Assembly: GCA_031272885.1 (NCBI GenBank)
Contig: JAISSX010000057.1
Location: 124,001 to 188,000, forward strand
Reading direction: 5' to 3'
From: Bifidobacteriaceae bacterium
GTDB taxonomy: Bacteria; Actinomycetota; Actinomycetes; Actinomycetales; WQXJ01
Length of the DNA: 64,000 nucleotides
Of this stretch, positions 1 through 64,000 are shown piece by piece. The notes under the pieces are model-generated. The model had not been told where the DNA came from, searched no databases, and saw only the letters and a list, made by a program, of their open reading frames with translations. Each line of letters opens with the position of its first letter. Positions within the stretch are counted from its first letter, which is position 1. A program made the translations under genes and the position numbers.

Positions 1-58
1 CCGTCAGGGCGAGCGCCGAGACCGCTGCGAAGGCAGCGAAGCGGCGGGCTGTAGACAT
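1..58 (-). CDS. N-terminus of a secreted protein, probably ABC substrate-binding protein (partial)
   Basis: Reading from 58 down to 1 gives an ATG followed by MSTARRFAAFAAVSALALT, a short basic start and a hydrophobic stretch typical of a signal peptide; the gene leaves the window at base 1. An AGGAAAGGAA ribosome-binding stretch lies just upstream (about 62-75). It follows an ABC ATPase, permease and amidohydrolase in the same direction, and the operon has no other binding protein, so I infer the substrate-binding component. The paralogous importer at 54-57 kb also has a lipoprotein binding subunit after its permease. The visible part is too short to name a family. Confidence 0.6.
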   Translation of the reverse strand, partial: MSTARRFAAFAAVSALALT

Positions 59-92
59 GGTTGGTTCCTTTCCTAGGGACTTGTGTACTGCT

Positions 93-1382
93 TCAGGTTG
101 AGGGTGGATAGGTTGCTTGCAACGGCGTGGCCAGCGGCGCCAGGGTGGTGGCCGCCTCGGTCCGCGCCGTCACGTGGCCGGCCTTGAAGACCAGACGGTC
201 CACGGGGGCGAAGGCAATCAGTTCCTGCACGGTGGTGGCCTTGGTCACCAGTAGATCGGCCGGGGCGCCTGCCTCCAGGCGCACCGGCGGCCGGCCAAGG
301 GCGGCCCGGGCACTGGTGGTGACCAGTTCCAGCGCCTGGTCCAGGTCCAGGTGGGCGGCGGCTACCAGCAGCGAGGCGGTTTCCAGCGGATCGGCCCTGG
401 ACACCAGGTTGAAGGCGTCACCCACGTTGTCGCCACCGCCGGCCACCGTGACGCCGGCATCAAGCAGGTCCCGCACTGCGGTCAGGCCACGCGCCACCGG
501 TGAACGCTGTTGGCGGCCCTGCAGGTACAGGTTGGTTTGGGGCAGGGTAACCACTTTGACGCCAGCCGCGGCCAGCCGCTGCGCCACCCTGGTCCGTTTG
601 ACGGCCGGCTGCACCGCTAGCGAACAGACGTGGTCCACCGTCACCGGCACACCCAGTTCGGGGGCTCGTTCGGCAATCAATTCCAGCAGGAAATGGTCTG
701 GGTCGAGGGTCTCGTCGGTGTGCAGGTCCAGCGGCACCCGGGCGTCCTTGACCGTCTTGAGCACGATGTCGAGGGCGGCCACCGGGTCCGGGTCCAGGTT
801 CGGCGCCCCGCCCAGGCCATCGACGCCCAACTCCAGGGCCTCGGCAATCAGCCGGCGGGTGGGGGCGCCATCGGGCCCCGTGATAGGCAACCCGAAAGAA
901 GGGAAAACCTGCAGGTCAACCAGGGGGGCGACATCGTGCCGCAAGGCCAAGAGGGTGCGGGTGGGGTCAAGCCCCGGCAGGGCGCCCGTGTCCACGTGGG
1001 TCCGCAGGGCGGTGACGCCAGCCGCCGCTTCGCGCCTAATCACGCTGACGGCCCGCTGCACCAGATCGCCGTAGCGGGTGGGGGCGTCCACGGCCATCCA
1101 GCCGGCCACCGCGCCGTCCAGGTCACCGGTCCGGTTGACCACCCGGTCCACCGTCAGGGCCTTGTCCAGGTGGGCGTGGGGTTCGGCCAGGGCGGATGTG
1201 ACCAGCCAGCCGTCCAGTACCTGCACCTTGGTGCCAGGTGCCAGGCCGGACGGGTCCGCCTGCCCAGCCGGGACGACAGCGGCAATCAGACCGTCCGCCA
1301 GCACCAGGTCAACCGGCTCGGTCAAAGGCCGGCCCGGCTGGGCCAGCCGCACCCCGCGCAGCAACCATCGTTGCCCCGTCAC
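93..1382 (-). CDS. Cytosine-deaminase-like amidohydrolase (CodA/AtzC type)
   Basis: A 429-residue metal-dependent hydrolase of the amidohydrolase superfamily, predicted to act in the cytoplasm on an N-heterocycle or similar amide. It shows the HxH of the TIM-barrel metal site in HAHLDK (residues 69-74), a HTDE block (221-224) holding a metal His and the expected catalytic Glu, H251 and the metal Asp in GGGDN (D318). This set and order is that of CodA and N-isopropylammelide hydrolase. The GTG start at 1382 lies 3 nt after the permease stop, so the gene is translated in an ABC-importer operon; its substrate is presumably what the importer brings in. Cytosine itself is not certain, because residues around the pocket cannot be assigned by eye. 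Confidence 0.8.
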   Translation of the reverse strand: MTGQRWLLRGVRLAQPGRPLTEPVDLVLADGLIAAVVPAGQADPSGLAPGTKVQVLDGWLVTSALAEPHAHLDKALTVDRVVNRTGDLDGAVAGWMAVDAPTRYGDLVQRAVSVIRREAAAGVTALRTHVDTGALPGLDPTRTLLALRHDVAPLVDLQVFPSFGLPITGPDGAPTRRLIAEALELGVDGLGGAPNLDPDPVAALDIVLKTVKDARVPLDLHTDETLDPDHFLLELIAERAPELGVPVTVDHVCSLAVQPAVKRTRVAQRLAAAGVKVVTLPQTNLYLQGRQQRSPVARGLTAVRDLLDAGVTVAGGGDNVGDAFNLVSRADPLETASLLVAAAHLDLDQALELVTTSARAALGRPPVRLEAGAPADLLVTKATTVQELIAFAPVDRLVFKAGHVTARTEAATTLAPLATPLQATYPPST

Positions 1383-1385
1383 CGG

Positions 1386-2294
1386 TCAGTCCTCCCCGCG
1401 CTTCTGGCCAGTCTCATGCCAGCGGCCCACTAAGCCCTGAGTCAGCAGGCCGAACACCCAGAACACGGCCAGGCCGAAACCGCTGGCCAGGATGACGCCG
1501 GCAAACAGTTGGGAGGAGCGCAGGTGCTGGGTGTAGGCATCGAGCAGGCGGCCGATGCCGGCCCGGCCCTGCCGGAAGAAGTAGTCACCGACGATGGCGC
1601 CCGTGACGGACATGCCGGCCGAGATGCGCCAGCCCGCCAGTACCGACGGCATGGCGTTGGGCACCATCAGCTTCTTGATGCGGGTGCCCCAACTGGCCTT
1701 GTAGAGGGTGAACAGGTCGCGGTGCGAGCGGCTGACCGACTGCAGGCCGAACAGGGTGTTGGTGATGATGGGGAACATGGCGATCATGACGCAAACCAGC
1801 ACGCGCGAACCGAAGCCGTAGCCGAACCAGAAGCTGATCAGCGGCACTAGGGCCAGAATCGGGATGGTCTGCAGGAAAACGGCCCAAGGGTAGATGGCGC
1901 GTTCCAGCCAAATGGCCTGGCTCATGGCCAAGGCGATCAGGGAACCAAGCACAATGGCCACGCCCAGGCCGGCCAGGGCCACCTCGGAGGTCTGCAGAAT
2001 GCCCTGCAGCAGTTCGGCCCGGTTGCGGGCGTTGCCGAAGCCGATCCGGATCACGTCGGTGGGGGGCGGCAGGATGAACCGCTTCGATTGGGCCAGGATG
2101 TGGGTGGAGAAGTACTGCCAGAAGCCGATGACCACAATTGTGGTGATGACAGGCAGGGCCAGGTTCTTGACCTTGCGGCCGAAGCGGCTGGTTTGGCGGC
2201 CGGCCTCGACAGCGGCGTCCAATTCGGCCTGATCCAGGGCCGCGATTTCGTCCGCATCATCCAGGATGACGGCCGTGCCGGTGCCCGCGCTCAC
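1386..2294 (-). CDS. ABC importer permease (SsuC/ThiX-like)
   Basis: A 302-residue inner-membrane permease of the BPD_transp_1 type used by sulfonate, taurine, nitrate and pyrimidine-precursor importers. Hydrophobic segments are seen near residues 50-65, 105-130, 135-185 and 270-295, and the cytoplasmic EAA-type loop precedes the VGDYFF segment. The GTG start (2294) overlaps the ATPase stop in a GTGA, so the two are translationally coupled. The product is clearly paralogous to the permease at 55110-56027: both contain TLFGLQSV, RISAG, VGD(Y/F)FFR and end near a (R/K)WH motif. The long hydrophilic N-terminus (about 45 residues) is not unusual for the family. Confidence 0.85.
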   Translation of the reverse strand: MSAGTGTAVILDDADEIAALDQAELDAAVEAGRQTSRFGRKVKNLALPVITTIVVIGFWQYFSTHILAQSKRFILPPPTDVIRIGFGNARNRAELLQGILQTSEVALAGLGVAIVLGSLIALAMSQAIWLERAIYPWAVFLQTIPILALVPLISFWFGYGFGSRVLVCVMIAMFPIITNTLFGLQSVSRSHRDLFTLYKASWGTRIKKLMVPNAMPSVLAGWRISAGMSVTGAIVGDYFFRQGRAGIGRLLDAYTQHLRSSQLFAGVILASGFGLAVFWVFGLLTQGLVGRWHETGQKRGED

Positions 2295-3085
2295 AGCGCA
2301 CCCCTGGGGCCGGCCTTGTGGCGCAGGGCGTGGGAGACATCCGCCACGGCGGCCGAATACTCGGTGCTGAAACGGAACTCCGGGTCACGGGGATACTCCG
2401 TGGGCACGGCCACCTCGGCCACAATGCGCCCAGGCCGGGGTGACATCACCAGCACCCGGCTGGACAGGTACACGGCCTCCGCCACCGAGTGGGTGACGAA
2501 GACGCCGGCAAACCGCTGCCGGGCAAACAGGGCCAGCAGTTCGTCACCCAGGGCCTGGCGGGTGATCTCGTCCAGGGCGGCGAACGGCTCATCGAACAGG
2601 AACACATCCGGCTCGCCGGTCAGGGCGCGGGCCAGCGAGACGCGCATCCGCATGCCGCCGGACAGGGTGCGGGGCAACGCCTTCTCGAAGCCCTGCAGGC
2701 CGATCAGTTCGATGGCGCGGGCCACCTTCTCGGCCCGTTCGCGGCGCGGCACCTTGGCGATCTCCAGGCCCAGGCCGATGTTCGCCTCAACGCTGCGCCA
2801 CGGCAACAGAGTGGGGTCCTGGAAGACGTAACCCAGCGACTCGCTGCCCAGCTCGATTTCCCCGCTGGTCGGCTTGTCCAGGCCGGCCGCCAGCCGTAAC
2901 AGGGTCGACTTGCCGCACCCCGAAGGGCCAACGATGGCGATGAACTCGCCCCGCTGCACCGTCAGCGAGGTGGGGGACAGCGCCTCCACGCCGCCGCGGA
3001 AGATGCGGCGAACGCGGCGGAAGGTCAGCGCCGCGGGGGCGGTGATGGTGGAAGGGCGCTCAACAAGCTGATCGGCGACTGTCAT
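2291..3085 (-). CDS. ABC importer ATPase (SsuB/ThiZ-like)
   Basis: A 264-residue nucleotide-binding subunit that drives the permease encoded next to it. Walker A GPSGCGKST (53-61), Q-loop (Q89), signature LSGGM (141-145), Walker B VFLFDE (161-166) and the switch His (H199) are all present, so it should be active. It starts with ATG at 3085 and is the first gene of the minus-strand operon ATPase-permease-amidohydrolase-binding protein. The YVFQD.TLLPWR and LDEIT motifs match the SsuB/TauB/ThiZ group and the paralogue at 54289-55110. The ribosome-binding site is weak (AGAGAG). The 494-bp region upstream should contain the promoter, but I could not recognise a known riboswitch in it. Confidence 0.88.
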   Translation of the reverse strand: MTVADQLVERPSTITAPAALTFRRVRRIFRGGVEALSPTSLTVQRGEFIAIVGPSGCGKSTLLRLAAGLDKPTSGEIELGSESLGYVFQDPTLLPWRSVEANIGLGLEIAKVPRRERAEKVARAIELIGLQGFEKALPRTLSGGMRMRVSLARALTGEPDVFLFDEPFAALDEITRQALGDELLALFARQRFAGVFVTHSVAEAVYLSSRVLVMSPRPGRIVAEVAVPTEYPRDPEFRFSTEYSAAVADVSHALRHKAGPRGAL

Positions 3086-3579
3086 GGTGGCTCTCTGAGG
3101 TCGTGGCCCGGCGCGGCAAGGCGCGTCTTAGTTGGTGGAGGCGGGCCGGGGAATGTGGGAGCTGGAACAGGCTTAGGCCTGCTGGCCGCACATTCGACAA
3201 CACATCAGCGCACACGGCATGGCGCCCAGGCGGGCGCTACAAAGACTGGCCGTGGCAGAAGTCACCCGCTCATGGTCCTGGCCGGGCGGCCCGCCAGTCA
3301 ACGTGTAAAGGCCATCAAAGCGGGCCGATGTCGCCCCTGACCTGCGTTTTCGCCGCCAGGTGGGCGTTCGCGGCCCGTCCACCATATGACCATTCGCAAA
3401 CCCCCTCTCCCTCGCGAGAGTACGGTTATGTAGTTGGCCGCCAATTTGCCCAACCCTCTGACCTGCGAAAACGCTGAAGCGACCGCGGCCGGGACCTACA
3501 TAACCGTACTCTCGCGAGGAGGGTTGGGGGGCGGCGCGCCTGACCAGGCTGTTCGCCGCCGCTCGGTAGCCTTAATGAC
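3086..3579. other. Non-coding divergent intergenic region
   Basis: Separates the minus-strand importer operon from the plus-strand methyltransferase. I see no credible gene. It contains a 24-bp perfect inverted repeat (3410-3433 and 3496-3519), a core motif CTGACCTGCGAAAACGCTG inside that repeat, and a related CTGACCTGCGTTTTCGCC at about 3338. No TPP, FMN or purine riboswitch signature was found on either strand. Confidence 0.6.
3410..3519. repeat. 24-bp perfect inverted repeat, 62-bp spacer
   Basis: Arm 3410-3433 and arm 3496-3519 are exact reverse complements. Each arm contains the palindrome CTCGCGAG and the block TACGGTTATGTAG. The 62-bp spacer carries CTGACCTGCGAAAACGCTG (3458-3476), which recurs inside a different inverted repeat at 39158-39331. 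The element lies about 60 bp upstream of the methyltransferase start, so it could be a pair of operators, a bidirectional hairpin or a small mobile element. Confidence 0.85.
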
Positions 3580-4230
3580 GTGCATAGCGGTGTGGATTAT
3601 GCGGCCAATTGGGTGTTCGCAGAAGACTTCATGCCCCCCTCGCAGGCCCTAGTCCAGGCTCGCGCCAGGGCCCGCGAACTAGGCTGCCCCACCCCGGCCC
3701 CTGGCGTGGGCGCCCTGTTGGAAGTGCTGGCCGCCGCCATGCGCGCCACCAGCGCGGTCGAAATCGGCACCAGCGCCGGCGTGGGCGCCGTCCACCTGCT
3801 GCGGGCCATGGCCCCCGGCGCCATCGTCACCTCGGTCGATGTCGAGGCCGAGCACCAGCACGCCGCCCGCGAAACCCTGTTGGAGGCCGGCATCCCGCTA
3901 ACCCAGATCCGGCTGATCAACTCCCGCCCGTCCGAGGTGCTGCCGCGCCTGGCCAACGCCGCCTATGACATGGTGCTGCTGACCGGCCCCAAGGCGGACT
4001 ACGCGGACCGCCTGGCCGATGCCACCCGCCTGCTCAAGCCCGGCGGCGTCCTAGTGGTGGATGGCGCCCTGGCCGAAGGCCGCGTGCCGGACCCGGCCCG
4101 GCGCGACCCGGTCACCGTCACCGTGCGCGAGGTGGGCCGCAGCCTGCGGGACAACGAAGACTTCACGGTGGCCATGACGGCCGCCGGCGATGGCGCCCTG
4201 ATCGCCGTCAAACGCCCCCGCACGTGGTGA
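3580..4230 (+). CDS. O-methyltransferase, SAM-dependent (Rv1220c-like)
   Basis: A 216-residue class I methyltransferase resembling the small actinobacterial O-methyltransferases (Methyltransf_24/3 type). The SAM-binding loop appears as VEIGTSAGVGAVHLLRAM (about 61-78), followed by the acidic end of strand 2 (SVDVEAEH) and motif LKPGGVLVVDGAL (about 151-163). The start is uncertain: GTG at 3580 (or GTG at 3592) with no clear ribosome-binding site, and a TAGCCT box about 8 nt upstream could make it leaderless. The 3' end overlaps the convergent membrane-protein gene by 23 bp (4208-4230). The substrate is unknown. Confidence 0.8.
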   Translation: MHSGVDYAANWVFAEDFMPPSQALVQARARARELGCPTPAPGVGALLEVLAAAMRATSAVEIGTSAGVGAVHLLRAMAPGAIVTSVDVEAEHQHAARETLLEAGIPLTQIRLINSRPSEVLPRLANAAYDMVLLTGPKADYADRLADATRLLKPGGVLVVDGALAEGRVPDPARRDPVTVTVREVGRSLRDNEDFTVAMTAAGDGALIAVKRPRTW

Positions 4231-6145
4231 TCCGCCACACCTGAGCGCCGCCGCCCTCATCGACCAGTTCGAACCCGGCCGCCGCCGGGTCGAAGCCGGC
4301 CGTCAACGAGGCGTAGTCCTGGGCGTCGAAGTAGGTCACCGGGTCGGTGTACAGGTAACCCACATTCAGCTTGTCGACGATGGCGCACACCTCCGGATCG
4401 GTCAACACCTCCGGGAAGTGCTCCAACAGGTAGCGTCGGTCCTGGTTCCAAGGCCCGGTCAGGTGGCCGAACACGACCTCTTGGCCCGTCAGGGCGTACA
4501 CCATGGCGGAACCATTATTGGGATCACCCAACACCAACTTGCCTGGCTCCAGTCGGTCCGGCAACCGGCGGACCATGGCCAACTCGGCGGCGTCGAAGAA
4601 GCGGGGCCGGGCGGCATCGGACACCACCTCGAAACCCTGGGTGGCGAACCGGTGGGGGCGCAAACCGACCAACACCCCGGTCCCGGCCAGCGACACCACC
4701 GCCAGCGCAGCCACCCCGCGCCGCAGCGCCCGGCCGCCTTGTCCCGCCTTGGGCCACAGCACGCCCCGCGCCCAGTCCAGCCCAACGCAGGCCAGCGGCA
4801 CCGCCACAATCGTGACCAACAGGCCCAGCCGGGCCCGGTCGCCGTACCAAAAGCCCGTCACAAAGCTGAGCGCCCCGAAACCGGTGGCGGCCGCGGCGTA
4901 GATCAGGTCCAGGATCACCAGCGAACCAACCAGCCAGCGGTGGGACCGCCGCCGCCACGTCACCACCACCCCGGCCACCAGGGCGAAGAACACCAGCGGG
5001 TTGGGGCCAATCTGGAACAGGGAGGTAGCGTCCATCAGCCCGCCACCCAGTGCCACCAGGCCGTTTAGGCCGCGTTCCCACGGCTCGAAGTCCAACACGG
5101 CCCGCACCTCCGGCACCGCCAACACCGCCCAGGCGGCGATAGCGCCCAAGCCCACCAGGGTCAAGTCGCAGGCCAGGGTGGCTACCCGCCAACCGCGCCG
5201 CCAACCGCGCACCGTCAACGTGGCCACGATGTACAGGGCCACCGGCGCGGCCAAGGCCAGGTAGCTGAACAGGGCAATCGGGTGGGTCAAACCCACCCCC
5301 ACCAGGCCGACCGCCAACACGATGGCCCGGCCCACCACGCCGCCCACCCGCAGCTTGACCAGGCGCGCCACCTGCACCGACCAGCCCAACAAGGCCGGCA
5401 GCAGGGCGACCCCCACCCCGTTAGGCACCTGCAGCAACAGGGCCGAAGGCGTCGATTGGAAGACCGCACTGAGGACGGCCGCCAGGGCCGCAAAGGAGGC
5501 CCGGGCCGGGAACACCACGCGCGACAGGTAGATCAGGCCCAGCGTCCACAGGGAGGTCTCGGCCACCAGCGTGACGGCGTTCAGGGCCAGGTAGACGTCA
5601 CCGCCGCTGGGCACCAGGGCGGCCAGGGCGTGCACCCCGGCCGGGTAGTAGGCCCGGCCCACGGACGGGAAGTGGTTCACATCCATGTGGAAAGGCGAGG
5701 CGTCACCGGTCTGGCGGATCAACCGCACCAGGTTGCCGTGCAACACCATGTCATGGCGCTGCAGGATGGCGCCCAAGCGTCCGCCCATGCCGACCAGTTC
5801 CGAACCGGCCGCCAGGACGGTAGCACCCAGACCGGCGCCGGCCACCCAGGCCCACTGCCGGCGGCTCCAGCGAGGCAGCTTGCGGGGCGCCGCGATCAGA
5901 GGGAAGAAATGCCCCACCAAGGCGGCGATGACGGCCGCCAAGCCGGTAGCGCCCAACACCACCCACCAGGACCAGCGCAGCCCCACCAGGGGCGCCAACA
6001 GCGCCCCCAGGCCAAGGGCGGCCATCGACAGGGCGGGGGCCAGGGCGGCCAAGGCCAGGCCGCGCACCTGGGCCGCGAAACCCACCACCAGGCCAGGGCC
6101 CAGCAACAGGCCGGCGGCCGCCAATAGGGCAACGACGGCGGTCAT
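4208..6145 (-). CDS. Large multi-pass membrane protein (DUF6541-like), envelope glycan gene
   Basis: A 645-residue protein with about a dozen hydrophobic segments over its first 480 residues and a soluble C-terminal domain of about 160 residues (begins near RFATQGFEVVS). The layout resembles DUF6541 proteins of actinobacteria, and polytopic glycosyltransferases or flippases of cell-wall glycan clusters. The ATG at 6145 overlaps the DUF2304 stop (ATGA), and a GT2 glycosyltransferase is one gene further up, so these three are probably one transcription unit for an envelope polysaccharide or glycolipid. I see no classic catalytic motif by eye. Its 3' end runs 23 bp into the convergent methyltransferase gene. 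Confidence 0.7.
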   Translation of the reverse strand: MTAVVALLAAAGLLLGPGLVVGFAAQVRGLALAALAPALSMAALGLGALLAPLVGLRWSWWVVLGATGLAAVIAALVGHFFPLIAAPRKLPRWSRRQWAWVAGAGLGATVLAAGSELVGMGGRLGAILQRHDMVLHGNLVRLIRQTGDASPFHMDVNHFPSVGRAYYPAGVHALAALVPSGGDVYLALNAVTLVAETSLWTLGLIYLSRVVFPARASFAALAAVLSAVFQSTPSALLLQVPNGVGVALLPALLGWSVQVARLVKLRVGGVVGRAIVLAVGLVGVGLTHPIALFSYLALAAPVALYIVATLTVRGWRRGWRVATLACDLTLVGLGAIAAWAVLAVPEVRAVLDFEPWERGLNGLVALGGGLMDATSLFQIGPNPLVFFALVAGVVVTWRRRSHRWLVGSLVILDLIYAAAATGFGALSFVTGFWYGDRARLGLLVTIVAVPLACVGLDWARGVLWPKAGQGGRALRRGVAALAVVSLAGTGVLVGLRPHRFATQGFEVVSDAARPRFFDAAELAMVRRLPDRLEPGKLVLGDPNNGSAMVYALTGQEVVFGHLTGPWNQDRRYLLEHFPEVLTDPEVCAIVDKLNVGYLYTDPVTYFDAQDYASLTAGFDPAAAGFELVDEGGGAQVWRITTCGGV

Positions 6146-6531
6146 GCCACCTCGGCCGGGCCGGCGGCCTCAGAGCCGGCCACCTCAGGGCCGGCCACGC
6201 ACTCCCGTGGCGGCGGCGCCTCATCCAACGCCAGCCGCCGGGCCAAGGCCGTGAGCTGCTGGGCAGAGCGGCGGTCACGCACATAGCGGCTGGCCACATA
6301 GCTGAAGAAGACCACAATCAAGACATATAACAGCAGGTCGGCGCCACGGCCCACGTTCAGGCGCTGGGCCACCGTGGTCAGCGAATCGGGGAAAACGATC
6401 GACACCACGGCCAGGGCCGCGAACAGCAACAGACCCAGCCGCCGCAGCGCCTGGCGCCGCGCCCCCTGGCCGCGCAGCATGAACAGGGCCACGGCCATCA
6501 CGGCCACGATCAGCGCAATCTTGATGAACAC
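6142..6531 (-). CDS. DUF2304 membrane protein
   Basis: A 129-residue protein with three hydrophobic segments (about 3-17, 31-47, 68-82) and a charged tail, as in DUF2304. In other actinobacteria such proteins sit beside a dolichol-phosphate-mannose-synthase-like GT2, as here. The GTG start (6531) lies 5 bp after the glycosyltransferase stop, and its own stop overlaps the next ATG. It probably assists the glycosyltransferase or flips its lipid-linked product; this is inference from the neighbourhood. Confidence 0.78.
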   Translation of the reverse strand: MFIKIALIVAVMAVALFMLRGQGARRQALRRLGLLLFAALAVVSIVFPDSLTTVAQRLNVGRGADLLLYVLIVVFFSYVASRYVRDRRSAQQLTALARRLALDEAPPPRECVAGPEVAGSEAAGPAEVA

Positions 6532-6536
6532 GGCGC

Positions 6537-7229
6537 CTACCTCAGCATCAGGTCAACCAGAATGTTGACCGAGTTCAGCAGCGACTGGCCCTTGGCCTTG
6601 GCGTAGGGCGAATAGCTGATCTCCACCTTGTGTTCGCCATACCTGAGCCCGGCCCGTTTGATCTGTTCCAGGATCTCGGTGGCGTGCGCCATGCCGTTCT
6701 GTGTCAAGTGCAGGGCCTGGGCGGCCTGGCGGTTCATGGCCCGCAGGCCGTTGTGGGTGTCGGTCAGCTTCATGCCCACGGACAGGTTGGTGTAGGCCAC
6801 GGCGGCCTTCAACACCAGGCGCTTGGCGCCGCCCATCGCGCCCTTGGCGCCGCCCAGGAAACGGGAGCCCAACACCACGTCCAACTCACCGGTGCCCACC
6901 CGCTCGGCCATCGCCGCGGCATCGGGCACATGATGCTGGCCATCGGCGTCGAAGGTGACCACACGGCCCATCAACGGGTCTGCCAAGACGTATTCCAGGC
7001 CGGTTTGCAGCGCCGCGCCCTGCCCCAGGTTGATGGGGTGGCGCAACACCCGCACGCCTCGGCCGGACAGGCCGCGGGCGATGGCGTCCGAGCCGTCCGT
7101 GGAACAGTCATCCACCACGCAGACGTGCCCAAATGTGCCGGTGACGTCATCCAGCACGGCCGCCAGCACAGGGGCCTCGTTGTAGACGGGGATCACCACC
7201 CACACGTCATCAAAGCGGGCCTGGGCCAT
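6537..7229 (-). CDS. Family 2 glycosyltransferase (polyprenyl-phosphate sugar synthase-like)
   Basis: A 230-residue GT-A fold enzyme. The ATG at 7229 (AAGGCG just upstream) gives VVIPVYNEAPVL at the N-terminus, then VVDDCSTDGS, NLGQGAALQTG and the DxD metal site in FDADGQHH, followed by GSRFLGG. These are the motifs of the DPM1/GtrB branch, which moves a sugar from a nucleotide donor to polyprenyl phosphate. It lacks C-terminal membrane helices, so the DUF2304 and DUF6541-like partners may supply the membrane part. A longer in-frame version starting upstream would overlap pepA and its extra residues are low-complexity, so I reject it. Confidence 0.85.
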   Translation of the reverse strand: MAQARFDDVWVVIPVYNEAPVLAAVLDDVTGTFGHVCVVDDCSTDGSDAIARGLSGRGVRVLRHPINLGQGAALQTGLEYVLADPLMGRVVTFDADGQHHVPDAAAMAERVGTGELDVVLGSRFLGGAKGAMGGAKRLVLKAAVAYTNLSVGMKLTDTHNGLRAMNRQAAQALHLTQNGMAHATEILEQIKRAGLRYGEHKVEISYSPYAKAKGQSLLNSVNILVDLMLR

Positions 7230-7237
7230 GATGCGCC

Positions 7238-8830
7238 TTAGACCAGACCCCTGAGGTAGCCCAGCAGTGTCCGCACCCCGAAACCGGTGCCACCGGCCGG
7301 GCCGAAGTCGCTGCCGGACGCCGCCCGGGCCGGCCCGGCAATGTCCAGGTGGGCCCACGGCCGCGCCCCGGCGAAACGCTGCAGGAACAGTGCGGCCGTG
7401 ATGGCGCCGGCCCCGGTGCCCGGCTTACCGGTCGATGACGTCTGGGCAATCGGGCTGGTCAGCGCCTCGCGGTAGGCCTCCACCAGCGGCAGCCGCCACC
7501 AGCCTTCGCCGGCCGCTTCACCGGCCGCCAGCAGGCGCTGCGCCAACGGATCGTCGCTGGCCAGCAGGACACCCGTCTCGCGGCCAAGGGCCAGGCGGGC
7601 GGCGCCGGTCAACGTGGCGATGTCCACCACCGCGTCCGGTTGCACCACGGCGTCCACCCAGGCCAGGGCATCGGCCAGCACCAGGCGGCCTTCCGCGTCC
7701 GTGTCACCCACCTCCACGGTCTGCCCGCCGTAGGTGCGTACGATGTCGCCCGGCCGGAAGGAGGCTGCCCCCACCGAGTTCTGGGCCAGCGGCAGCACGG
7801 CCGTCAGGCGCACCGGCAGGCCAGCCTGGGCCACCGCCAGGGTGGCAGCGAAGACGGCGGCAGACCCGGCCATGTCGGTGGTCATGGTGGCCATCGACTC
7901 GCCAGGTTTGATATCCAGGCCGCCGGTGTCGAAGGTGACGCCCTTGCCCACCAGCGCCACGTGCGGCACCGGCGCGGACGGGCCGGCTGCCAGCGGTTCG
8001 TAGCGGACGATGGCGAGGCGCGGCCCCCGCTCTTGGCCGGCCCCAGCCCCCACCGCCAGCAGGGCGCCAAAGCCCTCGGTGGCCAGGCGGTCCGGTGGCC
8101 ACACCTCGACCGTCAGGCCGGGCACGCCGGCCGCCGCCTGTTCGAAGGCGCCCGCCAGGCTGGCCGGATACTTGTGGTTGGACGGCCAGCGGGTCAGGTC
8201 GCGGGCCAGCCACTGGGCCTGGGCCGCCCAGACGCCCAGGTCCGCCGCCTCGCGCTCGTAGCGCCCCAGTAGCACCAGGTCGCCGTTGGCCGGCTCGGCC
8301 GGCTTCAGGCCTTCACGTTGGACCCGATAGGCACCCAGCAGGTAGCCCTCCACCAGGGCGGCGGTGTGTTCAGGGGAGTCTTGTGCCACCGTGGTGACCA
8401 CCGTGCCGTCACCCGCCGTACGCTTGGCCAGGGCGGCGCCGGCCAGGCGGGCCGAAGCCACCGAACCGTCGCCCACACCCACCAGAACCACGCGCGGCGC
8501 CAGCTCGTCCCACCCCAGGTCACGGGCGGCATCGGCCCTATGCAGTACCGGTAGGTTGAGCGCCAAAGCCTGCCCGGCCTTGGCCTTGAACCGCCGGCGG
8601 GTGGCCCATTCGGCCAGATCGACGCCGTAACGCACCGCGGCATCGGCCGCACCAAGGCGCGGCTGAACGCCGTCTTCCTCGCCGTCTTCGCTACCGGGCG
8701 CCACCGGTACGGCCACCACGCCGGCACCGGGCCGGCGCACCTGGGCCGAGGTGGTGATACGGCCGCGCACCACCCGGACCTGTGGTAGCGGATGAACCCA
8801 CGGCTCTTGCGGCCGCCGGGCGCGGCTCAC
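7238..8830 (-). CDS. pepA: Leucyl aminopeptidase (M17)
   Basis: A 530-residue cytosolic aminopeptidase that removes N-terminal residues from peptides using two metal ions. The M17 catalytic block is clear: GKGVTFDTGG (295-304), the metal Asp in MTTDMAGSA (D319) and DTDAEGRL (376-383). The family signature is usually NTDAEGRL; here its first residue is Asp. The N-terminal domain (about 1-210) is the variable macro-like domain. The GTG start at 8830 sits 1 bp past the DUF3117 stop, and the glycosyltransferase begins 9 bp after its end, so pepA is part of a long minus-strand run. Confidence 0.9.
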   Translation of the reverse strand: MSRARRPQEPWVHPLPQVRVVRGRITTSAQVRRPGAGVVAVPVAPGSEDGEEDGVQPRLGAADAAVRYGVDLAEWATRRRFKAKAGQALALNLPVLHRADAARDLGWDELAPRVVLVGVGDGSVASARLAGAALAKRTAGDGTVVTTVAQDSPEHTAALVEGYLLGAYRVQREGLKPAEPANGDLVLLGRYEREAADLGVWAAQAQWLARDLTRWPSNHKYPASLAGAFEQAAAGVPGLTVEVWPPDRLATEGFGALLAVGAGAGQERGPRLAIVRYEPLAAGPSAPVPHVALVGKGVTFDTGGLDIKPGESMATMTTDMAGSAAVFAATLAVAQAGLPVRLTAVLPLAQNSVGAASFRPGDIVRTYGGQTVEVGDTDAEGRLVLADALAWVDAVVQPDAVVDIATLTGAARLALGRETGVLLASDDPLAQRLLAAGEAAGEGWWRLPLVEAYREALTSPIAQTSSTGKPGTGAGAITAALFLQRFAGARPWAHLDIAGPARAASGSDFGPAGGTGFGVRTLLGYLRGLV

Positions 8831-8831
8831 G

Positions 8832-8999
8832 TCAGGCGACCACCGCGTCGAGCGCTTGGCCCAAGGCGGCCGCTTCGGTCGCGTTCAGTTCCACCACCAG
8901 GCGGCCACCGCCCTCAAGGGGTACACGCATCACGATGCCGCGACCTTCCTTGACCACCTCCAATGGTCCATCGCCGGTCCTCGGCTTCATGGCTGCCAT
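8832..8999 (-). CDS. DUF3117 miniprotein
   Basis: A 55-residue conserved actinobacterial protein. It opens with MAAMKPRTGDGPLEV and contains RGIVMRVPLEGGGRL and VELNATEAAALG, the DUF3117 pattern. The ATG at 8999 follows GGGGAG at good spacing, and a TAGAAT box (plus-strand attcta 9041-9046) could be its -10 element. Function is unknown for the family. It ends 1 bp before the pepA start, so the two are probably co-transcribed. Confidence 0.88.
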   Translation of the reverse strand: MAAMKPRTGDGPLEVVKEGRGIVMRVPLEGGGRLVVELNATEAAALGQALDAVVA

Positions 9000-9071
9000 G
9001 GCTCTCCCCTTTCAAAAAAACCGCGTAACAGTCCAACCCCATTCTACTGCCAGGGGCTGAATTGGTGCCCC

Positions 9072-9296
9072 CTACTGCGGGACTGCGGAGTTGGGCGCGA
9101 TGTGTTCCAGGGCGCCCAGGCGGGCGCGCAACTCTGCCCGCTGCTCGCGACGGTTACGGGCCGCCATCAAATCGGCCTGCGCCACCGGGATGTCCATGCC
9201 CACTTCCCAGCGGCCCAACACAAACCAGACGCTGATCACCAGGCTGGCCACGGCCGCCACCACCAGCAGGCCCATCATCACGAAACCGGCCGTCAT
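9072..9296 (-). CDS. Small single-pass membrane protein
   Basis: A 74-residue protein with one hydrophobic segment (about 7-27) and a charged, helical C-terminal half rich in Arg and Glu. The ATG at 9296 overlaps the stop of the LOG-family gene (ATGA), so it is coupled to it. I do not recognise a family; small membrane proteins often follow TIGR00730 genes in actinobacteria. Downstream, the 71 bp before DUF3117 contain a short GGGGC/GCCCC hairpin. Confidence 0.65.
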   Translation of the reverse strand: MTAGFVMMGLLVVAAVASLVISVWFVLGRWEVGMDIPVAQADLMAARNRREQRAELRARLGALEHIAPNSAVPQ

Positions 9297-10057
9297 CGGC
9301 TTTTCATCCCCCCTTGGCGAGGCACGTTGGCGGCGGCCAAGATGGCCGCCACCGCTTCATCCGGCGTCTCCACCACCTGTACCAGGTCCAGGTCCGCAGC
9401 CGCGATATTGCCGGCCGCCGCCACCGTTTGGCGCAGCCAGGCCAACAACCCGCCCCAATAGGCTTGGCCAATCAGCACGATGGGGAAACCCGAGATCTTG
9501 GACGTCTGCACCAGCGTGATGGCCTCGAACAGTTCATCGAGCGTGCCCATGCCGCCGGGAAAGACCACGAAACCGGTGGCGTACTTGACGAACATCACCT
9601 TGCGGGCAAAGAAGTAGCGGAAATCCACCCCCAGGTCCACCCACGGGTTCAGGCCCTGTTCGGCGGGGATTTCAATCCCCAAGCCAATCGACAGGCCACC
9701 GGCCTCATGGGCGCCCTTGTTGGCCGCCGCCATGATGCCCGGCCCGCCGCCCGTGATGACGGCGTAGCCGGCCTGGGCCAGTTGGCTGCCCAGTTCTTCA
9801 GCCGCCTGGTAGGCGGGCGTGTCCGGCTGGGTGCGGGCCGAACCGAACACCGAAATGGCGGGCCCCACGCCGGCCAGGGCCTCGAAGGCGGCCACGAACT
9901 CGCTTTGGATGCGCATCACGCGCCACGGGTCGGAATGGCGCCAACTGGAATCGATATCCGTTTCCAGGAACGCCTGGTCTGACGTCTGATCCGGCACCTG
10001 CCGGCCCCGGAACAGCAGCGGGCCGGTGCGCCGCACCTTGTCCGTATCCAATCTCAC
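9293..10057 (-). CDS. LOG-family (TIGR00730) Rossmann-fold protein
   Basis: A 254-residue member of the lysine-decarboxylase-like LOG family. GGGPGIM (103-109) and PGGMGTLDE (167-175) are the two family motifs. In several organisms such proteins are cytokinin riboside 5'-monophosphate phosphoribohydrolases, which cleave ribose-phosphate from N6-modified AMP; this longer actinobacterial type has not all been tested. It starts with GTG at 10057, 5 bp after dapE ends, and is coupled to the small membrane protein that follows. Confidence 0.85.
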   Translation of the reverse strand: MRLDTDKVRRTGPLLFRGRQVPDQTSDQAFLETDIDSSWRHSDPWRVMRIQSEFVAAFEALAGVGPAISVFGSARTQPDTPAYQAAEELGSQLAQAGYAVITGGGPGIMAAANKGAHEAGGLSIGLGIEIPAEQGLNPWVDLGVDFRYFFARKVMFVKYATGFVVFPGGMGTLDELFEAITLVQTSKISGFPIVLIGQAYWGGLLAWLRQTVAAAGNIAAADLDLVQVVETPDEAVAAILAAANVPRQGGMKSR

Positions 10058-10062
10058 AGACC

Positions 10063-11148
10063 CTATCTTTCCAGCAGCGCGCCCAGAATCCGAGCCACGC
10101 GCTCGATCTGCTCCACCGGGCAGCGTTCATCGGCGGCGTGGGCCAGGGATGGGTCGCCCGGGCCGCAGTTGACGGCCGGCACGCCCAGGGCGGCAAACCG
10201 GGCCACATCGGTCCAACCCACCTTGGGCCGGGGCTCGCCGCCGCCGTAGGCCGCCACCAGGGCGGCGAAACGGGCCGCCAGCGGTTGGTCCAGGCCGGGC
10301 CGGGCGCCGCCGGCCGCGTCGTCAAGAATGACCTCGAAACCCTGGAACAGGTCGGTCACGTGCGCCAGGGCTTGTGCCACCGTCTTGGCGGGCGCAAACC
10401 GGTAGTTGACCACCACCTCGCAGCGGTCAGGGATGACGTTACCGGCCACCCCGCCGACGATGCCGACGGCGTTCATGGCCTCCGGATAGATCAGGCCGTC
10501 CACTTCGACTTGGGCCGGCTGGTAGGCCACCAGGCGGTCCAGGATGGGCGCGGCACCGTGGATGGCGTTACGGCCCGCCCAGGGCCGGGCCGAATGGGCC
10601 GCCACGCCGTGGGCCTCCACCTTGACCCGCAGGGTGCCGTTGCAGCCGCCCTCCAGGCCGGCCGCGGTCGGCTCGCACAGCACCGCAAAGTCACCCCGCA
10701 GCCAGTCCGGATGCAGCCTGATCAGCCGGCCTAGGCCGGACAGGTCCGCCGCCACCTCCTCCTGGTCGTAGAACACCCAGGTGACGTCCGTCTTGGGGGC
10801 CACCGCGGCCGCCGCCGTGGCCGCCATCGCCGCCAGGCCGCCCTTCATATCGACGGCGCCGCGGCCCCACAGTTCGGGGGCGCCATCGGGCCCCGGCTGG
10901 AGGCGGCCCGGCAGGTTGCCCGCCACCGGCACCGTGTCCAGGTGGCCGGCCACCACCACACGGGCCGGCGCGCCAACGTTGGTTGCGGCCACCAGGGCGT
11001 CACCGTCCCGCCGCACCTCCAGGTGCGGGCAGGCCCGCAGGGCGGCCTCAAGCGCGTCCGCCAAGGGCCCCTCGCTGCCGGAGACGGACGGCAGGTTGAC
11101 CAGGTCCAGCGCCAGGGCGCCCGGACCGGCTCTCAAGTCCAGTTGCAC
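10063..11148 (-). CDS. dapE: Succinyl-diaminopimelate desuccinylase
   Basis: A 361-residue M20 metallopeptidase that hydrolyses N-succinyl-LL-diaminopimelate in the lysine/peptidoglycan pathway. Metal and catalytic residues are visible as GHLDT (H69, D71), GAVDMKGG (D100) and DQEE (E130/E131). I chose the GTG at 11148, giving [10 protein letters not shown]; longer in-frame versions run antisense through dapD and must be wrong. It diverges from dapD with 63 bp between the start codons, so the two pathway genes share a promoter region. Confidence 0.9.
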
Positions 11149-11211
11149 AGTGTTGAGCCTACTGCCCCGGACTACCCGCCCCTGGGCCGCCATCCCGTAC
11201 CCTTGGTGTCC

Positions 11212-12162
11212 ATGAACCTTGCCCACGGCGCCGGCCTGGCCTGGACCACCGAACACGGCGAAACCCTGGACACCTGGTACCCCAACCCGGCGTTGGGCCC
11301 CGGCCCGGCGGGTGACGACTGGCCGCAGGCGGCAGACCTGGCAGGCCTGGTGCAGGCCGATGCCGAACGGCGGGCCTACCGCATCATCACCTGTGTCGAA
11401 ATCGACCTGGATGAACCACCGGCCGCCACGGACGACGCCTACCTGCGGCTCCACCTGCTGTCGCACCGCCTGGTGCAGCCGAACACGATCAACCTGGATG
11501 GCCTGTTCGGTGTGCTGCCCAACGTCGTCTGGACCAGCCAGGGGCCGTGCCTGCCGGAAGACTTCGCGGACACCAAGGCCGCCCTTGAGGCCGCCGGCCG
11601 CGGCCCGGTGCACGTCTACGGGGTGGACAAGTTCCCGGCCATGACGGACTACGTGGTGCCGTCCGGCGTGCGCCTTGCCGATGCTTCCCGGGTCCGCCTC
11701 GGCGCCCACCTGGCTCCCGGCACCACCGTGATGCACGAGGGCTTCTGCAACTTCAACGCCGGCACACTGGGCGCCTCGATGGTGGAGGGCCGCATCTCGC
11801 AGGGCGTGGTGGTGGAAGACGGCGCGGACATCGGCGGCGGGGCCTCCATCATGGGCACGCTGTCCGGCGGCGGCAAAGAGAAGATCAGGATCGGCGCCCG
11901 CTCGCTGCTGGGCGCCAACAGCGGCGTCGGCATCTCGCTGGGGGCAGACTGCGTGGTGGAGGCCGGGCTGTACCTGACGGCCGGCACCAAGGTGACGTTG
12001 CTGGTGCCCGATGCCGCCCGGCCGGCCAAGGTGGTCAAGGCCGCCGATCTTTCCGGCCAGGCTGGGCTGCTGTACCGCCGCAACTCGGTCACCGGGGCGG
12101 TCGAGGCGGTGCCACGGGACGGCCACGGCATCGAACTGAACCCGGAGCTGCACCGACAGTGA
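11212..12162 (+). CDS. dapD: 2,3,4,5-tetrahydropyridine-2,6-dicarboxylate N-succinyltransferase
   Basis: A 316-residue acyl-CoA-dependent succinyltransferase of the actinobacterial DapD type, catalysing the step before DapC and DapE. The left-handed beta-helix is apparent from about residue 170: [27 protein letters not shown], then [16 protein letters not shown] and [14 protein letters not shown]. The ATG at 11212 is chosen over a GTG two codons earlier. Its stop overlaps the GTG of the next lipoprotein gene. Confidence 0.93.
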
Positions 12163-13070
12163 CCATGCGTCCCAAAGCCCGGCGGACGCTGGCCCTGACG
12201 CTGGCCGGCGGTGCCCTGGTGGCCGGGGCCGGCCTGGGCGGCTGTGGCGCCCCCAAGGCGCAGCCGGCGGTGGTGCCGCGCTGTTTCGCCACCACCGACG
12301 CCGGCGAGGCCGTCCTGGCGCCCGATCAGGCCGGTAACGCCGCGCTGATCGCCGCCGTGGCCGGGGCCAAGGAGATGAGCCCCAGGGCGGTTACCATCGC
12401 CCTGGCCACCGCCATGCAGGAATCGAAGCTGCGCAACCTGGACTACGGCGACCTGGATTCGCTGGGGCTGTTCCAGCAGCGGCCCTCACAGGGCTGGGGC
12501 AGCGCCGAGGAAGTGCAAGACCCGATCTATGCCGCCTCCAAGTTCTACGACGAACTGGCCAAGGTGCCCGGCTTCGAGGACATGCCCATCACGGAGGCGG
12601 CCCAGGCGGTGCAACGCTCGGCCTTCCCGGACGCCTACGCCCAACACGAGGCCAGCGCCCGGTCGTTTGCTTCGGCCCTGACCGGGCACTCGCAGGCCGC
12701 CCTGGCCTGCGTTTTCCGGGATGTGGTAGCTGGCGAGGCAGTGGCGGCGGACCAGTTCATCACCACGTTCACGGCCGAATGGGGCCAGGCCAAGGCCGCC
12801 CACGTGTCGCTGGTGCCGGCGCCGGCCGGGGAGGCCGGCGCCGCCTCCCCCAGCACGCCTCCCCAACTGCGCCTGCAAGGCGCCGACGCCACCGAAACCT
12901 GGGCCCTGGCCCAGTGGGCGGTGGCCAAGGGCGCCGAACTGGGGGTCCAGTCGGTCCGGGTGGACGCTTACGTGTGGCAGCGCGGCCAGGCCCAATGGGT
13001 GCAGTTGGATCCCACCAGCGAGCCCGGCTCCAACCAGGTGCCGGCCGCCATTGTGACCCTGGCGCTGTAG
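12159..13070 (+). CDS. Secreted lipoprotein with lysozyme-like region
   Basis: A 303-residue lipoprotein: basic start, hydrophobic core and lipobox LGGC (C29). The first half of the mature protein has [19 protein letters not shown] followed by [11 protein letters not shown], a pattern shared with actinobacterial transglycosylase-like proteins often mis-named heavy-metal transporters; a muramidase-like role in the wall is inferred. The C-terminal third looks like a separate small domain ([18 protein letters not shown]). The GTG at 12159 overlaps the dapD stop; an ATG at 12165 is an equally possible start. Confidence 0.75.
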
Positions 13071-13118
13071 CCGAAAGCGCCCTGGGGCTGTGGAGCCAGG
13101 TGCGCCCTGGCGTTAACC

Positions 13119-13154
13119 CGAGGGGGTCCCGGGCTACCGCCCGGGACCCCCTCG
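13119..13154. terminator. Bidirectional intrinsic terminator
   Basis: A perfect 15-bp hairpin (13119-13133 with 13140-13154, loop CTACCG) lies between two convergent genes, the lipoprotein and the giant surface protein. There is only a short T run (GTTTG) on the plus side, but position and stability make a shared terminator the best explanation. Confidence 0.85.
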
Positions 13155-13178
13155 TTTGCCTAGCTACGGCTGACACCC

Positions 13179-16100
13179 TCAGCGGGTGGCCACCGTCTCT
13201 TCGCTGCGGCGGCGCCGGCGCGCCATCAGCACGAAGCCAATGCCCACCAGCGTGGCCAGGCTCGCGCTCACGGCAATCGGCACCGTCGCGTTGGCACCCG
13301 TGATCGGCAACGGCGAGGACGAGCCCACCTTCTCCAGCACGCGGAACGTGCCGGTGGCCGCACCACTGGTTTCACCCGTCAGGGTGACCGTGTGGGTGCC
13401 GTACTCGAAATCGGCCGGGATGGTGAACGCAGCGAACACCACCTTGCCGTTGGCATCGGCCGTCGCCGTGCCCAGTTGGATCGGCGTGGAGTGGACCACA
13501 CCGGTGACCTTTTCGCCGGGCTCGAAGTTCAGGCCGTTGACCTCTTGCGACTCGCCGCGGTAGCGCGTCGCCTCCTTCACCCAAACACTGGGCTTGTCCG
13601 CATCGTCACCGTCGTCCGCCGGACCGGACGGGGTTGGCGTGGAACCGGACCCGCTTTGACCCACCACCGGCGAGGCGGTGCCGGCCGGCAGGTTGTCGTT
13701 CGGGTTGTCGGCCGTGACCGTCAGCGGCTCGTTGTCAACCAACGGGCGGCTCACATCGCAGCTGAACTTGCCGTCCTTGTCCGTGGTGGTGGTGCACAAG
13801 GTGTTGCCATCCTTGTCCTGCACCGTCACCGGGGCATTGGGCAGCGGGCCGCCATCGTCCGTCACCGTACCGGTCACGGTGGTGTCACCCTTCTTGGTCG
13901 GGTCGACATCCACCACCGGCGGCACGTTGGGCGTGTTGACGGTGACTTCCTTCGGGTTACCAGCCGGGTCGGAGGTCGAAGCGGTGATCTGCTCGTTGTC
14001 ACCCAACGGGCGCTTGGTCGGACCGCACTCGAACTTGCCGTCGTCATCGGTGGTGGTCTCGCACAGCGTGTTGCCGTTCTTGTCCTTCACCTTGACCGGC
14101 ACGCCGGGCAGCGGCTCGCCATCGTCCGTCACCGTACCGGTCACGGTGGTGTCACCCACGTCAACCGGGTCGACCGTGATCACCGGCGGCACGTTCGGCG
14201 TCGAAGCCTGCGTGTCACCCTTCTTGCCGGTCTCGGGATCGGTCGCCTCAACCGTGATGACCTCGTTTTCACCCAGCGGGCGCTTGAGGTTGCAGCTGAA
14301 CGTGCCGTCCGCGTTGGTGGTGGTCTGGCACAGCGGGTCACCCGTGGCGTCCTTCACCACCACCGGGAAGCCGGCGGCCGGCTGGCCGTCGTCCGTCACC
14401 CGGCCACTGGCCGTGGTGTCGCCCTTCTGCGGCGGGTTGACCGTCACCTCGGGCTCGGTCTCGTCACCAACGGTGGCGGTACCGGTACCGGGGTTGCCGG
14501 CCGGGTCGGTGGTCGATGCCGTGATCTCTTCACCGTCTTCCAGCGGCCGGCTGGAATCGCAGGACCAGGTGCCATCCGATCCGGTGGTGGCGGTGCACAG
14601 CGTCTCGCCGTCCTCATCCGTCACCGTCACCGGCACGCCGGGCAGCGGCTCGCCGTCGTCCGTCACCGTGCCACTGATGGTGGGGCTGTCGTTGCTCGGC
14701 GGGTCGATGGTGACCACCGGGTCGATGCCGTCCGCCACCGGCTCCGAGGTACCGGAACCGGTGTTACCGGCCGGGTCGGTCGCGGTAGCGGTGATCTCTT
14801 CACCCTCCTCCAGCGGCCGGTTCGGCTGGCAGCTCCAGTGACCGGAGGAATCGGTCACGGCGGTGCACAACGTCTCGCCGTCCTCATCCGTCACCCGCAC
14901 CGGGGCGTTGGGCAGCGGCTCGCCGTCGTCCGTCACCGTGCCACCAATTGAGGTGTCACCGGTGGCCGGATCGTCAACCGTCACCTCTGGTTCGGTGCCG
15001 TCGCCAACCGGGTCGGAGTCAACCGAACCCTCGTTACCGGCGGGGTCGGTCGCCGTAGCGGTCAGGATTTCGCCCTCTTCCAGCGGCCGGTTCGGCTCGC
15101 AGGACCAGGTGCCATCCGGGCCGGTGGTGGTGTGGCACAACTCCTCGCCGTCCTCATCGGTCACAACCACCGGGGCGTTCGGCAGCGGCTCGCCACCGTC
15201 CGTCACCGTGCCGCCGATCACCGGGTCATCGCCGGACGTCGGCTGTTCGGTCAGGGTGACTTCGGGGCCGGTGCCGTCGCCAACGGGCTCCGAGGTACCG
15301 GAACCGGTGTTACCGGCCGGGTCGGTCGCCGTGGCGGTGATCTCTTCACCCTCCTCCAGCGGCCGGTTCGGCGTGCAGCTCCAGTGGCCGGAGGAATCGG
15401 TCACGGCGGTGCACAACGTCTCGCCGTCCTCATCCGTCACCCGCACCGGGGCGTTGGGCAGCGGCTCGCCGTCGTCCGTCACCGTGCCACCAACCGTGTC
15501 GTCACCGGTGGCCGGATCGTCAACCGTCACAACCGGCGGCGTGCCGTCGCCCACCGGGTTCGAGTCAACCGAACCCTCGTTGCCTTCCGGATCCGTGGCC
15601 GTAGCGGTCAGGATTTCGCCCTCTTCCAGCGGCCGGTTCGGCTCGCAGGACCAGGTGCCATCCGGGCCGGTGGTGGTGTGGCACAGCTCCTCGCCGTCCT
15701 CATCGGTCACAACCACCGGGGCGTTCGCCAGCGGTTCACCGCCGTCCGTCACCGTGCCGCCGATCACCGGGTCATCGCCGGATGTCGGCTGCTGGGTGAT
15801 CGCCACCACCGGGTCGGTGCCATCGGACACCGGCTCCGAGGTGCCGGAACCGGTGTTGCCGGCCGGGTCGGTCGCCGTGGCGGTGATCTCTTCACCCTCC
15901 TCCAGCGGCCGGTTCGGCGTGCAGCTCCAGTGGCCGGCGGAATCGGTCACGGCGGTGCACAGCGTGTTGCCGTCCTCATCCGTCACGCGCACCGGGGCGT
16001 TGGGCAGCGGGGCGCCATCGTCCGTCACCGTGCCACCAACTGAGGTGTCACCCGTGGCCGGGTCATCCACCACCACAACCGGCGGCGTGCCGTCGCCCAC

Positions 16101-19100
16101 CGTGGCGGTGCCGGTACCGGGGTTGCCGGCCGGGTCGGTCACGGTGGCGGTGATTTCCTCACCCTCCTCCAGCGGCCGGTTCGGCTCGCAGCTCCAGGTG
16201 CCGTCGGTGCCGGTGGTGGCGACGCACAGCGTAGTGCCGGCGTCATCCTTCACCGTCACCGGCGCGTTCGCCAGCGGCTCGCCTTCATCCGTCACGCGGC
16301 CACCGATCACCGGGTCTTCGCCGGACGTCGGGGTTTCGGTGATAACCATCACCGGCGGCTGGCCATCGCCCACCGTGGCGTCATCGGACGCCGGGTTGCC
16401 GGACGGATCGGCGGCCGAAGCCGTCACCGTTTCGCCCTCGACCAACGGCCGGTTCGAGTTGCAGCTCCACGAGCCGTCACCCTGGGTGTAGGCGGTGCAC
16501 AACGTGGTGCCGCCCGCATCCTTCACCGTCACCGGCGTGCCGGGCAGCGGCGAACCGCTGTCGGTCAGCGTGCCGGCAATGGCCGGGCTGCCGGTGGCGG
16601 GCTCGGGCGTGATGGTCAGCACCGGCGCCGTGGTGTCGTCGGCCGGTAGCACGGTCACAGCATCCGTGGCCAGGTTGCCGGCCGGGTCCTGCGCGCTGGC
16701 GTGAATGGTCTCGCCCTCTTCCAGCGGCCGGTTCGGCTCGCAACTCCACTCGCCATCGGCGTCGGTAGTCGCGGTGCACAGCTCGGTGCCGGCGTCATCC
16801 GTCACCGTCACCACGGTGCCAGGCAGCGGGTCGCCATCGTCCGTCAGCGTGCCGGTGATCTCCTCGTCGCCCTCCTTGGGTGCCGGGGCAATCTCAAGCA
16901 CGGGGTCGATGCCGTCCGCCACCGTGGCGGTGTCGCTGGCCGGGTTGCCGGCCGGGTCGGTGGTGGAGGCCGTGATGGTCTCACCCTCAACCAGGTCGCG
17001 GTTAGCTGTGCAGGCCCAGGTGCCGGTGGAGGAGGTGGTAGCGGTGCACAACTCCGCACCGCCGGCATCCTTCACGTGCACGATGGCGTTCGGCAACGGC
17101 GAACCGTTGTCCGTCACCGTGCCGGCCAGGGCGCGGCTACCCGTTTCGGGCTCAGGCGTGATCTCGATCACCGGAGCGGTGGTGTCATCCTCCGGGCCAA
17201 CCGTCGCGGTGGTGGTGCCCTCGTTGCCGGACGGGTCGGTGGCGGTGGCGGTGATGACCTCGCCCTCCTCCAGCGGCCGGTTCGGCTGGCAGCTCCAGGC
17301 GCCCGATGCCGTGGTGGTGGCTTGGCACAGCTCGGTGCCGGTGTCATCCGTCACCACAACCGGCACGCCGGCCCGCGGGTTGCCGTCGTCCGTCACCGTG
17401 CCGCCGATCGTGTCGTCGCCCTCCTTGGGCGCCGGGGCGATGGTGACCACCGGGTCGGAGCCATCGGACACCGGCTGTGAATCGACCGAAGCCGGGTTGC
17501 CGGCGTCGTCAACGGTCGAGGCCGTGATGACCTCGCCCTCTTCAAGCGGCCGGTTCAGCGTGCAGCTCCACGTACCGTCGGTGCCGGTGACAGCGACGCA
17601 CAGCGTGGCGCCGGCGTCATCCTTGACCGTCACCGTCGCACCCGGCAGCGGGGCGCCGTCGTCCTCCACCGTGCCGCCCACGGTGGGATCACCGGTGGCG
17701 GGCTGCGGATCGAACGTGATGTCCGGGCCGGTGCCGTCACCCACGGTGGCGGTGCCGGAACCCTCGTTGCCAGCCGGATCTTCGGCGGTGGCCGTCACCA
17801 CTTCGCCCTCTTCCAGCGGCCGCACGGAGTCGCAGCTCCAAGAGCCGTCAAGGGCCGTGGTGGTGTGGCACAGCTCGGTGCCGGTGTCATCCGTCACCGT
17901 CACCGGAGCGTTCGCCAACGGCGCGCCGTCATCCGTCACGGTGCCGGCAATGGTCGGATCGTCACCGGACTTGGGCGCCGGCGTGATGGTCACAACCGGG
18001 TCGGTGCCGTCCGCCACCGTGGCCAGGACGTTGGCCTCGTTACCAGCCTCATCGCGCGTGCTGGCGTTGATGGTCTCGCCCTCCTCCAGCGGCCGGTCAC
18101 TGTTGCAGTGCCAGTAGCCTTCGGCGTCGGTGTTGGCCGAGCACAGCGGGAGACCGTTGCCGTCCATCACGAGGACGGGCGCGGCGGGCAGCGGGGCCCC
18201 TTCGTCCGTCACCACACCGGCAATAGTGGTGCTGCCGGTGGTGGGCTGCGGCGTGATCTGGATGACCGGCGGTGTGGTGTCAACCTCCGAGCCAACCGTG
18301 ACCGTGACCGTATCCTCGTTACCCTGAGGATCCTCGGTGGTGGCCGTGATGACCTCGCCCTCTTCGATGGGCCGGTTGGGCTGGCAGCTCCAGGTGCCGT
18401 CCGAGTTGGTAGTGGTGTGGCACAACTCGGCGCCGGTGTCATCCGTTACCGACACCGGGGCGTTCGCCAACGGCGCGCCATCGTCCGTCACCGTGCCGGT
18501 GATCTCATCGTCGCCCTCCCTGGGCGTCGGGGCAATGATGATCTCCGGGTCGGTGCCATCCACCACCGTGGCGGTGGTGCTGGCCGGGTTGCCGGCCACA
18601 TCCTGTGTGGTGGCGGTGATGACCTCGTCCTCCACCAGCGGCCGGCTGGTGGTGCAGCTCCAGGAGCCGTCGGAGGCCGTGACCGCGGTGCACAACTGGG
18701 CGCCACCGGCGTCCGTCACACGGACCGGGGCGTCACCTAGCGGCGTGCCTTCATCGGTCACCGTGCCGGCCACGGCCCGGTCGTCACCGGACTTGGGCTG
18801 GTTGGTGATGGCGATGACCGGCGGGTTGGTGTCGGTACCGACGGCCACAGTGGCCTCGGCCGTACCCTCGTTGCCGGCCGGGTCGGTGGCGGTGGCGGTG
18901 ATGTCCTCGCCTGCCACCAGCGGCCGGGTGGTGCAGCTCCACGTACCGTCCGCGTTGGTGTTGGTGGAACACAGCGTGGCGCCGGTGTCATCCGTTACCG
19001 TCACAGGGGCGTTCGGCAGCGGCGAACCGCTGTCGGTCACGGTGCCACCCACCGTGGTGTCGCCCGCGGCCGGAGCCGGATCGAACGTGACCACAGGGTC

Positions 19101-22100
19101 TGTGGTGTCAACCGCCGGTTGCACCGTGGCGGTGGCGGTGGCGGGGTTGCCGGCCGGGTCGCTGGCCGTGGCCGTCAGGACTTCATCCTGGACCAGGGCG
19201 CGGTTGGGCGGGCAGCTCCACGAGCCGTCACCCTGGGTGTAGGCGGTGCACAGCGTGGTGCCGCCGGCATCCGTCACCGTCACCGGCGTGCCGGCCAGCG
19301 GGGCGCCATCGTCGGACAACGTGCCTGTCACGGCCGGATCGCCCACCTTGGGCGCCGGCGCGATGGCGATCTGCGGCGCGGTGCCGTCAACCACCGTGGC
19401 GTCGTCCTCACCCACGTTGCCGTTGTCGTCTTCGGTCTCGGCGTAGATGGTCTCGCCCTCCACCAGCGGCCGGTTGGCCTGGCAGCTCCACGTGCCATCC
19501 GGCGCCGTGGTGGTGGTGCACAGCGTGGCGCCGGTGTCATCCGTCACCGTCACCGAGGCGCCGCCCAGCGGCGCACCGTCATCGGTCACCGTGCCGGCCA
19601 CCGTGGTGTCGGTGCCGGTCTTGGGATCGGGCGTAATGGTCAGTACCGGCGGCGTGCCATCGGCCACCGTGGCGGTATCGCTGGCAGGGTTGCCGGCCGG
19701 GTCCGAAGTACTGGCGGTGATGGTCTCACCCTCCACCAGGTCGCGGCCCACCGTGCAGCTCCAGGTGCCGTCCGCATTGGTGGTGGTGTGGCACAGCTCG
19801 GCGCCACCGGCGTCCGTCACGGTCACAGTGGCGTCCGGCAGCGGTGAGCCGCTGTCGGTCACGGTGCCTTCCACCGTGGTGTCACCGGTGGCCGGCTCGG
19901 GCGTGATGGTGATGACCGGGGCGGTGGTGTCATCTTCAGGCAGCACCGTGGCCGTGGCCGTGCCCTCGTTGCCCGAGGGGTCTTGCACCGTGGCCGTCAG
20001 GACGTCGCCCTCTTCGATGGCCGGGCTGGGCGTGCAACTCCAGGTGCCGTCCGGGTTGGTAGTGGCGGTGCACACGGGGGTGCCGCCGGGGCCGGTCACG
20101 TTGACCGTGGCGCCACCCAGTGGTGCGCCGTTGTCGGTCACCAGGCCGCCAACAGTGGTGTCACCCTCCTTGGGTGCGGGCGAGAAGGTGATGACCGGGT
20201 CTTCGTCGTCATCGCCCGGACCAACTGTGGCGGTGTCACTGCCGGTGTTACCGGCCGGGTCGGTCGCGGTAGCGGTGATCTCTTCACCCTCCTCCAGCGG
20301 CCGGTTCGGCTGGCAGCTCCACGAGCCGTCGGCCAACGTATGGGCGGTGCACAGCTCGGTGTCGGTGTCATCCGTCACAACCACAGCGGTGCCGGCCGGC
20401 AGCGGCGCACCGTTGTCGGTCAAGGTACCGGAGATCGTGTTGTCACCCTCCTTGGGGGTGGGCGTAATGGTGACAACCGGGTCTTCGGTGTCATCCGCCG
20501 CGGCCACGGTCACGGTGTCTTCGTCCGTGTTACCGGCCGGATCCTCCGTGCTGGCCTTGATCTGTTCGCCCTCGACCAGCGGCCGGTTGACCGTGCAGCT
20601 CCACGAGCCGTCCGGCGCCGTGGTGGTGTCACACAACGTGGCGCCGCCGGCATCGGTCACCTTGACCGGGGCGTTCGGCAGCGGCGAGCCGCTGTCGGTC
20701 ACGGTGCCGGCCACCGTGGTCTCGCCGTCCTTGGGCGTGGGCGCGATGGTGATGACCGGGTCGGTGGTGTCATCGGCCGGGCCAACCGTGGCGTCGGCCG
20801 TGCCCTCGTTGCCGGCCGGGTCGGTCACGGTAGCCGTGATGACCTCGTCCTCTTCGATGGGCCGGTTCGGCGTGCAGCTCCACGTGCCGTCAGCATTGGT
20901 GGTGGTATGGCACAACTCGGCGCCGGTGTCATCCGTCACCGACACCGGGGCGTTCGGCAGCGGGTCACCCTGATCCGTCGCGGTGCCGCCCACCGAGGTG
21001 TCGCCATCCTTGGGCGCCGGCGAGAAGGTCACTACCGGATCGGTCGTGTCAGCCACCGGGCTGGAATCGACCGAGGCCGGGTTGCCGGCATTGTCTTCGG
21101 TGCTGGCGGTGATGACCTCACCGGGCTCCAGGTCGCGGTTGGGCTGGCAGCTCCAGGTGCCGTCCAGGTTGCTGGTGGTGGTGCACAGCGTGGTGCCGGC
21201 GTCATCGGTCACCGTGACAGGAGCACCACCCAGCGGGGCGCCATCGTCCTCCACCGTGCCGCCCACGGAGGTGTCATCCGAGCTGGGCTGCGGGTCGAAC
21301 GTGATGTCGGGCCCGGTGCCGTCACCGACCGTGACGCTGTCATCGGCCGGGTTGCCGGCATCGTCCTGGGTCTCGGCTGTGATGGTCTCGCCTTCCACCA
21401 GTTCACGGTTGGCCGTGCAGCTCCACGAGCCGTCGGTACCGGTGGTGGCGACGCAGAGCGTGTTGTTGGCGGAGTCCTTGACCTCAACCGGGGCGTCGGC
21501 CAGCGGGCTACCGCCGTCGGTCACCGTGCCGGCCACGGTCGTGTCATCGCCGGACTTGGGGGCCGGGTCGATGGTGATGACCGGCGGCAGGCCGTCACCC
21601 ACCGTGGCGGTGTCGGTGCCTTCGTTGCCGGCCGGGTCGGTCGCCGTGGCGGTGATGGTCTCACCCTCCACCAGCGGCCGGCCGGAATCGCAAGACCAAG
21701 AACCATCGGCCGCCGTGTGCGCGGTGCACAGCTCGGCGCCGGTGCTGTCGGTCACAACCACCTCGGTACCGGGCGCCATCGGCGCACCGTTGTCCGTCAC
21801 GGTGCCCTCGATGGTCGGGTCACCCGTCACCGGGGCGGGCGAGATGGTCACCACCGGGTCTTCGGTGTCGACGCCGGACTGGACCACGGCGTCAACCGAA
21901 TCGGTGTTGCCGGCCGGGTCTCGGGTGGCAGCCGTGATGGTCTCACCCGGCACCAGGTCGCGGCTGGCGTCGCAGCTCCACGAGCCGTCTGCCTGCGTGG
22001 TAGCGGTGCACAGCGTGGCGCCGCCGGCATCTGTCACCGTCACCGGGGCGCCGGCCAGCGGCTCGCCCTGATCGGTCACGGTGCCAGCCACCTCGAGGGA

Positions 22101-24059
22101 ATCCTCGTTGGGGGCCGGCGCGACGGTGATCTCGGGATCGGTGTCATCCACTACCGGGCTGGAATCGACCGTGGCCTGGTTGCCGGCCGGGTCGTGGGTG
22201 GTGGCGGTCAGGACCTCGCCCGGTTCCAGGGCGCGGTTCGGGGTGCAGCTCCATGAGCCGTCCGTGCCCGTGGTGGCGTGGCACAGCTCGGCACCGGTGT
22301 CATCCGTCACCGACACCGGGGCGTTCGCCAACGGCGCGCCCTCATCGGTCACGTCGCCGCCCACCGTGGGGCTATCGGTGGTGGGCTGCGGATCGAACGT
22401 GATGGTGGGCGTGGTGCCATCGTCCACGATGGCCGGCTCACTGGCCGTGTTGCCGGCCGCGTCCGTGACCGAGGCCGTGATCGTCTCGCCTTCCACCAGC
22501 GGGCGGTTGGAGTTGCAGCTCCAGGTGGAATCCGCCGCCACGGGCGAGGTGCACAGGGTGGCGCCACCGGCATCGGTCACCGTCACCACGGTGCCCGGGG
22601 GCAGGCCGGCGCCATCGGTGGCGGTACCGGAGATGGTGTCGGTGCCGCCGGTCTTGGGCTGCGGCTGGATGCTGATGGTCGGATCGTCGTTGTCCTCCAC
22701 CACGGCGGTGTCCGAGCCGGTCTTGCCGGACGGATCCTGGGCCGTGGCGGTGATGGTCTCACCGGCCTCCAGCGGCCGGTTGGTATTGCAGGTGAACGAG
22801 CCATCGGAGCCCGTGGTGGTGGTGCACAGGGTGTTGCCACCGGCATCCGTCACCGTCACCGGGGCGCCACTCAGGGGCGCGCCTTCGTCGGTCACGGTAC
22901 CGGTCACGGCGGTGTCGCCGTACTGCGGCTCGGGCGCAATCGCGACCACCGGGTCGCTGCCGTCCGCCGTGGCGGTGGACGAACCGGTGTCGGTGGTCTG
23001 GTCGTGCGGGTCATCGGCCGTCACGGTGACCACTTCGCCCTCGGTGAGCGGCCGGTTGGGCGGGCAACTGAAGGTGCCGTCAGAGGCCGTCGTGGTGGTG
23101 CACAGGACGTTGCCGCCGGCGTCCGTCACCGTCACATCGGCGCCCGATACCGGCTCGCTGCCGTCCTGGGTCACGGTGCCGGTGATGGGGTCAGTCGAAT
23201 CGACCTGGGTGCCAGGGGTGCTGGGGTTGGAGTCATCGATCGTGACTACCGGCGGCACCAAGTCGGGCGGAGCCACCGTCTTGGTGTCGGTGGCGACGCC
23301 GGCCAGCGAATCGGGATAGGTGCCGGGGCCGAAGTACGGCGGGTAATCAACCGAGGGGTTGTTCTTGACCTCATAGGTCAGCACTTCACCGGTCACAAGG
23401 GCCCGGGTGGGGCAGGTGAACGTGCCGTCAGCGCCAGTGGTGGTGGTGCAGAGAGTGTTGCCACCAGAATCCTTGACGGTAATACGGCCGTTCTCGTAGG
23501 GGGTAGTACCGCCGCCGGCCGCGTCATCGGCGGTGCGCTGGTAGGCGGTGCCACTGACGCTGGTGTCGCCACCGTGCGGCGTATCGGCCGTGATGGTGGG
23601 AGACGGGAAGACGTTCTCACTGAGGGGGGCCGCCGGGAAACGGGCCGGCCCGCCCGAGTTGTTCGAGTAGTCGCCCTCGACTACGAAGTACCACTGGTTG
23701 CCCACAATGGCAGTACCGCAACTGAAGTCGCCGCTGCTGCTGGTGGTAGCGGTACACAAGACCGAGTCATCGGCGGCGTTGTGGACGGTCACCGTGGCGC
23801 CGGACAGGCCCGAATAGGTCTGCATGCTCATCACGTTGCCGCGGAAAGGCTGGGTGTCATAGGCCGTCCTGGTTGAACCCACCACCTTGACCGGATCGGC
23901 CAAGGCAATGCTCGGGGCCAGCACGTAGAGGCTGCCCGCCACGGCTAGGCCCACGGCGCCCACAGAGGCGGCAATCCTGGCCAGCCTTGCCCTCCTTCCG
24001 CGCGGCTGTGGGTCGGGCGAGGACACGGTCGTTTGAGGGGTGGACCGATGCTGGCTCAT
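13179..24059 (-). CDS. Giant LPXTG surface protein with 37 cysteine-paired Ig-like modules
   Basis: About 3,626 residues from ATG 24059 (a GTG at 24077 is a weaker start). It begins with a long basic N-region and signal peptide ending near SIALA. The bulk is Ig-like modules of 85-91 residues; I counted 37 with a Cys pair in the pattern LC-x(11)-C inside DGTWSC, followed by NRPLEEGE and TATDPAGN. The pair probably forms a disulfide, as the modules face the outside. After a Pro/Gly/Asp linker comes a different beta domain (about 90 residues), then LPITG (about 3584-3588), a membrane helix and RRRRR. Sortase should anchor it as a stalk or adhesin. Lysine is rare and Asp/Glu/Thr abundant. It is monocistronic; the 265 bp upstream hold its promoter, which I could not pinpoint. 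Confidence 0.92.
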   Translation of the reverse strand: MSQHRSTPQTTVSSPDPQPRGRRARLARIAASVGAVGLAVAGSLYVLAPSIALADPVKVVGSTRTAYDTQPFRGNVMSMQTYSGLSGATVTVHNAADDSVLCTATTSSSGDFSCGTAIVGNQWYFVVEGDYSNNSGGPARFPAAPLSENVFPSPTITADTPHGGDTSVSGTAYQRTADDAAGGGTTPYENGRITVKDSGGNTLCTTTTGADGTFTCPTRALVTGEVLTYEVKNNPSVDYPPYFGPGTYPDSLAGVATDTKTVAPPDLVPPVVTIDDSNPSTPGTQVDSTDPITGTVTQDGSEPVSGADVTVTDAGGNVLCTTTTASDGTFSCPPNRPLTEGEVVTVTADDPHDQTTDTGSSTATADGSDPVVAIAPEPQYGDTAVTGTVTDEGAPLSGAPVTVTDAGGNTLCTTTTGSDGSFTCNTNRPLEAGETITATAQDPSGKTGSDTAVVEDNDDPTISIQPQPKTGGTDTISGTATDGAGLPPGTVVTVTDAGGATLCTSPVAADSTWSCNSNRPLVEGETITASVTDAAGNTASEPAIVDDGTTPTITFDPQPTTDSPTVGGDVTDEGAPLANAPVSVTDDTGAELCHATTGTDGSWSCTPNRALEPGEVLTATTHDPAGNQATVDSSPVVDDTDPEITVAPAPNEDSLEVAGTVTDQGEPLAGAPVTVTDAGGATLCTATTQADGSWSCDASRDLVPGETITAATRDPAGNTDSVDAVVQSGVDTEDPVVTISPAPVTGDPTIEGTVTDNGAPMAPGTEVVVTDSTGAELCTAHTAADGSWSCDSGRPLVEGETITATATDPAGNEGTDTATVGDGLPPVITIDPAPKSGDDTTVAGTVTDGGSPLADAPVEVKDSANNTLCVATTGTDGSWSCTANRELVEGETITAETQDDAGNPADDSVTVGDGTGPDITFDPQPSSDDTSVGGTVEDDGAPLGGAPVTVTDDAGTTLCTTTSNLDGTWSCQPNRDLEPGEVITASTEDNAGNPASVDSSPVADTTDPVVTFSPAPKDGDTSVGGTATDQGDPLPNAPVSVTDDTGAELCHTTTNADGTWSCTPNRPIEEDEVITATVTDPAGNEGTADATVGPADDTTDPVITIAPTPKDGETTVAGTVTDSGSPLPNAPVKVTDAGGATLCDTTTAPDGSWSCTVNRPLVEGEQIKASTEDPAGNTDEDTVTVAAADDTEDPVVTITPTPKEGDNTISGTLTDNGAPLPAGTAVVVTDDTDTELCTAHTLADGSWSCQPNRPLEEGEEITATATDPAGNTGSDTATVGPGDDDEDPVITFSPAPKEGDTTVGGLVTDNGAPLGGATVNVTGPGGTPVCTATTNPDGTWSCTPSPAIEEGDVLTATVQDPSGNEGTATATVLPEDDTTAPVITITPEPATGDTTVEGTVTDSGSPLPDATVTVTDAGGAELCHTTTNADGTWSCTVGRDLVEGETITASTSDPAGNPASDTATVADGTPPVLTITPDPKTGTDTTVAGTVTDDGAPLGGASVTVTDDTGATLCTTTTAPDGTWSCQANRPLVEGETIYAETEDDNGNVGEDDATVVDGTAPQIAIAPAPKVGDPAVTGTLSDDGAPLAGTPVTVTDAGGTTLCTAYTQGDGSWSCPPNRALVQDEVLTATASDPAGNPATATATVQPAVDTTDPVVTFDPAPAAGDTTVGGTVTDSGSPLPNAPVTVTDDTGATLCSTNTNADGTWSCTTRPLVAGEDITATATDPAGNEGTAEATVAVGTDTNPPVIAITNQPKSGDDRAVAGTVTDEGTPLGDAPVRVTDAGGAQLCTAVTASDGSWSCTTSRPLVEDEVITATTQDVAGNPASTTATVVDGTDPEIIIAPTPREGDDEITGTVTDDGAPLANAPVSVTDDTGAELCHTTTNSDGTWSCQPNRPIEEGEVITATTEDPQGNEDTVTVTVGSEVDTTPPVIQITPQPTTGSTTIAGVVTDEGAPLPAAPVLVMDGNGLPLCSANTDAEGYWHCNSDRPLEEGETINASTRDEAGNEANVLATVADGTDPVVTITPAPKSGDDPTIAGTVTDDGAPLANAPVTVTDDTGTELCHTTTALDGSWSCDSVRPLEEGEVVTATAEDPAGNEGSGTATVGDGTGPDITFDPQPATGDPTVGGTVEDDGAPLPGATVTVKDDAGATLCVAVTGTDGTWSCTLNRPLEEGEVITASTVDDAGNPASVDSQPVSDGSDPVVTIAPAPKEGDDTIGGTVTDDGNPRAGVPVVVTDDTGTELCQATTTASGAWSCQPNRPLEEGEVITATATDPSGNEGTTTATVGPEDDTTAPVIEITPEPETGSRALAGTVTDNGSPLPNAIVHVKDAGGAELCTATTSSTGTWACTANRDLVEGETITASTTDPAGNPASDTATVADGIDPVLEIAPAPKEGDEEITGTLTDDGDPLPGTVVTVTDDAGTELCTATTDADGEWSCEPNRPLEEGETIHASAQDPAGNLATDAVTVLPADDTTAPVLTITPEPATGSPAIAGTLTDSGSPLPGTPVTVKDAGGTTLCTAYTQGDGSWSCNSNRPLVEGETVTASAADPSGNPASDDATVGDGQPPVMVITETPTSGEDPVIGGRVTDEGEPLANAPVTVKDDAGTTLCVATTGTDGTWSCEPNRPLEEGEEITATVTDPAGNPGTGTATVGDGTPPVVVVDDPATGDTSVGGTVTDDGAPLPNAPVRVTDEDGNTLCTAVTDSAGHWSCTPNRPLEEGEEITATATDPAGNTGSGTSEPVSDGTDPVVAITQQPTSGDDPVIGGTVTDGGEPLANAPVVVTDEDGEELCHTTTGPDGTWSCEPNRPLEEGEILTATATDPEGNEGSVDSNPVGDGTPPVVTVDDPATGDDTVGGTVTDDGEPLPNAPVRVTDEDGETLCTAVTDSSGHWSCTPNRPLEEGEEITATATDPAGNTGSGTSEPVGDGTGPEVTLTEQPTSGDDPVIGGTVTDGGEPLPNAPVVVTDEDGEELCHTTTGPDGTWSCEPNRPLEEGEILTATATDPAGNEGSVDSDPVGDGTEPEVTVDDPATGDTSIGGTVTDDGEPLPNAPVRVTDEDGETLCTAVTDSSGHWSCQPNRPLEEGEEITATATDPAGNTGSGTSEPVADGIDPVVTIDPPSNDSPTISGTVTDDGEPLPGVPVTVTDEDGETLCTATTGSDGTWSCDSSRPLEDGEEITASTTDPAGNPGTGTATVGDETEPEVTVNPPQKGDTTASGRVTDDGQPAAGFPVVVKDATGDPLCQTTTNADGTFSCNLKRPLGENEVITVEATDPETGKKGDTQASTPNVPPVITVDPVDVGDTTVTGTVTDDGEPLPGVPVKVKDKNGNTLCETTTDDDGKFECGPTKRPLGDNEQITASTSDPAGNPKEVTVNTPNVPPVVDVDPTKKGDTTVTGTVTDDGGPLPNAPVTVQDKDGNTLCTTTTDKDGKFSCDVSRPLVDNEPLTVTADNPNDNLPAGTASPVVGQSGSGSTPTPSGPADDGDDADKPSVWVKEATRYRGESQEVNGLNFEPGEKVTGVVHSTPIQLGTATADANGKVVFAAFTIPADFEYGTHTVTLTGETSGAATGTFRVLEKVGSSSPLPITGANATVPIAVSASLATLVGIGFVLMARRRRRSEETVATR
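14821..16100. repeat. 546-bp tandem super-repeat inside the surface-protein gene
   Basis: The same DNA register recurs at 14821, 15367 and 15913 (spacing 546 bp each), and at 15091 and 15637 for the alternate module. Each period encodes two Ig-like modules (182 residues), giving an A-B-A-B-A block of near-identical modules. The rest of the gene is more diverged, so this block is a recent duplication and a likely site of length variation. Confidence 0.9.
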
Positions 24060-24324
24060 AGCACTCTCTCTCTGCACAAGACTCTCGGGTAGATCAGTGC
24101 GGGGACGCTCCGCCTACCTTGCCTTTGGGCACGCGCGCGGTTAAGGGAAACCCGCGCAGGTATCCATTCGCGACTTTAGCCATAAGCTGTGGGCGAAAAC
24201 CGGGACACACCCGCCTAATGGGTAGAACTACCGGGTTCTCGGGCCGACTTTTTTTCTGGAGACCGCCCAACCGGGCCCAATCGGTCCCTTCAAACGCCCG
24301 AAACGGCCCCGGGGGCCGGGCCCA

Positions 24325-25629
24325 TCACCGCTGCGCCAACGGCACGTAATCGCGGGCGCCGTGACCGTTGTAGATCTGGCGCGGCCGGCCGATCTTGGCC
24401 GCCGGATCATTCACCATTTCGCGCCACTGCGCCATCCAGCCCGGCAACCGGCCCAGCGCGAACAGCGGCGTGAACATGGACGGCGGGAAGCCCATCGCCC
24501 GGTAGATGATGCCGGTGTAGAAGTCCACGTTCGGGTACAGCATGCGGCTGATGAAGTAGTCATCGGACAGGGCCACCTCCTCCAGCTCGCGGGCAATCGC
24601 CAGCAGTTCGTCCTTCACCCCCAAGGCATCCAGCACGGCATCGCACTGCTCCTTCACGATGGCGGCCCGCGGGTCATAGTTCTTGTACACCCGGTGGCCA
24701 AAGCCCATCAGGCGCATGCCTTCCGCCTTGCTCTTGACCTTCTCCATGAACTGCTTGGGGCTCAAGTCATGGTCACGGATGTAGGCCAACATGTTCAGCA
24801 CCGCCTCGTTGGCGCCGCCGTGCAGGGGGCCAGACAGGGCCCCCACGCCGGCCGAAACCGACATATAGATGTTGGCCTGGGCCGAACCGACCAGCCGCAC
24901 CGTGGAAGTGGAGCAGTTCTGTTCATGGTCGGCATGCAGAATCAGCAGGGTGTCCAGCGCCCGGTAGAAGGCAGGCGGCACCTCGAACTTCTCCCCCGGC
25001 AACTGGAACGTCATGCGGGCAAAGTTCTCCACGTAGCTTTGGCCGTGCTTGGGGTACAACAGGGCATTGCCGGCGGCGCGGCGGTAGATATAGCTGACAA
25101 TGGTGGGCATCTTGGCCAACAGCAAGACGGTGGCCAACTGGACGGCCGCCGGGTCCTTCGGGTCCAACGACTCGGGGTAATAGCCCGCCATCATGTTGAT
25201 GGCCGCCCCCAGTGTGGCCATGGGGTGGGCCCGGCGCGGCATGACCGAGAAGATCTGCCGGAAGTCATCCGACAGGTACATGTGTTTATCCACCCTGGCC
25301 TCGAACTTTCCCAGTTCCTCCTGGGTGGGCAGTTCGCCGCGCAACAATAGCCAGGCCACCTCCAGGAAGGTGGAGTGCTGGGCCAACTGCTCGATGGGAT
25401 AGCCGCGGTAGCGCAAAATCCCCTGGTCACCGTCAATAAACGTGATCTCCGAGGAACAGGCGGCCGTGTTCAAAAAGCCCGGGTCAAGCGACACCAGGCC
25501 GGTTTGGCTGAGCAGGCCGCTCAGGGCGATACCATCGTTGCCCTCTGTGGCGGCCACCGTTTCCAGCGGCAGTGCCTTGTCGCCTACCTGCAGGCGGACT
25601 TCCGGCAGGGCTTGACTGGTCTTGGCCAT
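24325..25629 (-). CDS. gltA: Citrate synthase
   Basis: A 434-residue type II citrate synthase condensing oxaloacetate with acetyl-CoA at the entry of the TCA cycle. Catalytic and substrate residues are all visible: LHADHEQNCST (H232, H235), GPLHGGAN (H270), MGFGHRVYKNYDPR (H312) and the catalytic Asp in YPNVDFYTG (D369). The N-terminal 60 residues form the beta domain of the hexameric, NADH-sensitive type. ATG at 25629 follows AAGGAG. It lies between dapC and the giant surface-protein gene on the same strand. No convincing terminator follows it. Confidence 0.96.
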   Translation of the reverse strand: MAKTSQALPEVRLQVGDKALPLETVAATEGNDGIALSGLLSQTGLVSLDPGFLNTAACSSEITFIDGDQGILRYRGYPIEQLAQHSTFLEVAWLLLRGELPTQEELGKFEARVDKHMYLSDDFRQIFSVMPRRAHPMATLGAAINMMAGYYPESLDPKDPAAVQLATVLLLAKMPTIVSYIYRRAAGNALLYPKHGQSYVENFARMTFQLPGEKFEVPPAFYRALDTLLILHADHEQNCSTSTVRLVGSAQANIYMSVSAGVGALSGPLHGGANEAVLNMLAYIRDHDLSPKQFMEKVKSKAEGMRLMGFGHRVYKNYDPRAAIVKEQCDAVLDALGVKDELLAIARELEEVALSDDYFISRMLYPNVDFYTGIIYRAMGFPPSMFTPLFALGRLPGWMAQWREMVNDPAAKIGRPRQIYNGHGARDYVPLAQR

Positions 25630-25685
25630 GGCTGCACTCCTTCTTCAGCTAGGTCGACGATGGGGGCCTCAGGCTTGATTATCTC

Positions 25686-26813
25686 TTACGGCGCCAGTCG
25701 GGCGGCCGCCTGGGCCATGTCCCGGTCGCTGCCCGTCAGGGCAATCCGGACGTGGTGCGCCCCGGCCTCGCCGTAGAAGCTGCCCGGCGCCACCAGAATG
25801 CCCAAACCGGCCAGCGCCGCCACCGTGGCCCAGCAGTCCTGCCGGTCCGCCGTGGTGACCCACAGGTACAGCCCGGCTTCCGATCCTTCCACCACCAGGC
25901 CGGCCGCCTCCAGGGCCTGGGTCAGCAGCGCCCGACGCCGCCCATATAGTTCGCGCTGGGCGGCCACGTGCGACGGATCGGCCAGCGCTGCCACCAGCGC
26001 CGCCTGCACCGGGCCCGGCATCATCAGGCCGATGTGTTTGCGCACCGCCGTCAGCCGGCCGATCAGTTCCGGGTCACCCGCTGTCCAGGCGGCCCGGTAA
26101 CCGGCCGCACTGGACTGCTTCGACAGCGAGTAGAGGGCCAACAGGCCGGTCAAATCGCCCCCATTATTACTGTCCGCCAACAGGCAGGGCACACCCTGGC
26201 TGGCCCAAGGCTCCTCCCAGGCCAGCGCCGCGTAGCATTCGTCCGCCGCCACCACGGCGCCGCGGGTCCGCGCCCACTGCACCACATAGCGCAGCGCCTC
26301 CGGTCCCAGCACGGCCCCATGCGGGTTGGCCGGGGAGTTGACCCAGACCAGCTTGACCCTGGCCGCCACCTCGGCCGGAATCTCATCCAGGCAGGCGTTG
26401 GGCAGCGGCGTGGCCCCGGCCAGGCGGGCCCCCAAGTCATAGGTGGGATAGGCGATGTGCGGGTGCACCACCACGTCCCCCGGGCCCAGGCCCAACAGTG
26501 ACGGCAACAGCGCCACCATCTCCTTGGAACCCAAGGTGGGCAACACGCCATCGGGCACTACCCCGGAGGCACCGCGCACCTGGGCGTAGTGCTGCACCAC
26601 GGCCTGGCGCAACGCGGCCGTGCCAACCGTGGCCGGATAGCCGGGTGAATCGGCCGCCGCCGCCAACGCCTGACGCAGAACGGGTGGCGTTGGATCGACC
26701 GGGGTCCCCACCGACAGGTCGATCAACCCGCCGGGGTGGGCCGCCGCTAGCGCCTTATAGGGCTCAAGCAGGTCCCACGGGAAAACCGGCAGGCCAGCTA
26801 GATCAAAACCCAC
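25686..26813 (-). CDS. dapC: Succinyldiaminopimelate aminotransferase
   Basis: A 375-residue class I/II PLP aminotransferase. The NSPANPHG motif that contacts the cofactor, ADECYAAL with the ring-contacting Asp, and SLSKQSSAAGYR with the Schiff-base Lys are clear. DapC is inferred because in actinobacteria this subfamily sits directly after a 7Fe ferredoxin gene, as here, and dapD/dapE are also in the window. The GTG start at 26813 lies 6 bp after the ferredoxin stop. It converts N-succinyl-2-amino-6-ketopimelate to N-succinyl-diaminopimelate with glutamate. Confidence 0.88.
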   Translation of the reverse strand: MGFDLAGLPVFPWDLLEPYKALAAAHPGGLIDLSVGTPVDPTPPVLRQALAAAADSPGYPATVGTAALRQAVVQHYAQVRGASGVVPDGVLPTLGSKEMVALLPSLLGLGPGDVVVHPHIAYPTYDLGARLAGATPLPNACLDEIPAEVAARVKLVWVNSPANPHGAVLGPEALRYVVQWARTRGAVVAADECYAALAWEEPWASQGVPCLLADSNNGGDLTGLLALYSLSKQSSAAGYRAAWTAGDPELIGRLTAVRKHIGLMMPGPVQAALVAALADPSHVAAQRELYGRRRALLTQALEAAGLVVEGSEAGLYLWVTTADRQDCWATVAALAGLGILVAPGSFYGEAGAHHVRIALTGSDRDMAQAAARLAP

Positions 26814-26819
26814 GGACGG

Positions 26820-27137
26820 CTAAGCCTGGGGCGGCAGGGCCGCCACGGCGGGCGGGTCGAAGTTCTGCGGGCCCAAGGCCGAGGCGCCGCCGGGCGAACC
26901 CAGGTCGGCAAAGAAGTCGCGGTTGATAGCGGCGTAGTCAGCCCACTCGGCCGGTAGGTCATCCTCGTAGAAGATGGCCTGGGTGGGGCAGACCGATTCG
27001 CAGGCGCCGCAATCAACGCACTCATCCGGGTTGATGTACAGGGAACGAACGCCCTCATAGATGCAATCGACGGGGCACTCGTCCACGCATGCCCTGTCCT
27101 TCACATCGACACAGGGGCCGGCAATTACGTAAGTCAC
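26820..27137 (-). CDS. fdxA: 7Fe ferredoxin
   Basis: A 105-residue low-potential electron carrier with one 3Fe-4S and one 4Fe-4S cluster. Cysteines C9, C17, C21, C25 and C40, C43, C46, C50 follow the arrangement of actinobacterial FdxA (MTYVIAGPC, CVDECPVDCIYEG, DECVDCGACESVC). The C-terminal 50 residues are the usual acidic and Pro/Ala-rich extension. The GTG start is at 27137; dapC follows at once. Confidence 0.95.
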   Translation of the reverse strand: MTYVIAGPCVDVKDRACVDECPVDCIYEGVRSLYINPDECVDCGACESVCPTQAIFYEDDLPAEWADYAAINRDFFADLGSPGGASALGPQNFDPPAVAALPPQA

Positions 27138-27173
27138 GGCACTCAGTCTATTGGGTCAGGCCGGCCGGGCCGC

Positions 27174-29573
27174 CTACCCCGTCTCCGTAGTCTGGTGTTG
27201 GTCATCGCAAATGATGGCGTTCATGGGCGCGTAAGCCCAGTGCCAGGTCTCCTTGGGCTGCTCGTTGCCGTCTGGGTCCGTCTTGATACGCCAATAGTCA
27301 ACCTGGAAGCCGGAGCCGCCGGCGGACTGCTCCTTGCAGGCCGCACCCGAACTGTGGATGGTGCGCGGCGATTCGTAGGCGTACGGCTCGCCGATTTCCG
27401 CCTGCACGTCCCAATACTTGGTGGACCACAACTGCACCCACACCTCCAGTTCAGGGGTGACCCAGGCGCTCAACACCACGCCGTAGGGGGTGTCGTTGCG
27501 GAACACATTGTCGATCTCGCCCTCCCAGATGGTGGCTTCGCGGCCGGTGGGATAGCGCGAGAAGTAGTTCGAGTGCGGCGTGTGTTCCACGTCCACCATG
27601 CCGGCCAGGTGGCTGGCGTTATAGAGAGTGGTCGAGAACTGCGACAGGCCGCCGCCAATGCCCTCGGTGCTGACACCCGCAATCACCACGCCGGCCGAAT
27701 ACCAACCGGTCTCGGCCGAACGGTGCCCCAGGGCCGTGTCCAGCGAAAACTCCTCACCCGGCCGCACCAACATGCCGCTGACGATGGCGGCCGCCTTCTC
27801 CAGGTTCTTGGTGCGGGGTACGGAGTTGGTGGCGGTGGTGTGGAACTCGCCGATCACTTCCTTGACGCCCAGCGCCTCCAGTTCGGCCCGGCCCTCGGAT
27901 GGGTCGGTGGGCGCCAGTTGGGTGGTCACCACCCGGCCGCTGGCCGTGGTGGCCACCGCCGCCTCGACCATGCCTGCCGCCACACCTTCGCCGTCCACGC
28001 CCTGGCCAGGCAGGCCGTCCACGATCACGGGTACGCCGTCCTGGATCTCGAAGTGGGCGTCCTCAGCCGGCGTCAGAACGCCTTCGGGCAGGCGCGAGCG
28101 GACCGATTCAGCCAGTTTGGCCGCGTCGAAGCTGAGCGCCAGCACACCATCGGTCTGTTTGATGGTGGCAGCCGCGGCAATCTCCGCCGCCGGCACCTCT
28201 ACCACCGTGCCGCCAACCGACACACTGACCGGCCCGGACAGCAACGGTGTGGCCATGGTGTCGATGGCCGTCTGCAGGGCATCGTTGCCGATGACGGGTG
28301 GTTCCACCACGGTGGGCAGGGTCCACGGCCCTGGCACGATGAGGAAGTTGTTCAACACCAGCGTGCGGGCGGCCGGTTGGTCCAGTGTCAAGCCATCGCT
28401 GGCTTCGGTGCTGACCACCTTGCCCGAGGCCACGGACAGCGTGGCGTCTACCGGTTTGATCTGGGTGGCCGTGGCCAGGGAGGCCAGTTCGGCGTCCAGC
28501 GCCGCCGGGTCAACCGTGATCACAGGGTCTGTCCCGGCCAGGCCCTGAATCTGCGTCAACAGGTCCTCCGGCCGGAACGACAGGCCGGTCAGCTCATCCA
28601 CCGTGGCGGCGGCGTCGAAACCCAGGCCACCGATCACCGGGTCGAAGTGGGTGGTTTGGTCACCCACCGTCACCTCGACCGGCTGCACGGCCTGGCTACC
28701 CAGCGTCTCTTGCAGCTTGGTCACCGCCGCATCATGGGTGAGGCCGCCGATGGCGATCCCGTTGACTGTGGTGCCGCGCGGGACCTTGTCGCCGAAGTAG
28801 TAGCAGGCCCCCACATAGGCGCCGCCCAACAGCAAGATCAGGATCAGCGGTACCAACCAGCGCGCCGTGTGGCGCTTCTTCACCTTGGCCGGCTTGCCCT
28901 TGCGGGTCACCGGGATAGGCCGGGTGTCATTCATGCCCCTCGACCTGGTCTTGACCGGCGGGGTCTCACCGGTGGAGGGGCCGTCGTCATCGATCAGGGC
29001 AGCCTCACCCGTCGGTTCCATCGGTTCCTTGACCGAGATGCGCTTGGGGGCGCCGGGTTTGCTGGCGGCCTCGGCGCCGGCAGCCGCACCGACGGCGGCC
29101 GGCAGGATTTCGGTCGGCTCCGGAGTGTCATCGGCCTGGTCTGCGGGTTCGGGTTCCGGTTCGGGTTCGGGTTCCGGTTCCGGCTCGCCTTCTGCTTGCC
29201 CGATGGCGTCCGGTTCGGCGGCCGTTTCGGCCGGCTCTTCGGCTGCCGCCTCCTCCATGCTCACGCGCCGCTCGCCCCGCACCGGTGTGGGCGTGTCATC
29301 GTCTTCGCCGTCGGTCCACTCGGCTTCAGGAGCAGCCTGATCGTCCTGCTCAGTCGCCTGAGCATGCTCACCGCCGAACTCCTCAGGAGCATGCTCGCCA
29401 TCGACCACCGCAGCCTCGACAACCTCGGTCGGCGCGTCATCGGGAGCATGCTCATCAGCCTGAGCCAAGCCCGCCAGGCGCTCTTCCACCTTCTCCCAGG
29501 TGGGCGGCGCCGGGCGCCGGGCGTCCGCGTCCCCACCGGAGGCAGCGGCCTGCGGCACTTGGTTATCTGACAC
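27174..29573 (-). CDS. VanW/YoaR-type membrane-anchored cell-wall protein
   Basis: A 799-residue protein. The first 240 residues are cytoplasmic, acidic and low-complexity, including an EP dipeptide run and three EHA repeats. A single membrane helix (about LVPLILILLLGGAY) follows a basic KKRH patch. Outside are two YoaR/PG_binding_4-like repeats and a C-terminal VanW domain with FSLDTALGHR, GIGGGLSQFSTTLYN and HSNYFSRYPTGRE. The role in the wall is unknown; VanW proteins occur near glycopeptide-resistance genes but are common without them. GTG 29573 has AAGGAG exactly 6 nt upstream, so I prefer it to the GTG at 29588. Confidence 0.85.
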   Translation of the reverse strand: MSDNQVPQAAASGGDADARRPAPPTWEKVEERLAGLAQADEHAPDDAPTEVVEAAVVDGEHAPEEFGGEHAQATEQDDQAAPEAEWTDGEDDDTPTPVRGERRVSMEEAAAEEPAETAAEPDAIGQAEGEPEPEPEPEPEPEPADQADDTPEPTEILPAAVGAAAGAEAASKPGAPKRISVKEPMEPTGEAALIDDDGPSTGETPPVKTRSRGMNDTRPIPVTRKGKPAKVKKRHTARWLVPLILILLLGGAYVGACYYFGDKVPRGTTVNGIAIGGLTHDAAVTKLQETLGSQAVQPVEVTVGDQTTHFDPVIGGLGFDAAATVDELTGLSFRPEDLLTQIQGLAGTDPVITVDPAALDAELASLATATQIKPVDATLSVASGKVVSTEASDGLTLDQPAARTLVLNNFLIVPGPWTLPTVVEPPVIGNDALQTAIDTMATPLLSGPVSVSVGGTVVEVPAAEIAAAATIKQTDGVLALSFDAAKLAESVRSRLPEGVLTPAEDAHFEIQDGVPVIVDGLPGQGVDGEGVAAGMVEAAVATTASGRVVTTQLAPTDPSEGRAELEALGVKEVIGEFHTTATNSVPRTKNLEKAAAIVSGMLVRPGEEFSLDTALGHRSAETGWYSAGVVIAGVSTEGIGGGLSQFSTTLYNASHLAGMVDVEHTPHSNYFSRYPTGREATIWEGEIDNVFRNDTPYGVVLSAWVTPELEVWVQLWSTKYWDVQAEIGEPYAYESPRTIHSSGAACKEQSAGGSGFQVDYWRIKTDPDGNEQPKETWHWAYAPMNAIICDDQHQTTETG

Positions 29574-29622
29574 TGGTGGCTCCTTCACACCTCACGGGGG
29601 ACTGCCCTCGATTGTACGTGCT

Positions 29623-30006
29623 CTACCTCGGACTTGCCTGGACCGGACGGCGGCGTCGCAACAAAGCCGGCACCAGGGCCGCCAGGGGTGCCGCCACCAT
29701 CCAGGCGTAGCCCACGGCATCGCCCTGAATCAAGACGTCGCCACCTGGTCCCACCTGCGCCAACACCTGCGTCACCAGGAAAGCCCCGGCCACGGCTCCC
29801 ATCACCCCGGCGAACCCGCGCCAGGCGCGCACAAACACCGTCAACCCGGCCAGCGCCAACACGCCCAACGCCAAGCCCACCGGCAGGCGGCCCAACGACC
29901 CCACGGTGACCAGGGCGTGGTGCCACACGGTGCCCAGGCCGGCCAGGGCCGCCGCCGCCACGAAGGCCACCGCGCCGCCCACCCAGGCCCGGGCCGTCTC
30001 GGTCAC
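29623..30006 (-). CDS. DUF6113-like integral membrane protein
   Basis: A 127-residue protein with four hydrophobic segments (about 6-26, 35-56, 61-80, 96-117) and an RRRR tail. The GTG at 30006 overlaps the typA stop (GTGA), so it is coupled to typA. The four-helix pattern and the neighbourhood fit the actinobacterial DUF6113 family; function is unknown. Longer in-frame starts would extend into typA and are rejected. Confidence 0.75.
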   Translation of the reverse strand: MTETARAWVGGAVAFVAAAALAGLGTVWHHALVTVGSLGRLPVGLALGVLALAGLTVFVRAWRGFAGVMGAVAGAFLVTQVLAQVGPGGDVLIQGDAVGYAWMVAAPLAALVPALLRRRRPVQASPR

Positions 30007-31928
30007 TGGACACCGGCCTCGCGTTTGGCCCGGCCGCGCGCCTTGGCCCGCTGCTCGGCCGAAAGCTCCACCTTGCGGATGCGCACCACCTCGGGTGTCA
30101 CCTCGACGCATTCGTCCTGGGCGGCGAACTCCAGCGACTCCTCCAGCGTCAGCCGGCGCGGCGGGGTCAAACGCTCCAGCTCTTCACCAGTGGATGAGCG
30201 CATGTTGGTCAGCTTCTTCTCGCGCGTGATGTTGACGTCCATGTCCTCGTTGCGCGGATTCTCGCCCACCACCATGCCCTCGTAGACCTCTTCGGTGGGG
30301 CCGATGAAGAAGCTGCCGCGTTCCTGCAACGCCATGATGGCGTAGGGCGTGGCCACCCCGGACCGGTCTGCCACCATCGAACCGGTGGTGCGCAGCTCAA
30401 TGGGCCCGGCCCACGGCTCGTAGCCTTCCGCGATCGAGTTGGCAATGCCGGTGCCGCGGGTCTCGGTCAGGAATTGGGTGCGGAACGAGATCAGCCCTCG
30501 GGCCGGCACCACGAACTCCATCCGCACCCAGCCGGAGCCGTGGTTCGCCATCGTCACCATGCGGCCCTTGCGGGCCGCCAGCAGTTGGGTCACCGTGCCC
30601 AGATACTCCTCCGGGGCGTCCACCGTCAGCCGTTCCATCGGCTCCAGCAGTTCCCCATCCACGGTCTTGGTCACCACCTGCGGCTTGCCCACGGTCAGTT
30701 CGAAACCCTCGCGGCGCATCTGCTCCACCAGCACGGCCAGGGCCAGTTCGCCTCGGCCCTGCACTTCCCACATGTCCGGCCGCGTGGTGGGCAGCACCTT
30801 GATCGACACGTTGCCCACCAGTTCGCGGTCCAGGCGGTCTTTGACCTGCCGGGCGGTCAGCTTGTGCCCCTTGACCTTGCCGGCCAGCGGCGAGGTGTTG
30901 ATGCCCACCGTCATCGAGATGGCCGGGTCGTCCACCTTGATCGGCGCCAGCGGGCGTGGGTCATCCGGGTCGGTCAGCGTGTCACCGATCATGATGTCGC
31001 CGATGCCGGCCACGGCCACGATGTCGCCCGCCTCGGCCTTGTCGGTGGGCACCCGGTCAAGGGCCTGGGTTTCCAGCAGTTCGGTGATCTTGACGTTCTG
31101 CAGCGAGCCGTCCTGGCGCGACCAGGCCACGGTTTGGCCTTTGGCCAGCGTGCCGTTGTAGAGGCGCAATAGGGCCAAGCGCCCCAGGAATGGCGAGGCG
31201 TCCAGGTTGGTGACATGGGCCTGTAGGGGTGCCTCCGGGTCGTAGCTGGGCGCCGGAATGGTCTCCACGATGGTGCGGAACAGCACCTCCAGGCCGGGTT
31301 GGTCCGGCAGCGCGCCATCGGCCGGTTGCGTCAACGAAGCCCGGCCGGCCTTGGCTGCCGCGTACACCACCGGGAAGTCCAACACGTGGTCAAGGTCCAG
31401 GTCAGGGTTCTCTTCCACCAGGTCGGAGGCCAGCGACAGCAGCAGGTCGGTGGTCTCCTTGACCACCTCGGCAATACGGGCGTCGGACCGGTCCACCTTG
31501 TTCACCACCAGGATCACCGGCAGTTCCGCCACCAGGGCCTTGCGCAACACGAAACGGGTCTGCGGCAGCGGCCCCTCGGAGGCATCCACCAGCAACACCA
31601 CGCCATCGACCATGGAAAGTCCGCGCTCCACCTCGCCGCCGAAATCGGCGTGCCCGGGCGTGTCCACCACGTTGATGGTGATGCCTTGCGGCGCGCCGGC
31701 CTCGGCCGCCGCGGGACCCTTGTAGTGCACGGCCGTGTTCTTGGCCAGGATGGTGATGCCCTTTTCCCGCTCCAGGTCGCCCGAATCCAGGGCCCGTTCG
31801 GCCACGTGGTCGTGCGAGCCGAAGGCGCCGGTCTGCCACAACATGGCGTCCACCAGGGTGGTCTTGCCGTGGTCAACGTGCGCCACTATGGCCACGTTGC
31901 GCAGGTCATTCCGGCGGGACAAGGGCAT
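30003..31928 (-). CDS. typA: Ribosome-associated GTPase TypA/BipA
   Basis: A 641-residue translational GTPase that binds the ribosome and supports 50S assembly and stress or low-temperature growth. G1 [10 protein letters not shown]2/G3 with DTPGHADF, G4 NKVDRSDAR, and the C-terminal [15 protein letters not shown] stretch of the BipA-specific domain are present. I chose ATG 31928 ([20 protein letters not shown]); an upstream in-frame start adds 16 atypical residues. It is followed by the coupled DUF6113 gene. A TATCAT box about 50 bp upstream could be its -10 element. Confidence 0.95.
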
Positions 31929-32017
31929 CAAACAGGCTCGCTTCCAGTACTGGCTTGGTGGTGGGGGGCCAACCAATGATACTCAGTGAGCCTGCCGGCA
32001 CCGTTGCGGCCGTACGC

Positions 32018-32860
32018 CTAGAGGTCGATGTCGAGTGGCGACATGGCCGGGTAGGCCGGGTCATGTAACCCGTTGATGGCCTCGATCTCCTCCGGCGTCA
32101 GTTCGAAGTCGAAGATCTGCAGGTTGGCGATCTGGTGCGGCGTCTGATCGGCCCGCGGAATGGTGACAATGCCCAACTGGAGTTGCCAGCGCAGCGTCAC
32201 CTGGTGCACCGACTTGCCGTACTTGTCGGCGATGGCCACCAGCGGGGCCAGGGCGCTGAGCGGCCGGTGGCCCGAACCGAGCGGTGACCAGGCTTCGGTT
32301 ATGATGCCGTGCGCCTCGCCCCACTGGCGCAGGGCCTTCTGCTGCCAGTACGGGTGGTATTCGATCTGGTTGATGGCCGGCACCACACCCGTCTCGTTGA
32401 TCAGGCGTTCCAGGTGCTCCACCCAGAAGTTGGAGACGCCAATCGCCTTGGCCGTGCCCTCCTGCTGGAACTGGATGAAGGCCCGCCACACGTCCACGTA
32501 GCGGTCGGTCTTGGGCTGCGGCCAGTGGATCAGGTACAGGTCGATATAGTCCAGGCCAAGGTCTGCCAGCGACTTGTCGTGGGCGGCCCGGAAGTCACGC
32601 ACATGGTCGCGGTTGTTGATCTTGGTGGTGATGTAGAACTGTTCGCGCGGCAGGCCCGAGGCCCGCACCGCGGCCCCCACCGCCGGTTCGGTGCCGTAGC
32701 CGGCCGCGGTGTCGATGTGGCGGTAGCCGGCGGCGATGGCGCTCTCAACTATGGCTTGGGATTTGGCCAGGTCGGGGACCTCGCCGTGGTAGGTGCCCAA
32801 ACCGATCTGGGGGATGGTGGGGCCCTGGTTCAGCTTCAAGGTGGGGATGGCAACGGTCAT
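32018..32860 (-). CDS. Aldo/keto reductase
   Basis: A 280-residue NADPH-dependent oxidoreductase of the AKR5 type (2,5-diketo-gluconate reductase-like). The catalytic tetrad is intact: D50 and Y55 (DTAAGYGTE), K80 (TTKIN) and H112 (LIHWPQP). The cofactor-binding end shows IPRADQTPHQIANLQIF. The natural substrate cannot be told from sequence. It stands alone between typA and the exonuclease gene. Confidence 0.9.
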   Translation of the reverse strand: MTVAIPTLKLNQGPTIPQIGLGTYHGEVPDLAKSQAIVESAIAAGYRHIDTAAGYGTEPAVGAAVRASGLPREQFYITTKINNRDHVRDFRAAHDKSLADLGLDYIDLYLIHWPQPKTDRYVDVWRAFIQFQQEGTAKAIGVSNFWVEHLERLINETGVVPAINQIEYHPYWQQKALRQWGEAHGIITEAWSPLGSGHRPLSALAPLVAIADKYGKSVHQVTLRWQLQLGIVTIPRADQTPHQIANLQIFDFELTPEEIEAINGLHDPAYPAMSPLDIDL

Positions 32861-32904
32861 GCGGGCAAGCTACCGCCGAAAACGTTTACCGTCAATCCCC
32901 TCCC

Positions 32905-33711
32905 TCACGGGGAAAAGCCGGGCAGGTCATAAGTGACGGTGAAGGGCGCGTGATCGGTCCAGCGGGCGTCATAGCGCTCCGGCTTGTCGATCCGGAAATC
33001 CCGCGCCAGGCCGGCCACCGCCGGCGGCGCAATCTGATAGTCGATGCGCCAACCAGTGTCATTGTCGAAAGCCCGCCCACGCCAAGACCACCAGGTGTAA
33101 GGCCCCTCGCGCTCACCGGCCAGGGCCCGGCCCACATCAACCCAGCCCAGATCGGCAAACCACTCGGTCAACACCGCCCGCTCCTCCGGCAGGAAGCCGC
33201 TGTTCTTCTGGTTGCCGCGCCAGTTCTTCAGATCGGCCTCGCGGTGGGCCACGTTGAAGTCGCCACACACCACCGCGCCGACGGCCGTCAGGGCGCGCAA
33301 CCGTTCCGTCATGGCGTGCAGGAAGTCCAGCTTGTGGTCCTGGCGCACCGTCCCCACCTCGCCGGAGTGAACGTAGGCCGAAACCACTGTCAGCCGGGCG
33401 CCATCGGGCAGCGCGATGTCAGCCTCGATCCATCGCCCGGTGTGGGTGGGCAGCGGTTCCAAACCCGGCAGGCCCTCGCGCACCGCGGCCAGCGGCAGCA
33501 GCGAGGCCACCGCCACCCCGGACCGGCCCTTGATCTGCGAAACGGACTGGGCCAGGTGGCGGTCAGGCAGATACTCCTGGAGTTGCTCCAGCGGCGCCCG
33601 TACCTCTTGCAGGCACAGCACATCCGGCCCGGCAGCCCGCAGCCACGACGCCATACCCTTACGCCAGGCGGCCCGGATGCCGCCCACATTCAGCGTGGTG
33701 ATGTCCAACAA
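32905..33711 (-). CDS. xth: Exonuclease III / AP endonuclease
   Basis: A 268-residue Mg-dependent DNA repair nuclease cutting at abasic sites. Motifs in order: TLNVGGIRAAW, LCLQEVRA (catalytic Glu), YVHSGEVG, CGDFNVAH (Asp/Asn), WWSWRGRAF, WRIDYQ and the final TDHAPF (Asp-His). The start is unusual: a TTG at 33711 (or 33708) with GGGAGG at 7-8 nt; no ATG or GTG fits, and longer versions overlap the ABC permease gene. It starts just 1 bp after that permease's stop, suggesting co-transcription. Confidence 0.9.
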   Translation of the reverse strand: MLDITTLNVGGIRAAWRKGMASWLRAAGPDVLCLQEVRAPLEQLQEYLPDRHLAQSVSQIKGRSGVAVASLLPLAAVREGLPGLEPLPTHTGRWIEADIALPDGARLTVVSAYVHSGEVGTVRQDHKLDFLHAMTERLRALTAVGAVVCGDFNVAHREADLKNWRGNQKNSGFLPEERAVLTEWFADLGWVDVGRALAGEREGPYTWWSWRGRAFDNDTGWRIDYQIAPPAVAGLARDFRIDKPERYDARWTDHAPFTVTYDLPGFSP

Positions 33712-33712
33712 G

Positions 33713-34822
33713 TCATCCCTCCCGGCGGGCGGAGGCCCGCAAGGCATCGATGTACTTGACGCGCGCCCCGGTGCGCAGCACCGAGCCCTCGTACAACCGG
33801 CCGCCAATCACCACCGCCACCCAGGTGGTCACGGCCAGCAGGGCCAGCGAGCCAACCGCCTCCCACCAGGCCACCTTGCCGCCCAGCAGCATGATGGGCA
33901 TCGACATGGGGCTGGAGAACGGAATCCAGGCCATCACCCGCATCACGGTGTCGTTCCAAGACATGGACACCACGATGATGTACGGGATCATGCACAGCAT
34001 CATCACCGGGGTCATTACGGCCGAGACGTCCTCCATCCGCGACACGGTGGCCGCCGTGCCCGCCATCAGCGAACTGAACAGCACAAAACCCAGCACAAAG
34101 AAGACCAGGAACCACAGCATGGGCCAGGTGGCCAGCTTCAACAACGACAGATTGCCGGCCACGGCCAGGCCGGCCAGCATGGCCACCGCCATGGCAACAA
34201 TCTCGGCCAGGGCCAGCAGGGCGTTACCCAGCAGCTTGCCGGCCAGTAGCACCTTGGCCGGCACCGCGGCCAGCAGAATCTCCACCACCCGGGTCTGTTT
34301 TTCGACCACGGTGGTTTGGGCGGCCATCTGGCCGAACATCATCACCACCATGAAGAACAGGATGCCGCTGGCGTAGGTGGCGCCGTACTGCACCCAGAAG
34401 GACACCCGCGGCGGTTCCAGCAGCATCTCCGTTGGTGTCACCGTGGCCGCCTGGGTGACATCGTCCGGCACCGCCGTCAGGCCGATGGCGGTCCACGTGC
34501 CGTCCGCCGCCTGCACCAGGGCGGCCTCCACCGTGCCGTCCCGCACCATTTGGACGGCTTCATCCGCCGATGCCGCCGCCACCGGGTCGATCAGGGCGTC
34601 ACCCGGGGCGCCGGGCGCCAAGGTCCCCACTAGGGCCACCTTGACCTTCTCGTCCGGGCCTTGGGCCGCGTCATCGGCCACCTTGCCGGAAGCCCAATTG
34701 GCCACCAGGATGGCCACAAACACCACCAACACCAACGCCAGGTTGGAGATCACAAACGCCTTCGAGCTGAGCCGCTCGCGCACCTCGCGGCGGGCCACCA
34801 GCATGGTCAACGAGCCGCTCAC
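33713..34822 (-). CDS. ABC-2 type exporter permease (NatB-like)
   Basis: A 369-residue membrane protein of the ABC-2 exporter class. One helix near the N-terminus (about 21-41) is followed by an extracytoplasmic region of about 120 residues, then five or six helices from residue 150 on. The GTG at 34822 overlaps the ATPase stop (GTGA). Like NatB, it may export Na+ or a small molecule; the substrate is unknown. Confidence 0.85.
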   Translation of the reverse strand: MSGSLTMLVARREVRERLSSKAFVISNLALVLVVFVAILVANWASGKVADDAAQGPDEKVKVALVGTLAPGAPGDALIDPVAAASADEAVQMVRDGTVEAALVQAADGTWTAIGLTAVPDDVTQAATVTPTEMLLEPPRVSFWVQYGATYASGILFFMVVMMFGQMAAQTTVVEKQTRVVEILLAAVPAKVLLAGKLLGNALLALAEIVAMAVAMLAGLAVAGNLSLLKLATWPMLWFLVFFVLGFVLFSSLMAGTAATVSRMEDVSAVMTPVMMLCMIPYIIVVSMSWNDTVMRVMAWIPFSSPMSMPIMLLGGKVAWWEAVGSLALLAVTTWVAVVIGGRLYEGSVLRTGARVKYIDALRASARREG

Positions 34823-35781
34823 TTGACCGCCTCCTTCCGCCCAAACCGGCCGCGTCGCTTCTTGGCCGCCGGGGCGGCATCGGCCTCATCCGCCTTCGGC
34901 GCGTCCCCCACCACCTCGCGGAACACCTCCGCCAGGGAGGGGATCACCCGGTTGAAGCCAACCACCGGTCCCTTACCCAGCGCCTGCTGCAACACCTGCT
35001 GGGCCAGTTCGGCAGGGGCGTCGAAGGTGACCCCCGCGCCATCGGCCACCACTGCGGTGACGCCAGGCAGGCCCGCTACCCAGGCCGTGTCCGCCGCCTC
35101 CAGGCGGTAGCGCGAGCCGGCGTACTGTTCCTGCAGGGCGGCCGTAGCCCCGCTGGCCTTGATCTGGCCGCCGGAAATGATCACCAGGTCATCCGTGATC
35201 CGTTCCACCACGTCCAACTGGTGGGAGCTGAACAACACCGGCACGCCGCGCGCCGCCCGCTCCCGCAGCACCGCCATGACCGTGTCCACGGCCAGCGGGT
35301 CCAGGCCACTGAAGGGCTCATCGAGGATCAGCACAGTCGGGTCGTGGACCAGGGCAGCCGCGATCTGGGCCCGCTGCTGGTTGCCCAGCGACAGCTTTTC
35401 CAGGCGGTCATTGACCCTGGCCGTCAAGCCAAGGCGTTCCAGCAGGTCAGCCACGTTTTCTTCGGCCTGCGCCCGGTTCACGCCGTGCAGCCGGGCCAGG
35501 TAGACCAACTGCTCGCCGACCGGCGTCTTGGGGTACAAGCCGCGCTCTTCGGGCATGTAGCCGAAGGTGGCCGCGACCGGGCGGGTGACGGGCTTGCCGT
35601 TCAGGCTGACGGACCCGGCATCGGCCGCCAACACACCCATGATGATGCGCATGGTGGTGGTCTTGCCGGCGCCGTTGCCGCCCACAAAACCGGTCAGGCG
35701 GCCAGGCCCAACCTCGAACGTGACACCGTCCACGGCCTTGAACTGGCCGAACGTACGGCTGACCTGATCAACCCGGAGCAT
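34819..35781 (-). CDS. ABC-2 exporter ATPase (NatA-like)
   Basis: A 320-residue nucleotide-binding subunit: GGNGAGKT (34-41), LSLGNQQRAQIA in place of the canonical LSGGQ, Walker B LILDEPFSGLDP and H-loop FSSHQLD. LGNQQ instead of SGGQQ is normal for the NatA/YhaQ-like group. A C-terminal extension of about 90 residues (DUF4162-like) ends in a Lys/Arg-rich tail. ATG 35781 follows a strong AAGGAGG. Confidence 0.88.
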   Translation of the reverse strand: MLRVDQVSRTFGQFKAVDGVTFEVGPGRLTGFVGGNGAGKTTTMRIIMGVLAADAGSVSLNGKPVTRPVAATFGYMPEERGLYPKTPVGEQLVYLARLHGVNRAQAEENVADLLERLGLTARVNDRLEKLSLGNQQRAQIAAALVHDPTVLILDEPFSGLDPLAVDTVMAVLRERAARGVPVLFSSHQLDVVERITDDLVIISGGQIKASGATAALQEQYAGSRYRLEAADTAWVAGLPGVTAVVADGAGVTFDAPAELAQQVLQQALGKGPVVGFNRVIPSLAEVFREVVGDAPKADEADAAPAAKKRRGRFGRKEAVK

Positions 35782-35818
35782 GGGGCCTCCTTAGGTGGGT
35801 GCTGCCTGCCCCTTCAGG

Positions 35819-36703
35819 CTACTCGGTAAGCCTCTCCGCCGCCTCCACTACGTTGGCCAGCAGCATGGCCCTTGTCATCGGTCCGACACCGCCCGGGTTG
35901 GGGCTGAGCCAGCCGGCCACTTCTGCCACCTGGGGGGCGACATCGCCGGCAATGCGCGTCTTGCCCGGCCGGTCCGGGTCCGGCACCCGCGACACGCCCA
36001 CGTCCAACACCACGGCGCCGGGCTTGACGTGTTCGGGTTGGACCAGACCAGGCACGCCGGCGGCGGCCACGATGACGTCCGCCTGGCGCAGCAGGGCGGG
36101 CAGGTCGCGCGTGCCGGTGTGGGTCAACGTGACGGTGGCGTTGACCTCGCGCCGGGTCAACAGCAGGCCGATCGACCGGCCCACCGTGATGCCGCGGCCC
36201 AGCACCACCACGTGGGCGCCGGCCAGGTCGATGCCGTAGCGGCGGATCAGCTCGATGATGCCCCGCGGCGTACAGGGCAGCGGCGTGGTGGTGGGCCGGT
36301 TGACGTTCAGCACCAGCGCGCCGAGGTTGGCCGGGTGCAGGCCGTCCGCGTCCTTGGCCGGGTCGATGGCGTTGATGGCGGCATCGGCATCCAGGTGGCG
36401 CGGCAGGGGTAGCTGCACAATGTAACCGGTACAGGACGGGTCGGCATTCAGTTGCCCGATGGCGTCCATCACCTGGCTCTGGCTGGCCTCCTCCGGCAGG
36501 TCAACCCTGATGGAGGCCAAACCGACCTCGGCACAGTCGCGGTGCTTGCCGGCCACGTAGATCACCGAGCCGGGGTCCTGCCCCACCAGGACAGTGCCCA
36601 GACCGGGAGTGATGCCGCGGGCCTTGAGGGCGTCGATGCGTTCCTTCAATTCGGCCTTGATCTGGGCGGCGGTCGCCTTGCCGTCCAGCACCTGGGCCGT
36701 CAC
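35819..36703 (-). CDS. folD: Methylene-THF dehydrogenase / methenyl-THF cyclohydrolase
   Basis: A 294-residue bifunctional folate enzyme giving 10-formyl-THF for purines and formyl-Met. The substrate-site Lys lies in YVAGKHRDC, the second signature is [12 protein letters not shown], and the NADP loop is [12 protein letters not shown] 36703 overlaps the glyA stop (GTGA), so the two one-carbon genes are coupled and both lie downstream of the ZTP riboswitch. Confidence 0.95.
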
Positions 36704-37992
36704 TGGACCAGCCCGGGGTAGAGCGGGAACGTGTCAGCCAACTTGGCGGTGCGGGCCTTGAGGGCGTCCACGTCCGCCGCCGGGCCGTCCCGCAGAGCGG
36801 TGGCGATGACATCCGCCACCTCGGCGAACTCGGTGGGGCCGAAGCCGCGCGTGGCCAGGGCCGGAGTGCCGATACGCAGGCCGCTGGTGACCTTGGGCGG
36901 GCGGGGGTCGAACGGCACGGCGTTGCGGTTGACGGTGATACCCGCCTCGTCCAACAGGTCCTCAGCCTGCTGGCCGTCCAACTGCGAGTTCCTCAAGTCC
37001 ACCAGGACCAGGTGAACATCGGTGCCGCCGGTCAGCACCGAGACGCCGGCCGCCGCCACGTCCGGTTGGGTCAGGCGTTCGGCCAGGATCTGGGCCCCTT
37101 CCAGGGTGCGGCGCTGGCGGTCCTTGAACTCGTCGGAGGCGGCGATCTTCAGCGCCACGGCCTTGGCGGCAATCACATGCATCAGCGGACCACCCTGCTG
37201 ACCTGGGAAAACGGCCGAGTCGATCTTCCGCCCCCACTGTTCGGCGCTGCGGCTCAAGATCAGGCCGGACCGCGGCCCGCCCAGGGTCTTGTGCACGGTG
37301 GTCGAAGTAATGTCGGCCCATGGCACGGGGCTGGGGTGCAGGCCAGCCGCCACCAGGCCGGCGAAGTGGGCCATGTCCACCCACAGGTAGGCGCCCACCT
37401 CGTCGGCAATCTGCCGGAAGGCCTCGAAGTCCAGGTGACGCGGGTAGGCCGACCAGCCGGCCACGATCACCTGGGGGCGGTGCTGCAGGGCGGCCGCGCG
37501 GACGGCATCGGGCTCAATCCGGTAGGTCTGCGGGTCCACGCCGTAACTGGCCACGTCATACAGCCGGCCGGAGAAGTTGATCTTCATGCCGTGGGTCAGG
37601 TGGCCGCCGTGGGCCAATTCCAGGCCCAGCATCCGTTCGCCCGGCTGCAGCATGGCCGCCAGCACGGCAGCGTTGGCTTGGGCGCCCGCGTGGGGCTGCA
37701 CGTTGGCGTAGTCCGCCCCGAACAGGTCCTTGGCGCGTTGAATGGCCAGTGATTCGGCGATGTCCACCTGTTCGCAGCCGCCGTAGTAGCGCCGGCCGGG
37801 GTAGCCTTCCGCGTACTTGTTGGTCAGCACCGAACCTTGGGCCTGCAGCACGGCGCGAGGGACGAAGTTCTCCGACGCGATCATCTCAAGGGTGCGGCGC
37901 TGGCGGGTCAGTTCGCCCTCCAGGACGGCCGCGATCTCGGGATCGACTTCGGCCAGGGGCAGGGCGGCAACGCTGGTGGGGTTAGTGCTCAT
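36700..37992 (-). CDS. glyA: Serine hydroxymethyltransferase
   Basis: A 430-residue PLP enzyme converting serine and THF to glycine and methylene-THF, the substrate of FolD next door. The Schiff-base Lys is K235 in [13 protein letters not shown]; the folate/PLP region MIASENF (38-44) and [15 protein letters not shown] (58-72) are intact. ATG 37992 follows AAGGAG at 6 nt; an earlier in-frame ATG would use residues within the riboswitch leader. Expression should respond to ZTP, the folate-stress alarmone, through the leader at 38020-38135. Confidence 0.95.
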
Positions 37993-38019
37993 GTGGTGCT
38001 CCTTGGTCATGGGTGGGCC

Positions 38020-38135
38020 GGCCGGTGGCGACCCAGGCGTACGGCCGCTCATTCACCACGTGTGCCGTTCCCCGGTGGTAGACCACCTGAAGACTTGAAC
38101 AGTCTTACGAAGCGCCAGTCACGGCACGGGGTCAA
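38020..38135 (-). promoter_or_regulatory. ZTP (pfl) riboswitch upstream of glyA-folD
   Basis: The minus-strand leader contains the conserved blocks of the pfl motif in order: CCGTGACTGGCG (about 38123-38112), CAGGTGG, ACCACCGGGGAACGG (about 38079-38065) and CCGTACGCCTGGG (about 38044-38032). GTGCCGT and ACGGCAC flank the first domain and can pair. It ends about 30 nt before the glyA ATG, next to the ribosome-binding site. Known ZTP riboswitches control one-carbon and purine genes, exactly as here. Confidence 0.9.
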
Positions 38136-38199
38136 TGATAAGCGGCCCACCGGCATTCTGCGCCTCCGCCCCACCGCTGGGCCTGGCCCCGCCGCCGGC

Positions 38200-38375
38200 G
38201 TAGAGACTTGTTGCAGTCCGGGGGCGCCGTCGGCCCCTTGGGTAGAGACTCGTTGCATTCTCGGGGCCAGAATTCTGCAACAACTCTCTGCCCAACGCCG
38301 GGAAAGGGCCGATTTGGTGCAACAACTCTCTACCCCAGGCCCCAATCAAGCTCCGGCACCGCAACAACTCTCTAC
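38200..38375. repeat. Array A: five GTAGAGAGTTGTTGCA motifs, 42-bp pitch
   Basis: Copies at 38200 and 38242 read forward (GTAGAGACTTGTTGCA, GTAGAGACTCGTTGCA); copies at 38276, 38318 and 38360 are inverted. Same-strand copies are exactly 42 bp apart, about four helical turns. The intervening 26 bp differ between units. Copies 2 and 3 face each other and can form a hairpin. Confidence 0.85.
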
Positions 38376-38408
38376 CCGGATGCCCGATGGCGTCCGCCCC
38401 AGCAATCC

Positions 38409-38582
38409 GGAGAGACTTCCGGTAGTCAACCAGACCGAAAACGGCGATCCGGAGAGACTTCCGGTAGTTCTGCAGCCCGTCCAGGCCAGGTGGAGAGACT
38501 TTCGGTAGTCCTGGAGCGCCAGAACTACCGGAACGCTCTCCGCTCGGTGGATCCGGGCCCGAAAACTACCGAAAGTCTCTCC
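38409..38582. repeat. Array B: five GGAGAGACTTCCGGTAGT motifs, 41-42-bp pitch
   Basis: Forward copies start at 38409, 38451 and 38492; inverted copies at 38524 and 38565. Same-strand spacing is 41-42 bp. The core AGAGACTT is shared with array A. Copies 3 and 4 face each other around CTGG-AGCG-CCAG and can form a long imperfect hairpin (38492-38541). Confidence 0.85.
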
Positions 38583-38602
38583 GGATCGGATTGGGTGCGT
38601 TT

Positions 38603-38930
38603 GGTTGCCGGGGTGGCGCCGGCGGCGGGTGCTTCTTGCCCGGCTCCGGCTGCCCCATGCGTGTCGACGCAGCGCAGCGGAGGAGAAGCGCCAGACAAGG
38701 ATGGCGCCTTTCGGTGTCCGGGACTTGTTCCCGGACACCGAGCCGGGCAAGCACCACCGTGCGGCCACCCAAGTAGCAACACGCACCACGGGTGCATCAA
38801 GCCAACCAACCCAAACCTCAAGGTGCGCGTTGACGTGTTGGGTGGCCGCACGGCGGGTGTTGCCCAGGCGGCCCGCAGGGTGAGCCTGGCCTGGGCAACA
38901 AGCACCCGCCGCCGGCGCCACCCCGCCAAC
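38603..38930. repeat. Nested long inverted repeats
   Basis: Outer arms of about 41 bp (38604-38644 and 38889-38930) share a 26-bp perfect core (38609-38634 / 38900-38925). Inside lie a 19-bp pair with one mismatch (38754-38772 / 38839-38857), a perfect 11-bp pair (38859-38869 / 38889-38899) and a perfect 13-bp hairpin with 5-nt loop (38711-38741). The segment could fold as one large cruciform or as a structured RNA. Confidence 0.75.
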
Positions 38931-39038
38931 CACCCCACCGAACACATCGACACGCACACGCTGGGCTTATCCACACACAACGATGAAACCGAAGTACGCA
39001 GCCGGGGAGACAACCAAACGTGTGACGGGGGGCGGGTC

Positions 39039-39107
39039 CACGGAACCGTCCCCCGTAACCCGCCACACGGAACCGTCCCCAGTAACACGCCGTCCCCGGT
39101 AACACCG
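39039..39107. repeat. Three GTTACTGGGGACGG-type repeat units
   Basis: Read on the minus strand, three units of about 27 bp begin GTTAC(C/T/G)GGGGACGG; two continue with TTCCGTG. They sit at 39091-39107, 39064-39090 and 39039-39063. The same GTTACTGGGG(A/T)CGG head forms the 28-bp units at 62321-62650, so this is one family at two places in the window. The GGGGACGGTTCC part resembles REP-like sequences found in other bacteria. Confidence 0.7.
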
Positions 39108-39157
39108 CCCCGCTCGTTCGAGACGCGCGCCGCACCGAACAGCAGTCGCCCCGCTCA

Positions 39158-39331
39158 GATGCGTCCAATTGGGCCATTTGTCCCAATTGGACGGATTTGC
39201 GGGCCGGATCGGGGCTTCACCGAGCAGAGGCCAGACAGCGCAATGTCCTGACCTGCGACAACGCTGCGGCCGTCTCCGCCACTGCCACCAGAATTGGTCC
39301 AATTGGGACAAATGGCCCAATCGGACGCATC
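39158..39331. repeat. 35-bp inverted repeat (one mismatch) with shared core
   Basis: Arms 39158-39192 and 39297-39331 are reverse complements except one base. Each arm itself contains CCAATTGG-like half-palindromes around GGGCCATTTGTCCC. The 104-bp spacer holds CTGACCTGCGACAACGCTG (39248-39266) followed by CGGCCG, matching the core of the inverted repeat at 3410-3519. Confidence 0.85.
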
Positions 39332-39363
39332 GGCGGGTTGGACCGAGGCCAGGCCGATACCGG

Positions 39364-39619
39364 GTGCGAGCTTCGCGCACTTTTTGGATATGAAAGCGCG
39401 GCGGGGACAGACGGCGCCGGCAGCGCGCGATGCCTGCGAGCTTCGCGCACTTTTGGGCACGGCGGAGCAGTAGAGGTCGATGGCTGGGCTGACGACGGAA
39501 CACCGGCTTGAGTGTTTGTGCAGGTCAGGGGCTTAGACGTTCTCCGTGCCGGTCGACAAGACACGAGCTGACACCGCTCCGGGCCCGGCCCGGCGCCCAA
39601 AAAGTGTGCGAAGGTCGCA
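39364..39619. repeat. Three TGCGAGCTTCGCGCACTTTT units
   Basis: Two direct copies (39364-39385 and 39434-39454, 70 bp apart) and one inverted, more diverged copy (39597-39619). Each has a GTGCG/CGCAC-type stem followed by a T run, so each resembles a small terminator. Together they could block read-through into the repeat island from both sides. Confidence 0.7.
39505..39531 (-). repeat. Diverged copy of the CTGACCTGCG core motif
   Basis: Minus strand reads CCTGACCTGCACAAACACTC, similar to the cores at 3458-3476 and 39248-39266 but outside an inverted repeat. It supports the view that the core is an independent repeated sequence. Confidence 0.45.
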
Positions 39620-39646
39620 ACGGCGCCAGGGATGACACCAATTGGT

Positions 39647-39666
39647 GCCCCGCTTCATGCCGGGGC
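39647..39666 (-). terminator. Hairpin after the CNNM-family gene
   Basis: GCCCCG (39647-39652) pairs with CGGGGC (39661-39666), directly at the stop codon of the minus-strand gene, followed by the 12-bp palindrome CACCAATTGGTG (39636-39647). No T run follows, so the call is tentative. Confidence 0.45.
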
Positions 39667-40673
39667 TAGTGGCGTTGCATGACGTCCTTGATTTCGCCGA
39701 CCAGCTCTTCCAGCACGTCCTCCAGGAAGACCACGCCGCCCGGCACCTCAACCAGGTGCGAGTGGGTCATCTGCATGGTGGCCAAGATGTCCTCGATCTC
39801 GTCGCCGGCCTCGGCCGGGGTCAGGTGGCGCAGCCGGCCGGACGGCACGGGCCGGTCGCGGTGGGCGTCATCGGCCAGGTCAAGCACGTCCATGATGTGC
39901 AGATAACCGGTCAACCGCCCGTCCAGCGACACCGGGAAGCGCGAGAACCCGGTCCGCGCCACCTCCTGCTCCAATTGCGCCGGCGTCACCCCGGCCGGCA
40001 CACACACCAGTTTGTCCCGCGGCACCATAACGTCCGCCGCCGTCTTGGTGGAGAACTCAAGCGACCCGCTGATCAGCCCCTCGGCATCGGGCAACACCCC
40101 CGCCTCGGTGGAGTGATGCACAATGGCGGCCACCTCAACGGCAGTGAAAGCGCTCGCCACCTCGGTTTTCGGTGTCACCCGCAACGCCCGCAGCACCAGC
40201 CAACACAGCCCGCGCAGCGCCGCCGTCACCGGATAGGTGATCCACGCCAACACCACCAGCACCGGGCCCAAGAGCAAGGCGGCCCGTTCGGGGCCGGCCA
40301 GGGACAGGTTCTTCGGCACCATTTCGCCCAGCACCACGTGCAGGTAGACCACCAGCACCAGGGCGATGGCGGCCGCCACCCCGTGGGCCGAACCATGGCC
40401 CAGGCCCAACCGTTCCATGGGCCCGGTCAGGGCGTGGGCCAGGGCCGATTCGGCCACCGCCCCCAACGAGGTCGAAGCCACCGTGACACCCAATTGCAGG
40501 CAGGCCAGCATTGAGGGCATATGCTCCAGCGCGTACAACACCAGCCGGGCGGGCTTGGACCCGGCCTCGGCCCGCGGTTCGATCTGCGAACGGCGCACCG
40601 ACATGATGGCGAACTCGGCGGCCACGAAGAACGCGTTGGCGGCCAGCAGGGCCAGGGCAAGCACAAACGGCAT
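39666..40673 (-). CDS. CNNM/HlyC-family membrane protein, short form
   Basis: A 335-residue protein with a DUF21 (CNNM) membrane domain (about 1-160, with VVLGEMVPKNLSLAGPE) and a CBS pair (about 190-335, with VMVPRDKLV, FSRFPV and VVFLEDVLEELVGEI). It lacks the C-terminal CorC_HlyC domain present in its upstream partner. Such proteins are linked to Mg2+ or other ion efflux. ATG 40673 overlaps the partner's stop (TGATG), so the two are coupled and may form a heterodimer. Confidence 0.88.
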   Translation of the reverse strand: MPFVLALALLAANAFFVAAEFAIMSVRRSQIEPRAEAGSKPARLVLYALEHMPSMLACLQLGVTVASTSLGAVAESALAHALTGPMERLGLGHGSAHGVAAAIALVLVVYLHVVLGEMVPKNLSLAGPERAALLLGPVLVVLAWITYPVTAALRGLCWLVLRALRVTPKTEVASAFTAVEVAAIVHHSTEAGVLPDAEGLISGSLEFSTKTAADVMVPRDKLVCVPAGVTPAQLEQEVARTGFSRFPVSLDGRLTGYLHIMDVLDLADDAHRDRPVPSGRLRHLTPAEAGDEIEDILATMQMTHSHLVEVPGGVVFLEDVLEELVGEIKDVMQRH

Positions 40674-42211
40674 CAGGCCTCGCCCCCAACCACGCTCGTC
40701 TTGCCGTCCGCCGATGCCGCCCCGCCAACCGACGTGTCACTGTCACCAGCCAGCGCACCACCGCCGTCCGCCTCAGGCCCGCCGTCCGCCGATGCCGCCC
40801 CGCCAACCGACGTGTCACTGTCACCAGCCAGCGCGCCACCGCCGCCCGCCTCAGGCCCGCCGCCCGCCTCAGTCCCTCCGTCCGCCTCGCCGGCCTCGCC
40901 GTCACCCGCTGCGACCACCGGCGCCGGCCACACCCGCACCGCCACCACGCGCCGACTATCCATGGTCTCGACCCGCAACACGACGCCATCGACCGACACC
41001 TCGTCGCCGGGGTGCGGCACCGCACCAAGACGAGCCATGACCAGGCCGCCCAGCGTCTCGTAGGCCGGGTCATCGGGCAGGTCGATGCCGGCCAGGCCGG
41101 CCAGTTCATCCGGCCGGAGCTGCCCCGAAACCCGCCACGAGCCGTCCGCCATCCGCCGCGGCGCCGGCCGGGAAGGGTCGTGTTCATCGGCCACGTCGCC
41201 CACAATCTCTTCGACCACGTCTTCCAGCGTGATGACGCCGCTGGTGCCGCCGTATTCGTCCTCAACCACCGCCATCTGGGCGCCGGCCTCGCGCAACTGC
41301 ACCAGGACGGGCCCCAGCAGCGCCGTCTCTGGCACCCGCTGCACCGGCGTCATCAGGGCCGTGACCAGCACTTTCGAACGCCGCTCGTGCGGCACTGCGA
41401 CCGCCTTGCGCAACGCCACCACGCCCACGATGTCGTCCTTGGACCCATCCGTCACCAACAGACGGGAGTGCCCGGACAAACGCACCGCCGCGATCACGTC
41501 TTCCGCCGTGGCGTCCCGCGGCACCACCGTCATCTGGGTACGGTCGGTCATGGCATCGACGGCGCGCAGCTCCGGCAGCGTCAGGGTGCGGGTGAGGCGG
41601 TCTGCCAGGTCTTCGTCCAGGGTGCCTTCGGCAGCGGAGCGGCGCACCTCGGATTCCAGTTCCTCGGCCGACCGGGCGGCACTGACCTCCTCCACTGGTG
41701 TGATCCGCATCAGCTTCAGCAGCCCGGTGGAAGAGTTGTGCAGCAGCCAGATGACGGGCCGCATCACGGCCGTGAAGCCCAGCAGCAGTGGCGCCACCAG
41801 CGAGCCGGCCTTGACTGGCCCGGCCAGGGCTAGGTTTTTCGGGATCAGTTCACCGAACAGCATCGACAGCACGTTGACGAACACCACCGCCAGGGCGGCA
41901 GCCAGGGCGGTGGCGGCCGCCTGGCTGAACCAGCCGGCATCGTGCAACCAATCCGATAACAGCCGGTGCAGGGCCGGCTGGGTGGTGTAACCCAGCAGGA
42001 TGGTGGTGATGGTGACGCCCACCTGGGAGGCCGAAAGGTAGAGGGAAGTGGACTTCAAGGCGCGCCGCAGCGGCCCAACCCGGGCCCCCCCAGCCGTCGC
42101 ATCCAGCGTGGCCGAATCAACCGTCACCAAGGAGAATTCCGCCACCACGAAGACGGCGGTGCCGGCCGTCAGGACAATCCCGAGACCAATGAGCAGAAGC
42201 TGCGTCAGCAT
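40673..42211 (-). CDS. CNNM/CorC-family membrane protein with CBS pair
   Basis: A 512-residue protein: DUF21 domain (about 1-195, with FGELIPKNLALAGPVK), CBS pair (about 215-345, with VVEDEYGGTSGVITLEDVVEEIVG), CorC_HlyC domain (about 355-430) and a Gly/Ala/Asp tail of about 75 residues containing a 26-residue duplication. ATG 42211 is chosen; longer frames run into the divergent response regulator. It diverges from the two-component system with only 52 bp between starts. Confidence 0.88.
   Translation of the reverse strand: MLTQLLLIGLGIVLTAGTAVFVVAEFSLVTVDSATLDATAGGARVGPLRRALKSTSLYLSASQVGVTITTILLGYTTQPALHRLLSDWLHDAGWFSQAAATALAAALAVVFVNVLSMLFGELIPKNLALAGPVKAGSLVAPLLLGFTAVMRPVIWLLHNSSTGLLKLMRITPVEEVSAARSAEELESEVRRSAAEGTLDEDLADRLTRTLTLPELRAVDAMTDRTQMTVVPRDATAEDVIAAVRLSGHSRLLVTDGSKDDIVGVVALRKAVAVPHERRSKVLVTALMTPVQRVPETALLGPVLVQLREAGAQMAVVEDEYGGTSGVITLEDVVEEIVGDVADEHDPSRPAPRRMADGSWRVSGQLRPDELAGLAGIDLPDDPAYETLGGLVMARLGAVPHPGDEVSVDGVVLRVETMDSRRVVAVRVWPAPVVAAGDGEAGEADGGTEAGGGPEAGGGGALAGDSDTSVGGAASADGGPEADGGGALAGDSDTSVGGAASADGKTSVVGGEA
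40703..40858. repeat. 78-bp tandem duplication in the CorC-family gene
   Basis: The segment starting at 40703 recurs at 40781 with few changes, encoding two copies of about 26 residues (GGALAGDSDTSVGGAASADG plus linker) in the C-terminal tail. A likely site for copy-number change. Confidence 0.8.
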
Positions 42212-42263
42212 GATTGGGCACGAGTCTAATGGCCTTTCAAGCCTGACATGCCACACTTGAACC

Positions 42264-42956
42264 ATGAGCTCCACTCTTGTTCTGGTGGTGGAGGACGAGC
42301 CCACCATTGCCACCGCCATCACGCGCCGGTTGACGGCTGAGGGCTACCAGGCGGTTGCGGTGGGTGACGGCCTGGAAGCGGTGGCTAAGGCCAGCGAACT
42401 GACACCGGATCTGATTGTGCTGGATGTGATGCTGCCCGGCATCGACGGCCTGGAAGTCTGCCGGCGGGTGCAGGCGGAGCGGCCGGTGCCGGTGCTGATG
42501 TTGACGGCCCGTGACGACGAAACCGACAAGCTGATCGGCCTGGGTGTGGGCGCGGATGACTACATGACCAAGCCGTTCTCGATGCGGGAATTGGTGGCCC
42601 GCATCAAGGCGCTGCTGCGCCGGGTGGAGCGGGCCGCCCAGTTGCGTACCGCCATGGCGGACGATGGCGTGTTGACCCTGGGTGACTTGACCATCGACAA
42701 GGCGGCCCGGCGGGTGGTGCGGGCGGACCGCGAGGTCCACCTGACACCCACCGAGTTCGATCTGCTGGTGTTCTTGGCGGACAATCCGCGCACGGTACTG
42801 TCGCGCGAGAAGCTGCTGGAGCACGTCTGGGATTGGGTCGACGCCAGCGGTACCCGCACGGTGGACAGCCATATCAAGGCGGTGCGCCGCAAGCTGGGTC
42901 CGGACCTGATCCGCACGGTCCACGGAGTGGGTTATGCCTTTGAGCCCATCGAATAG
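42264..42956 (+). CDS. OmpR-family response regulator
   Basis: A 230-residue regulator. Receiver domain with E10/D11, phospho-acceptor D54 (IVLDVMLPGIDG), T81 and K103 (MTKPFS); C-terminal winged helix with HLTPTEFDLLVFLADN and TVDSHIKAVRRKLG. It should bind DNA when phosphorylated by the histidine kinase whose gene overlaps its 3' end by 23 bp. Regulated genes are not evident; the divergent CNNM genes, 52 bp away, are natural candidates. Confidence 0.92.
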   Translation: MSSTLVLVVEDEPTIATAITRRLTAEGYQAVAVGDGLEAVAKASELTPDLIVLDVMLPGIDGLEVCRRVQAERPVPVLMLTARDDETDKLIGLGVGADDYMTKPFSMRELVARIKALLRRVERAAQLRTAMADDGVLTLGDLTIDKAARRVVRADREVHLTPTEFDLLVFLADNPRTVLSREKLLEHVWDWVDASGTRTVDSHIKAVRRKLGPDLIRTVHGVGYAFEPIE

Positions 42957-44097
42957 CCCCGAACCGGAACCGGAAGCGGAAGACACCACCACCCTCTCAA
43001 GAGCCGAGCAGGTGGCCCGCGGCGTGGCCCGGCCCCTTGACCTGCTTGGGTCGATCAAAATGAAGATCGGCGTGCTGGTGACGGCCGCCGTGGTGGCCAC
43101 CGCCGGCATGACCTGGGTGGGCCTGCGCAACGAGATGGGCCCCAGCCGCACCCTGCCGCTGGCCATCTTGGCCGGCCTGGTGGTGACGCAGATCCTGGCG
43201 CACGGCATGACCAGCCCGCTGCGGGAGATGACCGAGGCGGCCCAGGCGATGGCGAAGGGGGACTATTCGAAGCGGGTCACCATCACCTCGCGGGACGAGG
43301 TGGGCCAACTGGCCCGGGCCTTCACCGTGATGGCGGAGGACCTGGCCCAGGCGGACATGCTGCGCCGCGAGATGATCGCCAACGTGTCGCACGAGCTGCG
43401 CACCCCGGTGGCCGCCCTGCAGGCGGAATTGGAGAACATGGTGGACGGCGTCACCACGCCCGACGCCGAAACCTTGGAAGTCCTGCTCACCCAGACCAGG
43501 CGGCTGGGCCGGCTGGTCACCGACATGCTGGATCTGTCCCGCCTGGACGCCGATGTCGTCACCCTCACCATCGAAGAGGTAGAGGCCCAGGCGTTCATCG
43601 ATGAGGCCGTGCAGGCGGCCAAGCTGGTGGCGTCATCGGCCGGCAAACGGGTCGCCTTCGTCACCGACGTGACCCCGCCCAACCTGGCGTTGTCGATCGA
43701 CGTGGAACGGATGCACCAGGTGATGGCCAACTTGTTGTCCAACGCTATCCGCGCCACCCCGGACCATTCGCTGATCACCATTCGGGTTCAGGCGCAGGGC
43801 CGCTGGGTTCAGATCGATGTGGGGGACCAAGGCCCGGGCATCCCGCTGGAGGAACGCCAGCACGTGTTTGAACGCTTCGCCCGCGGCAAGACGGCCCAGC
43901 CGGCGGGCAGCCAATCGACTGGCGGCACGGGCCTGGGCTTGGCGATTGCCCGCTGGGCGGTGTTGCTGCACGCCGGCTCGATCGAGGTGGCGGACGCAGA
44001 AGAGGGCTGTGTCATGCGGGTCCGCCTGCCCAAGTCCCCCAAGGAGCGCGAACGCGACAAGGACAAGGACAAGGACAGGGACGCCAAGGCATCTTGA
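42934..44097 (+). CDS. Sensor histidine kinase
   Basis: A 387-residue membrane kinase: two helices (about 43-62 and 73-93) with only about 10 residues between them, HAMP (about 94-145), HisKA with NVSHELRTPVAAL (H153) and HATPase with N-box NLLSNAIRA, DQGPGIP and GTGLGLAIA. The near absence of an extracytoplasmic domain suggests it senses within the membrane or through a partner. The N-terminal 35 residues are Pro/Glu-rich, and the tail has a run of Lys/Asp. The ATG lies inside the regulator gene. Confidence 0.9.
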   Translation: MPLSPSNSPEPEPEAEDTTTLSRAEQVARGVARPLDLLGSIKMKIGVLVTAAVVATAGMTWVGLRNEMGPSRTLPLAILAGLVVTQILAHGMTSPLREMTEAAQAMAKGDYSKRVTITSRDEVGQLARAFTVMAEDLAQADMLRREMIANVSHELRTPVAALQAELENMVDGVTTPDAETLEVLLTQTRRLGRLVTDMLDLSRLDADVVTLTIEEVEAQAFIDEAVQAAKLVASSAGKRVAFVTDVTPPNLALSIDVERMHQVMANLLSNAIRATPDHSLITIRVQAQGRWVQIDVGDQGPGIPLEERQHVFERFARGKTAQPAGSQSTGGTGLGLAIARWAVLLHAGSIEVADAEEGCVMRVRLPKSPKERERDKDKDKDRDAKAS

Positions 44098-44125
44098 GCC
44101 CCCGGGCATGGAAAGATAGGACACC

Positions 44126-46753
44126 GTGAATAGCGACCAAACCCCGCGCCTGCCGGCCGTGCCGGATCGTCCCAGCCTGGACGGCCTTGAAGATAAATGG
44201 AATGCCGCCTGGTCACGGCTGGGCACCTATACCTTCCGGGCCGGCACGCCCCGCGCCCGGGTCTATTCGATCGACACCCCGCCTCCCACCGTCTCGGGTT
44301 CGCTGCACGTGGGCCACGTGTTCAGCTACACCCACACCGACATCGTGGCCCGCTACCAGCGCATGTGCGGCCTGGAGGTGTTTTACCCGATGGGCTGGGA
44401 TGACAACGGCCTGCCCACCGAGCGCCGGGTGCAGAACTACTACGGGGTGCGCTGTGACCCGTCGCTGCCGTATGACCCGGACTTTGTGCCGCCGCATGAG
44501 GGGGCCGACGGCAAGTCGGTCAGGGCGGCCGACCAGGTGCCGATCTCGCGCCCCAACTTTGTCGAGTTGTGCGAGCGACTCTCGGCCGAGGACGAGAAGC
44601 AGTTCGAGGCCCTGTGGCGCCATCTTGGCCTGTCGATCGACTGGTCGCAGACCTACCAGACCATCGATCATCACGCCCGCGCCACTTCCCAACTGGCTTT
44701 CCTGCGCAACCTGGCCCGCGGCGAGGCCTACCAGCAGCTTGCCCCCACCTTGTGGGATGTCACCTTCCGCACCGCCGTGGCCCAGGCCGAGTTGGAGGAC
44801 CGGGAACGCCCGGGCGCCTACCACCGGGTTGGCTTCAAGAAGGTGTCCGATGGCGTCCCTGTCTACATCGAGACCACGCGCCCGGAGTTGATACCGGCCT
44901 GTGTGGCCTTGGTGGCCCACCCGGATGATCCGCGCTACCAGCCGTTGTTTGGCCAAGAGGTCGAGGTGCCGCTGTTCGGCACCCGCGTGCCGGTGGTGGC
45001 CCACCACCTGGCGGCCCAAGACAAGGGTTCCGGTATCGCCATGGTCTGCACGTTCGGGGATGTGACCGATGTCGTGTGGTGGCGCGAACTGCACCTGCCC
45101 ACCCGGTCGATCATCGGCTGGGATGGACGCATCCTGGCCGATCCGCCGGAAGGCATCGACACGGCATCGGGCAAGGCGGCCTATGCCGAACTGGCCGGCT
45201 TGACCACGTTCTCGGCCCAGAAGCGGATCGTTGAACTGTTGCAGGCCTCGGGCGACATGGTGGGTGAACCGAAGCCGATCACCCACCCGGTCAAGTTCTT
45301 CGAGAAGGGCGACAAGCCGCTGGAGATTGTCTCCACCCGCCAGTGGTACCTGAAGAACGGCGGCGTGGACCTGGACCTGCGGGCGGCGCTGCTGGGCCGC
45401 GGCCAGGAGTTGGACTGGTACCCGGATTTCATGCGGGTGCGCTACCAGAACTGGGTGGAGGGCTTGAACTCGGACTGGCTGATTTCGCGCCAGCGCTTTT
45501 TCGGTGTGCCGTTCCCGGTCTGGTACCCGTTGGACGGCGCCGGCAACCCGGACTACGACCATCCGATCACCCCGGCGGAGGCCGATCTGCCGATCGACCC
45601 GGCTTCGGACGTGCCGGCCGGCTACACCGAGGCGCAGCGCGGCCAGGCGGGTGGCTTTATCGGCGACCCGGACGTGATGGACACATGGGCCACCTCGTCC
45701 CTGACGCCGCAGATCGCCTGCCACTGGCGTGATGACCCGGACCTGTTCGCCGCCACCTTCCCCATGGATCTGCGCCCGCAGGCCCAGGACATCATCCGCA
45801 CCTGGCTGTTCGCCACGGTGGTGCGGGCCCACCTGGAAGCCGCCTCGCTGCCCTGGTCCAAGGCCGCCATCAGCGGTTTCATCCTGGACCCGGACCGCAA
45901 GAAGATGTCCAAGTCGAAGGGCAACGTGGTCACGCCGATGGGCCTGCTGGAAGAACACGGGTCCGATGCCGTGCGCTACTGGGCGGCCTGCGCCCGGCTC
46001 GGTACGGACGCGGCTTTCGAGGTGGGCCAGATGAAGATCGGCCGCCGCTTGGCCATCAAGATTCTGAACGCCTCCAAGTTTGCGCTGGGCTTCCTGGCCG
46101 AGGGCGGGACGGCCGGTACGCCGCTGGCCCTGGACCCGGCCGCCGTGACCGACCCGCTGGACCGGTCCATGCTGGCGGCCCTGGCCGAGGTGGTGGCCAA
46201 GGCCGGCCAGGCCCTGGCCGCCTACGACCATGTGCGGGCGCTGGAAGCGACCGAGACGTTCTTCTGGACCTTCTGCGACGACTACATCGAACTGGTCAAA
46301 GACCGGGCCCACGGCCAGGGCGACCTGGCCGCGGTGGCCTCCGCCCGCACCGCGTTGGGCCTGGCCTTGGATGTGTTGTTGCGCCTGTTTGCGCCGTTCC
46401 AGCCGTTTGCCACCGAAGAGGTGTGGAGTTGGTGGCACGCCGACGGCGCTTCGGTGCATCGGGCCACCTGGCCGGCGCCGGAAGAGCTGCCGGCCGGTGG
46501 CGACCCGGCCGTGTTGGCGCTGGCCGGCCAGGTGCTGGGCGTGCTGCGCAAGGCCAAGTCCGAAGCCAAGCTGTCGATGCGGGCCGAGTTCGCCAGTGCC
46601 ACCGTAACGGTGCCGACGGCCGGTTTGGCGGCGGCCCAGGCCGCCCTCGGCGACATCAAGTCAGCCGGCCGGGCCCGCGCGCTGACCTTGGCGGGCGGGG
46701 ACGTGGAGGTCCCTGCACTGACCGCCTCAGAGCTAGTTCCACCGGAAGGATAG
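44126..46753 (+). CDS. valS: Valyl-tRNA synthetase
   Basis: An 875-residue class Ia synthetase charging tRNA-Val. HVGH (61-64) is the HIGH motif and KMSKS lies near residue 593; the editing domain falls between them. The length is that of the shorter actinobacterial form without the long C-terminal coiled coil of E. coli ValS. The GTG start at 44126 follows a short AGGA, 28 bp after the kinase gene. No T-box leader is possible in the 28-bp gap. Confidence 0.95.
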   Translation: MNSDQTPRLPAVPDRPSLDGLEDKWNAAWSRLGTYTFRAGTPRARVYSIDTPPPTVSGSLHVGHVFSYTHTDIVARYQRMCGLEVFYPMGWDDNGLPTERRVQNYYGVRCDPSLPYDPDFVPPHEGADGKSVRAADQVPISRPNFVELCERLSAEDEKQFEALWRHLGLSIDWSQTYQTIDHHARATSQLAFLRNLARGEAYQQLAPTLWDVTFRTAVAQAELEDRERPGAYHRVGFKKVSDGVPVYIETTRPELIPACVALVAHPDDPRYQPLFGQEVEVPLFGTRVPVVAHHLAAQDKGSGIAMVCTFGDVTDVVWWRELHLPTRSIIGWDGRILADPPEGIDTASGKAAYAELAGLTTFSAQKRIVELLQASGDMVGEPKPITHPVKFFEKGDKPLEIVSTRQWYLKNGGVDLDLRAALLGRGQELDWYPDFMRVRYQNWVEGLNSDWLISRQRFFGVPFPVWYPLDGAGNPDYDHPITPAEADLPIDPASDVPAGYTEAQRGQAGGFIGDPDVMDTWATSSLTPQIACHWRDDPDLFAATFPMDLRPQAQDIIRTWLFATVVRAHLEAASLPWSKAAISGFILDPDRKKMSKSKGNVVTPMGLLEEHGSDAVRYWAACARLGTDAAFEVGQMKIGRRLAIKILNASKFALGFLAEGGTAGTPLALDPAAVTDPLDRSMLAALAEVVAKAGQALAAYDHVRALEATETFFWTFCDDYIELVKDRAHGQGDLAAVASARTALGLALDVLLRLFAPFQPFATEEVWSWWHADGASVHRATWPAPEELPAGGDPAVLALAGQVLGVLRKAKSEAKLSMRAEFASATVTVPTAGLAAAQAALGDIKSAGRARALTLAGGDVEVPALTASELVPPEG

Positions 46754-46759
46754 AAGAGC

Positions 46760-48064
46760 ATGTCCCAATGCGATGTTGCCGTCATCGGAGCCGGCATCGT
46801 CGGTTCGTCCATCGCCTTTCACCTGGCCCAGGCCGGTCACCGGGTCCTGGTGATCGACAAGACGGCCGGGCCGGGCGAGGGTTCCACCTCCGCCTCCAGC
46901 GGCATTGTGCGCTACGAATACAGCGCCCTGGAGTCCGTCATCAGCGCCTGGGAAAGCTCGTTCATCTGGGCTGACCTGCGGGCTTACCTGGACCTGCCGG
47001 CCGGGCGGCCGGTGGCCGGGTTCCACCGGAACGGCATGTTGATCCTGGATTCGCCGTCCTTTAGCCGCGAGCACCTGCGCGAGCACTTCAACTTTGTGGG
47101 CATCGAGTACGTGGAATGGGACGCGGACCAACTGGCCGCCCAACTGCCTGGCATCGACACCGGCGTCTTCTATCCCCCCAAGCGGATCGACGACGACGCC
47201 TTCTGGGATGAACCGACCGAGCGGTTGGGGGCGGTGTTGACGCCGCAGGCCGGCTTCGTGGACGACCCCCGCCTGGCGGCCCAGAACTTCTTCGAGGGCG
47301 CCCAGTTGTTGGGGGTACAGGGCCTGTTCCGCCGGCGGGTCACGGCGCTGGCGCCGCTGCCCGATGGCGCGTGGCGGCTGACGTTGGACGACGCCACCGT
47401 GGTGGAGGCACCGGTGGTGGTCAACGCCGCCGGCCCCTGGTCCGGCGAGGTCAACCGGTTGGCCGGGGTGGGGGCCGAGTTCAAGATCCACACCCGGCCG
47501 ATGCGCCAGGAGGTCCACCCGGTGGCCGCTCCCCCGGGTTTCAACCGACCGGGCGCCATCGGGCCCGTGGTGACGGACGAAGACCTGGGCTACTACCTGC
47601 GGCCGGAGCCCTCGGGTTCGCTGATTGTGGGCGGGGCCGAACCGGAATGCGACCCGCCCACCTGGGTGGACGGCCCGGTGGACCAGGTCGACATGAACCG
47701 CACCGCCGCCCTGTTCGAGGCCCAGATCACGCGGGCGGCGCGGCGCTTCCCGGGCCTGGCCATTCCACCGCGGCCGGCCGGCGTGGTGGGTGTCTACGAC
47801 GTGGCGGATGACTGGACGGCCATCTTGGACAAGACCGATGCGCCCGGCTTCTTCGTGGCCATCGGCACCAGCGGCAATAACTTCAAGAACGGGCCGGTGA
47901 TCGGGCAGTACATGACGGCGCTGATTGCTGCGGCCGCCGCCGGGCAGGACACGGACGTGGCGCCGGTGGTGTGGCGCGGGCCCGTTACCGGGTTGGAAGT
48001 CGACCTGAGCTTCTTCTCCCGCCTGCGCGAACTACGTTCAAACGTCGGATCAGCATCGGGGTAG
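46760..48064 (+). CDS. FAD-dependent amino-acid/sarcosine oxidase-like (DAO family)
   Basis: A 434-residue flavoprotein. The FAD loop is VIGAGIVGSS (GxGxxG at 10-15), with VIDKTAG at the end of strand 2 and VVNAAGPWSG and IGTSGNNFKNGP in the C-terminal FAD contact. The family oxidises secondary or primary amines such as sarcosine, glycine or D-amino acids. Because an amino-acid ABC importer follows, I infer uptake and oxidation of an amino acid or N-methyl amino acid. ATG 46760 lies 6 bp after valS. Confidence 0.85.
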   Translation: MSQCDVAVIGAGIVGSSIAFHLAQAGHRVLVIDKTAGPGEGSTSASSGIVRYEYSALESVISAWESSFIWADLRAYLDLPAGRPVAGFHRNGMLILDSPSFSREHLREHFNFVGIEYVEWDADQLAAQLPGIDTGVFYPPKRIDDDAFWDEPTERLGAVLTPQAGFVDDPRLAAQNFFEGAQLLGVQGLFRRRVTALAPLPDGAWRLTLDDATVVEAPVVVNAAGPWSGEVNRLAGVGAEFKIHTRPMRQEVHPVAAPPGFNRPGAIGPVVTDEDLGYYLRPEPSGSLIVGGAEPECDPPTWVDGPVDQVDMNRTAALFEAQITRAARRFPGLAIPPRPAGVVGVYDVADDWTAILDKTDAPGFFVAIGTSGNNFKNGPVIGQYMTALIAAAAAGQDTDVAPVVWRGPVTGLEVDLSFFSRLRELRSNVGSASG

Positions 48065-48086
48065 ACCGGCCTGCCGGCCGGTCTAC
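48061..48086 (+). terminator. Putative terminator after the oxidase gene
   Basis: A perfect 10-bp stem (48061-48070 / 48077-48086) overlaps the TAG stop of the oxidase. There is no T run. The next gene starts 200 bp on, so a transcription break here is plausible. Confidence 0.5.
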
Positions 48087-48284
48087 CCAGACGCTGCCGC
48101 GCCATACTTGCCTGGCGCGTCTCCTGTCGCGCCTGGGGCGCGCCTCGTCGACACGCGTCGTGGGTGGCCGGGTTGGCAGTGTATGTTCAGACAGCCTGCG
48201 GCGCTTTACCAGGTGGAAACCGAATTGTGAGAAGCTGTACCGCCAAAGTCGAGACCCCGAAGGACCCCGAAAGGAATCCCTCTC

Positions 48285-49187
48285 ATGCGTCAAACCACAG
48301 CCAAATGGCTGGTGCCGTTGACCGTGGCGGCCCTGGCCGCCCTGGCGGCCTGCGGGTCACCCGTCAAGGACCAGTCATCCGATGCCGGCAGTTCGCCATC
48401 GGGCGCCGCCGTCGAGGCCACTGATACGACCACAGACACAGCTACGGAAGCCACCGTAGACGAAGGTACCGAGACCGCTACCGAAGCCGCCCTGAGCTTC
48501 ACCCCCATCGAGGCCGGCAAGCTGACGGTCTGCACCAACCCGCCCTACGCCCCGTTCGAAGACGTGGTGGGCGGCGAAGTGGTTGGCTTCGACCTTGACC
48601 TGATGGCCGAGGTGGCCAAGGACCTGGGCCTGGAGCTGTCCATCCGCGAAGCGCCGTTCGAGTCGATCGAATCGGCCGCGTCGCTGGAGAGCGGCGACTG
48701 CGACGTGGGCGCCTCGGCCCTGGGTATCACTCCCGAACGCCAGGCCAAGATGCTCTTCTCCGAGCCCTACTACGAGTCCCAGATGGGCATCCTGGTGGCG
48801 GCCGATTCCGGCATCGAGGGCCTGGCCGATCTGGCCGGCAAGGATATCGGCGTGCAGCAGGGCACCACGGGCGAAGACTGGGCCAAAGAACGGCCCGAAA
48901 TTGCCGACACGCTGCGCCAATACGAAAACCTGGGCGACCAGATGACGGCCCTCAAGGCTGGGGACGTGGTGGGCGTCATCAACGACACCCCCACCCTGAC
49001 GCCGTACGTCGAAGAGGGCTACAAGGTGCTGACCGGCCTAGAGGGCGTGGAGACCGAGCCGTTCGGTTTCGTCATCAAGCTGGACAACCAGCCCCTGGTG
49101 GACGCCGTCAACGCCACCCTGACCCGGGTCAAGGCAGACGGCACCTACGACCAGTTGCTGGACAAGTGGGAGCTGGCCACCAGCTAG
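48285..49187 (+). CDS. Amino-acid ABC transporter substrate-binding lipoprotein
   Basis: A 300-residue family 3 solute-binding protein. Lipobox ALAAC (C23) followed by a Thr/Ala/Glu linker of about 40 residues; mature domain begins LTVCTNPPYAPFEDV and includes GFDLDLMAEVAKDLG, AASLESGDCDVGASA and IGVQQGTTGEDW. The fold binds polar or charged amino acids. A GGCCC/GGGCC hairpin between this gene and the permease could raise its mRNA level relative to the membrane subunits. Confidence 0.92.
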   Translation: MRQTTAKWLVPLTVAALAALAACGSPVKDQSSDAGSSPSGAAVEATDTTTDTATEATVDEGTETATEAALSFTPIEAGKLTVCTNPPYAPFEDVVGGEVVGFDLDLMAEVAKDLGLELSIREAPFESIESAASLESGDCDVGASALGITPERQAKMLFSEPYYESQMGILVAADSGIEGLADLAGKDIGVQQGTTGEDWAKERPEIADTLRQYENLGDQMTALKAGDVVGVINDTPTLTPYVEEGYKVLTGLEGVETEPFGFVIKLDNQPLVDAVNATLTRVKADGTYDQLLDKWELATS

Positions 49188-49237
49188 CACCATCGAGCCT
49201 GGCCCAATGACGGGCCCCAACTGACCGAGGCGGCGAC

Positions 49238-50347
49238 GTGGACTTCCTGATCCCATTCATGCAGGTATGGGTGATCGCGGAACTCTGCGTCGCCGCCGTC
49301 ATGTTGGTGTTGACGGCCCTGCCCCACTTCTACACCACCGCCGCGCCCCGCACCGCCTCGCTGACCTTGGGCTTGGTGCTGCTGGCCTATCCGGTGGGCA
49401 TCTTCATCGACAAGGGCACGGGCCCTAAAGACCCCCTGCCGGTGGCGCTGGGCAACATCTTCGTGGTCTACCTGCCGGGTGTCTTGATGGCGGGGGCCGT
49501 CCTGCTGGCGGTGGTAACGCTGATTCGCCGCCCCAAGGTGACCACCCCCAAACGGGGCCTGAAGCGGTCCGACAAACGCGCCATCGGGCGCGGCCTGCAG
49601 TACGGGCTGTTCCTGGCGTTGCTGATAGTGGTCGTGATTCAGATGAACTGGGACTACCTGTCCCAGCGTTTCTTCACCGTGGCAGCGCTGCGCGAAGCCT
49701 GGCCCGACCAGATGATCCACGCCCTGCTCAACACCCTGAAGTACACGCTGGGGGCGTTCGCGGTCTCGCTCACCTTGGGCATGATCCTGGCCCTGGCCAA
49801 GCTCAGTTCGGTCAAGCTGTACCGCTACCTGGCCACCGGCTATATCGAGTTGTTCCGCGGCCTGCCGGCCCTGCTGATCGTCATGGCTGTGGCCTACGGC
49901 GTGCCGATGGCGCTGGGCATCCGCATCCCCACGCTGGCCCTGAAGGCCGCCATCGCCCTGGGTCTGGTGTCTGCCGCCTACATGGCCGAATCGCTGCGGG
50001 CCGGCATCCAGGCGGTACCCAAAGGCCAGGTCGAGGCGGCCCGCTCGCTGGGCATGTCCTACGGCCAAACCATGATCTCCGTGGTGATTCCGCAGGCCAT
50101 CCGGATTGTGCTGCCGCCGGTCACCAACGAGATCATCCTGCTGACCAAGGACACCTCTTTGGTCTACCTGGCGGGTGTCACCATGGCCGAATGGGAGCTG
50201 ACCAAGTTGGCCCGTGAATCGGTGGCGGAGCCCTACGGCGGCTTGACCGCGCTGTTCGCCATCGGCGCCTGCTACCTGATCATCACCCTGCCGCTGGGCT
50301 TCCTGGTGCGGCGCATGGAAAAGGGCTTCGGAAAGGCGCGGGCATGA
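49238..50347 (+). CDS. Amino-acid ABC transporter permease with extra N-terminal helices
   Basis: A 369-residue permease. The HisM/GlnP-type core starts near residue 113 and shows [22 protein letters not shown] and the EAA loop [23 protein letters not shown]. Ahead of it are about 110 residues with three hydrophobic segments (about 5-27, 41-60, 70-93), which ordinary family members lack. Either the start is correct and this is a fused membrane domain, or the true start is further in. The GTG at 49238 has GAGGCGG nearby. Coupled to the ATPase by ATGA. Confidence 0.85.
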
Positions 50348-51234
50348 GCGACGTTGTTGTCCAGATCGAGGGCCTGCACAAGTCGTTTGGCGACCACCAT
50401 GTGCTGAAGGGCATCGACCTGACTATCCATGAGCGCGAGGTGGTGTGCGTGATCGGGCCGTCCGGGTCCGGCAAGTCCACCCTGCTGCGCTGCGTCAACA
50501 TGCTGGAACAGCCTTCTGCCGGGCGGGTCTGGCTGTTGGGTACCGAGGTGACCGATCCGGAGGTGGACCTGGACGAGGTCCGCACCCACGTGGGCATGGT
50601 GTTCCAACAGTTCAACCTGTTCCCACACAAGACCGTACTGGGCAACCTGACGTTAGCCCAGGTCAAGGTGTTGGGACGGTCCAGGGCGGAGGCTGAGGCC
50701 GTGGCCCGGCGCAACCTGGAACAGGTGGGGCTGGCGGACCGGGCGGACGCCTATCCGGCCCAACTGTCCGGCGGCCAGCAGCAGCGGGTGGCGATTGCCC
50801 GCGCCCTGTCGATGGACCCCAAGCTGATGTTGTTCGACGAGCCGACCTCTGCCCTTGACCCGGAGTTGGTGGGCGACGTGTTGGCCGTCATGCGCGACCT
50901 GGCCAAGGCCGGCATGACCATGATGGTGGTGACCCACGAGATGGCGTTCGCGCGGGATGTGGGCGACCGCGTGGTGTTCATGGACGATGGCGTGGTGGTG
51001 GAGGACGGCCCGGCCGCCCAAGTGATCACCGACCCCCAGACCGAGCGGGCGCGGGTCTTCCTGCACCGGGTGCTGCATCCCACCGAGGTGGACGATGCCG
51101 AGTTGGGCCAGACCGATGCCAGCCGCGCGGCCGCGGCGTCCGAACGCGGGCGAGGCGGGCACGGCCACCGGCCGCCACGCGCCGGCGGCTACGGGGCCGG
51201 CGGCGCCTCGCCGATCAAACTCACCGACCACTAG
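50344..51234 (+). CDS. Amino-acid ABC transporter ATPase (GlnQ-like)
   Basis: A 296-residue subunit with GPSGSGKST (38-46), [25 protein letters not shown] and the switch His in VTHEMAF. The usual family length is about 245 residues; here a Gly/Arg/His-rich tail of about 45 residues follows, ending PIKLTDH. The DNA encoding that tail is one copy of a direct repeat whose other copy is at 58115-58164, so the tail may have been created or replaced by an insertion event. Confidence 0.9.
51183..51231 (+). repeat. Direct repeat L, left edge of the catabolic island
   Basis: Matches 58115-58164 in the same orientation: 20 identical bp (51183-51202 = 58115-58134), a short imperfect part with one indel, then 22 identical bp (51210-51231 = 58143-58164, GCCGATCAAACTCACCGACC and two more). 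It forms the last codons of the GlnQ-like ATPase gene, as in attachment sites at gene 3' ends. Confidence 0.85.
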
Positions 51235-51260
51235 GTCTCCCACAGGGTTGGTATGCGGTA

Positions 51261-51274
51261 GTATACAACCGCAT
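51261..51274. promoter_or_regulatory. Candidate GntR operator 1 (GTATACANNNGCAT)
   Basis: GTATACAACCGCAT, 31 bp before the MFS start. The GTATAC palindrome also lies in a wider imperfect inverted arrangement with GTAT at 51251-51254. The same 11 defined bases recur at 52603-52616. Confidence 0.6.
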
Positions 51275-51305
51275 CCTGCCCCCTTCCCTGGAGGAACACT
51301 AGGCC

Positions 51306-52517
51306 ATGAACCGGGAACTGGTCCGCATCTACGTGGTCAACGCCCAGTACTCCCTGGCGCTTGGCGTGGGCGGCGTCATGCTGACCTACTTCGCCCTGGC
51401 CCGCGACCTTGATCTGGGCACCATCTCCCTGCTCACGGCCCTGTCCGCCGTCACCCAGATGGGTGCCCGTCTACCGCTTGGCTGGGCCCTGCGCTACGTC
51501 ACCGACCGGTTCGTCATGCTGGTGGCCCTGGCCACCCTGATCGCCTCCATGATGTCCGCCCTGGCCATTCCCGGCCTGGCCGGCCTGGTGGTGGCGCAAC
51601 TGTTGCAGGGCACCTCGCGGGCCGGCTTCTGGAGCGCCAGCCAGACCCACGTCATCCGCGCCGCGGCCGTGCCGGTCAAGGGCCTGTCCCGCTCCACCCT
51701 CATCACTTCGGCCTGTTCCATCGCCGGCCCCCTGGTGGCCGGTTGGCTGGCTGGGGTCAACCTGCCCCTGACCGCCTGGGTGGTGGCCGCCGCCGCCCTA
51801 CTGGGCTTCATCGTGGCCTGGACCATGCGCCCCTTCCCCGTGTTCAAGCCCCCGGCCCAGCCCCAAGAGGGCAAGGTGTGGCGCCGGCCCGGCGTCCGCA
51901 TGGCCTCGGCGGGGGCACTGGTGGGCGGCGCCTGGCACGTCACCTTGAGCACGTTTGTGCCGGTGGTGTTGACCGAGGCCGGTTGGAGACCGCTCGGCAT
52001 CGGCGTGGTGGGCGCCATCGCCAACGGCATGCTGCTGGTGGGGACCACCGTCTGCGGGCAGTTGAAACCCCGCGCCTTCGCCGTCGGCATCACCATTGGT
52101 GGCGTCACCGGCGCCCTGGGCATCGCCTGCCTGGGCCTGGCCTCGGTGGTGCCGGCCATCACCATTGGCGCCCTCGTCCTTTCCGGCGCCGGCACCGGTG
52201 CCGTCATGACACTGGGCCCGGCCCTTGCGGCCGAAACGGTCCACGCCGAAGAGCGCGGCGCCGCCGTGGTGGTGACCGGTTCGTTCCGGGCCGGCGCCCT
52301 GTTGGCCGTGCCGTTAGCGGCCTCGGGTTTGACGCTGGTCCTGCCGGTAGCCCTTGTGATGAGCCTCTTGGGTACCGTGGTGGGCCTGCCCGTGCTGGCG
52401 GTAGGACACGGCCAAAGGCGCCGCACCCGCCAGGCCGGGCGGGCCGAGGTTCCGGCGGCAGGGCCCGATGCCGCCCCCGGGCTGGCGGTCGAGGCCACCT
52501 CCCCAGCCATCGGCTGA
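51306..52517 (+). CDS. MFS transporter
   Basis: A 403-residue permease with about twelve hydrophobic segments in two halves split by a loop near residue 185 (FKPPAQPQEGKVWRRPG). The first half has PLGWALRYVTDR between helices 2 and 3, the usual MFS signature region. ATG 51306 is preceded by GGAGG at 11 nt. It opens the island and shares a candidate operator with the amidase operon, so it probably imports the same or a related compound, or exports a product. Confidence 0.85.
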   Translation: MNRELVRIYVVNAQYSLALGVGGVMLTYFALARDLDLGTISLLTALSAVTQMGARLPLGWALRYVTDRFVMLVALATLIASMMSALAIPGLAGLVVAQLLQGTSRAGFWSASQTHVIRAAAVPVKGLSRSTLITSACSIAGPLVAGWLAGVNLPLTAWVVAAAALLGFIVAWTMRPFPVFKPPAQPQEGKVWRRPGVRMASAGALVGGAWHVTLSTFVPVVLTEAGWRPLGIGVVGAIANGMLLVGTTVCGQLKPRAFAVGITIGGVTGALGIACLGLASVVPAITIGALVLSGAGTGAVMTLGPALAAETVHAEERGAAVVVTGSFRAGALLAVPLAASGLTLVLPVALVMSLLGTVVGLPVLAVGHGQRRRTRQAGRAEVPAAGPDAAPGLAVEATSPAIG

Positions 52518-52579
52518 CGCCACCCGGCCGGCGCGCCCCGGTGCGCGAAAACAGTTCGTAACGCGCTTTTACAAAGACC

Positions 52580-52609
52580 TTACCGGGCGTTTACCGCCAT
52601 CGGTATACA
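52580..52609 (+). promoter_or_regulatory. Candidate promoter of the amidase operon
   Basis: TTACCG (52580-52585) and TATACA (52604-52609) are separated by 18 bp, giving a plausible -35/-10 pair about 80 bp before the amidase ATG. The -10 box is inside the candidate operator. Confidence 0.5.
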
Positions 52610-52616
52610 GGTGCAT
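52603..52616. promoter_or_regulatory. Candidate GntR operator 2 (GTATACANNNGCAT)
   Basis: GTATACAGGTGCAT overlaps the -10 box of the amidase operon. It matches operator 1 at all 11 defined positions. FCD-type GntR proteins such as UxuR/ExuR bind GGTATACC-like sites, so the island's own GntR protein is the obvious candidate. Confidence 0.6.
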
Positions 52617-52691
52617 GCAAGTGGGTTAGCCTCAAATCATCACCGACGAAACCAACCATCGGCCCGTGCCCGCGGGCGGTCAGGAGTCATG

Positions 52692-53381
52692 ATGCCGGCA
52701 CCCAAGCCGTGGGAAGACCTGATCCCCACGCAAGACGTCACCAGCTTCGCCAGCGGCGCGGCCGCCATCGCCCGCCCCATCACCGCCGGCACCCGGCCCG
52801 CCCTGGTAATAGTCGACATGACCCTGGCCTTCGTCGACTCGGCCTACCCCACCGGCCACTCCGAAACCGGCTGGCCGGCCGTCGCCGCCAACGCCACCCT
52901 GCTGGACGCGGCCCGCCAGATGGGCCTACCGATCTTCTTCACCCAGGCCTACCCAGACCCATACCACGTGGTGACACCGGCCGAACGCGGCCGCTGGAAG
53001 ACCCAAGGCGCGCCACCGGTCAGCTCGGACCTGCCGCCCGGGGACGTCATCGTCGACCAACTGACCCCCCAGCCGGGCGAAATCATCATCTACAAGGGCG
53101 CCAAACCGTCCGGCTTCTTCGGCACGCCGCTGGCCTCGTTCCTCACCTTCAGCGGCGTCGACACCGTGATCGTCACGGGCATGACCACCTCCGGGTGTGT
53201 GCGGGCCACCGCCCTGGACGCCTTCCAACACAACTTCCACGTCATCATTCCCCACGAGTGCGCGGCCGATCGCTCCCAGATCTCACACAAGGTCAACCTG
53301 TTCGACATGCACATGAAGTACCTCGATGTGGCCAGCCTCGAGGAGACGCTGGCCTACCTCAGCGCCACCACCGCCGCCTAG
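52692..53381 (+). CDS. Isochorismatase-fold amidohydrolase
   Basis: A 229-residue cysteine hydrolase. The triad is visible: D42 (IVDMTLAFVD), the Lys in YKGAKPSGFFGT (K135) and C169 (MTTSGCVRAT). Related enzymes hydrolyse N-carbamoylsarcosine, ureidoacrylate (RutB) or maleamate. With a deacetylase-fold hydrolase and an SsuBC/ThiXZ-like importer after it, a carbamoyl- or amide-containing breakdown product is the likely substrate. ATG 52692 has AGGAG 5 nt upstream; ATG 52689 is possible. Confidence 0.85.
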   Translation: MPAPKPWEDLIPTQDVTSFASGAAAIARPITAGTRPALVIVDMTLAFVDSAYPTGHSETGWPAVAANATLLDAARQMGLPIFFTQAYPDPYHVVTPAERGRWKTQGAPPVSSDLPPGDVIVDQLTPQPGEIIIYKGAKPSGFFGTPLASFLTFSGVDTVIVTGMTTSGCVRATALDAFQHNFHVIIPHECAADRSQISHKVNLFDMHMKYLDVASLEETLAYLSATTAA

Positions 53382-53419
53382 AGCCCCGTCTAACCCAGCC
53401 CCCCAGAAAGGCCACCGCC

Positions 53420-54274
53420 GTGGACAACACCCTGTATGACTACTCCCCCATCACCGAGCGCCCACCCATCGAATGGCCGGGCGGCAAGAAGCTGGCCTTC
53501 TACGTTGGCCTCAACATCGAACACTTCCACATCGACAAGCCGGCCACCTCGTCCAGTTCCGTCACCGCCGGCTTCGTGCCCGATCCGATGAACCACGGCT
53601 GGCGCGACTACGGCACGCGGGTGGGCATTTGGCGCATGATGAAGCTGTTCGACGAGGTGGGCCTGCGGGCCAGCGCCATCACCAACTCGGAGGTCTGCAC
53701 CCACTATCCGCAGATCATCGAGGCGGCCGTGGCCCGCAACTGGGCCTGGATCGCGCACGGCCAGACCAACTCGATCATGCAGGCCAACATGGATGAAGCC
53801 ACCGAAGTGGCCTTCCTTGACCAGTTGTTCGCCCACTTCGACGCCGTGCTGCCGGCCCGGCCCAAGGGCTGGCTGGGCCCCGCCCTAACCGAGACCTTCA
53901 ACACCCCCCGGCTGCTGCAAGAACGCGGCGTGCAATACCTACTGGACTGGAACGCGGATGACCGTCCGTTCCGGCTCAACCAGCCCGGCCTGATCGAAAT
54001 CCCCTACGGCATCGACATCAACGACATCCAGGTCTTTGTGGGCAAGGCCGTGACCGGCTCGGCCTACGAAGAGATGGTGCTGGACCACTTCGAGGTCATG
54101 CTGGCGGAAGGCGGCGGCGTCATGGCGCTGCCGGTCCACCCGTTCGTGGTGGGCCAGCCCTACCGCTTCAAGCACTTCGCCAACGTCATCCGGACCATCA
54201 CCTCACACCCGGACGTGTGGGTTACCACTACGGACGACATCGCCGCCCACGTGACGCCCTTGTTGCCCAACTGA
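53420..54274 (+). CDS. Polysaccharide-deacetylase-fold hydrolase (PuuE-like)
   Basis: A 284-residue NodB-fold protein with the extra features of the allantoinase-like branch: LAFYVGLNIEHFHID, NHGWRDYGTRVGIWRMM, SEVCTHYPQIIEAAVARNW, WIAHGQTNS and a C-terminal LPVHPFVVGQPYR. In this branch ring-opening of cyclic ureides (allantoin, possibly hydantoins) is known, so polysaccharide is not the likely substrate. GTG 53420 follows AGAAAGG. Lies between the amidase and the importer, 14 bp before the ATPase start. Confidence 0.8.
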   Translation: MDNTLYDYSPITERPPIEWPGGKKLAFYVGLNIEHFHIDKPATSSSSVTAGFVPDPMNHGWRDYGTRVGIWRMMKLFDEVGLRASAITNSEVCTHYPQIIEAAVARNWAWIAHGQTNSIMQANMDEATEVAFLDQLFAHFDAVLPARPKGWLGPALTETFNTPRLLQERGVQYLLDWNADDRPFRLNQPGLIEIPYGIDINDIQVFVGKAVTGSAYEEMVLDHFEVMLAEGGGVMALPVHPFVVGQPYRFKHFANVIRTITSHPDVWVTTTDDIAAHVTPLLPN

Positions 54275-54288
54275 CAGGAGGAACCAAT

Positions 54289-55110
54289 ATGCCCGCCGCG
54301 CCTGCCGGCATCGCCGGCCCTAGCCTTGAGGAGCTGGGCTTGACCGACCCGACCATCGGCCGCTCCATCCCGCCGCCGCGCGTCATCTTGCGCTTCACCG
54401 GCACCGGCATGACCTTCCCTGGTGGCACCACCGCTCTAGAGGACGTCGACCTGACCATCCGGTCCGGCGAATTCGTCTCCGTGGTGGGGCCGTCCGGCTG
54501 CGGCAAGTCAACCCTGCTGCGCATCGCCTCCGGTCTGGAGGAAGCCACCGCCGGCCAAACCTGGCTGGACATTCAGCGCATCGGCTACGTCTTCCAGGAC
54601 GCCACCCTGCTGCCCTGGCGGACGGTGCAAGAGAACGTCGAACTGCTGGCGGAACTGGAGCACATCCCCAAGGCCGAGCGGACCCGGCGGGCCAACGAGG
54701 CGATCAAGCTGGTGGGCCTGGAAGGCTTCGAAGGCCACCTGCCCAAGATGCTGTCCGGCGGCATGAAGATGCGCACCTCGCTGGCCCGGTCGCTGACGCT
54801 GAACCCGGAGCTGTTCCTGTTCGACGAGCCGTTCGGAGCCCTGGATGAGATCACGCGAGAGCGGCTGAACGACGAACTGATGCGGCTGTTCGCGGCCCAA
54901 CACTTCGGCGCGCTGTTCATCACCCACTCGGTCCAAGAGGCTGTCTACCTGTCCACCCGCGTGGTGGTGATGAGCGGCCGGCCGGGCCACATCCTGGACG
55001 AGTTCCCGGTCGATTTCCCCTACCCCCGCCACCCCGACATGCGCTTCACCGGCGAGTTCGCCGAACTGTCCGGGAAAGTCTCCCGGGCCCTGAGGGAAGG
55101 ACATAGCTGA
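54289..55110 (+). CDS. ABC importer ATPase (SsuB/ThiZ-like), island copy
   Basis: A 273-residue subunit with GPSGCGKST (67-75), the YVFQDATLLPWR block, LSGGMKMR, LFDEPFGALDEIT and the switch His in ITHSVQEAVYLS. It is close to the ATPase at 2291-3085 along its whole length. ATG 54289 follows a perfect AGGAGG at 7 nt, so longer readings are wrong. A TGATG joins it to the permease. The N-terminal 35 residues before the ABC core are an extension. Confidence 0.9.
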   Translation: MPAAPAGIAGPSLEELGLTDPTIGRSIPPPRVILRFTGTGMTFPGGTTALEDVDLTIRSGEFVSVVGPSGCGKSTLLRIASGLEEATAGQTWLDIQRIGYVFQDATLLPWRTVQENVELLAELEHIPKAERTRRANEAIKLVGLEGFEGHLPKMLSGGMKMRTSLARSLTLNPELFLFDEPFGALDEITRERLNDELMRLFAAQHFGALFITHSVQEAVYLSTRVVVMSGRPGHILDEFPVDFPYPRHPDMRFTGEFAELSGKVSRALREGHS

Positions 55111-56027
55111 TGACCGCCACCGTCACTGCTGCCACTGCCTCTAGCGTCGCTGCTAACGCTGCCTCCCCTGGTGCCGCCGCCGGCCCGTCGGCGCCCGATG
55201 CCGCCCCCACCGGTGGCGCTACCGGGCCCGCCAAGGCCCGTGGCACCGGCAAAGCCTTCCGGATAGTGCCGCCCTTTGTGGTGGCGGGCCTGATCGTGGC
55301 CCTGTGGTATCTGGTCAGCTACGGCCTACTGGACGCCAGCCGGCGCTTCTTGTTGCCGCCCCTGCACTCGATCTTCACCGATGCCTTCATGAACGCTGAC
55401 ACCATGGGCGACATCGGCCTATCGCTGGGGCGCACGGCCTTTGTCACCCTGACCGGCCTGGCCATCGCCATCGTGCTGGGCATCGCCTGGGCCGTCGCCA
55501 TGAGCCAGGCTCGTTGGCTGGAGACGTCCCTGTTCCCGTACGCCGTGGTGTTGCAGTGCATTCCGGTGTTGGCGCTGGTGCCGCTGATCGGCTTCTGGTT
55601 CGGCTTCGGCTATCCGGCCCGGATCATCGTCTGCATCATGATCAGCCTGTTCCCCATGGTCTCCAACACCCTGTTCGGCCTGCAGTCGGTAGGCAAGGCG
55701 GAACTGGAACTGTTCAAGCTGCACGGCACGCGGCGGGCCGTCATCCTGAAGAAGCTGCAGTTCCCGGCCGCCCTACCGGCCATCTTCGCCGGCATGAGGA
55801 TCTCCGCCGGCCTGTCGGTGGTGGGCGCCATCGTCGGCGACTTCTTCTTCCGGCGCGGCGACCCGGGCCTGGGCGCCCTCATCTCCACCTACCAATCCCG
55901 TGTCCAATCGGTCGAACTGTTCGCCGCCATCTTCACGGCCGCCCTGTTCGGCGTGGTCATCTTCATGTTCTTCGGCTGGCTGGGCCGGCGCGTGGTGGGC
56001 AAGTGGCATGACTTCGGTGGCCGCTGA
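55110..56027 (+). CDS. ABC importer permease (SsuC/ThiX-like), island copy
   Basis: A 305-residue permease. The first 48 residues are Ala/Pro/Gly-rich and probably unfolded; helices follow from about residue 50. The loop NTLFGLQSVGKAELELFKLH and RISAGLSVVGAIVGDFFF match the permease at 1386-2294. The ATG overlaps the ATPase stop. Confidence 0.87.
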   Translation: MTATVTAATASSVAANAASPGAAAGPSAPDAAPTGGATGPAKARGTGKAFRIVPPFVVAGLIVALWYLVSYGLLDASRRFLLPPLHSIFTDAFMNADTMGDIGLSLGRTAFVTLTGLAIAIVLGIAWAVAMSQARWLETSLFPYAVVLQCIPVLALVPLIGFWFGFGYPARIIVCIMISLFPMVSNTLFGLQSVGKAELELFKLHGTRRAVILKKLQFPAALPAIFAGMRISAGLSVVGAIVGDFFFRRGDPGLGALISTYQSRVQSVELFAAIFTAALFGVVIFMFFGWLGRRVVGKWHDFGGR

Positions 56028-56090
56028 AACCCCGCTCGTGACCTCGCGCCTGTCCTAACTCGGATGAATGGAACGAAAGGAAACCCTCTG

Positions 56091-57326
56091 ATGCGTACTA
56101 CCCCAATTTGGCGGCCTGCTGTCGCCCTGACCTGCGGCTTTGCCTTGACCATGGGGGCCGTGGCCTGCTCCTCCGATGATGGTGCCGGGTCGTCATCGAC
56201 CTCTGGCGGCGCTACCACCACGTCTGGGGATGGCGGCGACGTGTCCGCCGAGGCCGCCGGCCCGGCCGAAGGCGGCGAACTGGCGGGCCTCTGCCCAGAC
56301 CCCGTGGTGGTCCAGGACTCCTGGTATCCGCAGGTCGAGGTGGGCTTCTTGTTCCAGACCGTGATCGATGACTACACGGTGGACACCGGCCAGAAGTCGG
56401 TCTCCGGTCCGCTCAAGGCCGGCGGGGTGGATACCGGCGTGACCATGGAAATCCGGGCCGGCGGCCCGGCCGTGGGCTACCAGTCGTCAACCACCCAGAT
56501 GTACTCCGATGACGCCATCACGTTGGCCAAGGTGGACTTCGACCAGGGTATTGACAACCAGGCCGAGGTGCCCACCCTGTCCGTCTTTGCGCAGCTTGAC
56601 CGACTGCCGTTCATGGTGATGTGGGACCCGGCCACCTATCCCGAGGTGGAAACCATCGCCCAGCTCGGCCCGGCGCTGGAAGCCAACGGTGGGGTGTACC
56701 GCTACACGGAATCCAACTCGACCTATGTCAGCTACCTGGTGGCCTCCGGCCAGCTGCCCGAATCGGTGCTGGACGCTTCGTATGACGGCACGCCGGCCAA
56801 CTTCGTGGCCGCCGCCGGCAAGGACGCCCAGCAGGGCTACACCACCAACGAGCCCTATCTGTATGAGCACGAGATTGCCAGCTGGGGCAAGCCGGTCAAG
56901 TACCAACTACTGGCCGATGCCGGGTGGGAACTGTACGGCACCCTCGCCATCCGTTCGGGCGAGAAAGAGACGCTGGCGCCCTGCCTGGCCAAGCTGATTC
57001 CCATCCTGCAGCAGGCCCAGATCGACTACATGGCCGATCCTGGCCCGGTCAACGACCTGATCTTGGACCTGGTGGACCAGTACCAGTCCGGCGCCATCTA
57101 CACCCTTGGGGTGATGGAGGCCGCCAACGTCGTGATGACGGAGCAGGCCCTGGTGTCGAACGGCTCCAACTCCACCCTGGGTGACTTCGACGACGCCCGC
57201 GTCCAAGCCTTCTTCGACCTGGCCGTGCCCATCATGCAGGAGACCGGCCACACCATCGCGGATGACCTGGACCCGAAGACGATCTACACCAACGAATTCA
57301 TCGACATGTCCATCGGCCTGCCTTAG
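56091..57326 (+). CDS. ABC importer substrate-binding lipoprotein (NMT1-like)
   Basis: A 411-residue lipoprotein with lipobox GAVAC (C26) and a Ser/Thr/Gly linker. The mature part (from LCPDPVVVQDSWYPQVEVGF) resembles NMT1/SsuA-type binding proteins of nitrogen- and sulfur-compound importers. Visible Trp/Tyr-rich stretches (DSWYPQ, VMWDPATYP, RYTESNSTYVSY) could line a pocket for a ring compound. Follows the permease by 63 bp; ATG 56091 has GAAAGGA upstream. Its stop overlaps the convergent GntR gene by 4 bp. Confidence 0.85.
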   Translation: MRTTPIWRPAVALTCGFALTMGAVACSSDDGAGSSSTSGGATTTSGDGGDVSAEAAGPAEGGELAGLCPDPVVVQDSWYPQVEVGFLFQTVIDDYTVDTGQKSVSGPLKAGGVDTGVTMEIRAGGPAVGYQSSTTQMYSDDAITLAKVDFDQGIDNQAEVPTLSVFAQLDRLPFMVMWDPATYPEVETIAQLGPALEANGGVYRYTESNSTYVSYLVASGQLPESVLDASYDGTPANFVAAAGKDAQQGYTTNEPYLYEHEIASWGKPVKYQLLADAGWELYGTLAIRSGEKETLAPCLAKLIPILQQAQIDYMADPGPVNDLILDLVDQYQSGAIYTLGVMEAANVVMTEQALVSNGSNSTLGDFDDARVQAFFDLAVPIMQETGHTIADDLDPKTIYTNEFIDMSIGLP

Positions 57327-57985
57327 TTCTGGCGGGCCTCCCTGGCCTCCTGCCACATGGCCAGGCGCAGGTCGCGCACCATCAGTGTTTGGCGCTCAGC
57401 GAGGGCGGCGGAAGCATCCGCCGCCCTCGCCTTGAGCGCCTCGAACGTGTCGCGGTAGAAGGACACCGCCTGCGGCCACTGACCGGGGTGGTGGATGGTC
57501 GAACGGCCGGCAAACCGCACGTGGGGGGTGCCGATCCGCTCCATGGTCTCTTCCAGTGACGGGTTGTGGGCGGCGTGCCACACGGCCCGGGCGAACTCGT
57601 GGTTGATGGCGGACATCTCGTCCGGGTCGCTGTCGGGTGTGGCCTCGGCCCGGCGCACCAGTTCCTCCAGGACCGCCAGGTCAAGGTCGGTGCGGCGCTC
57701 CGCCGCCAAGCGGGCGGTGGCTACCGACAGGATCGCCTTGACCTCATACATCTCGTAGATTTCCTGCGGGCTGGGATCGGCGATGATCCACACCCGCTCG
57801 GTGTTGACGATGATGTGTTCGGCCGCCAGGCGCTGCAGGGCTTCGCGCACCGGCGTGCGGCTGACGCCGCAGTAGGAGGCGAGTTGATTCTCCGACAGGG
57901 CCTGTCCAGGACTGAACTCACCGGACGTGATGGCCCGCAAGATGGCGTCGTAAGCAATGACCCCCTGCGAGATGGCTGTCTTCAC
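57323..57985 (-). CDS. GntR-family (FCD) transcriptional regulator
   Basis: A 220-residue regulator: N-terminal winged helix (YDAILRAITSGEFSPGQAL, SENQLASYCGVSRTPVREAL, QRLAAEHII) and an all-helical FCD ligand domain with metal-ligand positions near NHEFARAVWHAAHNP and a later Arg/His region. It is the last gene of the island, convergent to the importer, and the likely regulator of the two GTATACANNNGCAT sites. GTG start at 57985. Confidence 0.9.
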   Translation of the reverse strand: MKTAISQGVIAYDAILRAITSGEFSPGQALSENQLASYCGVSRTPVREALQRLAAEHIIVNTERVWIIADPSPQEIYEMYEVKAILSVATARLAAERRTDLDLAVLEELVRRAEATPDSDPDEMSAINHEFARAVWHAAHNPSLEETMERIGTPHVRFAGRSTIHHPGQWPQAVSFYRDTFEALKARAADASAALAERQTLMVRDLRLAMWQEAREARQN

Positions 57986-58044
57986 GTCTCCAACCTACCG
58001 GACCAGCCGCTCAGACCTGGGCATTTGGCCGCCCCCACCCCGAC

Positions 58045-58116
58045 CGGCCGCCATCGGCCATTGCCTTGCCCGCCGTGGTTGAAGCCGAACTGCTTTTCGG
58101 TGCCCGCCGCGCATCG
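58045..58116 (+). pseudogene. Remnant of a VapC-like PIN-domain toxin gene
   Basis: The plus frame reads IALPAVVEAELLFGARR followed by unrelated residues. That block is the central signature of VapC toxins (conserved Glu of the PIN active site in EAELLFGAR). Neither the N-terminal Asp motif (LLDTN) nor the C-terminal Asp is present, so only about 24 codons remain. It runs directly into direct repeat R. Confidence 0.6.
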
Positions 58117-58164
58117 GCGGCTACGGGGCCGGCGACCGCCTTGCCGATCAAACTCACCGACCAC
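58115..58164 (+). repeat. Direct repeat R, right edge of the catabolic island
   Basis: Same-orientation copy of 51183-51231 with one indel. It lies between the GntR start (57985) and the stop of the membrane-protein gene at 58174, so the two copies enclose exactly the MFS-to-GntR gene set (6.9 kb). Confidence 0.85.
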
Positions 58165-58173
58165 AGACCTCAC

Positions 58174-58770
58174 CTAGCGGCCGTCGAACAGGCAATAGAG
58201 CGCAAGGCCAGCCCCGAAAACCAGCCAGGCAACGCACATCCATGGAGCCGAACCGGCCCACTGGCACAACAATGCCCATGACCTCGGGTTGCCAGTCACG
58301 TTTTCGGTGCCAAAGACCCAATTCGCCATCCCCACGCAAGCCACAGGAAGCCACGACGCCACTGGCTTCAGCAGCACTGCAGCACAAAGACCAAGGCCAA
58401 GGCTGAAGGCAGCATTGCGAGTCAGCTCTAGGACTAGCTGTGTCTGAAACTGCCGCACCTCGCAAACAACCATCAGAGAGCCGAGCACCGCGACACTCAA
58501 GACGGACACCCAAGCCAGGCGCGCCAGACCCAGGCGTGCGCGGCTCAATCCCCTTTCCAAGACCCGCCCAGGGCTGGCAAAACAACCGCTTAGCAGAAGC
58601 GGTCCCGCCACTGGTGCGAAATGAACCACGTAAACGATGGCCTCGTGGCGCATGGGGACCCCAACAACGGCCAAAGGACACACCGCCAACAACACTGTGT
58701 GGACAGCCACGGCGAAGCCGGCGCGGCCGAGACCTCTCGACCTCGCGAACAGCACTCCGCTCAACCACAT
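58174..58770 (-). CDS. Polytopic membrane protein of the secreted-protein cassette
   Basis: A 198-residue protein with about six hydrophobic segments and several cysteines; no family recognised. ATG 58770 overlaps the preceding 399-residue membrane protein by 10 bp, so it is coupled to it. It may be a second permease half or an immunity-like protein of the cassette. Longer in-frame starts would run through the neighbour. Confidence 0.6.
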   Translation of the reverse strand: MWLSGVLFARSRGLGRAGFAVAVHTVLLAVCPLAVVGVPMRHEAIVYVVHFAPVAGPLLLSGCFASPGRVLERGLSRARLGLARLAWVSVLSVAVLGSLMVVCEVRQFQTQLVLELTRNAAFSLGLGLCAAVLLKPVASWLPVACVGMANWVFGTENVTGNPRSWALLCQWAGSAPWMCVAWLVFGAGLALYCLFDGR

Positions 58771-59960
58771 TGCCGCGCCGCCGCCAGGGCTTCCCTGGCC
58801 TGCTCTAGTGTCGGTGCCGTGGCCAGTCCAAAGTCGAGCGAAGACGCGGGATCCAACCATGCGGCAACCATAGAGACCGCGCCAATCGCCTCTTCGGTCA
58901 CATCTGCGGGTGAACCAGCCGAAAGGCACGGTGCGAATGACCCGGCCACAGTGGCGGCGAAGTCGGCATCGCCCTGCTGATTCGCCCCTCCAAAAGGCAG
59001 GCTAATCAAGACCATGCCGTCCCCCCGAAGCCACGGGTCAGGTTGATAGACCCAGCCATCTTCCCTTGAGTCAAGGGCTGTCAGCCGTTCGTCAAACCCT
59101 TCCAAGCGCACAGCCAGTGCCTCCAAGTCACGTCGCTGATCAGGCGGTACGCAGACCTTCGAGTCTCCAGCGCCGACCGCAGCGCACGGCCACCGACCCT
59201 GGTCTTGTCCGACCATGACGCCATCCGACGCTGCTGAACTCAGTGCGACCCAGGCACAAACTGTCCCCACGCCAAACGCCACACTCATCGTCGCAAAGAA
59301 CCTGCCTCCGTTGGCCCGCCAGACTAATACGGCAGCGCCAACCAACCAAGCCAGGGCGAACAATGCCAAGTAACAGAGGACTACCCTCACGGACAGCGCC
59401 GCCACCGCTGAGTATGTGCCTGTGGCACCAGTGAAAGCCACCAAGTAGTCGAACCCCAACAGCTGGAGTGCCACCATCACATAACACAGGCCAGCCAAGA
59501 GAGGCGGAACTAACCAGGTGTGCCACAGGGCTCCCGCTGCCCAGCCCAGCCCACTTAGACCGATGTCACCGATGACCGCAACCAGCAGCGGCAACAGCGC
59601 TGTAGGAGTTGGCCAAGACTGGTGCATGGCTGGCCGGATGAGGGCCGCACCCGCCAACAGAACCTGCCCAAGAGCCGCCAGTAGCCCAAGTTTGAGCATT
59701 GCGCCCATGGCCCACCGTACAATCCCTTTTCTCGGCAATACCTCAATGAGCGCGGTCGATCCGGACCTAAACTGGCGCACGCTCAGCCCTGCCCCAAGAC
59801 CAAGAATTGCGGGCCAATAGATGATCGACATCGAGGTGGCCGCATCCACTGCAAGCGCCGCACTCCACGCTGCTGCAGGTTGGGCCGTGACCAATGAGGC
59901 CACCCCCAGCCCCGCCGCCACTGGCAAGACTGCGTACTCTGCGGTCAGCGTGGGTCTCAT
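58761..59960 (-). CDS. ABC-2-type membrane protein with extracytoplasmic C-terminal domain
   Basis: A 399-residue protein: six or seven helices in the first 240 residues, then about 155 residues with three Cys (PCAAVGAGDSKVCVPPDQRR, APCLSAG) that should lie outside the membrane. Actinobacterial ABC-2 permeases with a similar VC(V/L)xP-x(2)-R outer domain exist, but I cannot name this one with certainty. ATG 59960 overlaps the ATPase stop (ATGA). Confidence 0.65.
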   Translation of the reverse strand: MRPTLTAEYAVLPVAAGLGVASLVTAQPAAAWSAALAVDAATSMSIIYWPAILGLGAGLSVRQFRSGSTALIEVLPRKGIVRWAMGAMLKLGLLAALGQVLLAGAALIRPAMHQSWPTPTALLPLLVAVIGDIGLSGLGWAAGALWHTWLVPPLLAGLCYVMVALQLLGFDYLVAFTGATGTYSAVAALSVRVVLCYLALFALAWLVGAAVLVWRANGGRFFATMSVAFGVGTVCAWVALSSAASDGVMVGQDQGRWPCAAVGAGDSKVCVPPDQRRDLEALAVRLEGFDERLTALDSREDGWVYQPDPWLRGDGMVLISLPFGGANQQGDADFAATVAGSFAPCLSAGSPADVTEEAIGAVSMVAAWLDPASSLDFGLATAPTLEQAREALAAARQCG

Positions 59961-60718
59961 TCTGGCGGGTCCGCATTCTCCATCAGGGCCAGGAACCCCA
60001 GTTCCTCTGGCGAACCCAGACTCTTTACGCCCGGCTCCTTGGGTCCCAACACTTGGCCAAGAGCTTGGGTGTCACCCTGCCAGATGACGGCGCCCTCGTT
60101 GAGCACCACAGTATGAGCCCCCAAGTGGACCGCATCTTCCAGCAGGTGTGTGGCAATCACAACGACTCGCTGCTTGGCCACCTCTACCACCAGTTCCCGG
60201 AATCTCACTCTGGCAGCAGGGTCCAACCCGGCTGTAGGCTCGTCCAACACCAAGACCGACGGACCATGAATCATGGCCTGAGCTAAGAAGACACGCCTCC
60301 GCTGCCCTCCAGATAGGGATCCCAAACGACGGTTCGACTCTGCGTGTAACCCAACCTGTTCCAGGACCCCAACCACCGCATCGCTTCGTTCAGACCGACC
60401 GACCCCCCGCATGGCAGCAAAGTAGGCAAGAAAACTCCCAACAGTCATATCGGCCGTCCAGGTCGCCTCCTGCGGCAAGAAGCCAAGGCAGCTTCGATAC
60501 CGCGACCAGTCCGAGTCTGACCTCAAGCTTGACCCATCAAAGGAAACGGCGCCTTCGTGTGGACGCTTCAAACCGGCCAGGATCGACAGCAAAGTGGTCT
60601 TGCCAGCGCCGTTTGGCCCCAGCACGGCGTTCACACCCGGTCCAAAACTCGCGTCAAAGCCCTTCAGGGCCTGCTTGTGTCCGTAATGGTAGCCCAGGCC
60701 ATGAGCTTCGACAGTCAT
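59957..60718 (-). CDS. ABC-2-type ATPase of the secreted-protein cassette
   Basis: A 253-residue ATPase: GPNGAGKTT (34-42), LPQEATW Q-loop region, LSGGQRRR, VLDEPTAGLDP and ATHLLED. This is the exporter type used for drugs, bacteriocins and small peptides. It lies 17 bp after the secreted-protein gene and is coupled to the membrane protein, so it probably powers export of, or protection from, that protein. Confidence 0.88.
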   Translation of the reverse strand: MTVEAHGLGYHYGHKQALKGFDASFGPGVNAVLGPNGAGKTTLLSILAGLKRPHEGAVSFDGSSLRSDSDWSRYRSCLGFLPQEATWTADMTVGSFLAYFAAMRGVGRSERSDAVVGVLEQVGLHAESNRRLGSLSGGQRRRVFLAQAMIHGPSVLVLDEPTAGLDPAARVRFRELVVEVAKQRVVVIATHLLEDAVHLGAHTVVLNEGAVIWQGDTQALGQVLGPKEPGVKSLGSPEELGFLALMENADPPE

Positions 60719-60735
60719 TGGGCCCCCGTAACAAC

Positions 60736-61272
60736 CTAAGGCCAGAGCCCGTTGAAGTCGTAAGACGCCCTAGTACACGAGTCAGGGGCCCACTTGACGT
60801 CAACACAAACACTGACCTGGCTCCTCCAATTGCCAGTCTTGTTGCCACCGATCTTCTTGTATGGGACATCGACCGTAGTCTTCGCAATGGAACTCTCGGT
60901 GTGGGCCGATTGCTTCGCACCGTCTTGGGCCCAGGTCGCAAAGTACCTGTACATGCCGCCACCCAAGTAGCTGCTTTGATACACTCCCTGGTAGCCAATC
61001 TGATCCAGGAATACCGACTGCTTGTCTGCAAGCATGTCCTTGACGGTGCCAGTGGCGTAGTGCATGAAGGTCCACGACCCCTTACCATTCGGGTAGCCAT
61101 AAGCCATGGCAATTCTTGAAAAACTACCTTGGGCCTCAACCTTCTTGGACTTGCTGTGAATAACCTCCATCGTGCCTGTGGAATAGGCAGCAAACGCAAC
61201 CGATGACGACACCAGTGTCACCAACAGGGCGGCGACAACCGCTGACATGAACCTTCTTGCTTGACTTCTCAT
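60736..61272 (-). CDS. Secreted protein of unknown family (bacteriocin-like context)
   Basis: A 178-residue protein with a clear signal peptide (MRSQARRFMSAVVAALLV, cleavage near VAFA at about residue 28). The mature part is rich in Gly, Ser, Tyr and Lys, has two Cys near the C-terminus (VSVCVDVKWAPDSC) and ends FNGLWP. I recognise no domain. A hand count over 60841-61080 gives 134 G+C in 240 (56%), against 40 in 60 for a stretch of valS, suggesting transfer. ATG 61272 follows AAGGA at 7 nt. Its ABC neighbours suggest an exported toxin, signal or matrix protein. Confidence 0.75.
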   Translation of the reverse strand: MRSQARRFMSAVVAALLVTLVSSSVAFAAYSTGTMEVIHSKSKKVEAQGSFSRIAMAYGYPNGKGSWTFMHYATGTVKDMLADKQSVFLDQIGYQGVYQSSYLGGGMYRYFATWAQDGAKQSAHTESSIAKTTVDVPYKKIGGNKTGNWRSQVSVCVDVKWAPDSCTRASYDFNGLWP

Positions 61273-61319
61273 TGGGGATCCTTCCTCTTGGTGGGGGTAC
61301 CAAGAGTAGGCATGAGATG

Positions 61320-61329
61320 CCCCCCCCCC
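61320..61329 (-). repeat. 10-bp G homopolymer in the secreted-protein leader
   Basis: Ten consecutive C on the plus strand (G in the transcript), 47 bp before the start codon. Runs of this length slip during replication and could vary expression. Confidence 0.85.
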
Positions 61330-61547
61330 TTTACCTGGGACTTCGCTCAGGGGGGGAGCCAACGCCGTTGGGGGCGGTGCCGGCCACTCTTGAGGATCCC
61401 TAAACGCTACCATTCCTTGCCCCTACCGCGAAAGGGTAGTTTCACTCATTTTTCCCACACCGGGATTCCTGCCGCATCCCAATGAGGGACTTGTCGCACC
61501 TCCTGTCCTGGTCATTCGAAGTCGATGCCAAGGTCCAGCTTGATAAT

Positions 61548-61583
61548 CCCCGGGTCCGTTTCCAAGATCAGGTATACCCGGGG
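61548..61583 (-). terminator. Putative terminator after the flavodoxin-fold gene
   Basis: CCCCGGGT (61548-61555) and ACCCGGGG (61576-61583) pair perfectly around a 20-nt loop, directly after the TAG stop at 61584. No T run is present. Confidence 0.45.
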
Positions 61584-62195
61584 CTACTGCTTCGCCAGGG
61601 CTCCAGCGGTGGTGGTCACTTTGGCCAGGAACGCTTCCCGGCGCGCCTGCGAGTCTTTCTTGGGGCTGTCGAGCCAGCCGAGTCGCAGAACTTGGGTGGT
61701 CTTGATGCCGCAATTGCCCAGCATCTGGCGGCGCACCACACGGACAGGCGAACAACCGATCAACGGGTAGTACCACGGCGGCCCATGGTAGGTGGCGATG
61801 ACCGTGGCCGTCCGGCCCTTCAGGTGACGCCGGGTCCGGAACGCCAGCGTGAACAGGCTGGAGTTGTCCATGTTGTAGGCGAAGCGGGGCGTGAAGACCC
61901 GCTCAAACCAGCCCTTCAGCAGCGACGGCACCGCCGTCCACCAGACCGGGAATACAAACACAATATGTTCGGCCCAGCGCACCAGCTCCTGGCTGCGTTC
62001 GATCACAGGATCGTCCTTCATGTGCTGCCGGTAGCCGTAACGCAGCACCGGGTCGAACTCGAGGTCACCCAGCGCCAGCAGTTCGGTTTCGCAGCCGGCC
62101 GGCAGCCCGGCCGCATAGGCATCGCCGATGGCGCGGCAATAGCTTTGGCCGTCCGGATGGCCGATGACGATCAACACCTTGCGCGGTTGGGACAT
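61584..62195 (-). CDS. NAD(P)H dehydrogenase, flavodoxin-like fold
   Basis: A 203-residue flavoprotein of the quinone reductase/KefF/MdaB type. VLIVIGHPDGQSYCRAI is the FMN phosphate loop, HIVFVFPVWWTAVPSLLKGW is the family's central motif, and ATYHGPPWYYPLIG lies over the flavin. Likely an FMN or FAD-dependent reductase of quinones or other acceptors. Single gene, ATG 62195 with a weak ribosome-binding site. Confidence 0.87.
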   Translation of the reverse strand: MSQPRKVLIVIGHPDGQSYCRAIGDAYAAGLPAGCETELLALGDLEFDPVLRYGYRQHMKDDPVIERSQELVRWAEHIVFVFPVWWTAVPSLLKGWFERVFTPRFAYNMDNSSLFTLAFRTRRHLKGRTATVIATYHGPPWYYPLIGCSPVRVVRRQMLGNCGIKTTQVLRLGWLDSPKKDSQARREAFLAKVTTTAGALAKQ

Positions 62196-62320
62196 GCCGC
62201 CAGCCTACGGGAAGACCGCGCGGGCACTGCGAGATTCCGGCTCGGGGGCCGGGAGGCGCTGCGGGGTTACAGGGGACAGTCCCACGTAACATGCCGCACT
62301 CCGTCACGGCATGCTACGCG

Positions 62321-62650
62321 GGGCCGACCCCAGTAACCCCGCAACACGGGGCCGACCCCAGTAACCCCGCAACACCGGGCCGACCCCAGTAACCCCGCAA
62401 CACCGGGCCGACCCCAGGAACCCCGCGTCACGCGGCCAACCCCCGTAACCCAGCAACCCGCGCCCTACCCCAGGCACAGAGCAACACCCGGCCGACCCCC
62501 GCAACCCCGCTACACGCGGCCCACCCCAGTAACCCCGCTACACGGGGCCTCGCCCTGTCACGACGGAACACCGGGCCGACCCCAGTAACCCCGCAACACC
62601 GGGCCGACCCCAGTAACCCCGCAACACCGGGCCGACCCCAGCAACCCTTA
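62321..62650. repeat. 28-bp tandem array, 12 units
   Basis: Units start every 28 bp from 62321 to 62629 without any indel. The consensus begins GGGCCGACCCCAGTAACCCC and continues GCAACACC. Units 1-3 and 10-12 are nearly identical, units 4-9 are diverged. A short hairpin CATGCCG/CGGCATG (62290-62313) precedes the array. The 459-bp gap 62196-62654 contains nothing else. Confidence 0.9.
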
Positions 62651-62654
62651 GGTT

Positions 62655-62984
62655 CTAGCGGGAGTCGGCGATGGCTTCGTGGTGGCGGATGACCTCGGCA
62701 ATGATGAAGCCCAGCAGTTTCTCGGCGAACACCGGGTCCAAGCCGGACTCGTCCGCCAGGCGGTGGAGCCGGGCAATCTGCTCGGCCTCGCGCTCCAGGT
62801 CCGCCGGCGGCAACCCGGCATCGGCCTTTAGATGCCCCACCTGCTGGGTGAACTTGAACCGTTCCGCCAACAGGAAGACGACGGCGGCGTCAACGTTGTC
62901 GATTGAGGCCCGCAACTCGGCCAGGCGGGCCAGGGCCGCCTCCAACTCAGCGCCGCCAACACCGCCAGCGCCATCAGCGCCCAC
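62655..62984 (-). CDS. Chorismate mutase (AroQ type)
   Basis: A 109-residue all-helical mutase converting chorismate to prephenate for Phe/Tyr. The pattern LAELRASIDNVDAAVVFLLAERFKFTQQVGHLKADAGLP, shown here in parts as RASIDNVD, LLAERF and VGHLKA, contains the active-site Arg, Lys and Glu positions of AroQ. GTG 62984 lies 2 bp after the clpX stop, as in other actinobacteria where a small chorismate mutase follows clpX. The Gly/Ala-rich first 10 residues are not essential. Confidence 0.88.
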   Translation of the reverse strand: MGADGAGGVGGAELEAALARLAELRASIDNVDAAVVFLLAERFKFTQQVGHLKADAGLPPADLEREAEQIARLHRLADESGLDPVFAEKLLGFIIAEVIRHHEAIADSR

Positions 62985-62986
62985 GG

Positions 62987-64000
62987 TCAGGCCGTCTTCT
63001 CGCGGCGGTAGTCCACCGCCTCGGCCCGGCGCTGGGCCTCGCGGGCCCGCGGCACGATGGTGGGGTTGACGTTCTGCTCCACCACTTCCTTGGTGATCAC
63101 CACCGTGGCCACGTCATCCCTGGACGGTACGTCGAACATGACCGGCTGCAGGATCTCCTCCATGATGGCCCGCAGCCCGCGAGCGCCCGTACCACGCAGC
63201 ATGGCCTGCTCCGCGATCGCCTCCACGGCCTCGTCGGTAAACTCCAGCGCCACCCCGTCCAGTTCGAACATCTTCTGGTACTGCTTGATCAGGGCGTTGC
63301 GCGGCTGGGTCAAGATGCGCACCAGGTCGTCGTGCTCCAGCGGCGCCACCGTGGCGATAACCGGCATCCTGCCAATGAACTCGGGGATCAAGCCGAACTT
63401 CAGCAGGTCTTCCGGCCGCACGTCCGCCATGTCGTTGCCGGTACCCGCCAGCCGCAAGGGGGCGCCAAAACCAATCCCGTGCCGCCCGGCCCGCTGCGCA
63501 ATGATGTCTTCCAGCCCGGCAAACGCGCCCGCCATGATGAAGAGCACGTTGGTGGTGTCGATCTGGACATAGTCCTGGTTGGGGTGTTTGCGCCCGCCCT
63601 GCTGCGGCACCGACGCCACTGTGCCCTCCAGGATCTTCAACAGCGCCTGCTGCACGCCTTCACCGGATACGTCCCGCGTAATGGAAGGCCCTTCCGCCTT
63701 GCGCGCGATTTTGTCGATCTCGTCGATGTAGACGATGCCGGTTTGGGCCCGCTTGACGTCGCCATCGGCCGCCTGGATCAGCTTCAACAGGATGTTCTCC
63801 ACGTCTTCGCCCACGTAGCCGGCCTCCGTCAGCGCCGTGGCGTCGGCGATGGCGAACGGCACGTTCAACATGCGGGCCAAGGTTTGGGCCACGTAGGTCT
63901 TGCCGCAGCCCGTGGGGCCGATCAGCAGGATGTTGGACTTGGCGATCTCGACCACTTCGCCACCGGCCTCGGCCCCGCCGGCCGCGCCGGCCTCGCCACC
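62987..64000 (-). CDS. clpX: ATP-dependent Clp protease ATPase subunit ClpX (5' part missing)
   Basis: The frame is open to the window edge, giving 337 residues of the AAA+ unfoldase that feeds ClpP. Walker A GPTGCGKT, pore loop GYVGED, Walker B IVYIDEID, sensor region [27 protein letters not shown] and arginine sensor [10 protein letters not shown] are present. The zinc-binding N-terminal domain lies beyond base 64000. Just before Walker A there is a Gly/Ala/Glu-rich insert (about [12 protein letters not shown]) where most ClpX have a short loop. Confidence 0.95.

Follow-up and report, generated by a model that had tools for sequence, protein, structure and literature searches.

The region 38200-38582 of the window (the whole stretch of 64,000 nucleotides analysed here) carries ten copies of one asymmetric ~18-bp site, GGAGAGASTTNYKGYAGT, which follow each other at 41-42 bp in an ordered orientation. 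Comparison at the sequence level gives a roughly even chance (about 0.5) that this locus is a member of a genus-specific, dispersed family of phased, asymmetric and putatively protein-binding arrays, homogenised within each genome.

The ten-site locus

An overview is given in Table 1. The sites are laid out as FF RRR (type A) followed by FFF RR (type B). Motif A (GTAGAGASTYGTTGCA) occurs five times in the window, every copy within 38200-38375 and in the order +,+,-,-,-. By shuffling, 0.57 copies are expected per window and five were reached in 1/100 shuffles. Motif B (GGAGAGACTTYCGGTAGT) likewise occurs five times, exclusively in 38409-38582 (+,+,+,-,-), with an expectation of 0.02 copies per window and five copies in 0/100 shuffles. 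Start-to-start steps within one orientation are 42, 42 and 42 for A and 42, 41 and 41 for B. Since the gap from A to B holds the same step, all ten sites fall on a single lattice of about 41.7 bp. The position counts and shuffles thus confirm what the first-pass annotation had described, namely ten copies with ordered orientation at a pitch of 41-42 bp. Its consensus for array A applies to the inverted copies but not to the two forward ones, which read GTAGAGACTTGTTGCA and GTAGAGACTCGTTGCA.

Table 1. Elements of the ten-site locus (window coordinates).
Element	Position	Strand	Description
Array A, forward arm	38200..38257	+	two copies of GTAGAGACTYGTTGCA at 38200-38215 and 38242-38257, step 42
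Array A, inverted arm	38276..38375	-	three copies of G[T/C]AGAGAGTTGTTGC[A/G] at 38276-38291, 38318-38333 and 38360-38375, step 42
A-B junction	38376..38408	.	conserved type, recurs in many other arrays; 38 bp separate the 5' A of one flanking motif from that of the other
Array B, forward arm	38409..38509	+	three copies of GGAGAGACTTYCGGTAGT at 38409-38426, 38451-38468 and 38492-38509, steps 42 and 41
Array B, centre	38510..38523	.	local inverted repeat of the TTCTGG-AGCG-CCAGAA type, nearly invariant among B arrays
Array B, inverted arm	38524..38582	-	two copies at 38524-38541 and 38565-38582, step 41
Whole lattice, FF RRR FFF RR	38200..38582	.	ten sites; corresponds to G000:C59:162200-162582, one of about 27 arrays in the genome

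The locus lies in the interval that separates glyA (minus strand, 36700-38010) from the following gene (minus strand, 39666-40673), and codon statistics mark this interval as non-coding. A repeat within a protein-coding gene was rejected, since the reading frame would not survive steps of 41 and 42. The Rfam scan gave no match to the array; the sole match nearby is a ZMP/ZTP riboswitch (RF01750, 53.4 bits) at 38024-38132 on the minus strand, which is located directly upstream of glyA and adjoins array A.

The window holds further repeats. A second dispersed repeat at 38603-38945, an inverted-repeat element of ~340 bp, has 36 partial matches across the genome and is often found next to arrays. 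Short repeats built on the word CCCCAGTAAC (GGAACCGTCCCCAGTAAC type) are found at 39039-39105 and at 62321-62647, the latter being a 28-bp unit repeated 11.7 times. An inverted pair of a GGCCATTTGTCCCAATTGG-type word at 39150-39337 recurs in another intergenic region (L073). Long tandem repeats of 267-279 bp at 13757-21061 probably encode a large repetitive surface protein.

Dispersed arrays share one motif and one geometry

The A core has 83 and the B core 101 matches in the genome of the window (G000; 2.95 Mb, 81 contigs), compared to 4 and 2 for the reversed control patterns. The matches group into about 27 arrays and six single motifs; two contig ends (L052 and L053) look like the same array. 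The number of units per array ranges from 1 to 13. None of the arrays lies inside a predicted gene, and they are found upstream of, between and downstream of genes alike. Flanking genes are housekeeping or mixed without a functional theme. A regulon was therefore rejected, the neighbours including topA, ftsZ, purD, an argininosuccinate-lyase-type lyase, ribosomal L25, glyA, phosphoglucomutase and FTR1, among others.

The two separate motif types of the first-pass annotation turned out to be subtypes of one motif. Aligned on AGAGA, A (AGAGASTTGTTGCA) and B (AGAGASTTYCGGTAGT) differ at a few inner positions, and intermediates (AGAGACTTGCTGCAGT, AGAGACTTGCGGTAGT) occur elsewhere. A units begin with GTAG and B units with GGAG; the base at -1 is G in 60% and T in 38% in G000 and G in 100% in a second genome of the same genus (G015, see below). 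Information content is concentrated at positions -2 to +15, a profile in which motif conservation is partly ascertainment, the units having been found by motif. The spacers, previously taken to be unique, are of slot-specific types that recur at the corresponding slots of other arrays. In most B modules the centre forms a perfect local hairpin; some array centres join different subtypes. Two-unit remnants keep only the two outermost units; these doublets and the single motifs look like remnants of internal deletion.

The geometry is rather strict. Steps of 41 or 42 bp account for 95/97 same-orientation steps in G000 and 73/73 in G015, and facing pairs have a fixed distance of 45 in 24/28 and 14/14 cases, respectively. 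Back-to-back pairs are 38 apart in 8/12. Nearly all steps amount to 41-42 bp, including the forward-to-inverted and the A-to-B junction, if counted from about 1.75 bases inside AGAGA, an offset that was fitted by us. The phase kept over two flips could come from a single in-place inversion of a tandem array, and a lattice across flips alone is hence no proof of phasing.

Occurrence in other genomes

The arrays are restricted to one genus. The second carrier, G015, is the only other genome of the genus and represents a second species; its arrays match those of the Bifidobacteriaceae MAG Md513_bin16, which judging by sample naming probably stems from a termite gut. Spaced motif pairs number 53 in G015 versus 0 in 16 other genomes of the family. 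A search for the single B-type motif yielded 95 matches in G000, 90 in G015 and 0-1 in the 16 other family genomes (reversed-pattern control 0-3). Sampling was extended to two sets of 396 genomes each, one from the order and one from the phylum; they overlap slightly and together make up roughly 790 Actinomycetota. Here one further multi-locus match was obtained, G279 from another family; two other sampled genomes gave one match each, and the reversed control never exceeded 2 matches in any sampled genome. Phage, plasmid and viral collections yielded no related array, the sole viral pattern match (L124) being a single pair.

A Dysgonamonadaceae genome, Nc350_bin47 (L101, L119), was left aside as a cross-phylum relative because it carries a homogeneous one-orientation 41-bp tandem repeat with AGAGAGTTTCTGCAG, and because a scan of 257 Gb for a pattern spaced by 41-43 bp should yield a few such cases by chance. 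This repeat (L101, L119:3200-3600) reads GAGAGAGTTTCTGCAGGTGAGAATTTCTTCTCGGACTCCGC with a second subtype ending in TTTTCCGAGG; it resembles the present motif, which may be chance. Other isolated matches of the pattern scan were taken as chance.

G279 exhibits 38 distinct units with the consensus CGAGAGACTTYNGGGC at about 13 places of a 3.67-Mb contig; among 24 genomes of its family, the other 23 have no arrays. In its CGAGAGASTTNNGG arrays 17 steps are exactly 21 bp and 4 steps 42 bp. The pitch is near whole helical turns in both cases, four in G000 and two in G279. Shared with G000 are the AGAGA[C>G]TTNNGG site, the choice of C or G at position 6, the exact 21/42-bp step, some forward-then-inverted arrangements and the intergenic location. 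In contrast, G279 shows half the step, a shorter conserved site and a location mostly between convergent genes, at 3' gene ends and often by stop codons. The arrays of both genomes are possibly related. Coarse GC skew of the G279 contig (C1, L171-L182) suggests more 21-bp-step arrays on the origin side. At L173 two arrays, one forward and one inverted, are separated by 1.6 kb; a mobile element was rejected there, as the intervening genes have no transposase domain.

Motif and pitch are conserved while spacers drift

Aligned in register, the window array and other G000 arrays agree to ~90% in the motif and mostly 65-80% in the spacer. In comparison with G015 arrays the motif remains near 90% while spacers drop to about 54%. 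These alignments are less exposed to motif ascertainment, but were seeded by similarity. Gap-free stretches reach 379 bp (L061), 193 bp (L072) and 171 bp (L055) within G000, other alignments having a few gaps, and 170-190 bp in several alignments to G015 arrays (L123, L095, L120, L121, L108, L100). Per 100 substitutions, arrays show 7.1 gap openings versus 14.3 in the adjacent unphased repeat 38603-38945. The family thus behaves as a phased array should, with motif and spacing conserved and the spacer free to change. The checks proposed in the first-pass annotation, a genome-wide search for the spaced motif and a comparison of motif and spacer in relatives, both came out in its favour: since arrays recur throughout the genome and in a relative, the locus is neither solitary nor unconserved.

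Two G015 arrays adjoin orthologues of genes that flank G000 arrays (L107/L051, L120/L073), compared to ~0.3 shared sites expected by chance according to our estimate. At one further site an array is present in G015 (L110) but lacking at the equivalent place in G000 (L075). Between the species, arrays from orthologous sites resemble each other no more than other pairs do; within one genome a similarity of 75-95% is common. Hence the copies are homogenised or re-dispersed inside each genome.

Phased binding sites as the favoured reading

The reading given an even chance above implies the following model. Each ~42-bp unit offers one asymmetric ~18-bp site per four helical turns. Forward copies followed by inverted copies make up a convergent module, and A and B modules can be joined. 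A putative sequence-specific DNA-binding protein would fill the sites in register on one face of the DNA, oligomerise along the array from both sides and meet at the centre. At intergenic places scattered over the chromosome, bound arrays may serve to organise or mark the DNA, and recombination or some mobiliser would spread and homogenise the copies. Binding to one face had already been proposed in the first-pass annotation and is favoured by the conserved motif and pitch, the drifting spacers and the recurrence of arrays, the binder itself being putative. A partition site in the sense of a single locus, another of its options, does not agree with about 27 dispersed loci.

A broader version of this idea includes G279. 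A putative DNA-binding family of Actinomycetota would read AGAGASTT-type sites on a 21-bp lattice, at every step in G279 and at every second in G000, and scattered convergent arrays would be chromosome-organising or marking platforms in which geometry, and not sequence alone, is the signal. We regard this extension as doubtful.

The arrays provide exact baits and a spacing test for finding the binder in uncultured Bifidobacteriaceae, and in a second family too if the G279 arrays are related. Moreover, the pitch hardly changes by a base pair from one species to the other even though the sequence separating the sites is not retained; in this sense the family is a clean natural example of what looks like selection on DNA geometry.

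Alternative explanations

The best-surviving alternative is a selfish, non-autonomous dispersed repeat of BIME- or MITE-like type, which we consider possible on balance, if somewhat unlikely. The array would be the substrate of a copying or moving enzyme, motif and spacing would be kept because copies without them fail to spread, and the host would gain nothing. Conservation of the motif would equally follow if the site were needed only for spreading. The greater similarity of arrays within a genome than at orthologous sites is consistent with this explanation, as are the site occupied in G015 and empty in G000, the remnants reduced to their outermost units as if the inside had been deleted, the intergenic insertion without gene theme and the other dispersed repeats that adjoin arrays. 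The search for a RAYT/Y1 transposase (PF01797), however, gave no match in G000, which is 95% complete, nor in G015, 69% complete, while 5/14 control genomes had one. An array-flanked transposase was not seen and no target-site duplication could be defined. That no array turned up in the phage, plasmid and viral collections argues against this explanation as well, and so do the two sites common to both species.

The monomer itself shows no palindrome, folding no better than shuffles. The difference is +0.2/+0.1 kcal in G015 and -0.4/-1.1 kcal in G000, where about half of the units lie below the shuffle mean. Membership in the REP/BIME class was rejected on these grounds: although the GTAG and GGAG feet hint at it, the monomers lack a palindrome and the genomes yielded no REP transposase.

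A structured RNA, whose array transcripts fold into long nested hairpins and act as transcript stabiliser, terminator or source of small RNA, appears improbable. Compared to shuffled sequence, both strands fold much better (z -7.9 and -9.1), yet this follows from inverted copies by construction. The hairpin at the centre of most B modules and the G279 arrays between convergent genes beside stop codons would agree with an RNA; the centres joining different subtypes, the occurrence of G000 arrays on every side of genes and the missing Rfam match would not. Across 21 modules no compensatory changes and no covariation were detected between nested forward and inverted partners. Their motif identity is 0.852 versus 0.853 for non-nested pairs, and nesting hardly raises the likeness of spacers (0.41 against 0.39). 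The RNA option of the first-pass annotation is weakened because nested partners do not covary and monomers show no excess of folding.

There is similarly little to be said for a functionless repeat of the neutral, satellite-like kind, whose copies stay alike through gene conversion and turnover of units and whose step is the inherited unit length: it would explain the variable unit number (1 to 13) and the homogenisation within each genome, but conversion alone would treat motif and spacer of the same unit alike, and these differ strongly in conservation, with the spacing outlasting the spacer sequence between species.

Comparison with known systems

In line with the first-pass annotation, which knew of no element of this form, 5.39 million open-licence papers and family libraries, including Rfam, gave no described counterpart. 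A CRISPR array was rejected, as orientation flips, repeats vary and spacers recur between loci.

Streptococcal BOX elements are modular and dispersed with variable numbers of ~45-bp inner units. The present arrays are modular, dispersed and variable in unit number as well; unlike BOX, they showed no boxA/boxC-like end modules, and units of either orientation flank a centre.

A palindrome linked to a transposase is the basis of many familiar dispersed repeats in bacteria; this family has neither a palindromic unit nor such a transposase. A REP is made up of a palindrome preceded by a tetranucleotide, usually GTAG; REPs are set in BIMEs and tied to a tnpA-REP (RAYT) transposase (PMC8266576, PMC3733652). 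Most GTAG REP families have stems of 6-13 bp (PMC3733652). The arrays resemble REP, BIME and REPIN elements in being dispersed, intergenic and high in copy number, with several subtypes and ordered inverted pairs, and perhaps in their outward-facing GTAG or GGAG outer feet. They differ in the lack of a monomer palindrome and a Y1 transposase, and in a fixed step of 41-42 bp with up to 13 sites and long runs of the same orientation.

In plasmid replication iterons and sites of the ParB/ParR type an asymmetric site recurs in the same direction and in helical register. An iteron or partition site of a plasmid or phage was rejected in view of about 27 loci next to housekeeping or mixed genes; plasmids, phages and viral contigs likewise yielded no such array. 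The arrays are further set apart from iterons and centromeres by dispersal, by convergent orientation and by no adjacent replication or partition gene being seen. What they have in common with them is the asymmetric site repeated in helical register, including the 21-bp step in G279.
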